Of a DNA stretch of 33,424 bases, positions 1 to 33,424 are shown in pieces. The stretch is from positions 1 to 33,424 of the forward strand of contig JAKADY010000035.1 in NCBI GenBank assembly GCA_021826065.1. The letters are read 5' to 3'. The DNA comes from Pseudomonadota bacterium (GTDB lineage: Bacteria > Pseudomonadota > Gammaproteobacteria > Burkholderiales > Thiobacillaceae). The translations under genes and the position numbers were made by a program. The notes under the pieces are model-generated. The model did not search any database. It worked only from the letters and a program-made list of their open reading frames with translations, and was not told where the DNA came from. Position 1 is the first letter of the stretch. Each line of letters starts with the position of its first letter.

Positions 1-1559
1 TCGCCCTTGGGCGTGACGCGAAAGCGGGGCGCGCGCGGGTTGCGCAGCACCTGGTTGAGCCCCCGCAGGCTGTAGAACGACTGCAGCATCTCGTAGAGCT
101 CGGAGACGAAGCTCCAGCGCACCCGCCCGTAGAGCAGGTGGCCGGCCAGCATCACCCCGGCCAGATGCGGCAGGGTATAGGCGGCGAACTGCGCCAGATT
201 GGCGTGGTAGACCTGCAGTCCGAAGATCAGCCAGGCCGATGGGATCAGCAGGAAGACCGTGCGCGCATAGGGAAACAGCCAGAAGGCGCTGCTGTTGAGA
301 TAGCCCAGCTTCTGCCAGGGCTTGAGCCCCCGGCGTAGCAGCGGGTTTTTCAGCAGCAGGATCTGCATCATGCCCTGCGCCCAGCGCACCCGCTGGGTGA
401 TGAAACCGGAATAGGTCTCGGGCTGCAGCCCGGAGATGAGCGGGCGGCCGTAGTAGACGCTGCGCCAGCCCCGGCTGTGCAGTTCCAGGGCGGTCTCGGC
501 ATCCTCGGTGATGGTCTGGCCGGTGAACCCCCCCACCTCGTCCAGGGCGGCGCGCCGCAGGACGGCCGCCGAGCCACAGAAGAAGGAGGCCTCCCAGAAG
601 TCCAGTCCGTACTGGATGGCACCGTAGAACATCTCGTTCTCCGGCGGCATGCGCCCGAAGATGCGCAGGTTGTGCTCCACCGGGTCGGCGTTGACGAAGA
701 AGTGGGGGGTCTGCACCAGGAACAGGCGCTCATCGGCGAGAAAGGCACCCACGGTGCGCTCGAGAAAGTCCACCGTCGGCACGTGGTCCGCATCCAGCAC
801 CACGACCAGCTCGCCATCGATGTGCGGCAGGGCGGCATTGAGATTGCCTGCCTTGGCATGCTCGTTGCGCGCGCGGGTGCGGTAGTGCGCACCGATGCGC
901 GCGCACAGCGCCTGCAGTTGGCTGCGCCGCAGCCGGGCGGCCGTGGCCCTGATGGGGTCGGGGTCGCTGCACTTCTGATCGGTCCCGCCGTCGTCGAGCA
1001 GATAGACCCGGCAGCGGCCCTCGGCATAACGCATGTTGAGCGCCGCCAGCAACGTGGTCTCCAGCAGGGCGGCATCCTCGTCATAGCTGGGCACCAGCAC
1101 ATCCACCGTCGGCCAGCGGCTGCGATCCGCCGGCAGCGGCGGCAGTTCGCGCTGCAGGGGCATGAGATTGATGAAATTGCCCAGGAAGAAGATCGCCACC
1201 GCATAGAGCTCGGCCAGGAACAAGGCGAGCATGGCTAGGGTGGAGAAGGGGTCGGTCACCACCAGGGTCTCGCTCGCGCGCCAGGCGATGTAGCGCGCGG
1301 TGAGCACCCCCGCCAGGGCGAGAAAGGTCAGGCGCAGGAGGGGGCGTGCGCGCGCCAGGCGACGCATAAGCAGCATGGCCGCCAGCACGCCCAAGGCGAA
1401 CCACCCCTGACTGGCGGTCTTGACCGGCAGGACGGCCAGCAAGACCCAGCCGAACGCCGCCAGCGCCCACGCAAGCGGCAGCCCCACAGGGGCGAGCCGC
1501 TGCCTCAGGGCGGACCAGCCTTCGCCCGATCCCATTCGCTTGCCGACGATGTGCACCAT
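1..1559 (-). CDS. bcsA: cellulose synthase catalytic subunit, BcsA-like (3' end missing)
   Basis: Membrane family-2 glycosyltransferase expected to polymerise UDP-glucose into beta-1,4-glucan at the inner membrane. About 519 residues are visible. Several hydrophobic segments lie in the first 130 residues, followed by the catalytic domain with all four landmarks: DDGGTDQK (D189/D190), LDADH (D256, D258), TED (D353) and QRVRW (389-393). Further hydrophobic segments follow and the frame is still open at the window edge, so the C-terminal PilZ (c-di-GMP-binding) domain expected of BcsA lies outside and cannot be checked. The DDGGTDQK form is the bacterial cellulose synthase type. The frame stays open upstream of the chosen ATG, and a second ATG eight codons on is possible; neither has a strong ribosome binding site. 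No other bcs gene is visible. It is divergent from the DUF1353 gene. Confidence 0.88.
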   Translation of the reverse strand, partial: MVHIVGKRMGSGEGWSALRQRLAPVGLPLAWALAAFGWVLLAVLPVKTASQGWFALGVLAAMLLMRRLARARPLLRLTFLALAGVLTARYIAWRASETLVVTDPFSTLAMLALFLAELYAVAIFFLGNFINLMPLQRELPPLPADRSRWPTVDVLVPSYDEDAALLETTLLAALNMRYAEGRCRVYLLDDGGTDQKCSDPDPIRATAARLRRSQLQALCARIGAHYRTRARNEHAKAGNLNAALPHIDGELVVVLDADHVPTVDFLERTVGAFLADERLFLVQTPHFFVNADPVEHNLRIFGRMPPENEMFYGAIQYGLDFWEASFFCGSAAVLRRAALDEVGGFTGQTITEDAETALELHSRGWRSVYYGRPLISGLQPETYSGFITQRVRWAQGMMQILLLKNPLLRRGLKPWQKLGYLNSSAFWLFPYARTVFLLIPSAWLIFGLQVYHANLAQFAAYTLPHLAGVMLAGHLLYGRVRWSFVSELYEMLQSFYSLRGLNQVLRNPRAPRFRVTPKG

Positions 1560-1688
1560 GGATCCATCGATATCGGGCACGGCCGTGCCGTGCCCATCGG
1601 TCTGCCCGAGATAACAGCGCGGCCGGGGCGAACTTAAGTCGCCGCACACCCCGGACAGGCGTGCCGCACGGCTGGCCGGCACGGTCGG

Positions 1689-1697
1689 TGCTATAAC
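1689..1697 (+). promoter_or_regulatory. candidate extended -10 promoter for the DUF1353 gene
   Basis: TGC-TATAAC is an extended -10 element 29 bases before the ATG at 1727. No clear -35 is seen, which is usual for extended -10 promoters. The divergent spacer 1560-1726 shows nothing else I can name. Confidence 0.4.
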
Positions 1698-1726
1698 GGA
1701 GTGAGACCGCCCCTCGGGAGACCGCC

Positions 1727-2338
1727 ATGGCGAAGAAGTCGACCACCCTGTCGGCCAAGGACCGCAAGGCCCTAGCGCACAAATACACGCTGCCGGACGA
1801 CCTGTTGGGCCCCGCCCCAGCCGCCCGTGGCCGTACACGGGGCAAGGCGCGGGCGCGAGGGGCCGAGCCCATCGGGATCGAGACGCGCAAGTTCTACCCC
1901 GACTTCCCCATCGGCCGCTTCGAGGGCCAACCGCACCTGGTCTGGGTGGCGCCCGACCTGTTCCTGCACGAACCCCAGACCGCCAAACCCTTCCGCTTCA
2001 TCCGTGCCAACGGCGAGGTGATCGCCCCGGGCCGCATGTTCACCGATGGCGGTTCGATCCCGCGCGCCCTGTGGTCCATCCCCAACCTCTCGCCCTGGAC
2101 CTACGGCCCGGCCTTCTTGGTCCACGACTGGCTGTTCGATCTGCACCACTGTGACCTGGACACGCGCAGCTTCGAGGCGGTGCGCGACATCATGCTGGAA
2201 GGGGTGCGCACCCTCATGGAGACCGGGGTCTGCCAGATGAACCGCCTGACCTTCGACCTGATCTACGCCGGCAGCGACTCCCTCATCGCCCGTGCGATCT
2301 GGGACCGGCCTGGTTGCACCCTGCCGGCGCAGGGCTGA
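1727..2338 (+). CDS. DUF1353 family protein
   Basis: 203-residue protein of unknown function. Residues about 105-145 carry the DUF1353 pattern: FTDGGSIPR, then W-x-IPN, then a Tyr/Pro-rich stretch and FLVHDWLFD. The conserved Asp, Ser and His-Asp suggest a small enzymatic or metal-binding fold, but no activity is established that I know of. The first 45 residues are basic and low in complexity, with no signal peptide or membrane segment, so the protein is probably cytoplasmic. GGGAG (1716-1720) sits 6 bases before the ATG and supports this start. DUF1353 proteins occur in both phages and chromosomes, but no phage gene lies nearby. Confidence 0.75.
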   Translation: MAKKSTTLSAKDRKALAHKYTLPDDLLGPAPAARGRTRGKARARGAEPIGIETRKFYPDFPIGRFEGQPHLVWVAPDLFLHEPQTAKPFRFIRANGEVIAPGRMFTDGGSIPRALWSIPNLSPWTYGPAFLVHDWLFDLHHCDLDTRSFEAVRDIMLEGVRTLMETGVCQMNRLTFDLIYAGSDSLIARAIWDRPGCTLPAQG

Positions 2339-2407
2339 CACGATCGCGCCATGCGCCGGCGGGCCGACGTCGCGCGCCTGACACCGCAGGGTAAGACACC
2401 ATCCCGC

Positions 2408-3769
2408 ATGCGCCGCCTGTTGCCGGCGCTCTTGGCCCTGCTGTTGGTCGCCGTGGCTGCGGCGGCCTGGCTGCTGGGGGACCTCGCCGGCTTGGGCAGT
2501 GCCTTCACCGCCAAATATCTGTGCTCGCAGGTCTTCGTCGCCGACCGTGCGGCCGAGGCGGTGGCGCGGGAGGATCTGCCCGCGTTCCGCTCCGCCATCC
2601 TCGATCGCGTGCGCTGGCGCCTGGACAGGGCCGGACAGCGCGTGCAGGCCGACCTCCTGGGCCTGGGCCGGCGGCTGGCCCGGCATCGCCCCGGACTGGG
2701 CTGCAGCCTGGCCCTGGCGGGTCCGCCCGCCGACGTGCCACCACCCCAGCCGCCGGCACCCTCTGCGCCTTTCACCGAGGCCGCGGCGCCACCCGCGCTC
2801 GCACGGGTCGTGGAGGCCGCCTTCGCCGAGCCCGACCCGCGGCGTCCCCGCCGCACCCGGGCCGTGCTGATCCTGCAGCACGGCCGGCTGCTCGCCGAGC
2901 GTTACGCCCCCGGCTTCGATGCCACGACGCGCTTTCCTGGCTGGTCCATGAGCAAGAGCGTGCTCAACGCCCTGCTCGGCATCCTCGTGGCCGAGGGCCG
3001 GCTCGCCTTGGACGACCCGATACCCGTACCCGAGTGGTCGGCCGCGGGTGACCCGCGCCGCGCCATCACGTTGCGTCATCTTCTACAGATGTCCAGCGGG
3101 CTCGCCTTCGACGAGGACTACGACAACCCGCGCTCGGACGTCATCCGCATGCTTTACGGCCGCCGCGACAGCGCCGCCTATGCCGCGGCCAAGCCTCTCG
3201 TGTCCACGCCCGGCAGCCGCTTCAGCTACTCCACCGGCACCTCCGCCATCCTGTCGCGACTGGTCGCCGACACCGCCCCTGAACCATGGCCACATTTCGC
3301 CCAGCGGGCGTTGTTCGCCCCGCTGGGCATGGCGAGCGCCGTCATCGAACCGGACAGCGCCGGCACACCGGGGCTCGCATCGTCCGTCTGGGCGCGCGCC
3401 CGCGACTGGGGTCGTTTCGGCCAGCTCTACCTGCAAGACGGGGTCTGGCAGGGTCGGCGCCTGTTGCCGGAGGGTTGGGTCGCCTTCAGCCGCACACCCG
3501 CACCGGCCGATCCCCTGCGCGAATACGGCGCCCACTTCTGGATTCGGGTGCCGCACCCGGACCGCCTGGACGCCGGCCGCCCGCACCTGGTGCCCGCCGA
3601 CGCCTTGCACGCCGCGGGGCATGGGGCGCAGTATGTGAGCATCCTCCCCTCGCAAGGGCTGGTGGTCGTGCGGCTGGGGCTGACCCTCGACCCCGGCAGC
3701 TGGGACCACGAGGCCTTCCTGCACGACGTGGTCGCCACCCTGGCCACTGATGAGGCGCGGCAGCCATGA
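2408..3769 (+). CDS. membrane-anchored serine hydrolase, beta-lactamase / NylB-like family
   Basis: About 453 residues from this start. A hydrophobic segment at residues 4-25 should anchor or export it, followed by a Pro/Ala-rich linker and a class C beta-lactamase-like domain from about residue 130. The catalytic SxxK is SMSK (S180, K183), the second motif is YST (Y274), and HAAGHGAQ near residue 400 is a plausible third motif, HxG instead of KTG. This pattern is commoner in 6-aminohexanoate-dimer hydrolases and esterases than in true beta-lactamases. The substrate is unknown and antibiotic resistance should not be assumed. An ATG at 2351 is in frame, but the one at 2408 opens directly on the signal-like segment and has AGGGTAAGA upstream. 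Confidence 0.75.
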   Translation: MRRLLPALLALLLVAVAAAAWLLGDLAGLGSAFTAKYLCSQVFVADRAAEAVAREDLPAFRSAILDRVRWRLDRAGQRVQADLLGLGRRLARHRPGLGCSLALAGPPADVPPPQPPAPSAPFTEAAAPPALARVVEAAFAEPDPRRPRRTRAVLILQHGRLLAERYAPGFDATTRFPGWSMSKSVLNALLGILVAEGRLALDDPIPVPEWSAAGDPRRAITLRHLLQMSSGLAFDEDYDNPRSDVIRMLYGRRDSAAYAAAKPLVSTPGSRFSYSTGTSAILSRLVADTAPEPWPHFAQRALFAPLGMASAVIEPDSAGTPGLASSVWARARDWGRFGQLYLQDGVWQGRRLLPEGWVAFSRTPAPADPLREYGAHFWIRVPHPDRLDAGRPHLVPADALHAAGHGAQYVSILPSQGLVVVRLGLTLDPGSWDHEAFLHDVVATLATDEARQP

Positions 3770-3815
3770 CCGGCCGACTTTCCCATAGACCGTTTCCCCT
3801 CTAGACTCTGACGCC

Positions 3816-4844
3816 ATGCATGCGCTAGACGCCTGGCGCGAGGAGATGTGCTCGGCCTATCTCTATCGCGTCGTCTCCGACGAGGAATCCGGCACGCCGC
3901 GCCAGCTGCTGTTTCTGGAGCTGGCCAGGGCGGCCGAGGAACAGGCCGGCATCTGGGCCGAGCAGATCCGCCGGGCAGGGGCGGCGCCGCCCGCCGGCTA
4001 CCGGCCGGACCTGCGCACACGGTTGGTAGCCCGGTTGGTGCGCGCCCTCGGCGTGGCACCGATGCGGCGGGTGCTCGCGGCGATGAAGGTACGCGGCATG
4101 AGCCTGTACCACGCCCCGGCACCGCACGGCATGCCGGTGTCCGCCGACTTCAAGGAGCGGCGACACCGCACCGCCGACGGCGGCAACCTGCGCGCCGCGG
4201 TGTTCGGCGTCAACGACGGTCTGGTCTCCAACGCCAGCCTGATCCTGGGCGTGGCCGGTGCCGGCACCGAGCCCACGCTCATCGTCCTGTCGGGCGCCGC
4301 GGGGCTGCTCGCCGGCGCGCTGTCCATGGCGGCGGGCGAATATGTCTCGGTACGGGCGCAGAAGGAATTCTTCGAGTACCAGATCGGCCTGGAGCGCGAG
4401 GAGCTCAAGCAATATCCCAAGGAAGAGGCGGCCGAGCTCGCCCTGATCTACACCGCCAAGGGAGTGCCGCGCGAGGAGGCGCAACGCATGGCCGAGCGCC
4501 TGATCAGCGACCCGGACAAGGCGCTCGACACCCTGGCGCGCGAGGAGCTGGGTCTCAACCCCGAGGAGCTGGGCTCGCCCCTGGGGGCCGCCATCTCGTC
4601 TTTCCTCGCCTTCGCCGTAGGCGCCGCCATCCCGCTCGCCCCCTACCTCTTGTTGAGCGGCGAGATCGCCCTCACCGGCACCCTCCTGGTCAGTGCCGTG
4701 AGCCTGTTCGGCGTGGGCAGCGCGCTGAGCCTGTTCACCGGCAAGCCGGCCTGGCGGGGGGGGCTACGCATGCTGGCCATCGGCGGCGGGGCGGGGCTCA
4801 CCACCTGGCTCATCGGCCGGGCGCTGGGTGTGGCCCTGGGTTAG
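3816..4844 (+). CDS. MbfA-like protein: ferritin-like domain fused to VIT1/CCC1 iron transporter
   Basis: 342 residues. The N-terminal ~110 residues form a short helical, rubrerythrin/ferritin-like region rich in Glu. From about residue 130 comes the VIT1/CCC1 (DUF125) membrane domain, opened by FGVNDGLVSNASLILG and followed by a small-residue helix with LSMAAGEYVSV. Three more hydrophobic segments lie at the C-terminus. Relatives called MbfA export iron or manganese from the cytoplasm of alphaproteobacteria. The usual EExxH of the ferritin-like part reads AEEQAGIW here, so the canonical His is absent and iron oxidation is uncertain. No ribosome binding site precedes the ATG, and a TAGACT hexamer at 3802-3807 would give an almost leaderless message. 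The stop codon lies inside a candidate metF -10. Confidence 0.82.
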   Translation: MHALDAWREEMCSAYLYRVVSDEESGTPRQLLFLELARAAEEQAGIWAEQIRRAGAAPPAGYRPDLRTRLVARLVRALGVAPMRRVLAAMKVRGMSLYHAPAPHGMPVSADFKERRHRTADGGNLRAAVFGVNDGLVSNASLILGVAGAGTEPTLIVLSGAAGLLAGALSMAAGEYVSVRAQKEFFEYQIGLEREELKQYPKEEAAELALIYTAKGVPREEAQRMAERLISDPDKALDTLAREELGLNPEELGSPLGAAISSFLAFAVGAAIPLAPYLLLSGEIALTGTLLVSAVSLFGVGSALSLFTGKPAWRGGLRMLAIGGGAGLTTWLIGRALGVALG

Positions 4845-4847
4845 AAT
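4842..4847 (+). promoter_or_regulatory. candidate -10 element for metF
   Basis: TAGAAT overlaps the stop codon of the preceding gene and is followed by GC-rich sequence. Hexamers of the TANAAT type stand in similar positions before dusB, purD, hemF and hemA. No good -35 is seen. Confidence 0.3.
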
Positions 4848-4862
4848 CGCGCCTGCCGCCCC

Positions 4863-4929
4863 ACGCCTCACGCCTCACGCCTCACGCCTCACGCCTCACG
4901 CCTCACGCCTCACGCCTCACGCCTCACGC
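4863..4929 (+). repeat. 7-bp tandem repeat in the metF leader
   Basis: Nine complete copies of ACGCCTC (equivalently CCTCACG) plus a 4-base remainder run up to three bases before the metF ATG. They occupy the place where a ribosome binding site should be. Perfect short tandem repeats of this kind can change copy number by slippage. Read in frame, the array would encode a repeating LTPHASR peptide, but that extension is not part of MetF. Confidence 0.95.
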
Positions 4930-4932
4930 AAA

Positions 4933-5778
4933 ATGGACCGCGTCTTCAGCATCGAATTCTTCCCGCCCAAGACCCCGGAAGGGGTGGAGAAGCTGCGCGC
5001 CACCCGCCGCCAGCTCGCGCAACTCAAGCCCAAGTTCTTCTCCGTCACCTTCGGCGCCGGCGGCTCCACCCGCGACCGCACCCTGGAGACCGTGCTGGAG
5101 ATCCAGGCCGAGGGGCTGGAGGCCGCGCCGCACCTGTCCTGCATCGGCTCCACCCGCGAGAGTATCCGTCAGATCCTTGAGACCTATCGCGCGCATGGCA
5201 TCCGCCACATCGTTGCGCTACGCGGCGACCTGCCCTCCGGCATGGCCGAGCCCGGCGAATTCCGCTATGCCAGCGACCTGGTCAGCTTCATCCGTCAGGA
5301 GACAGGGGACTGGTTCGAGATCGAGGTGGCGGCCTACCCGGAGATGCACCCGCAGGCCCGCAACTATCGCGAGGACCTCGCCAATTTCAAGCGCAAGGTC
5401 GAGGCCGGCGCAAATGCCGCCATCACCCAGTACTTCTACAACGCCGACGCCTATTTCAATTTCGTCGACGACTGCCGGGCCCTGGGCGTGGACATCCCCA
5501 TCGTGCCGGGCATCATGCCCATCTCCAACTATGCCCAGCTGGCCCGTTTCTCGGCCGCCTGCGGTGCGGAGATGCCTCGCTGGCTGGCGAAGAAGCTGGA
5601 GGCCTATCACGACGACAGCGCCGCCATCCGCGCCTTCGGGCTCGACGTCGTCACGGCGATGTGCGAGCGCCTGCTCGCCGGCGGCGCCCCGGGTCTACAT
5701 TTCTACACCCTCAACCAGGCGGGCCTGACGGTTGCCCTGTGGCAGAGGCTGGGGCTCAGCCGCACGAATCGGCCATAA
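4933..5778 (+). CDS. metF: 5,10-methylenetetrahydrofolate reductase
   Basis: Reduces 5,10-methylene-THF to 5-methyl-THF, the methyl donor for methionine synthesis; FAD-dependent and cytoplasmic. 281 residues, against about 296 in E. coli, forming one TIM-barrel. It opens MDRVFSIEFFPPKTPEG, with the catalytic Glu at residue 8. SVTFGAGGSTRD and HLSCIGSTRESI follow, as usual for the family. The ATG at 4933 is chosen because homology begins there; an in-frame ATG at 4828 would only add peptide encoded by the tandem repeat. There is no Shine-Dalgarno sequence. Downstream is a hairpin that lacks a U-tract in this direction. Confidence 0.95.
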   Translation: MDRVFSIEFFPPKTPEGVEKLRATRRQLAQLKPKFFSVTFGAGGSTRDRTLETVLEIQAEGLEAAPHLSCIGSTRESIRQILETYRAHGIRHIVALRGDLPSGMAEPGEFRYASDLVSFIRQETGDWFEIEVAAYPEMHPQARNYREDLANFKRKVEAGANAAITQYFYNADAYFNFVDDCRALGVDIPIVPGIMPISNYAQLARFSAACGAEMPRWLAKKLEAYHDDSAAIRAFGLDVVTAMCERLLAGGAPGLHFYTLNQAGLTVALWQRLGLSRTNRP

Positions 5779-5801
5779 AAAAACCGGACTTGACGTCCGG
5801 T
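5777..5801 (-). terminator. Rho-independent terminator pointing leftward
   Basis: On the minus strand the sequence reads ACCGGAC, loop GTCAA, GTCCGGT, then a run of T's: a perfect 7-bp stem (5795-5801 with 5783-5789) and a 7-T tract (5777-5783). On the plus strand there is no T-tract after the stem, so it suits leftward transcription. No minus-strand gene precedes it; see findings. Confidence 0.65.
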
Positions 5802-5840
5802 GGAGGCAAGAGTCCTGATGCGACGATGGGTTGTTGTTGT

Positions 5841-5851
5841 CCTCCCCGACC
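5841..5851 (+). promoter_or_regulatory. complement of the response-regulator ribosome binding site
   Basis: CCTCCCCGACC is the exact reverse complement of 6002-6012 (GGTCGGGGAGG), which contains the ribosome binding site of the next gene. If both lie on one transcript they could pair over 11 bp and hide the site. Whether transcription starts far enough upstream is not known. Confidence 0.4.
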
Positions 5852-5933
5852 GCCTGGATGGACTCTGATCGCGAGAAGCGCAGACAGTATGACCGGTCCC
5901 GGCATGCCTGCCCATTCGCCTAAAGTTAGAACC

Positions 5934-5955
5934 GCCTATATCGAAAGTTATAGGC
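5934..5955. promoter_or_regulatory. palindrome in the two-component system promoter region
   Basis: Perfect 7-bp inverted repeat GCCTATA / TATAGGC around the 8-base centre TCGAAAGT. The heptamer AAAGTTA occurs at 5922-5928 and again at 5944-5950, 22 bases apart (about two helical turns). It lies about 63 bases before the regulator gene and could be an operator, possibly for the regulator itself. Confidence 0.35.
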
Positions 5956-6017
5956 ACGGCACTGCGGTGGCCCGATCAACCTGTTTGTGAGAGGACGCCA
6001 AGGTCGGGGAGGTGGGC

Positions 6018-6680
6018 TTGAAACTGCTCTTGGCCGACGACCACCCCTTGTTCCGTGAAGGGATCAAACCCCTGTTGCGCAAGCTGGATGCCGAGGTCGA
6101 AATCATCGAGGCGCAGGACTATCCGAGCGCCTTTGCGGCGATGCAGGCGGCCGGCGAGGTCGATCTCGCCCTGATCGATCTGTACATGCCCGGCATGCGC
6201 GGCCGCGAGGGCATCGCCCAGTTCCGTGCCGCCTATCCGGATGTGCCGCTGGTGATCCTTTCGGCCTCGGAACAGCCCGATGACATCCAGCACCTGCTCG
6301 AGGCCGGCGCCCTGGGCTACATCACCAAGTCCTCCCCGGGCGAGGTCATCTTGCACGCACTGCGCCTGGTCCTGTCCGGCGGGCTCTACATCCCACCCAG
6401 GCTCCTGGTTGGCCAGGCGACCGCCGATGTGGGCGGCGAGACCGGCGACGGCGCAGCGATCGCCCTGACCGGGCGGCAGCGGGCGGTGTTGCAGCAGCTG
6501 GCGCTGGGCAAGAGCAACCGCCAGATCGCCGCAGCCCTGAACATCACCGAGGGCACGGTCAAGGTCCACCTGGCCACCATCTTTCGGGCGCTCAGGGTCA
6601 GCAGCCGCACGGAGGCCTTACTGGCGGCGCAGCGGCTGGGCCTCATCGCGGCCGCCGGGGACACCGGTCCGCTCGTCTGA
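6018..6680 (+). CDS. LuxR/NarL-family response regulator
   Basis: About 220 residues. The receiver domain (about 1-118) begins KLLLADDHPLF with the acidic pair and has the phospho-acceptor in LIDLYMPGM (D54). The conserved Thr/Lys region reads ILSASEQP and YITKSSPGE. A LuxR-type helix-turn-helix (about 150-210) contains LTGRQRAVLQQLALGKSNRQIA and ITEGTVKVHL. It should bind DNA when phosphorylated. I prefer the TTG at 6018, because GGGGAGG (6006-6012) lies 5 bases upstream; the GTG at 6012 would overlap the ribosome binding site. The histidine kinase gene follows 36 bases later, so the two probably form one operon. Targets are unknown; the palindrome at 5934-5955 is a candidate. Confidence 0.88.
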   Translation: MKLLLADDHPLFREGIKPLLRKLDAEVEIIEAQDYPSAFAAMQAAGEVDLALIDLYMPGMRGREGIAQFRAAYPDVPLVILSASEQPDDIQHLLEAGALGYITKSSPGEVILHALRLVLSGGLYIPPRLLVGQATADVGGETGDGAAIALTGRQRAVLQQLALGKSNRQIAAALNITEGTVKVHLATIFRALRVSSRTEALLAAQRLGLIAAAGDTGPLV

Positions 6681-6716
6681 GCGGCCCCTCAACCACGAGA
6701 TCGGAGCGACCCACCG

Positions 6717-8687
6717 GTGCATCGCCAGGCGCGCATACGGGGCTCACCGGCCGAGGGCGCGCGCCGGCCAGGCCTGCGGCTGCGCCTGCTGGCGATGGCC
6801 CTGACCCCGGCGGTGATCGGCATCGGGCTCAGCACAGCCTACCTCTACGAACGTGCCCTGAAGACTGCCGGGGAGGCCCTGGACACGCGCGGACGCGAGC
6901 TTGCGGGCCAGCTCGCCCTGGCCGCCGAATTCGATGCATTCGATGGCGACCGCAGGGCCCTCAGGCGGCTGCTCGACCATGCGGCCGCCCAGCCCGAGGT
7001 CCTCAGCGTGGGCATCCTGCAGGCCAACGGCCAGTGGCTGGTGCCCAGCCGGCAGACCCAGACGCCCTCCCCGGTCCTGCCAGCGGCGGGGACGCACGCA
7101 GGCAGCTCAGGGGGGCAGCGGGTGTACATCCACCCACTCCGGCCGGCAGGGGAGGCCGCCCACCCCCCCGTCGCGCGCCCCCAGGGACCCGGCGGCCAGG
7201 CCGTCGTGGTGCTGAGTGCGCATGCGCTGGATGAATTGCGCTGGCGCATCCTGAACGGCGCGGCCCTCGTGCTGGCCGTCGTCCTGCCCCTGGTCGCCCT
7301 GCTGGCTTGGCGCCTGGGCCTGGGCCTGGAGCGGCGCCTGCAGGCGGTCAACCAGGCGGTCGCGCACCTCGCCGACGGCGGGCTGTCGGACCGCCTGACC
7401 GTGGGCTCAGCCGATGCGCTCGGCCAGATCGAGGCCAACCTCAACCGCCTGGCGGCAACCCTGCAGGCCAGCCGCGCGGCGCTGGAGGCACGCCTGCAGG
7501 CCGCCACCGCGGATCTGACCGCCCAGCGGCAGGCAGCCGAGGCGGCCGTGCAGGCGAAGTCGCGCTTTCTCGCCGCCGCCAGTCACGACCTGCGCCAGCC
7601 GCTCCATGCCCTGACCCTGCTGGTGGCCGCCCTCAAGGAGCGCCTGACATCGAACGAGACGCTGCATCTCGCCCGGCAGATCGAAGCCTCGGCCCTGGCC
7701 ATGCAAACCCTGCTCAACGCCCTGCTGGACCTCTCGCGCCTGGATGCCGGTGTCGTGCAGGCCAACCCGCAATGTTTTCCCCTGATGCGCCTGCTGCAGG
7801 GCCTGCAACGGCAATATGCACCGATCGCCGCCGAGAAGGGCCTCACCCTGCAGGTGCGTCCCACCCAGGCCTGGGTGCAGACCGACCCGGTCTTGCTGGA
7901 ACGCATCCTGGGCAACCTGCTGGCCAACGCCATCCGCTACACCGAGACCGGCTGGGTGGCCATCGGCACCCGTCTGGAACAGGAGCACCTCAGGGTCGAG
8001 GTCTGGGACACCGGCCCCGGCATCCCGCCGGCCTACCAGGAACGCATCTTCGAGGAGTACTTTCAGCTGCACAACCCGCAGCGCGCGCGCGACAAGGGCC
8101 TGGGCCTGGGGCTGGCCATCGTCGCCCGGCTGGCCCGCCTGTTGGGCACACCGGTCAACCTGGATTCTGCCCCTGGACGCGGTTCCTGCTTCAGCCTGCG
8201 CCTGCCGATCTGTGCCCCGCAGGCGCAGACGCCTGAACCGGAAGGCCCACCCGCGGGCACCGCCCTCCAGAACGCACTGGTGGCCTTCATCGACGACGAC
8301 CCGGGCGTCCTGGAAGCGATGGTGCTGCTGTTGGACGAATGGGGGGTGGAGGTCGCGGCGGGGATGGACGTCGCCCAGGTCCAGGCCGATCTCGCGCAGC
8401 TTGGGCGACGCCCGGATGTGATCGTCGCGGATTACCGGCTCGGCAGCGGCACCGGCATCGAGGCGATCGCCACCCTGCGCCAGGCGTTCGGCGCGGACAT
8501 TCCCGCCCTCCTCGTCACCGGCGACACCGCCCCCGAGACCATCCGGGCCATCCAGGCCTCGGGCCAGCCGGTCCTGCACAAACCGCTCAAGCCGGCCAAG
8601 CTGCGCGCCCTGCTGGCGCATCTGGTCATGGGGAGAGAAGAGAGAGAAGATGCGAGAGAAAAGAGAGAAAAGGAGGGGGGAGACTGA
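6717..8687 (+). CDS. membrane hybrid sensor histidine kinase with C-terminal receiver
   Basis: 656 residues from a GTG start with GGAG 10 bases upstream. Order: membrane helix (about 22-43), a periplasmic region of about 130 residues with no domain I recognise, a second membrane helix (about 180-200), HAMP-like region, coiled linker, HisKA with ASHDLRQPLHAL (H290), and an ATPase domain with an N box (NLLANAIRYTE) and G boxes (DTGPGIP, GLGLGL). A receiver follows, with FIDDDPGV and ADYRLGSGTG (D572). The ASHDLRQPLHAL form occurs in NahK-like hybrid kinases. No phosphotransfer domain is seen, so the terminal receiver may be inhibitory or use an outside partner. The last ~19 residues (rich in Arg, Glu and Lys) are encoded by the left arm of a repeat and look acquired. 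Confidence 0.88.
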   Translation: MHRQARIRGSPAEGARRPGLRLRLLAMALTPAVIGIGLSTAYLYERALKTAGEALDTRGRELAGQLALAAEFDAFDGDRRALRRLLDHAAAQPEVLSVGILQANGQWLVPSRQTQTPSPVLPAAGTHAGSSGGQRVYIHPLRPAGEAAHPPVARPQGPGGQAVVVLSAHALDELRWRILNGAALVLAVVLPLVALLAWRLGLGLERRLQAVNQAVAHLADGGLSDRLTVGSADALGQIEANLNRLAATLQASRAALEARLQAATADLTAQRQAAEAAVQAKSRFLAAASHDLRQPLHALTLLVAALKERLTSNETLHLARQIEASALAMQTLLNALLDLSRLDAGVVQANPQCFPLMRLLQGLQRQYAPIAAEKGLTLQVRPTQAWVQTDPVLLERILGNLLANAIRYTETGWVAIGTRLEQEHLRVEVWDTGPGIPPAYQERIFEEYFQLHNPQRARDKGLGLGLAIVARLARLLGTPVNLDSAPGRGSCFSLRLPICAPQAQTPEPEGPPAGTALQNALVAFIDDDPGVLEAMVLLLDEWGVEVAAGMDVAQVQADLAQLGRRPDVIVADYRLGSGTGIEAIATLRQAFGADIPALLVTGDTAPETIRAIQASGQPVLHKPLKPAKLRALLAHLVMGREEREDAREKREKEGGD

Positions 8688-8744
8688 GCGGGTATCCCCC
8701 CGCGCGGTCTCTTTTCTCTCACCGCTTTTCTCTCTTCTCTCCCC
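8630..8744. terminator. long imperfect hairpin between convergent genes (repeat-derived)
   Basis: Two nested perfect inverted repeats: 8630-8645 pairs with 8729-8744 (16 bp), and 8654-8666 pairs with 8708-8720 (13 bp), with matching 8-base internal loops. Inside, GGGGGG (8675-8680) can pair with CCCCCC (8696-8701). One arm is almost pure purine and the other pure pyrimidine. It starts within the kinase gene and ends one base before the aminotransferase stop codon. A bidirectional transcription end is likely, though no classic U-tract follows. Confidence 0.6.
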
Positions 8745-9884
8745 TCACCCCCTCCCCAGCACCTGCCCCAAGGCCTCCAGGCAGTACCGCACGTTCTTTG
8801 CCGTACAGGCGTGGCCCATCAGGCCGATGCGCCACACCCGGCCGGCATAGGCCCCGAGGCCGGCGCCGATCTCCAAGTTGAACTCGTTGAGCAGCCGGGC
8901 GCGCACCGCCGCGTCGTTCACGCCCTCGGGCACGAAAATGGCGTTGAGCTGCGGCAGCCGCTCGGCCTCCGGCACCACGAAGGCAAGGCCCAGGCGCTCA
9001 AGCCCCGCCTTGAGGGCCTCATGCAGGCGGCGGTGCCGGGCCCAGGCGTTCTCGATCCCCTCCTCGGCGAGGATGCGCAGGGCCTCGTGCAGACCGTAAA
9101 GGGGGTTGATGGGCGCGGTGTGGTGATAGGTCCGGGCCCCCTCGCCGCCCCAGTAACCGAGCACCAGGTTCAGGTCCATGAACCAGCTCTGCACGGGGGC
9201 CTTGCGCGCTTGCACCCGCTCGATGGCGCGCTCGGAGAAGGTCACCGGCGACAGTCCTGGCGTGCACGACAGGCACTTCTGGCTGCCTGAATAGGCGGCA
9301 TCGATGCCCCAGGCGTCGATCAGCACCGGTGTGCCACCGAGCGAGGTCACACAGTCCATGATGGTCAACGCCCCGTATCGCCGCGCAATGGCAGCCAGCG
9401 CGGCGGCGTCAGACTGCGCCCCGGTGGAGGTCTCGGCGTGGACGAAGGCCAAGACCCCGGCGTCGGGATGGGCCTTGAAGGCCGCCTCCACCTTGTCGGG
9501 ATCCACTGCCCGGCCCCAGGGGTCCTCCACCACCACCGGCACGCCACCGCAGCGCTTGACGTTCTCCAGCATGCGGCCACCGAACACCCCGTTGCTGCAG
9601 ACGATCACTTTGTCGCCCGGCTCCACCAGGTTGACGAAACACATCTCCATGCCCACCGAGCCGGGGCCCGAGACGGGGAAGGTGAGCCGGTTCCCGGTCT
9701 GGAAGGCATAGCGCAGCAGGGTCTTGAGCTCCTCCATCATGCCCTGGAAGGCCGGGTCCAGATGGCCGATGGTGGGCCGCGCCATGGCGGCGAGCACGCG
9801 TTCGGGCACGTCCGAGGGCCCCGGCCCCATGAGGATGCGGCGGGGTGGAGTAAAGGCGTTAAACTGGGGGGCAGTTTGGGTCAT
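8745..9884 (-). CDS. class V aminotransferase, serine-pyruvate / alanine-glyoxylate type
   Basis: 379-residue PLP enzyme, the usual length for this family. It opens near [16 protein letters not shown] and GHLDPAF, the typical substrate- and cofactor-binding start of alanine-glyoxylate aminotransferases. The PLP lysine is K203 in SGSQKCLS, and MDCVTSLGG supplies the Asp that contacts the pyridine nitrogen. Likely roles are transamination of glyoxylate with alanine or serine in C2 metabolism, but the amino donor cannot be told from sequence. It is convergent with the histidine kinase and divergent from the next gene, so it appears monocistronic. The divergent spacer 9885-10012 shows no motif I can name. 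Confidence 0.88.
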
Positions 9885-10012
9885 GATGGCAACGTTATGG
9901 AGGCAAGCAGGCAGACCGCCCCGAACGCGACGAGTATGACGGGGGCGTGTCTTCCGGCAAGTATCGCCCCAACCGCCAGAAAAATTTACCCCTTTGGTTT
10001 CATGGACTTGTC

Positions 10013-10780
10013 ATGCGTGGATATGTGATCATCATCGGCCTGGGCCAGTTGGGCCGCGTCTTCGCCGGCGGCCTGCTGCGCTCGGGCTACACCGTGGTGC
10101 CGGTCAACCGGGGCGACGACATGGACCGCGTCGCCGCGCGCTGGCCGCAGCCCGAGCTCGCCCTGGTGGCCGTGGCCGAGGCCGATCTGCACCCCGTCCT
10201 CGAGGGCCTGCCGGCCGCCTGGAAGGACCGCGTGGGGCTCTTGCAGAACGAGCTGCTGCCGCGCGACTGGGAGGCGCACGCAATTGCAAGCCCCACCGTG
10301 GTGTCGGTCTGGTTCGAGAAGAAGAAGGGCACCGACGCCAAACCGTTACTGCCCTCGCCGGTGTACGGCCCGCAGGCACAGTTGCTGGTGGATGCCCTCA
10401 AGAGCATCGAGCTCCCCGCCCGGGTGGTGGCGGACCCTGATCAGATGCTTTGGGAGCTCGTGCGCAAGAACCTCTACATCCTCACCACCAACATCGCCGG
10501 CCTCAAGGTCGGCGGCACGGTGGGCGAGCTGTGGGAGAAGCACCGGCCGCTGGCCGAGGCGGTGGCGGGCGACGTGCTCGACCTGCAAGAGGCACTGACC
10601 GGCCGGCGTTTCGACCGGTCGGCGCTCCTACAGGGCATGGTGGAGGCCTTCGCGGCCGATCCCCAGCACGCCTGTGCGGGGCGCACGGCGGCGGCACGGC
10701 TTGCGCGCGCCCTGAACCTCGCGGATGCGCTGGGTCTGGCAGTAGCCAAGCTCCGACAGATCCGGCCATCTACGGCGTGA
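10013..10780 (+). CDS. Rossmann-fold NAD(P)-binding protein, ketopantoate-reductase-like
   Basis: About 255 residues. A dinucleotide-binding fold opens at once: MRGYVIIIGLGQLGRVFAGG, with GLGQLG as the GxGxxG loop. A helical C-terminal half follows, including KNLYILTTNIAGLKVGGT and a late ARLARALNLADALGL helix. The layout resembles ApbA/PanE-like dehydrogenases, but I cannot confirm the catalytic Lys/Glu of ketopantoate reductase, so the substrate is unknown. The frame is open upstream to an ATG at 9947; the start at 10013 is chosen because the Rossmann strand begins there, though neither start has a clear ribosome binding site. It overlaps selD tail to tail by 11 bases. Confidence 0.65.
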   Translation: MRGYVIIIGLGQLGRVFAGGLLRSGYTVVPVNRGDDMDRVAARWPQPELALVAVAEADLHPVLEGLPAAWKDRVGLLQNELLPRDWEAHAIASPTVVSVWFEKKKGTDAKPLLPSPVYGPQAQLLVDALKSIELPARVVADPDQMLWELVRKNLYILTTNIAGLKVGGTVGELWEKHRPLAEAVAGDVLDLQEALTGRRFDRSALLQGMVEAFAADPQHACAGRTAAARLARALNLADALGLAVAKLRQIRPSTA

Positions 10781-11825
10781 CGATCGCCTGCCCCGCACCA
10801 TCCGCACTCAACCTGCCCACCACCGCCGCCCGCTCGAAGCCATGCAGCCGAAAGACCTGCATGACCTCGTCCAGCGCCGCCTCTGAGCAGGCGACCAGTA
10901 GGCCGCCGCTGGTCTGCGGGTCGGTGAGGATGGCGCGCTGCCAGTCGGCGCAGCCCTCGAACAGCCGCACGCTCGCGCCGTAGCTCGCCCAGTTGCGGCC
11001 GCTCGCGCCGGTGACGAAGCCCGCCTGGGCGAGCGCCGCCGCCTGCGGCAGGACGGGCAGACGCGCGAACTCGAGCTCGGCGGTGAGGCCGGAGCCGCGG
11101 GCGATCTCCAGGGTATGGCCGAGCAGGCCGAAGCCGGTGACGTCGGTCATGGCGTGCACCCCCTCGATCTCGGCCAGTTCGGGCCCCGCGCTGTTGAGCT
11201 GGGTGGTGGAGGCGATCATGGCCGCATAGCCCTCCTCCGGCAGGGCGTCCTTCTTGAGCGCCGCCGAGTAAATGCCCACGCCCAGCCCCTTGCCCAACAC
11301 CAGCAGGTCACCGGCCTGGGCGGCGTTGTTGCGCTTGATGCGCGCCGGATGCACCACACCGATCGCCACCAGGCCATAGATGGGCTCGGCGGCGTCGATG
11401 GAATGGCCGCCGGCGATGGGGATGCCGGCCGCCCGCGCCGCGGCCTCGCCGCCGGCGAGGATGCGGCGGATGACCTCGGGCGCGAGCTTGTCGAGCGGCA
11501 TACCGACCAGGGCCAGGGCGAAGAGCGGCCGGCCGCCCATGGCGTAGACGTCGGAGATGGCGTTGGTGGCGGCGATGCGGCCGAACTGGAAGGGGTCGTC
11601 GACGATGGGCATAAAGAAATCGGTGGTGGCGACGATGGCCTGCTGGTCATTCAACCGCCACACCGCGGCGTCGTCCCCGGTCTCGATGCCCACCAGGAGA
11701 TCGGGGAAGGCCGCGGCGATGCCCTTGGCATAGGGGGTCTCCGACAGGATCTGTTCGAGCACGGCCGGGGCGATCTTGCAGCCGCAGCCGCCGCCGTGCG
11801 ACAAATGGGTCAGTCTCAGGGTCAT
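10770..11825 (-). CDS. selD: selenide, water dikinase (selenophosphate synthetase)
   Basis: Makes selenophosphate from selenide and ATP, the selenium donor for selenocysteine and 2-selenouridine in tRNA. 351 residues, a normal length. The N-terminal active loop reads SHGGGCGCK: C14 and K17 match the essential Cys17 and Lys20 of E. coli. The position is ordinary Cys, not selenocysteine. ATP- and metal-binding stretches such as GDDAAVW and TTDFFMPIVDDP follow. None of selA, selB, selC or mnmH is in the window, so the use of the selenophosphate is open. The start codon lies 28 bases from the 246-bp repeat element, which separates it from lnt on the same strand. Confidence 0.93.
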   Translation of the reverse strand: MTLRLTHLSHGGGCGCKIAPAVLEQILSETPYAKGIAAAFPDLLVGIETGDDAAVWRLNDQQAIVATTDFFMPIVDDPFQFGRIAATNAISDVYAMGGRPLFALALVGMPLDKLAPEVIRRILAGGEAAARAAGIPIAGGHSIDAAEPIYGLVAIGVVHPARIKRNNAAQAGDLLVLGKGLGVGIYSAALKKDALPEEGYAAMIASTTQLNSAGPELAEIEGVHAMTDVTGFGLLGHTLEIARGSGLTAELEFARLPVLPQAAALAQAGFVTGASGRNWASYGASVRLFEGCADWQRAILTDPQTSGGLLVACSEAALDEVMQVFRLHGFERAAVVGRLSADGAGQAIVTP

Positions 11826-11853
11826 GGGGGCAGGCCCGTTTTCTTGAAAAACC

Positions 11854-12099
11854 TTGAACCTAAAAACCGCAGTTGACCGCTCTTATGGCTTCGTAACAGC
11901 TCGCTGATGCAAGAGATTTTGCCTCCGGTCCTCCTCTCCCAGAGGGTGAACACGCTCCGCGCCCGCCTTCGGTCTTGTACGCCCGTCTGGCCGCGTTGCT
12001 CCTCCTTGCAGGCAGCCCACCCTGCGGCGTCGTCGCGCCTTGCCAGCCGGTCGTACAAACCCGCTTTCGGGCACGTTCAACTGCGGTTTTTAGGTTGAA
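11854..12099. mobile_element. 246-bp non-autonomous element with terminal inverted repeats (MITE-like)
   Basis: The left end (11854-11876) reads TTGAACCTAAAAACCGCAG then TTGA; the right end is its inverse, with 22 of 24 positions matching. Inside, cttgtacg (near 11975) and cgtacaa (near 12050) form a second inverted pair, so the element can fold back on itself. It has no convincing ORF. A second copy begins at 33293, with 9 substitutions and one indel over the visible 132 bases. It fills the selD-lnt gap, ending 2 bases before the lnt stop codon. No target-site duplication is obvious. Confidence 0.8.
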
Positions 12100-12101
12100 T
12101 C

Positions 12102-13592
12102 TTACCGCCGCCGGGCGGTGCGCCCCAAGCCTGCCGCCACGGCAAGGAACACCACCGCCAGCCCCAGCGCCGCTGCATCCCCCCAGCGGGCGTAGGGGGT
12201 CAGGCCGCTGTAACCCTGCGCCGTGCCATGCAGGACGCCAGTGGTGAAGGGGGTGAGCCGCGCCACCACACGCCCACGTGCATCGAGGATGGCGGTGATC
12301 CCCGTGTTGTTGGCGCGCAGCCACCAGCGCCCGGTCTCCAGCGCCCGCATTTGGCTGATCTGCAGGTGTTGCCAGGGGGCAAGCGAATCGCCGAACCAGG
12401 CATCGTTGCTCACGTTGACCATCAAGGTGGCCGCCGGCAGGGCGTGGATCAGCTCCGCCCCGAAGACGTCCTCGTAGCAGATATTGACCGCCACCCGCTG
12501 CCCCGCCACCTGCATGGGCGGCTGGTCGGGCCGGCCGCGGGCGAAGTCGCCCAGGGGGATGTGCATCAGATCGATGAACCAGCGAAAACCCGGCGGCACG
12601 AACTCGCCGAAGGGCACCAGGTGAACCTTGCGGTAGACCTGGGGCGCGGCCGTGCCGAGCGAGACCACGCTGTTGTAGTAGCGATCGCCCTCGCGCTCCG
12701 GCACCCCCAGCAGCAGGTCGCCGCCGTTGCGGCGGGCGTGTGCGGCGAGCTCGGCGAGGTAGTCTGGTGGGGCGGTGTCGAGGAAGACGGGCAGCGCCGT
12801 CTCCGGCAGGACGATGAGGCGTGCGGGGCTTTCCAGGGTGAGGCGCCGATAGGTGGCCAGGGTCTCCGCGAGCTGTTCCGGCCGGAATTTGAGCGACTGC
12901 GCGATGTTGCCCTGTATGAGGCTCACCGTCACCGGCGCGCCCACCGGCCGGGTCCAGGGCACCTGCAGCAGCGCCCAGCCGACGAGCCAGACGAGGGCTG
13001 CTACAGCGATGGGAAGCCAGCGCGCCAGGGCGAGCGCCCCGGCCGTGAACACCGCCACGCCCGTCACCCCCAGCACGCCCAACACCGGCGCATAGCCGGC
13101 CAAGGGACTCATTGGCACCTGGGCATAGCCGATGGCCTGCCAGGGGAAGCCGGTGAACAGGGTGCCGCGCAGCCAATCCGTGAGCAGCCAGAGCGCCGGG
13201 GCGGCCAGCAACCAGCGCACCGCCTCCGGCAGGGGCCAGCGCACGGCGAGGGTCAGGGCCAGGGCGGGGAACAGGGCCAGGTAGGCGGCGAACAGGACCA
13301 CCGCCAGGGCGGCGAGCGGCGCGGGCATGCCGCCGATCGCGTGCATGCTGACATAGACCCAGGACACCCCGGCCAGGAACCAACCCAGGCCGAAGGCATA
13401 GCCCAGGGCGAATGCCTGGCGCGGGCCGCGGCCGTGCAGCAGGCGGATGAGCAGCGCCAGGGCGAGGATGGGCAGCGGGAACCAGTAGAACGGGGCGAAG
13501 CCGAACACGCTCACCGCGCCCAGGCCCAGGGCCAGGGCGGCCGGGCGCCAGGCGGCGAGCTGTGTGAGGCGGCTCATAGCGGCGGCGGACAT
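12102..13592 (-). CDS. lnt: apolipoprotein N-acyltransferase
   Basis: Adds the third acyl chain to the N-terminal Cys of lipoproteins at the inner membrane. About 496 residues, near the E. coli length of 512. The first ~200 residues are a run of membrane helices, followed by a nitrilase-like periplasmic domain and a final helix. The catalytic triad is visible: E264 in LPETALP, K322 in RKVHLVPFGEF, and C372 in NICYEDVFG. The ATG at 13592 is preferred over the in-frame ATG five codons on; ribosome binding is weak at both. It is divergent from dusB. Its stop lies next to the 246-bp element, which may end its transcript. Confidence 0.94.
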   Translation of the reverse strand: MSAAAMSRLTQLAAWRPAALALGLGAVSVFGFAPFYWFPLPILALALLIRLLHGRGPRQAFALGYAFGLGWFLAGVSWVYVSMHAIGGMPAPLAALAVVLFAAYLALFPALALTLAVRWPLPEAVRWLLAAPALWLLTDWLRGTLFTGFPWQAIGYAQVPMSPLAGYAPVLGVLGVTGVAVFTAGALALARWLPIAVAALVWLVGWALLQVPWTRPVGAPVTVSLIQGNIAQSLKFRPEQLAETLATYRRLTLESPARLIVLPETALPVFLDTAPPDYLAELAAHARRNGGDLLLGVPEREGDRYYNSVVSLGTAAPQVYRKVHLVPFGEFVPPGFRWFIDLMHIPLGDFARGRPDQPPMQVAGQRVAVNICYEDVFGAELIHALPAATLMVNVSNDAWFGDSLAPWQHLQISQMRALETGRWWLRANNTGITAILDARGRVVARLTPFTTGVLHGTAQGYSGLTPYARWGDAAALGLAVVFLAVAAGLGRTARRR

Positions 13593-13737
13593 GGTCCGGC
13601 GATGATGCCGGAAAGCCGATGACGAAGGAATCGTGAGCCACCCCCCGCGTGCATGCCTTGCCGCATGCGGGTCCGCCCTGGCCCGAGGCGCGCCCACCTG
13701 CCTTGCCGGCGCGCTTTTGCGCATCGGCGCATGCGGG

Positions 13738-13743
13738 TAGAAT
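13738..13743 (+). promoter_or_regulatory. candidate -10 element for dusB-fis
   Basis: TAGAAT lies 27 bases before the dusB ATG in the divergent lnt/dusB spacer, followed by C-rich sequence. TTTTGC at 13715-13720 is spaced 17 bases upstream but is a poor -35. Confidence 0.35.
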
Positions 13744-13770
13744 TCGCCCCCTTCCGCCCTGCTGACTTCC

Positions 13771-14796
13771 ATGCGCATCGGTCCCGTCCCACTGCCCAAC
13801 CGCCTGATCGTCGCGCCCATGGCCGGCGTGACCGACAGGCCCTTCCGCCAGCTCTGCAAGCGCCTGGGCGCGGGGATGGCGGTGTCCGAGATGGTGACCT
13901 CCAACTCCCTGCTCTACGGTTCGGCCAAGACCCGCCGCCGCGCCGATCACCGCGGCGAGGCAGCGCCGATCTCGGTGCAGATCGCCGGCGCCGACCCCGC
14001 CATGATGGCCGAGGCGGCGCGCTACAACGTCGCCAACGGGGCGCAGATCATCGACATCAACATGGGCTGCCCGGCCAAGAAGGTCTGCAACGTCATGGCC
14101 GGCTCGGCCCTGCTCCGGGACGAGGCCCTGGTCGGACGCATCCTCGAGGCGGTGGTGCGCGCCGTGCCCGAGGTGCCGGTGACACTCAAGATCCGCACCG
14201 GCTGGGACCGCGAACACCGCAATGCGCTCAACATCCTCAGGATCGCCGAGGCGGCCGGCATCCAGGCCCTGGCCATCCACGGCCGCACCCGCGCCTGTGG
14301 CTACAGCGGGGAGGCCGAATACGACACCATCCGCGCGGTGAAGGCCGAGGCCAAAATCCCCATCATCGCCAACGGCGACATCACCACGCCGCAGAAGGCC
14401 CAATACGTGCTCGACTACACCGGGGCGGATGCCATCATGATCGGCCGCGCCGCCCAGGGCCGGCCCTGGATCTTCCGCGAGGTGGCGCACTATCTCGCCA
14501 CCGGCGAGCTGCTGCCGCCGCCCGAGGTAAGCGAGATCCACGCCCTGCTTTTGGAACACCTCGACGACCTTTACCGCTTCTATGGCGAATTCACCGGCGT
14601 GCGCATGGCGCGCAAGCACATCGCCTGGTACACCCGCGGGCTCGCCGATTCGGCCAGTTTCCGCCATGCCATGAACCGTCTCGAGTCCACCCGCGAGCAG
14701 CTCAGGGCCGTCGACGATTTCTTCACACGCGCCGCCCAGCGACACCCGCGTCTGATCTATCAGGCCCCGTCGGCCTGCGAGCGCCTGGCCGCGTGA
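13771..14796 (+). CDS. dusB: tRNA-dihydrouridine synthase B
   Basis: FMN-dependent enzyme that reduces uridines in the tRNA D-loop. 341 residues, close to the family norm. A TIM-barrel opens at IVAPMAGVTDRPFRQL, the catalytic Cys is C100 in NMGCPAKKVCN, and flavin- and tRNA-contact stretches follow: KIRTGW, IHGRTR, ANGDI and GRAAQGRPW. A small helical domain at the C-terminus should bind tRNA. No Shine-Dalgarno is seen; the start is fixed by homology. fis follows after 19 bases, the conserved dusB-fis operon in which dusB is translated first. Confidence 0.95.
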   Translation: MRIGPVPLPNRLIVAPMAGVTDRPFRQLCKRLGAGMAVSEMVTSNSLLYGSAKTRRRADHRGEAAPISVQIAGADPAMMAEAARYNVANGAQIIDINMGCPAKKVCNVMAGSALLRDEALVGRILEAVVRAVPEVPVTLKIRTGWDREHRNALNILRIAEAAGIQALAIHGRTRACGYSGEAEYDTIRAVKAEAKIPIIANGDITTPQKAQYVLDYTGADAIMIGRAAQGRPWIFREVAHYLATGELLPPPEVSEIHALLLEHLDDLYRFYGEFTGVRMARKHIAWYTRGLADSASFRHAMNRLESTREQLRAVDDFFTRAAQRHPRLIYQAPSACERLAA

Positions 14797-14815
14797 ATCA
14801 ACAAGGGAGACCGAC

Positions 14816-15058
14816 ATGACCACCATCGACGAGAGCGAGCTGGCCGCCTGTGTGCGCCGGGAGCTGCAGAAGTATTTCAAGGATCTCGACGGTGAACCCG
14901 CCAGCCGCATCTACGACATGGTCATGCATTGCGTGGAGAAGCCGGTCATCGAGGTGGTGCTCGACCACGCCGCCGGCAACCAGAGCCGCGCCGCCGAGAT
15001 GCTGGGCATCAACCGCAACACCCTGCGCAAGAAGATGCAGCAGCACGGCATCAAATGA
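14816..15058 (+). CDS. fis: DNA-binding protein Fis
   Basis: 80-residue nucleoid protein and transcription factor that bends DNA and acts at many promoters. The C-terminal helix-turn-helix reads [19 protein letters not shown], the diagnostic Fis sequence. The N-terminal half should form the dimer core. At 80 residues it is shorter than the 98 of E. coli, as is usual outside the enterics. AAGGGAGA lies 6-7 bases before the ATG, a good ribosome binding site. It is co-transcribed with dusB, and purH follows after 70 bases. Confidence 0.95.
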
Positions 15059-15090
15059 TCTGGGCGATCGGCGTGACAGCCGCCGCATGG

Positions 15091-15121
15091 CCTCACCCCT
15101 CCTCACCCCTCACCCCTCACG
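15091..15121 (+). repeat. CCTCACS heptamer repeat in the purH leader
   Basis: CCTCAC at 15091 is followed by three units with exact 7-base period (15101, 15108, 15115): CCTCACC, CCTCACC, CCTCACG. It ends 7 bases before the purH start. The last unit is identical to the repeat unit in the metF leader. Confidence 0.8.
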
Positions 15122-15128
15122 GAACACC

Positions 15129-16682
<1,554 letters not shown>

Positions 16683-16689
16683 AGGCGCG

Positions 16690-16722
16690 AGAGAAGAGAG
16701 CAAAGCGTATAGAGAAAAGAAC
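16690..16722 (-). repeat. second copy of the GAGAGAAGAGAG-type repeat, between purH and purD
   Basis: The plus-strand sequence matches the reverse complement of 8708-8740 at about 27 of 33 positions: AGAGAAGAGAG, AAAGCG and AGAGAAAAGA are identical, in the same order and spacing. Next to it, 16731-16737 (GGTGAGG) is an inverse copy of the CCTCACC heptamer. The same pairing of motifs occurs at the 8630-8750 junction. Confidence 0.75.
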
Positions 16723-16738
16723 AGGGGCGGGGTGAGGG

Positions 16739-16744
16739 TAAAAT
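16739..16744 (+). promoter_or_regulatory. candidate -10 element for purD
   Basis: TAAAAT, preceded by GGG, lies 39 bases before the purD ATG. No good -35 is seen. purD may instead be read through from purH. Confidence 0.25.
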
Positions 16745-16783
16745 GACGATCACTGCCATCGCTGACACCCCACAGACGACATC

Positions 16784-18094
16784 ATGAAACTGCTGGTCAT
16801 CGGTGCCGGCGGGCGCGAGCATGCCCTCGCCTGGCGCCTGGCACAGAGCCCGCGCGTGCAAAAGGTCTACGTCGCGCCGGGCAACGCCGGCACGGCCCTG
16901 GAACCGGGTCTGGAGAACCTGCCGGTCACCGAGTTCGCCACCCTGATCGCCTTCTGCAAACGCGAGGACATCGCCTTCACCGTGGTCGGGCCCGAAGCGC
17001 CGCTCGCCGCCGGCATCGTCGACGCCTTCCGTACCGCGGGCCTCAAGATCTTCGGCCCGACCCAGGCCGCCGCGCGGCTGGAGTCCTCGAAGGAGTTCGC
17101 CAAGGCCTTCATGCAGCGGCACGGCATCCCGACCGCCGGCTACGCCAGCTTCACCGATGCCGCGGCCGCCCACGCGCATATCGATGCCCACGGCGCCCCC
17201 ATCGTCGTCAAGGCCGACGGGCTGGCCGCCGGCAAGGGCGTGGTGGTGGCGCAGACGCTGGCCGAGGCCCACGCGGCGGTGGACGACATGCTCGCCGGCA
17301 ACCGCCTGGGCGAGGCCGGCCACCGCGTCGTCATCGAAGACTATCTCGCCGGCGAGGAGGCGAGCTTCATCGTCATGGTCGATGGCGAACACATCCTGCC
17401 GCTGGCGACCAGTCAGGACCACAAACGTCTGCTCGACGGCGACCAGGGCCCCAACACCGGCGGCATGGGCGCCTATTCCCCCGCCCCGGTGGTCACCCCC
17501 GAGCTGCACGCGCGCATCCTGCGTGAGGTGATCCGGCCCGTGGTGGCGGGTATGCGCCAGGAGGGCGTGCCCTACACGGGCTTTCTCTATGCCGGCCTCA
17601 TGATCGGCGAGGATGGCAGCCCGCGCGTGCTGGAGTTCAACTGCCGCCTGGGCGACCCGGAAACACAACCCATCATGATGCGGCTCAAGAACGACTTCGC
17701 CCATCTGATCGAGGCCGCCCTCGAGGGCCGGCTGGACCAGGTCGAGGCGGAATGGGACCGGCGCTATGCCCTGGGCGTGGTCCTGGCCGCTGCCGGGTAC
17801 CCGGACAACCCACGCAAGGGTGACGCCATCACCGGCCTGGGTGTGAGTGGCGAGGACTTCCACGTCTTCCACGCCGGCACGGCGCTCGCCGGCGACCAGG
17901 TCGTCACCGCCGGCGGCCGCGTGCTCTGCGTCACCGCCCTGGGCGACACGGTCAAGATCGCCCAGGCGCGGGCCTATGAGATCGCCGAGAGCATCGCCTT
18001 CGAGGGCAAGCAGATGCGCCGCGACATCGGCTGGCGCGCCATCCAGCGCAAGGGCAACGCACGCGGCAAGGCCGACCCCGCCGGGCGTGGCTGA
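16784..18094 (+). CDS. purD: phosphoribosylamine-glycine ligase (GAR synthetase)
   Basis: Second step of purine synthesis: joins glycine to phosphoribosylamine using ATP. 436 residues, against about 429 in E. coli. The N domain opens MKLLVIGAGGREHALAWRL. An ATP-grasp domain follows, with KADGLAAGKGV, the nucleotide-contacting EDYLAGEEASF, GPNTGGMGAYSP, and the metal-binding EFNCRLGDPE. The last ~20 residues after DIGWRAI are basic and poorly conserved. The gene is 101 bases from purH and shares 8 bases with the next gene, suggesting translational coupling to the hydrolase. Confidence 0.96.
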   Translation: MKLLVIGAGGREHALAWRLAQSPRVQKVYVAPGNAGTALEPGLENLPVTEFATLIAFCKREDIAFTVVGPEAPLAAGIVDAFRTAGLKIFGPTQAAARLESSKEFAKAFMQRHGIPTAGYASFTDAAAAHAHIDAHGAPIVVKADGLAAGKGVVVAQTLAEAHAAVDDMLAGNRLGEAGHRVVIEDYLAGEEASFIVMVDGEHILPLATSQDHKRLLDGDQGPNTGGMGAYSPAPVVTPELHARILREVIRPVVAGMRQEGVPYTGFLYAGLMIGEDGSPRVLEFNCRLGDPETQPIMMRLKNDFAHLIEAALEGRLDQVEAEWDRRYALGVVLAAAGYPDNPRKGDAITGLGVSGEDFHVFHAGTALAGDQVVTAGGRVLCVTALGDTVKIAQARAYEIAESIAFEGKQMRRDIGWRAIQRKGNARGKADPAGRG

Positions 18095-19064
18095 GCCCGT
18101 CGCGGCCGCCCCGCCCCCCTATCGCGCGCCCGCGTGGCTGCCCGGGGGGCACCTGCAGACCATCTGGCCCTATCTGCTGGGCGCGTCCCCCGTGCCCCTG
18201 TGCCGCGCCCGCTGGGAGCGCGCCGACGGCGACTTCAACGACCTCGACTGGCTCGACGGCCCGGCCGGGGCGCCGCTGGTGGTCCTGTTCCACGGCCTCG
18301 AGGGCGGCAGCCGCAGCCACTACGCGCGCGCCCTCATGCAGGCCCTGCGCGCGGCCGGCTGGCGCGGGGTGGTGGCCCACTTCCGCGGCTGCTCGGGCGA
18401 GCCCAACCGCCTGCCTCGCGCCTATCATGCCGGCGACTCGGCCGAGATCGCCGCCCTGCTCACCCACCTGCGCCACCAGGCGGGCACCGCACCGCTCTTT
18501 GCGGTGGGGGTGTCGTTGGGCGGCAACGCCCTGCTCAAGTGGCTGGGCGAGTGGGGCCCCCGCGCCCGGGATCTCGTCCAACGCGCCGCCGCGGTCTCGG
18601 CCCCCTTGGACATGGTGGCCGCCGGCCAGGCACTCGACCGGGGGCTCAACCGGCTGTACGCCTGGCACTTCCTGGTGAGCCTCAAGCGCAAGATCCGCCA
18701 GAAGCGCGCGGCCCACGTCGCCCATTTGGGTCACCTGCGCCTCACCGGGCTGTGGACCCTGCGCGCCTTCGACGACCGCGTGACCGCGCCGCTGCACGGA
18801 TTTCGCAACGCCCTCGACTACTGGCAGCGCGCAAGCGCAAAGCCCCTGCTGCGACACATCCGGGTGCCCACCCTGGTGCTCAACGCGCGTAACGACCCCT
18901 TCCTGCCCGCCAGCGCCCTGCCCGACGCCTCGGCCGTCTCGCCCCAGGTGACCCTGGACTATCCCGAGACGGGTGGTCACGTGGGCTTCCTCACCGGCCC
19001 CTTTCCCGGCAAGCTGGATTGGCTGCCGCGCCGCCTGCTCGCCTTTTTCCTGCTCGGACGGTAG
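18087..19064 (+). CDS. YheT-family alpha/beta hydrolase
   Basis: About 325 residues from a GTG that overlaps the end of purD by 8 bases. It opens YRAPAWLPGGHLQTIWPYLL, the family signature of YheT/ABHD1-3 hydrolases. The fold then shows VLFHGLEGGS (oxyanion region), the nucleophile S143 in VGVSLGGNAL, an Asp in LNARNDPFLP and the His in ETGGHVGF, a complete triad. Physiological substrates of YheT proteins are uncertain; lipid or ester hydrolysis is a guess. The frame is open further upstream, but that part only shadows purD. It is convergent with the Sel1 gene, 7 bases away. Confidence 0.88.
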   Translation: MAEPVAAAPPPYRAPAWLPGGHLQTIWPYLLGASPVPLCRARWERADGDFNDLDWLDGPAGAPLVVLFHGLEGGSRSHYARALMQALRAAGWRGVVAHFRGCSGEPNRLPRAYHAGDSAEIAALLTHLRHQAGTAPLFAVGVSLGGNALLKWLGEWGPRARDLVQRAAAVSAPLDMVAAGQALDRGLNRLYAWHFLVSLKRKIRQKRAAHVAHLGHLRLTGLWTLRAFDDRVTAPLHGFRNALDYWQRASAKPLLRHIRVPTLVLNARNDPFLPASALPDASAVSPQVTLDYPETGGHVGFLTGPFPGKLDWLPRRLLAFFLLGR

Positions 19065-19071
19065 CGCCGTC

Positions 19072-20547
19072 TCAACGCTTGGCGGAGATCTGCTCGTAGA
19101 GCTGGGCGAGGTTCAACTGCGCCTTGACGTGCCCTTGAGCGGCGGCGCGCTTGAACCACTCGATGGCCTCGGCCACATTCTTGCGCACGCCGATGCCGTC
19201 GCGCAGCAGCACGCCCAAGTTGTTCTGGGCGTTGCGCTCGCCCGCCTCGGCCGCCTTACGGTACCAGCGCGCGGCCTGGGCATAGTCCTTGGCCACGCCT
19301 TTGCCTTGCTCGTACATCACGCCGAGGTTGTTCTGCGCCGCGGCGTCTCCCCCTTCGGCGGCGCGTGTGAGCCATTTCAGCGCCTCGGTGTAGCGACCCT
19401 GTTTGTAATGCAGCCAGCCCAACCGCCCCTGCGCCTTGGGCAGCCCGCCCTCGGCCGCGCGCTGATAGTGTTCGAGGGCGGCGGGCTCATCCACTGGACC
19501 GCCTTGCCCCTGCTCGTGCATGAGCCCCAGGTTGTACCAGGCCAGCAGCTCGCCCTGCTGCGCGGCGCGTTGCAGCCACTGGCGCGCCTCGGCGTGGTTT
19601 TGCGCGACACCGCGCCCGTCGCGCAACAACACCCCCAGGTTGTTGGCGGCAAGGGCATCGCCGGCCTCGGCCGCCTGGCGATACCACAACGCCGCCGTGG
19701 CCGGATCGGCGCTGCCGAAACTGCCCGCTTCATAGGCAAGCCCCAGATAGGTGGCGGCGGCCCGCTCGCCGCCCTGGGCCGCCGCCTTGAGCCAGTTGAG
19801 CGCCTTCTGCGCGTCGCGTGACGCCCCCAGCCCCTTGTCCAGGGCGAGCCCCAGGCGGTACTGGGCCAGGGCATCGCCCTTGTCGGCGGCGCGGGAGAAC
19901 CAACGCACGGCCGCCAGCGGATCGACCGCCACCCCGTGCAGGCCGTCCATGTAGATCACGCCCAGGTTGGTCTGCGCCGTGACGTATTCCGCCTCGGCCG
20001 CGCGCAGGAGCCAGGCGAGACCCGCCTGGACATCGCGCTCGACCCCACGCCCTTCGAGCAGGCGCAGACCCAGGTTGTTCTGTGCCGCCGGCTCGCCGCC
20101 ATCAGCGGCGCGCTTGAGCCAGGCGAGCGCAGCCGCTGGGTCGGCCGCCAGATGCTGGCCGGCCTCCAGCAACTCGGCCAGCTTGAGCTGGGCGCGCGCC
20201 AGCCCCCCTTCGGCCGCCTGCTTGAGCCAGGCGAGACCCTCCTGGGCATCGGGCGAGCCCGGCGCCGCCTCCAGCAACTGCAGGGCCAGGTTGTACTGGG
20301 CAGCGGTCTCGCCCTGACGGGCGGCGCGGGTGTACCAGCGGCGCGCCTCGGTGGGGTCGCGCGCGACCCACTGACCGTGGGCATAGAACCAACCCAACTT
20401 GAACTGGGCCGTGGCCTCGCCCGCCTCGGCGGCGGCGCGATAGGCCGCGAGCGCCAGCTTCTGCGCCTCGTCGGGCGTGGGTAGATCGCTGGCGGGCGAC
20501 GCGCTGCACACGAGGCTCGTCACGAGCAGGGTGAGGATGGTCCGCAT
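19072..20547 (-). CDS. exported Sel1-repeat protein
   Basis: 491 residues. A signal peptide is likely (MRTILTLLVTSLVCSASPAS), so the protein should be periplasmic. The rest is about 13 Sel1-like (TPR-type) repeats of ~36 residues, seen as repeated AAQNNLGxxxxxG and ARxWYxxAAxxG blocks. Such solenoids act as protein-protein scaffolds; no enzymatic site is expected. GGAGA lies just before the ATG. It is the last gene of an apparent operon, 11 bases after the tonB-like gene and downstream of the copper receptor. Its partner may therefore be the receptor or TonB, by context only. Confidence 0.87.
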   Translation of the reverse strand: MRTILTLLVTSLVCSASPASDLPTPDEAQKLALAAYRAAAEAGEATAQFKLGWFYAHGQWVARDPTEARRWYTRAARQGETAAQYNLALQLLEAAPGSPDAQEGLAWLKQAAEGGLARAQLKLAELLEAGQHLAADPAAALAWLKRAADGGEPAAQNNLGLRLLEGRGVERDVQAGLAWLLRAAEAEYVTAQTNLGVIYMDGLHGVAVDPLAAVRWFSRAADKGDALAQYRLGLALDKGLGASRDAQKALNWLKAAAQGGERAAATYLGLAYEAGSFGSADPATAALWYRQAAEAGDALAANNLGVLLRDGRGVAQNHAEARQWLQRAAQQGELLAWYNLGLMHEQGQGGPVDEPAALEHYQRAAEGGLPKAQGRLGWLHYKQGRYTEALKWLTRAAEGGDAAAQNNLGVMYEQGKGVAKDYAQAARWYRKAAEAGERNAQNNLGVLLRDGIGVRKNVAEAIEWFKRAAAQGHVKAQLNLAQLYEQISAKR

Positions 20548-20558
20548 GGTGTTCTCCT

Positions 20559-21725
20559 TCAGTCGCTGAATTTGTAGACCACGGGCAGGCGCACGGTGGC
20601 GGCGCGTGGCCGGCCCTGGCGATCGACGATGTCGAAACGGGCGCAGCCGCGGGTCTGCTCGATGGCCAATCGGTCCAAGCGTGGCTCGCCGCTGCCGCTG
20701 TCCAACGTCACCTCCGCCGGCCGGCCGGTGGCATCCACACGCACACGCAGCACCACACGCCCCTGCGCGTTCCACTGCGCCGGGGGTGAGGCGTAACAGG
20801 CGCGGCTGTATGGGCTGAGCCGGGCCAGGGCGAGGGCGCTGCTGGGGGCGTCCTCCGCCTCCAGCAGGCTCAGGGTATTCGCCGCCGCCGTCCGCAAAAC
20901 GCCCGGCGGTCGCGTGACTTCAGCCGTCTGGGCGCGAGTCTCGGACGCCGGCTCGGCCACCATCGCCGGCTCGGGCGTGCGCAGGGCCTGGGGCTGGGCC
21001 GAGGCAGCCATGGGTAGGGCGGCCGCCCAGGGGGTCTCGTCGCGCTGATGCGCCTGGCTTGGGGGCTGGCCGGCCGCGAGTTGGGCCGCCGACGCGAGCG
21101 TATCACCCGACTCAGCGACCGGCCGGGCGGGGCCCGCCAGGGCCTCTATCGCACCGGCGCGGCGCACTCCCTGGGCGATCGCCGTGTGTGCCGGGACCGT
21201 AGCGGCAAGCCCTCCATCGGCAGCCTCAGCGGGGGCTGGTGCCGCGGTGCGCGGCCATCCTACCGGCATCGCCCCGGCCGGGCCGGCCTGGCGGAGAACG
21301 CCGGGGGACGCAGCCGCCTTGCCCGCAGCAGTCGAGGCTGGCAGAGCCTCCGTGGACTGGGCAGCGCCGTCTGCGGCATGCGTGCTGGTGGCCCCCGCCA
21401 GGGAGGCGGTGTCGTGCGCACTGCGCAGGATGGCGGGGACCGCGGACGGCAGGGCGGGTAGGGCGGCCTCCGCCGCCGGCTCGGCGAGCTCTGGCGCCAC
21501 ACGCTTGACCGGGGCCGTCTTCGCAGGTGTGGCGGCAGTGGGGGAGTCAGCCGAGGCGGACGCTCGAGCGGGCGCGGACACCTGCGCAAGCAGGCGTACT
21601 TGGAGCGGTGGCGAGGTCTCAGGTGGGGCTACGGCTTGCACCGGCAGCCAGGCGAGCGCCGCACCATGCGCCATGAGTGACACAAGCACGGCCCATTTCA
21701 GCTCGCGTGACCAGAGGGGTGGCAT
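20559..21725 (-). CDS. TonB-like energy transducer
   Basis: 388 residues. A membrane helix at about 11-28 (WAVLVSLMAHGAALAWLPV) carries Ser and His at positions 16 and 20, the S16-xxx-H20 pair known to be needed in E. coli TonB for coupling to ExbB/ExbD. A long Ala/Pro/Thr-rich periplasmic linker without clean EP/KP repeats spans about 30-290. A TonB C-terminal domain ends it: GRVVLRVRVDATGRPAEV, then SGEPRLD and a final VVYKFSD. There are two Cys in the C-terminal domain. It lies between the copper receptor (25 bases upstream) and the Sel1 gene. No exbB/exbD is seen, so those must lie elsewhere. Confidence 0.85.
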   Translation of the reverse strand: MPPLWSRELKWAVLVSLMAHGAALAWLPVQAVAPPETSPPLQVRLLAQVSAPARASASADSPTAATPAKTAPVKRVAPELAEPAAEAALPALPSAVPAILRSAHDTASLAGATSTHAADGAAQSTEALPASTAAGKAAASPGVLRQAGPAGAMPVGWPRTAAPAPAEAADGGLAATVPAHTAIAQGVRRAGAIEALAGPARPVAESGDTLASAAQLAAGQPPSQAHQRDETPWAAALPMAASAQPQALRTPEPAMVAEPASETRAQTAEVTRPPGVLRTAAANTLSLLEAEDAPSSALALARLSPYSRACYASPPAQWNAQGRVVLRVRVDATGRPAEVTLDSGSGEPRLDRLAIEQTRGCARFDIVDRQGRPRAATVRLPVVYKFSD

Positions 21726-21750
21726 GGGGTGGCATAGGCATGCGCTGCGC

Positions 21751-24021
21751 TCAGAGCGTCCAGTTTAACCCGATATAGACGTTGCGGCCCGGCCCCGGCA
21801 CCGGTGTGCCCCATTGCGGGTAATTCGGCAGCGGCGGGTTGGTCATCGTGGTGCCTTGGCCGACATAGGCCCCGCCCAGCGGCAGGTCATAGCCCTTGTC
21901 GAAGACGTTCTCGATGCCGAAATCGACACGCACGGGCTTGGCGCGATAGCTCGCGCGCAGGTGCACGAGACCATAGCCCGCGGTGGGTACCTCCTGACGC
22001 ACGCTGGAGACCTTGTCCTTGTCGGCGACGAACTCGCCCTCCACGCGCCAGGACCACGCGCCGCGCGCCTGAGTGAGCGCTAGCTTGGCGTTGAGCGGCA
22101 TGATGTCATAGAGGTTGTCCTTGCTGGTGCGGTTCTTGCCGCGTGTATAGGCGATGCTGCCTTCGAGGCCCAGATCGGCGTCAAAGGCCCTCCCCAACCG
22201 CCCGCGTGCGCTCAGCTCGGCGCCGTAGATCGTGGCGTCGTGGTTGGCGTAGCGCAGGATACGGAATTTATTCGGCACGCAGTTGGCGATGCAGACCGCA
22301 TCGATGTAGTCATCCACCCGGCTGTAGTAGGGCGATAGACGCCAGGTCCAGCCGTCCGTGCGCCACTCGCCGGCGGCGCTCAAGGTGTAGGCCTTCTCCG
22401 GCTTCAGGTTTAGATTACCGACATAACCGTTGCCATCGCCGACGAAGTTGTTCATCAGCGCCGCCATCTGCCAAGTGGACCAGACATAGCGCTCATAGAG
22501 CCCCGGTGAGCGGGTCTTGCGCGCCAGCCCCAGCTCGTAGGTCTGGGCGGCGTCGGGGGTGTAGCGCATGAGCCAGGCGAGGTCCCAATTGCGATCGGTC
22601 TTGGATCGATCCGCCGCGTTGAAGGCCGCGCTCTCGGCAATCTGGTTGCCGACATCCATCCCCGGCATGGGTGCTGTCGTGATCACGGTTTTGTAGCCCT
22701 GCACCGGCCCGGCGTCCATACGCACGATCTCATGACGCAGCCCCAAGATGTGGGTGACAGAGCCGCGCCGGCCCTCCCACTCGGCGAACAGGGCGTAGCG
22801 ATCACGCTCGCCGTCGCGGATGTTCCAGAAGGTGCCTGGCCACATGCCGGCCCCCGAGGGCGCCCACCAGTCGTCCAGCCGCTGCGCCCGGTACTCCAGC
22901 CCGATACGGGCCTTGTCGGTGTCGCCCAAAGGCAGCTCCCCTTGCAGGCTCAGGCCCGTGTTCCGGCCCTCGGTGTACATAGGCATGCCGGCGGCACAGG
23001 TGGGACCTATAGGCGAGCACGCCGTAGCATTGCCCCCGGGCGGGTTGTTGCCACCGGAGGCCGAGCCATACCAGTAGCGCTTGTCGGGGCCGAAGTCCAT
23101 CTCATGGTCGATCTGCTCGTAGAAGGCCCGTGCCTTAAGCGTCCCCCAGCCGTAGCGGCTGGTGAGCGCCAGGTTGAGCTTGTCGCTCGTGTTGTCGGTC
23201 ATGTCCATGCGCTGGTTGGGATACCCCTGAAAGGGGGTCTGCTGGCGCGTATAGCGCAGGTCCACCAATGAGGTCTCGTTGCGCCAGGCCAGCGCCAGGG
23301 CATGGTTGGCCGTTTCATAAGCGCTGGAGCCGACTTCGTCCAGGGCCAGCGTGTGGCCGGCGCGGCCGGTGAAGGTGTAGGTCTTGAAGGCCTTGCCCGC
23401 CTTGTAGTTATCGGCCTTGGCATAGGCCCCGTCGTAGGCCACGGCCAGGGTCTCCGTGCCATAGCCGGCGCGCAGGTTGCCGCCACGCGCCTGCCCATTG
23501 CTGCGATAGAAGGCGCCTGCCTCCGCCGTGCGCTGCGCGGCCGCGCCGGCGGGAGCGAAGGCGGGCGCTGCGGAGCTCACGAGCACTGCGCTGCCGATGG
23601 CATCGCCGCCGGCGGAGACGGGGCTCACCCCGGCATAGACCTCGATCGTCTCCACGCGGCTGGGGTCGATGTAGGAAAGGGCCGGGTTCATGTGGTTGGG
23701 ACAGGCGGCCAGCAAGTCCATGCCATCGACCTGCACCCGCAGCCGCTCGTCGGCCAGGCCGCGGATGACCGGCAGGCCGCTGCTGCCGCCGGCGGCTCGG
23801 GTCTGTGCACCGGGCAACAGGCGCAACAGGGCGGCGCTGTCGCTGCTGGCAGGCTGCAGCCGGTCGAGCGCCTCGTTCTGCAGCCGCGTTGCCAACGGGG
23901 GCGTTGGGCGTCGGGCGGTCACCCTCACCTCGCCCAGCTCGACCACGGGGTCGGCCGCGAAGACCGGTCCCAGGCAGGGCAACATCAGGGCAACCGTCAG
24001 GGGCTTGTATCTAAACAACAT
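21751..24021 (-). CDS. oprC: TonB-dependent copper receptor, OprC/NosA-like
   Basis: 756-residue outer-membrane receptor. Signal peptide MLFRYKPLTVALMLPCLGPVFA, then a TonB-box-like segment (VELGEVRVTA), a plug domain with VIRGLADERLRVQVDGM, and a beta-barrel ending in the aromatic-last pattern GLNWTL. The plug carries CPNHMNPALSYI with C107 and M111. In Pseudomonas OprC a CxxxM-HxM site binds copper, and CPNHMNP is the family signature. HNM-type residues in order suggest the site is kept. The ATG at 24021 has GGAGA 5 bases upstream. A copper-linked role is well supported by family; whether import serves denitrification or another cuproenzyme is unknown. Confidence 0.88.
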   Translation of the reverse strand: MLFRYKPLTVALMLPCLGPVFAADPVVELGEVRVTARRPTPPLATRLQNEALDRLQPASSDSAALLRLLPGAQTRAAGGSSGLPVIRGLADERLRVQVDGMDLLAACPNHMNPALSYIDPSRVETIEVYAGVSPVSAGGDAIGSAVLVSSAAPAFAPAGAAAQRTAEAGAFYRSNGQARGGNLRAGYGTETLAVAYDGAYAKADNYKAGKAFKTYTFTGRAGHTLALDEVGSSAYETANHALALAWRNETSLVDLRYTRQQTPFQGYPNQRMDMTDNTSDKLNLALTSRYGWGTLKARAFYEQIDHEMDFGPDKRYWYGSASGGNNPPGGNATACSPIGPTCAAGMPMYTEGRNTGLSLQGELPLGDTDKARIGLEYRAQRLDDWWAPSGAGMWPGTFWNIRDGERDRYALFAEWEGRRGSVTHILGLRHEIVRMDAGPVQGYKTVITTAPMPGMDVGNQIAESAAFNAADRSKTDRNWDLAWLMRYTPDAAQTYELGLARKTRSPGLYERYVWSTWQMAALMNNFVGDGNGYVGNLNLKPEKAYTLSAAGEWRTDGWTWRLSPYYSRVDDYIDAVCIANCVPNKFRILRYANHDATIYGAELSARGRLGRAFDADLGLEGSIAYTRGKNRTSKDNLYDIMPLNAKLALTQARGAWSWRVEGEFVADKDKVSSVRQEVPTAGYGLVHLRASYRAKPVRVDFGIENVFDKGYDLPLGGAYVGQGTTMTNPPLPNYPQWGTPVPGPGRNVYIGLNWTL

Positions 24022-24180
24022 GGCGTCTCCGATCTCGCAGGGTGTACATCCGATGCGTGAAACGGGCGGCATTCTAGCCAGGCGCGGCGCGGCTGGGTAT
24101 GCGACCGATTGTCGCAGCACGGCGCCCGGCGGCGGGGTTGCGGCGGTCGCTTTGGCACCACGCAAAGCCTTGCCATGACG

Positions 24181-24186
24181 TAAAAT
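24181..24186 (+). promoter_or_regulatory. candidate -10 element for hemF
   Basis: TAAAAT lies 28 bases before the hemF ATG, in the divergent spacer 24022-24214 shared with the copper receptor. No matching -35 is seen at 16-18 bases. I see no riboswitch or known operator in the rest of the spacer. Confidence 0.3.
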
Positions 24187-24214
24187 CTGCCGGCGAGCGA
24201 GAGAACTGTGAGAG

Positions 24215-25123
24215 ATGAATCCCGACCGAGTCAAGGAATTCCTCCTGGAGCTCCAGGAGCTGATCGTCGAACGCCTGGAACAGGTGGACGGCAAGCCTTT
24301 CCTGCGTGACGAATGGCAGCGCCCCGAAGGCGGCGGCGGTATCACCCGGCTGATCGAAGAGGGCAACGTCCTGGAGCGCGGCGGTGTGAACTTCTCGCAT
24401 GTCATGGGGGAGCGGCTGCCGCCCTCGGCCACGGCGCACCGCCCCGAGCTCGCCGGTCGTCCCTGGGAGGCGATGGGGGTGAGCCTGGTGCTGCACCCGC
24501 GCAATCCCTACGCCCCCACGGTGCACCTGAACGTGCGCTTCTTCTGCGCCTTACCGGCAGCGGGCGCCGCGGGCGAGCCGGTCTGGTGGTTCGGCGGCGG
24601 CATGGACATGACACCCTACTACGGCTTCGAGGAGGACGCGGTGCACTTCCACAGCATGTGCAAACGCGCCCTCGACCCCTTCGGCCCTGACTACTACCCC
24701 CGCTTCAAGCGGTGGTGCGACGAGTATTTCTTCCTCAAGCACCGCAACGAGCCGCGCGGCATCGGCGGCATCTTCTACGACGACTTTAGCGAGGGCGGCT
24801 TCGAGCACGCCTTCAACCTCACCGAGAGCGTGGGTGACCACTTTCTGCCGGCCTATGTGCCCATCCTGGAGCGCCGCGCCGACACCCCCTATGGCGAACG
24901 CGAGCGCGACTTCCAGGCCTACCGCCGCGGCCGCTACGTGGAGTTCAACCTGGTGTGGGACCGCGGCACCCTGTTCGGGCTGCAGTCGGGCGGGCGCACC
25001 GAATCCATCCTCATGTCCCTGCCGCCGATCGTGAAGTGGCGCTACGACTGGCACCCCGAGCCGGGGACGCCGGAGGCAAGGCTGTACACCGACTTTCTCA
25101 AGCCGCGCGACTGGCTGGCCTGA
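24215..25123 (+). CDS. hemF: oxygen-dependent coproporphyrinogen III oxidase
   Basis: Decarboxylates coproporphyrinogen III to protoporphyrinogen IX with O2 in haem synthesis. 302 residues, matching the E. coli 299. Typical stretches: [67 protein letters not shown] and [21 protein letters not shown]. The invariant Asp and His residues around the active site are present. The upstream GAGAG is a modest ribosome binding site. The penicillin-binding protein gene follows after 6 bases, so the two are probably co-transcribed, without an obvious functional link. An aerobic or microaerobic lifestyle follows from use of this enzyme. Confidence 0.96.
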
Positions 25124-25129
25124 GGCCGC

Positions 25130-28100
25130 ATGGAAGGAGGTGCCCTGTTTCGCCGCGCGCCGCGGCGCTGGCTGTGGCCGGTCGGCATCCTGGCTGCGCT
25201 CGCGGCGGCCGCCATCGCCGCCTATGAGCTGATCGCCTCGCCCCTGCAGGCGCAGTTCCTGGCCCGCTACGGCGAGCGTCTGACCTTCAGCCTGGGCGAG
25301 GGCCCCAGCGACCGCATCCGCTTCCCCGATACCGGCCCGCACGACATCCGCCTGGGCTATGTGGGGCTGCCCGGCTTCATCGAACGGCTCAAGACGGCCG
25401 GCTTCACCATCACCCGGCAGGCGCGTATCTCGCCGGAGATGGCCAAGCTCGACGACCTGGGCCTGTTCCTGCCCTACCACGAGAAGACCGTCGCCGGCCT
25501 CGACGTGCGCGACTGCCGCGGCGACTCGCTCTACACCGTGCGCTACCCGCGCCAGTCCTACCCCGACTTCGAGTCCATCCCGCCGGTGGTGGCCAACACC
25601 CTGCTCTACATCGAAAACCGCGAGCTGCTCGACCCCAACCACCCGCAGCGCAACCCCGCCGTGGAGTGGGACCGCCTGGCCCAGGCGGTGCTGGAGAAGG
25701 GCATGCAGCTCATCGACCCGAACCGCAACGTGCCGGGCGGCTCCACGCTGGCCACCCAAATCGAGAAATACCGTCACTCGCCCGACGGCCTGACCCTCAC
25801 CGCCACCGACAAGCTGCGCCAGATGGCCTCGGCCAGCCTGCGCGCCTACCTGGACGGGCCCGACACCCGCACCACCCGCCGGCGCATCGTCATGGACTAC
25901 CTCAACAGCGTGCCGCTCGCCGCCGCCCCCGGCTTCGGCGAGGTGCACGGCCTGGCCGAGGGGCTCAAGGCCTGGTTCGACCTCGACTTCGACCAGGTCA
26001 ACCGGCTGCTCGCCCGGCCCGATCTCACGCCCGAGGCGGCACGGGCCTACAAGCACGTGCTGGCCCTGCTGGTGTCGCAGCGCAAGCCCTCCTGGTATCT
26101 CATCAGTGGGCGTGGGAACCTGGAGCGCCAGGTCGACGTGCACCTGGGCCTGCTCGCCGATGCCGGTGTGATCCCCGCCCAGCTGCGCGACCTCGCCCGC
26201 AAGGAGCGCATCCGCTTCGTCACGCGCAATCACAAGCCGGTGAACGGACGCGCCAACTTCATCGAACAGAAGGCGGCCAACGCCATCCGCGTGGAACTGG
26301 CGCAGCGGCTGGGGGTGCCGGGCCTGTACGACCTCGACCGGCTGGACCTCACCGCCGAATCCACCCTGCACATGCCCACCCAGCGCGCCATCGCCGATTT
26401 CCTGAGCCGGCTGGACGACCCGGTGCTGGTGGAGGCGGCCGGCCTCTACGGCCCCTACCTGCTGTCGCCGGGCAATGACCTGAAAAAACCGATCTACAGC
26501 TTCACCCTCTACCAGCTCACCGAGCGCGGGGCACTGCTGCGGGTGCAGGCGGACAACCTCAACCAGCCCTTCGACATCAACCGCCAGGCCAAGCTGGACA
26601 TGGGCTCCTCGGCCAAGATCCGCACCCTGATCACCTACCTGGGCATCATTGCCGAGCTGCACGGCCAGTACGCGGGCCTCACCGCCAAACAGCTCGCCGC
26701 CGTCCGGCCGGCCGACAAGGACGTCCTCACGCAATGGGTGGTCAACTACCTCAGGACCGCGCCGGACAAATCGCTCATGGCCACCCTGGAGGCGGCCATG
26801 TCGCGCATGTACTCGGCCAGCCCGGCCGAGACCTTCTTCACCGGCGGCGGCGTGCACCGCTTCGTCAACTTCAAGCGCGAGGACGACGACAAGGTCATGG
26901 ACCTGTGGGAGGCCACGCGCAACTCGGTCAACCTCCCCTTCATCCGCTTGATGCGCGACATCGTGCGCCACTTCATGTACCGCGCGCCGAGCACCGCCGC
27001 GCGCGTGCTGGCCGACGCCGAAAACCCGCAGCGCCGCACCTACCTGGTCAAGTTCGCCGACCAGGAGGGGCGCGCCTTCCTCGCCCGCTTCTACAAGAAA
27101 TACAAGGGTCTCAACCCCGAGGACGCCACCGCCAACCTGATCAACCATCTCGCCGCCCACCCCCGGCGGCTGGCGGCGGTCTATCGCTATCTCGAGCCGC
27201 AGGCCGACCTGGAGGCCTTCAAGGCCTTCATGAAGCGGCGGCTCGCCAACCCCGGCGCCTTCGACGACCAGGACTATGCCGCCTTGTACGAGACCTATGG
27301 CCCGGACAAGTTCAACCTGTCCGACCGCGGCTACATCACCCAGATCCACCCGCTGGAGCTCTGGCTGGTCGCCTACTTGCGCCAGCACCCGCAGGCCGGC
27401 TGGAACGAGATCGTCCAGGCGAGCGCCAAGGAGCGCATCGAGGTCTACGACTGGCTGTTCAAAACCGGGCGCAAGAACGCCCAGGACATCCGCATCCTCT
27501 CGCTGCTTGAGATTGAGGCCTTTCAGGAGATCCACCGCCGCTGGCAGAAGCTGGGCTACCCCTTCTCCAGCCTGGTCCCCTCCTACGCCACCGCCATCGG
27601 CTCCTCGGCCGACCGCCCGGCGGCGCTCGCCGAGTTGATCGGCGTCATCCTCAACGACGGCGCGAGGCTGCCGCCGGTGTCGCTGACCCGGCTCGAGTTT
27701 GCCGCCGGCACGCCCTATCACACCGTCATGGAACGGGAAAAACCCAAACCAGAGCAGATCTACCCGCCCGAGGTGGCGCGGGTGATGCGCAAGGCCTTGA
27801 TCAACGTGGTGCAGGAGGGCACCGCCCGGCGTCTGAAGGGCGCCTTCCCCCTAGCCGACGGCAGCCATCTCGTCATCGGTGGCAAGACCGGCACCGGCGA
27901 CCACCGCTACGAGGTCTACGGCCCCGGCGGCGTCGTGCTGGAGTCCAGGGTGGTCAACCGCACCGCCACCTTCGCCTTCTTCATGGGCAACGACTTCTTC
28001 GGCGTGATGACCGTCTTCGTCCCCGGCGAGGCCGCCGCCGACTACAAATTCACCAGCGGCCTGGCGGTGCAGATCGTCAAGGCGATGGAGCCGGCGCTGC

Positions 28101-28555
28101 GTCCACTGGTGATCGCCGAGCCCCCGCCCGAGCCGAGCTGGGAGCAGCTCGTCGCCCAGTTCGAGACCGAGGCGCGGGCGCCGGGCGCGGTCGCCCCCAG
28201 GGTCTCCAGCCTGACCGAACAACCGCCTGTGGCCAGCGAGCCCGTGGCAAATCCCCCACCCGCCCCCCGCCCGGCCACCCCCGGCGCTGCGCCGACGGTC
28301 CAGCCCCCGGCCCCGGCGGCCAAACCCACGCCCGCCAAGCCACCCGCGCCGATGCCGGCGGCACCCGTGACCAAACCCGCCCCAGCGAAACCTGCCGCCG
28401 TCAAGCCCGCCGAGCCAGCGGTGCCGGAACCACCGCCGGCACCGGCCACCCCCGCGCCGGCAGCCGAGCCACCAGCCCCGACCAAGCCTGCGGAACCCGC
28501 CAAACCGACACGCCGTCCGAGCGCCTGGGATGACCCCGAGCACAGCCTTCCCTGA
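25130..28555 (+). CDS. unusually long class A penicillin-binding protein (transglycosylase/transpeptidase)
   Basis: 1141 residues. A membrane anchor lies at about 13-34. A divergent GT51 glycosyltransferase domain follows, with E162 in YIENRELLD and [14 protein letters not shown] (about 203-216), in place of the commoner EDxxFxxHxG and GGSTITQQ. The transpeptidase domain has SSAK (S493, K496), SVN (599-601) and KTGTGD (K919). SVN to KTG spans about 320 residues, far longer than in ordinary class A enzymes, so a helical insertion rich in charged residues sits within the domain. The last ~125 residues are a Pro/Ala/Lys tail, probably periplasmic. It makes or crosslinks peptidoglycan by family; its special role is unknown. 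GAGG (25122-25125) supports the ATG; AAGGAGG lies inside the gene at 25134-25140. Confidence 0.8.
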
Positions 28556-28577
28556 ACGCGCAGCGTGCGCGATTGGG

Positions 28578-28583
28578 TACAAT
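28578..28583 (+). promoter_or_regulatory. candidate -10 element for hemA
   Basis: TACAAT lies 31 bases before the hemA ATG. Just upstream, CGCGCA-GCG-TGCGCG (28557-28571) can form a small hairpin directly after the previous stop codon. TGAACG is a weak -35. Confidence 0.35.
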
Positions 28584-28614
28584 GCCGGGCTCGATCGATC
28601 GTGTTTTCAATGAC

Positions 28615-29868
28615 ATGCAGCTCCTGGCCTGCGGCGTGAACCATCACACGGCGCCGGTGGCGATCCGCGAGCGGGTCGCCTTCCCGCCCGAGGTCCTGCC
28701 GCGCGCGCTCGCCGACGTCACCGGCCGCGCGGTGGCGCGCGAGGCGGCCATCCTCTCCACCTGCAATCGCACCGAGATCTATTGCAGCGCCGCCGAACCG
28801 GAGGGGGTGGTGGAGTGGATGAGCCGCTTCCACAACCTGGAGCCGCGCGAGGTCAAGCCCTACATCTATCTGCTGCCCGGCGACCAGGCGGTGAAACACG
28901 CCTTCCGGGTGGCCTCCGGCCTCGACTCCATGGTCCTGGGCGAGACCCAGATCCTCGGCCAGATGAAGCAGGCCGCACACAAGGCCCAGGCCGCCGGCAC
29001 CCTGGGGCTGATGCTCAACAAGCTGTTCCAGCGCACCTTCTCGGTGGCCAAGGAGGTGCGCTCTACCACCGAGATCGGCGCCAACACCGTGTCCATGGCC
29101 GCCGCCGCGGTCACCCTGGCCGCGCGCATCTTCCCGGACATCTCCGAGCAGGCCGTGCTCTTCGTCGGCGCCGGCGAGATGATCGAGCTGACCGCCACCC
29201 ACTTCGCCGCGCGCAAGCCCCGGCGGCTGATGGTGGTCAACCGCACCGAGGAGCGGGCGCGCGAGCTCGCCCGCCGTTTTGGCGGCGAGGCGGCGGCGCT
29301 CACCAGCCTGCCCGAGCTCCTGCCCGACTTCGACATCCTGGTGACCTCCACCGCCAGCCCCCTGCCCATCATCGGCCTGGGCCTGGTCGAGCGGGCGGTG
29401 AAGCTGCGCAAGCACCGGCCGATCTTCATGGTCGATCTCGCCGTGCCGCGCGACATCGAGCCCGAGGTGGGCGAGCTGCCCGACGTCTTCCTCTACACCG
29501 TGGACGAGCTGGGCGAGGTGGTGCGCGACGGCCAGGATGCCCGCCAGGCCCAGGTCGTCCAGGCCGAGGCCATCATAGCCGCCAGCGTCAACGAGTTCAT
29601 GCACTGGGTCGAGAGCCGCCGCGCCGTGCCCACGCTGCGGGCCCTGCGCGACCACGCCGAGCGGCTGCGCCGGCACGAGCTGGAAAAGGCGCACAAGCTG
29701 CTCGCCAAGGGCGCCAAACCCGAGGAGGTCCTGGAGGCGATGAGCCGCGCGCTCATGAACAAGTACCTGCACGACCCCAGCCATGCGCTGAACCAGGCCA
29801 CGCGGGACGAGCTCGACGAACTGACCCGCACGGTCCGCCGGCTCTACAACCTGCACACCGATTCCTAG
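28615..29868 (+). CDS. hemA: glutamyl-tRNA reductase
   Basis: First committed step of the C5 tetrapyrrole pathway: reduces glutamyl-tRNA to glutamate-1-semialdehyde with NADPH. 417 residues, the E. coli length. It opens [21 protein letters not shown]; the catalytic Cys is C50 in [25 protein letters not shown] is the usual substrate-binding stretch, VGAGEMIEL the NADPH-binding loop, and the C-terminal helices form the dimer. The ATG at 28615 matches the family start; an upstream TTG/ATG region is in frame but lies over the promoter. hemA-prfA-prmC is a conserved gene order. Confidence 0.96.
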
Positions 29869-29919
29869 GCAGGGCGACGCCCCCGCCAACGGCCTTGCGG
29901 CCGCAACCCAACCCTCACC

Positions 29920-31002
29920 ATGAACCCCCGCCTGCTCGCCAAACTCGACCAGCTCACGGATCGCCTGCGCGAACTCGACGGCCTGCTCGCCCAGCCCGAA
30001 GCGACCGCCGACCTCGACAACTACCGGCGCCTCACACGCGAACACGCCGAACTGGCACCGCTCGTCGAACGCTACCGTGCCTGGCGCAAAGCCAAAGAGG
30101 ACCTGGCGGCGGCCGAGGCCTGGCTCAACGACCCCGAGATGCGCGAGCTCGCCCAGGAGGAGCAGGCCGCGGCCGAGGCCCGCCTTGCGGCGCTCGAGCG
30201 CGAGCTACAGGTCCTGCTGCTGCCGCGCGACCCCAACGACGCCCGCAACCTGTTCCTGGAGATTCGCGCCGGCACAGGCGGCGACGAGGCCGCCCTGTTC
30301 GCCGGCGACCTTCTGCGCATGTACACCCGCTACGCCGAGCGTCAGGGCTGGCGGGTGGAGGTGCTGTCGGAGAGCCCCGGCGAGGTCGGCGGCTACAAAG
30401 AGGTGATCTGCAAGGTCAGCGGCGAGGGCGCCTATTCCCGGCTCAAGTTCGAATCCGGCGGCCACCGCGTACAGCGCGTGCCGGCCACCGAGTCGCAGGG
30501 CCGCATCCACACCTCGGCCTGCACCGTGGCGGTGATGCCGGAGGCCGACGAGGTGGGCGAGGTGGAGATCAACCCGGCCGAGCTAAAGATCGACACCTTC
30601 CGCGCCAGCGGCGCCGGCGGCCAACACGTCAACAAGACCGACAGCGCCGTGCGCATCACCCACCTGCCCACCGGCATCGTCGTCGAGTGTCAGGAGGACC
30701 GCTCGCAGCACCGCAACCGCGCCATGGCCCTGGCCGTGCTGGCGGCGCGGCTCAAGGACCGGCGCGAGCGCGAGGCGCGCGAACGCGAGGCGAGCACGCG
30801 CAAGGGGCTGATCGGCAGCGGCGACCGCTCCGACCGCATCCGTACCTACAACTTTCCCCAGGGCCGCGTCACCGACCACCGCATCAACCTCACCCTGTAC
30901 AAGCTCGATGCCGTCATGGAGGGCGAACTCGACGAGCTGATCGACGCGCTCACCGCCGAACACCAGGCCGAGCAGCTCGCCGCCCTGGCGGGCGAGGGGT
31001 GA
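29920..31002 (+). CDS. prfA: peptide chain release factor 1
   Basis: Recognises UAA and UAG stop codons and triggers release of the peptide on the ribosome. 360 residues, the usual length. The codon-recognition PAT motif is in [15 protein letters not shown] and the catalytic GGQ at 233-235 in [11 protein letters not shown], where Q235 is the residue methylated by Prm[13 protein letters not shown] follows, as in RF1. There is no Shine-Dalgarno; CCTCACC stands directly before the ATG. It lies 51 bases after hemA and 3 bases before the prmC start. Confidence 0.97.
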
Positions 31003-31005
31003 TAG

Positions 31006-31974
31006 GTGCGGGGGCATCCTTTGGATAAAACGAGAGCGATGCGAGCCGCGCCTGGTTGCGCTGCCCCGTCCCCCTCGAGGGGGACAGGCTGGGGTGGGGG
31101 TGAAACGCCGACGACCCTAGCCGACTGGCTGAGCGCGGCCACCACGGGGTTGCAGGCGGCCCTGGACCTCACCCGGCGCGAGGCCCGCCTGGAGGCCCAG
31201 CTCCTCACCGGGCATGGCCTGGGGGTGGACCGCCCCTGGCTCATCGCCCATGACGATCACCGCTTAAGACCGCGTCAACAAGAAGACCTGCTGCTCTTGC
31301 TTGCGCGCCGCTTAGGCGGCGAGCCCATGGCCTACATCCTCGGCCGGCGCGCCTTCTACGACCTGGAGCTCGCGGTCACCCCCGCCGTGCTGATCCCGCG
31401 GCCGGAGACCGAGCTGCTGGTCGAGGCGGCCCTCGAGCGCCTCCAGCCCGAGGCCCCCTGCCGCCTCCTCGACCTGGGCACCGGCAGCGGCGCCATCGCC
31501 CTGGCCCTCGCCCGCCACCGAACCGAGGCGCTGATCACCGCGGTGGACCGCTCTGCCGAGGCGCTGGCCGTGGCCCGGGCCAATGCCCGGCGGCTGGGTC
31601 TGGGCCACGTCCGTTTTGTCCTGAGCGACTGGTATGCGGCGCTCGCGGGTGAGGTCTTCGACCTGATCGTCGCCAATCCACCCTATGTCGCCGAGGACGA
31701 CCCCCACCTGCAGCGGGGCGACGTGCGCTTCGAGCCGGCACAGGCGCTGCGCGCCGGCCCCGACGGCCTGGCCGCCATCCGCGTGATCGTCGCCGGCGCC
31801 CCTGCTCATCTGCGGCCCGGCGGCTGGCTGCTGCTGGAACACGGCCACGACCAGGCCGCGGCCAGCCAGACCCTGCTCGCCGCGGCGGGCTTCGAGGCCG
31901 TCTTCACCCTGAGCGACCTCGCCGGGCTGCCGCGCGTGAGCGGCGGCCGCCTTCCTGGGCACGCGGCCGCATGA
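31006..31974 (+). CDS. prmC: release factor N5-glutamine methyltransferase
   Basis: Methylates the Gln of the GGQ motif in release factors with S-adenosylmethionine. 322 residues, against about 277 in E. coli. The SAM-binding LDLGTGSGAIAL and the catalytic NPPY (ANPPYVAED) are clear; the N-terminal helical domain starts near TLADWLSAA. The first ~36 residues have no counterpart in the family and are partly encoded by a palindromic repeat (31068-31085). No usable start codon lies between that repeat and the conserved part, so the extension seems to be translated. GTG at 31006 has GAGG upstream and is coupled to prfA; ATG at 31039 is an alternative. Confidence 0.9.
   Translation: MRGHPLDKTRAMRAAPGCAAPSPSRGTGWGGGETPTTLADWLSAATTGLQAALDLTRREARLEAQLLTGHGLGVDRPWLIAHDDHRLRPRQQEDLLLLLARRLGGEPMAYILGRRAFYDLELAVTPAVLIPRPETELLVEAALERLQPEAPCRLLDLGTGSGAIALALARHRTEALITAVDRSAEALAVARANARRLGLGHVRFVLSDWYAALAGEVFDLIVANPPYVAEDDPHLQRGDVRFEPAQALRAGPDGLAAIRVIVAGAPAHLRPGGWLLLEHGHDQAAASQTLLAAAGFEAVFTLSDLAGLPRVSGGRLPGHAAA
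31068..31085. repeat. 18-bp perfect palindrome inside the prmC 5' region
   Basis: GTCCCCCTCGAGGGGGAC is its own reverse complement and is followed by a G-rich stretch (31087-31101). The arrangement resembles short REP-like intergenic repeats, but here it lies inside the reading frame. Only one copy is seen in the window. Confidence 0.6.
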
Positions 31975-33296
31975 CCGCGGACCCCCACTATCGCCTGCCG
32001 CCGGGCGTGGCGTTCCCGCGCTGGCGCGAGGGCCCGGCCGCCGAGGAATGGGTGGTGTACCACGAGGGCACCGGCCAGACCTTGCGCCTGAGCGCCGCCG
32101 CCTGCGTCCTGCTCGACGCCCTCGCCCGGGGGCCGCTCGACCGCGGACGACTCTCCGAGGCCCTTGCCAGCGCCTTCGCTGATCCACCCGGCCCGGCCGA
32201 GCTCGAAAGCGCCCTCGACGGCCTGTTGGAGGGACTGGTCAGGCATGAATTGATCGAGACGCTCGAGGCGCCGGCAGTCCCGGCCGTGAATCACGACCCC
32301 CCCCAGCCCCCGGGTGGTGAAGTGCCCAGGGGCGCGGCAGCACCTACACTCCAGGCCCGGACCAGGCCCCGCGACCCTCCGACCACAGGCACGCAACGCC
32401 TGGGCGAGCTCAGCCAGGCCGAGGTGAGCGCGCGGCTGCGCACGGGGCTCGCGCTCGTCACCGGCCCCTTCGTCTTCCGTATCGTGAGCCACCTGCCGCT
32501 CGTTGCCGCCAACCTGCACCGGCTCTACGCCGACTTTCCGCTCGCCGAGGGCACCTTCGCCGACTTCCACGTGCGCGTCGACCCCGTCGCCGGGTCGCGC
32601 CGCTGGTTCAAGCCGCAGGCCCAGTTCTGGCTGGACGGCCTCACCCCCTTCAAGCCGCTGCCGCGCGACCAGGCCTATGCCATGCTGGAGTGGGGCATGA
32701 ACTGGTGCATCGCCGGCCATGCCCACCACTACCTCATGCTGCACGCCGCGGTGCTGGAGCGCGCCGGGCGGGCGCTGATCCTGCCCGGTGACCCCGGCGC
32801 GGGCAAGAGCACGCTGACCGCCGCCCTCATGCTCGACGGCTGGCGCCTGCTGTCGGACGAGATCACCCTCATCGACCGGCGCGACGGGAGGCTCTATGGC
32901 CTGGCGCGGCCGGTGAGCCTCAAGAACGCCTCCATCGAGGTGATCCGCGCCCATGCCCCGGCGGCCGTCTTCGGCGATGTGGCGCGCGACACCCACAAGG
33001 GCACGGTCTCACACCTGAAACCCACGCCCGACAGCGTCGCCCGCACCGGCGAGCCGGCGCAGCCGGCCTGGATCGTCTTCCCACGCTGGAAACGGGACAC
33101 CCCCGCCCGGCTCACGCCGCACCCCAAGGCCGCCGCCTTCCTGCACCTGGCGAGCCACGCCTTCAACTACAGCCTCCTGGGCGCGACCGCCTTCGATCTC
33201 ACCGCCCGGCTGATGGACGCCTGCACCTGCTGGGACTTCGAATACGGCCGTCTGCCCGAGGCCCTGGCCGTCTTCCGCGAACTGGCTGAGGCTTGA
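31971..33296 (+). CDS. PqqD-like peptide chaperone fused to HprK-related kinase
   Basis: 441 residues in three parts. Residues 1-95 match small PqqD-like proteins of the HPr-rel-A type (FPRWREGPAAEEWVVYHEGTG, then a winged-helix pattern). Residues 100-150 are a Pro/Arg-rich linker that reads like translated spacer DNA and contains an 8-C run (32297-32304). Residues 152-441 match HprK-related kinase A, with GPFVFRIVSHLP, a P-loop GDPGAGKST (273-281; K279) and RPVSLKN. These two are usually separate neighbouring genes, as I recall; substrates are not established. A GTG at 32424 would start a 290-residue kinase alone. It overlaps prmC by ATGA. The stop codon falls inside the second copy of the 246-bp element. 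Confidence 0.75.
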   Translation: MTADPHYRLPPGVAFPRWREGPAAEEWVVYHEGTGQTLRLSAAACVLLDALARGPLDRGRLSEALASAFADPPGPAELESALDGLLEGLVRHELIETLEAPAVPAVNHDPPQPPGGEVPRGAAAPTLQARTRPRDPPTTGTQRLGELSQAEVSARLRTGLALVTGPFVFRIVSHLPLVAANLHRLYADFPLAEGTFADFHVRVDPVAGSRRWFKPQAQFWLDGLTPFKPLPRDQAYAMLEWGMNWCIAGHAHHYLMLHAAVLERAGRALILPGDPGAGKSTLTAALMLDGWRLLSDEITLIDRRDGRLYGLARPVSLKNASIEVIRAHAPAAVFGDVARDTHKGTVSHLKPTPDSVARTGEPAQPAWIVFPRWKRDTPARLTPHPKAAAFLHLASHAFNYSLLGATAFDLTARLMDACTCWDFEYGRLPEALAVFRELAEA

Positions 33297-33424
33297 ACCT
33301 AAAAACCGCAGTTGACCGCTCTCACGGTTTCGTAACAGATTGCTGATGCAAGAGATTTTTGCCTCCGGTCATCCTGTCCTGGAGGGTGAACACGCTCCGC
33401 GCCCGCCTTCGGTCTTGTACGCCC
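33293..33424. mobile_element. second copy of the 246-bp element (cut by window edge)
   Basis: 132 bases match 11854-11984 with 9 substitutions and one indel, starting at the same terminal inverted repeat. The element's first bases supply the TGA stop of the kinase gene. The rest is outside the window. This shows the 11854 element is a dispersed family. Confidence 0.85.

Follow-up and report, generated by a model that had tools for sequence, protein, structure and literature searches.

At the right-hand end of the window, by which we mean the whole analysed stretch of 33,424 nucleotides, prmC is followed by a single frame encoding a PqqD-like protein (P) and an HprK-related kinase (K), its ATG sharing the sequence ATGA (31971-31974) with the prmC stop codon (Table 1). 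When the two halves were searched separately against protein families, as the earlier note had advised, the N-terminal half alone scored 37.9 bits with TIGR04353 (35.1 bits for the whole protein; cut-off 35), a narrow pass, and 26.3 bits with the Pfam PqqD model PF05402 (23.0 bits for the whole protein; cut-off 23.4), and the kinase scored 392.9 bits with TIGR04352 (cut-off 200). These matches and the open frame bear out the note's reading that both halves lie in one uninterrupted frame. The structure model of the fusion drew on kinase rows alone (alignment A6), its PqqD half being represented by one sequence. Joint alignments of the fused protein with PqqD rows and kinase rows (A4 and A5) were left unused; PqqD rows were visibly misplaced into the kinase half in A5, and low identities suggest likewise for A4. 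In the predicted model the PqqD half forms three short strands (residues 18-39) and then three helices (40-91), linker residues 97-133 have pLDDT below 50, and the kinase part is ordered already from about residue 139, ahead of residue 152 at which the note had begun this domain.

Table 1. Features at the right-hand end of the window.
Feature	Position	Strand	Basis and remarks
prmC (release factor glutamine methyltransferase)	31006..31974	+	TIGR03534, 291.3 bits (cut-off 199.1); 5' neighbour of fusion gene
PqqD-HprK_rel_A fusion gene	31971..33296	+	One frame of 441 aa opening with an ATG and free of internal stops
PqqD-like (RRE-type) domain, residues 25-96	32043..32258	+	TIGR04353, PF05402
Linker, 46 codons, residues 97-142	32259..32396	+	pLDDT and codon-position analysis; Pro/Ala/Arg-rich, mostly disordered
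Possible internal GTG start of a free kinase	32322..32324	+	Shine-Dalgarno pairing -6.5 kcal/mol
HprK-related kinase A domain, residues 161-438	32451..33284	+	TIGR04352; PEPCK/HprK fold
H258, catalytic-type His	32742..32744	+	His in 80/80 relatives (best 80 of at least 300 loci)
Walker A GDPGAGKST, residues 273-281	32787..32813	+	Lys K279 invariant, 80/80 (best 80 of at least 300 loci)
D296-E297	32856..32861	+	Both invariant, 80/80 (best 80 of at least 300 loci)
TTGAA, half of target-site duplication	33293..33297	+	Sequence; overlaps kinase stop codon
Left part of 236-bp MITE-like element	33298..33424	+	Inverted ends, duplications; 41 genomic matches, counting this one

The kinase half shares with HPr kinase/phosphatase (HprK) the PEPCK/HprK fold, the P-loop and His and Asp residues of the catalytic type. 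It differs in that the HprK match was confined to residues 256-367 (E 0.0015) and the full-length HPr(Ser) kinase/phosphatase model TIGR00679 gave 22.9 bits (cut-off 240). Of the His, P-loop Lys and Asp-Asp of HPr(Ser) kinase/phosphatase, the His, the Lys and the first Asp are invariant in the kinases compared, and the second Asp is Glu in 80 of 80 (best 80 of at least 300). We know of no HPr gene in the cassette. PqqD-like and HprK-like proteins also occur within one peptide-related cassette in SynChlorMet, where ScmD is PqqD-like and ScmC HprK-like and radical SAM genes are present; the window protein, however, scored 22.1 bits with the ScmC model (cut-off 125). In passing the TIGR04352 and TIGR04353 cut-offs the two halves agree with the HPr-rel-A system, for whose kinase no substrate is known to us and on which a literature search among open-licence papers found no paper.

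The NTP_transf_5 gene (PF14907; N), which we take to be the third gene of that system, was found by profile search on another contig of the same genome (C45; 182.5 bits). This contig opens with the other end of a MITE-like element directly 5' of the gene, its start being part of the element that ends C17, with an overlap of 18 bases. K and N are apparently separated by a 236-bp MITE-like insertion at which the contig ended, and we infer the C17-C45 join from these matching ends. The nucleotidyltransferase which the earlier note had expected just past the right edge does exist, but the repeat element comes first.

The linker lacks a codon-position signature, both in its GC content by codon position and in its substitutions, and a functional need for the P-K joint is for this reason unproven. 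Between G000 and G003 the ungapped differences at codon positions 1, 2 and 3 number 15, 24 and 27 across the 46 linker codons, unlike those in PqqD (9, 8 and 20 across 96 codons) or the kinase (25, 23 and 67 across 300 codons), and in G000 the linker GC3 is 0.74 versus 0.88 and 0.94 in the flanks. For the three fused species, 62%, 45% and 71% of shuffled linkers were free of stops, so that an open linker is by itself not significant. A dispersed repeat captured in frame was ruled out, the linker DNA being single-copy in the genome (next match E 0.03). When the ATG start was compared with GTG codons in and around the linker, the GTG at 32322 had the strongest Shine-Dalgarno pairing. Linker GTG codons that pair at -6.2 kcal/mol or better are present in all three fused species; of 82 in-frame GTG codons in six window genes, 4.9% pair this well. 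A free kinase of about 35 kDa could possibly arise from the internal GTG at 32322, beside the 48-kDa fusion. Translation from 32424, as proposed earlier, is unlikely, with weak pairing (-2.5) and the loss of an ordered segment, since the kinase part is ordered from about residue 139 and such a start would remove its LGEL segment. The codon-position pattern, the GC3, the ease with which the frame stays open and the recurring GTG all favour a neutral accident, in which an insertion in the P/K gene overlap left the frame open, most kinase is made from 32322 and the PqqD extension serves no function under selection.

Weighed against this is the distribution of the joint. The frame is open in two of the three other sampled species of the genus, giving three fused species with linkers of 46, 46 and 40 codons; the kinase ATG is missing in all three, and the PqqD gene has no in-frame stop ahead of the kinase's stop, so that PqqD would be made only as a fusion, barring frameshift. 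Another P-K joint was found in a different family (locus L205), and a K-N joint at locus L258. We regard a neutral accident as possible, though the less probable account. On the recurrence in three species, the absent kinase ATG and the PqqD frame without its own stop, the fusion is real but restricted in range, with separate P and K genes in the third species (G002) and at nearly all other loci examined outside the fused species. Since G002, of the same genus, and other relatives retain separate genes, the fused state is, by sequence comparison, a derived one. The earlier note had offered a true fusion or two recently joined genes, and both descriptions apply; separate genes in relatives, which it would have taken to refute a fusion, describe the ancestral state and do not refute the fusion here. 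The fused species form one clade in trees of PqqD (5 rows, support 96/94), the NTP transferase (11 rows, 97/95) and prfA (8 rows, 97/97), but not in the kinase tree (11 rows), where the G002 kinase joins G000 and G003, nor in the prmC tree, which was built from 7 rows and has none of its branches starred; in a joined prfA and prmC alignment G001 pairs with the unfused G011 (0.85). The trees being in conflict, the joint may have arisen once or twice within the genus.

With respect to gene content elsewhere, S (a fourth gene), P, K and N were all present on one strand at 80 of the 80 named kinase loci kept, N being recognized with a home-made model and S lying no more than 1326 bases from K at every one. 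Since the 80 are the best of at least 300 confirmed loci, the sample leans to kinases resembling that of the window; the titles include, as we take them, beta-, gamma- and alphaproteobacteria and Malonomonas. A reversed-sequence control for the S search gave 0 matches at E 1e-3. When open reading frames of at least 120 aa at these loci (best 80 of at least 300) were clustered, no other family besides the cassette and overlapping frames occurred in more than 22 of 80, and no peptidase or transporter family was prominent among the clusters at these loci. In a position-blind search of 399 genomes of the order, S was detected in 35, every one of which belongs to the 68 genomes whose K exceeds the cut-off; in 34 of the 35 S and K lie on the same contig less than 1.4 kb apart, and in the window's own genome they lie across the contig break. 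In the loci closest to that of the window (for example L093-L097) S stands 3' of N, and elsewhere it stands 5' of P or K, so its linkage to K has outlasted relocation. Three of the 80 loci (best 80 of at least 300) carry S duplicated in tandem, P and K being single there.

Among more distant K loci the S model was without a match in 24 of 61 K genomes of a phylum sample (19 of the 24 were examined), and of 34 additional K loci in the order sample 10 gave none at 1e-3; these genome searches score few first-look candidates per genome, and misses are possible. At 24 of the 30 examined loci without a match an upstream Tat-like reading frame carries C[FWYGT]xS near its C-terminus, a pattern picked after examples had been seen. 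In the phylum sample S was matched without K in four genomes, and S and K were on different contigs in five; matches to the body of S alone occurred in two genomes without K (G741 and G691). S is a regular member of the HPr-rel-A cassette, and its unnamed presence, together with the fusion of P and K, sets the window's version apart from that system as modelled.

S is a small protein, about 180-280 aa long, that bears a Tat-type signal and has no convincing Pfam or NCBIfam match. Conservation was counted on 92 sequences, of which 2 under 150 aa were left out and the remaining 90 comprised 88 distinct ones; in alignment A3, 13 of 83 matches were dropped (11 without a usable ATG by the author's rule, 2 fragments). 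The twin Arg is RR in 87/88 and KR in one, and a C-x-x-S-x-x-x-S motif stands after the signal, with the first Cys kept in 87/88, the first Ser in 88/88 and the second Ser in 87/88; in the L093 protein the two Ser are S51 and S55. A hydrophobic stretch of 12 residues with mean hydropathy of at least 1.32 was present in 81 of 81 proteins tested, as was a small-x-small sequence ahead of the Cys. If the mature end is predicted with a simple small-x-small rule, the Cys comes to lie at positions 2-4 in 58 of 81 proteins, and the two Ser then lie near positions 5-7 and 9-11. The segment before RR is poorly conserved (median pairwise identity 13%), and the [Y/W]xxPx[V/L] motif was found ahead of the first conserved Cys in 0 of 81 S proteins and anywhere in the protein in 6; on both grounds there is no support for P recognizing S through a leader. 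The AlphaFold model (mean pLDDT 75.8) has blocks at 84-93 for residues 111-215, indicating a folded domain, for which no match at E 0.001 was found in PDB or BFVD; the sequence profile had no PDB match at E 1. In the window's own genome, where TatC was found, S is frameshifted at a C7 tract, which may reflect either decay of the system in this organism or an error in the contig.

In LPP and lasso clusters, peptides are the targets of an RRE, an HprK-like kinase and an NTP transferase (PMC13381572, PMC9266682). In LPP RiPPs of Bacillota these are discrete proteins with a co-encoded substrate, the leader of which is removed by a signal-peptidase-like enzyme (PMC13381572). The present cassette has the same discrete components, all three together at 80/80 loci (best 80 of at least 300), and a co-encoded candidate substrate; compared with LPP, it is found in Pseudomonadota, has no prominent peptidase or transporter, and has as candidate substrate a Tat-signal protein lacking, before its conserved Cys, the motif carried by LPP and lasso leaders. 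Paeninodin-like lasso tailoring (PadeK/ThcoK, PsmK, PsmN) is alike in having an HprK-like kinase act on a precursor Ser and a nucleotidyltransferase homologue on the phosphorylated residue, PsmN being reported to add hexose to phosphorylated Ser (PMC9266682). In contrast, ORF clustering showed no lasso cyclase or B2 family to be prominent at the present loci, and the lasso kinases are reported as H-K-D-D where the cassette kinase has H-K-D-E. By this analogy we propose that the cassette may be a Tat-coupled relative of the paeninodin/LPP module.

A strict RiPP pathway, whose product would be a small peptide cleaved from the N-terminal region of S, would suit the LPP-like gene set and the predicted Ser positions, LppA being reported as modified at core Ser3 (PMC13381572). 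S nevertheless retains a conserved C-terminal domain that is confidently folded in the predicted model, the LPP leader motif is absent, and peptidase or transporter families are not prominent at the 80 loci (best 80 of at least 300); we consider such a pathway improbable. It could also be that S is not modified at all but is a co-regulated secreted effector or sensor, P, K and N making or regulating something else. Linkage by itself does not show chemistry, and a folded domain without a PDB match and body-only matches in genomes without K are consistent with such a role. Against it, the RRE, kinase and NTP-transferase module has known substrates encoded alongside, Ser, Cys and the twin Arg are among the most conserved residues of S, and no other gene comes close to S in frequency at the 80 loci (best 80 of at least 300), and on balance we think it unlikely that S is unmodified. 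The earlier note had suggested that the kinase may modify a chaperone-bound peptide; compared with an unnamed peptide of this kind, S is the likelier candidate substrate.

The window gene is the P-K part of a four-gene S-P-K-N cassette, and the fused frame, the linkage of S to K and the invariant residues are observed. We somewhat favour a reading in which K and N would modify S before Tat export. P would hold freshly made S in the cytoplasm, and K, with its H-K-D-E residues and P-loop, would phosphorylate a Ser of the conserved C-x-x-S motif. N might then add a nucleotidyl or sugar group onto the phosphate, in the way reported for PsmN, after which modified S would exit via the Tat route and the signal would be removed. 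In the genus, the flexible P-K linker would raise local substrate concentration at the kinase. More tentatively, and at somewhat less than an even chance, the HPr-rel-A cassette may be a widespread proteobacterial modifier of one dedicated Tat-exported protein, with P retaining S until K and N have built a phospho-linked group on the C-x-x-S Ser.

If the proposal is right, the P-K and K-N fusions found in nature suggest which of the enzymes act side by side. For a cassette with profile models, S provides a concrete candidate substrate with two candidate residues, and the question of the kinase's target becomes directly answerable in E. coli. If the proposal is true, RiPP-type chemistry, otherwise seen on peptides, would here act on an exported protein with a folded domain and be coupled to Tat export, and RRE-guided modification would reach beyond small peptides to exported proteins.

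The gene at the right-hand end of the window (see table) is a single open frame of 441 codons, and its start, ATGA, overlaps the stop codon of prmC. The N-terminal part narrowly passed the cut-off of TIGR04353 (HPr-rel-A system PqqD family peptide chaperone) and the C-terminal part scored far above that of TIGR04352 (HprK-related kinase A), which confirms the earlier note in its claim that a PqqD-like and an HprK-related domain share one uninterrupted frame. In the predicted structure model, for which the alignment was built from kinase rows only, residues 18-91 form strands and helices in PqqD-like order with low to middling confidence, the linker has a pLDDT below 50 at residues 97-133, and the kinase is ordered from about residue 139 with pLDDT mostly above 90. 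Foldseek analysis of the kinase model returned PEP carboxykinases as top matches, with HprK next. At all 80 named loci (the best 80 among at least 300 with the kinase), the His, Lys and Asp of HprK are kept and Glu replaces the second Asp.

Coordinates of the fused gene, the MITE-like element and related features in other genomes
Feature	Location	Basis
Fused PqqD-kinase gene	31971-33296 (+)	open frame in window
MITE-like element, complete copy	11859-12094	inverted ends and duplications
MITE-like element, left part	33298-33424	repeat matches in own genome
PqqD-kinase joint with Pro-rich linker	L205:1957-3888	
Kinase A and NTP_transf_5 in one frame	L258:3062-5185	
Second kinase A and NTP transferase pair	L094:8846-11063	
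S body domain, genome without kinase	G741:C23:21698-21967	
S body domain, genome without kinase	G691:C2:94495-94866	

Both domains lie in one frame in three of the four genomes sampled from the genus (the own genome G000, G003 and G001). In the fourth, G002, they are encoded by two genes which overlap in different frames; the junction reads ...GAGCCATGCGC..., and the PqqD gene contains the kinase ATG. In the fused species that ATG is absent, and 46, 46 or 40 codons occupy the junction. Among 20 relative loci fetched, only those of G003 and G001 were fused. Judged by ORF coordinates, no joint was present at the 80 named loci; one was found among 35 further loci and none among 20 additional loci. 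The single case (L205, genome G241) belongs to a different family of the order, and at L204, from the one other genome sampled in the same genus, the genes appeared by eye to be separate. In another proteobacterium (locus L258, from G603, a bin with 8% contamination) kinase A and NTP_transf_5 share a 708-aa frame.

Trees of PqqD, NTP transferase and prfA placed the three fused species in one clade and trees of kinase, prmC and joined prfA+prmC did not; the fusion may thus have arisen once or twice in the genus. Of the two readings in the earlier note, a true fusion or two genes recently joined, parts of both hold: the joint is present in three species, and it is derived, as G002 and the other relatives have separate genes. 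Against selection for the fusion, the linker showed no codon-position bias, whether in its composition or in the positions at which G000 and G003 differ, and in DNA of this kind it is not unlikely that a frame of this size stays free of stops. All three fused species have a GTG in the linker whose Shine-Dalgarno pairing is strong when measured against the genes of the window only, suggesting that free kinase may be made alongside the fusion. No stop codon closes the PqqD frame ahead of the kinase, so that, barring a frameshift, PqqD can be produced only with the kinase attached. The joint is certain in DNA and very likely in protein, its value to the cell being unproven, and we rate the fusion as a variant within a known cassette.

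The window is the complete contig C17 of a 2.74 Mb genome in 74 contigs, and ends 128 bases past the kinase stop, inside a repeat with 41 genome matches including itself. Full copies of this MITE-like element span 235-237 bp, carry CCTAAAAACCGCAGTTGA as inverted ends and are bordered by target duplications of 5 bp; copies were also observed on contigs C5, C22, C23, C28, C41 and others. Contig C45 (3580 bp), when reversed, begins with the remaining part of such an element followed by an NTP_transf_5 gene, and has 18 bases in common with the end of C17. TTGAA flanks the element on either side and shares bases with the stop codon of the kinase. The NTP transferase gene comes immediately after that of the kinase in G003 and G002. 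In the own genome an element copy appears to lie between the two genes, an insertion that would account for the contig break. The nucleotidyltransferase which the earlier note had expected just past the right edge is found on C45, with the element coming first and across a join that we infer from repeat ends and gene order.

In eight relatives the NTP transferase is followed by an ORF, roughly 200-240 codons long, whose N-terminal block is common to all eight, and a ninth was found in G001. These nine proteins (S), when aligned, have in common an RR pair, a run of hydrophobic residues and the block C-x-x-S-G-x-x-S-G-x-x-S. A position-blind search with this alignment found S in 35 of 399 order genomes, all within the 68 with a TIGR04352 kinase above cut-off. 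Comparison of the two match listings placed S at most 1.4 kb from the kinase on the same contig in 34 of the 35, the exception being the own genome with its contig break. At the named loci the nine-sequence model detected S at 78/80 and, after one iteration, at 80/80 (weakest accepted match E 2.8e-16, next candidate 0.47); a reversed-sequence control gave no matches at 0.001. PqqD and NTP transferase were present at all 80, with everything on one strand and S no more than 1326 bases from the kinase. S lies downstream of the NTP transferase at L093-L097 and elsewhere upstream of PqqD or kinase; at three loci (L096, L097, L165) a tandem S pair accompanies a single enzyme set. The second enzyme pair of L094 directly follows the S of the first cassette.

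When ORFs of at least 120 aa were clustered, and the cassette itself set aside together with frames lying largely across it, no family reached more than 22 of the 80 loci; one family of frames overlapping the cassette also chains in non-overlapping ORFs (39/114). Putative exopolysaccharide / PEP-CTERM system genes adjoin the cassette at some loci (L155, L153, L119 and others), in families at 13-16 of the 80 loci. Searches with 70 S members gave one weak match in NCBIfam (E 0.0013) and one in Pfam (DUF6764, E 0.0056), with none else at 0.01 in either. No paper on HPr-rel-A, its two TIGR families or NTP_transf_5/PF14907 was found in the open-licence literature, where a wider search returned lasso-peptide papers and unrelated ones. 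The regular presence of S beside the kinase is new to the resources searched.

Among 88 distinct S sequences, RR is conserved in 87 (KR in one), the first Cys in 87, the first Ser in 88, the second Ser in 87 and the second Cys in 85. By a simple small-x-small rule the conserved Cys occupies mature positions 2-4 in 58/81. Median pairwise identity is 39% from RR to second Cys, 25% in the body and 13% before RR, as compared with 51% for kinase, 47% for NTP transferase and 25% for PqqD. The S model has a confident C-terminal domain, for which a structure search gave no PDB match at E 0.001. The own S (L062, reverse strand of C45) is in two frames, broken at a C7 tract directly before the conserved C-x-x-S motif; the break may be a true lesion, reflect a tract of variable length or stem from misassembly.

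The 70-row S model matched in 41 of 398 phylum genomes, 37 of them with the kinase, which is present in 61. S adjoins the kinase in 32 of the 37, counting the own genome across its contig break (in G557 on the opposite strand), and in five lies on a contig other than the kinase's, with weaker matches (E 1.8e-7 or more). Of four matches without kinase, the two stronger were to the body domain only. No S match was obtained in 24 kinase genomes of the phylum sample or at 10 of 34 additional kinase loci of the order sample (at 0.001); as 6 to 8 first-look candidates were scored per genome, absence is not strict. Upstream Tat-like ORFs were sought at these 10 loci and 20 further ones, 11 of which had a weak S model match (E 2e-5 to 1e-2). 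At 24 of the 30 such an ORF carried C[FWYGT]xS no more than about 18 residues from its C-terminus, a pattern defined after several examples were seen and without formal control. The Tat-like ORF of L256 has C-I-V-S, those of L186 and L205 lack the motif (L205 has W-S-S near the end without Cys), and L257, L260 and L265 have no Tat-like ORF just upstream; the genome of L265 matches S weakly on a different contig. As these C-terminal motifs suggest, there seems to be a second layout (class B) in which C-x-x-S stands at the opposite end of the protein; such proteins, ending in C[FWY]xS, e.g. GFTCFASLQMPRG or SCWTSLRP, were found beside the kinase at most of L247-L255, L183-L202 and L258-L266.

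The passages on LppK in PMC13381572 describe addition of phosphates to core Ser3 in the LPP family, and those on pseudomycoidin in PMC9266682 describe phosphorylation of the C-terminal Ser by PsmK and attachment of hexose to the phosphorylated residue by PsmN. In both systems, as these passages present them, relatives of the PqqD-kinase-NTP transferase trio have peptides as substrates. Class A S has its invariant Ser near the likely mature N-terminus, whereas in the proposed class B the Ser is near the C-terminus. Recognition of S by the PqqD-like protein is the least supported step of the proposed mechanism: the RRE motif that LPP and lasso leaders carry was found before the Cys in 0/81 S. 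The PqqD-like protein may bind the Tat signal of S itself, or the S body; the former would resemble the chaperones of Tat-exported redox enzymes, which bind the Tat signal. Tat transports folded proteins, which fits modification ahead of export: S is predicted to be modified in the cytoplasm and then exported by Tat.
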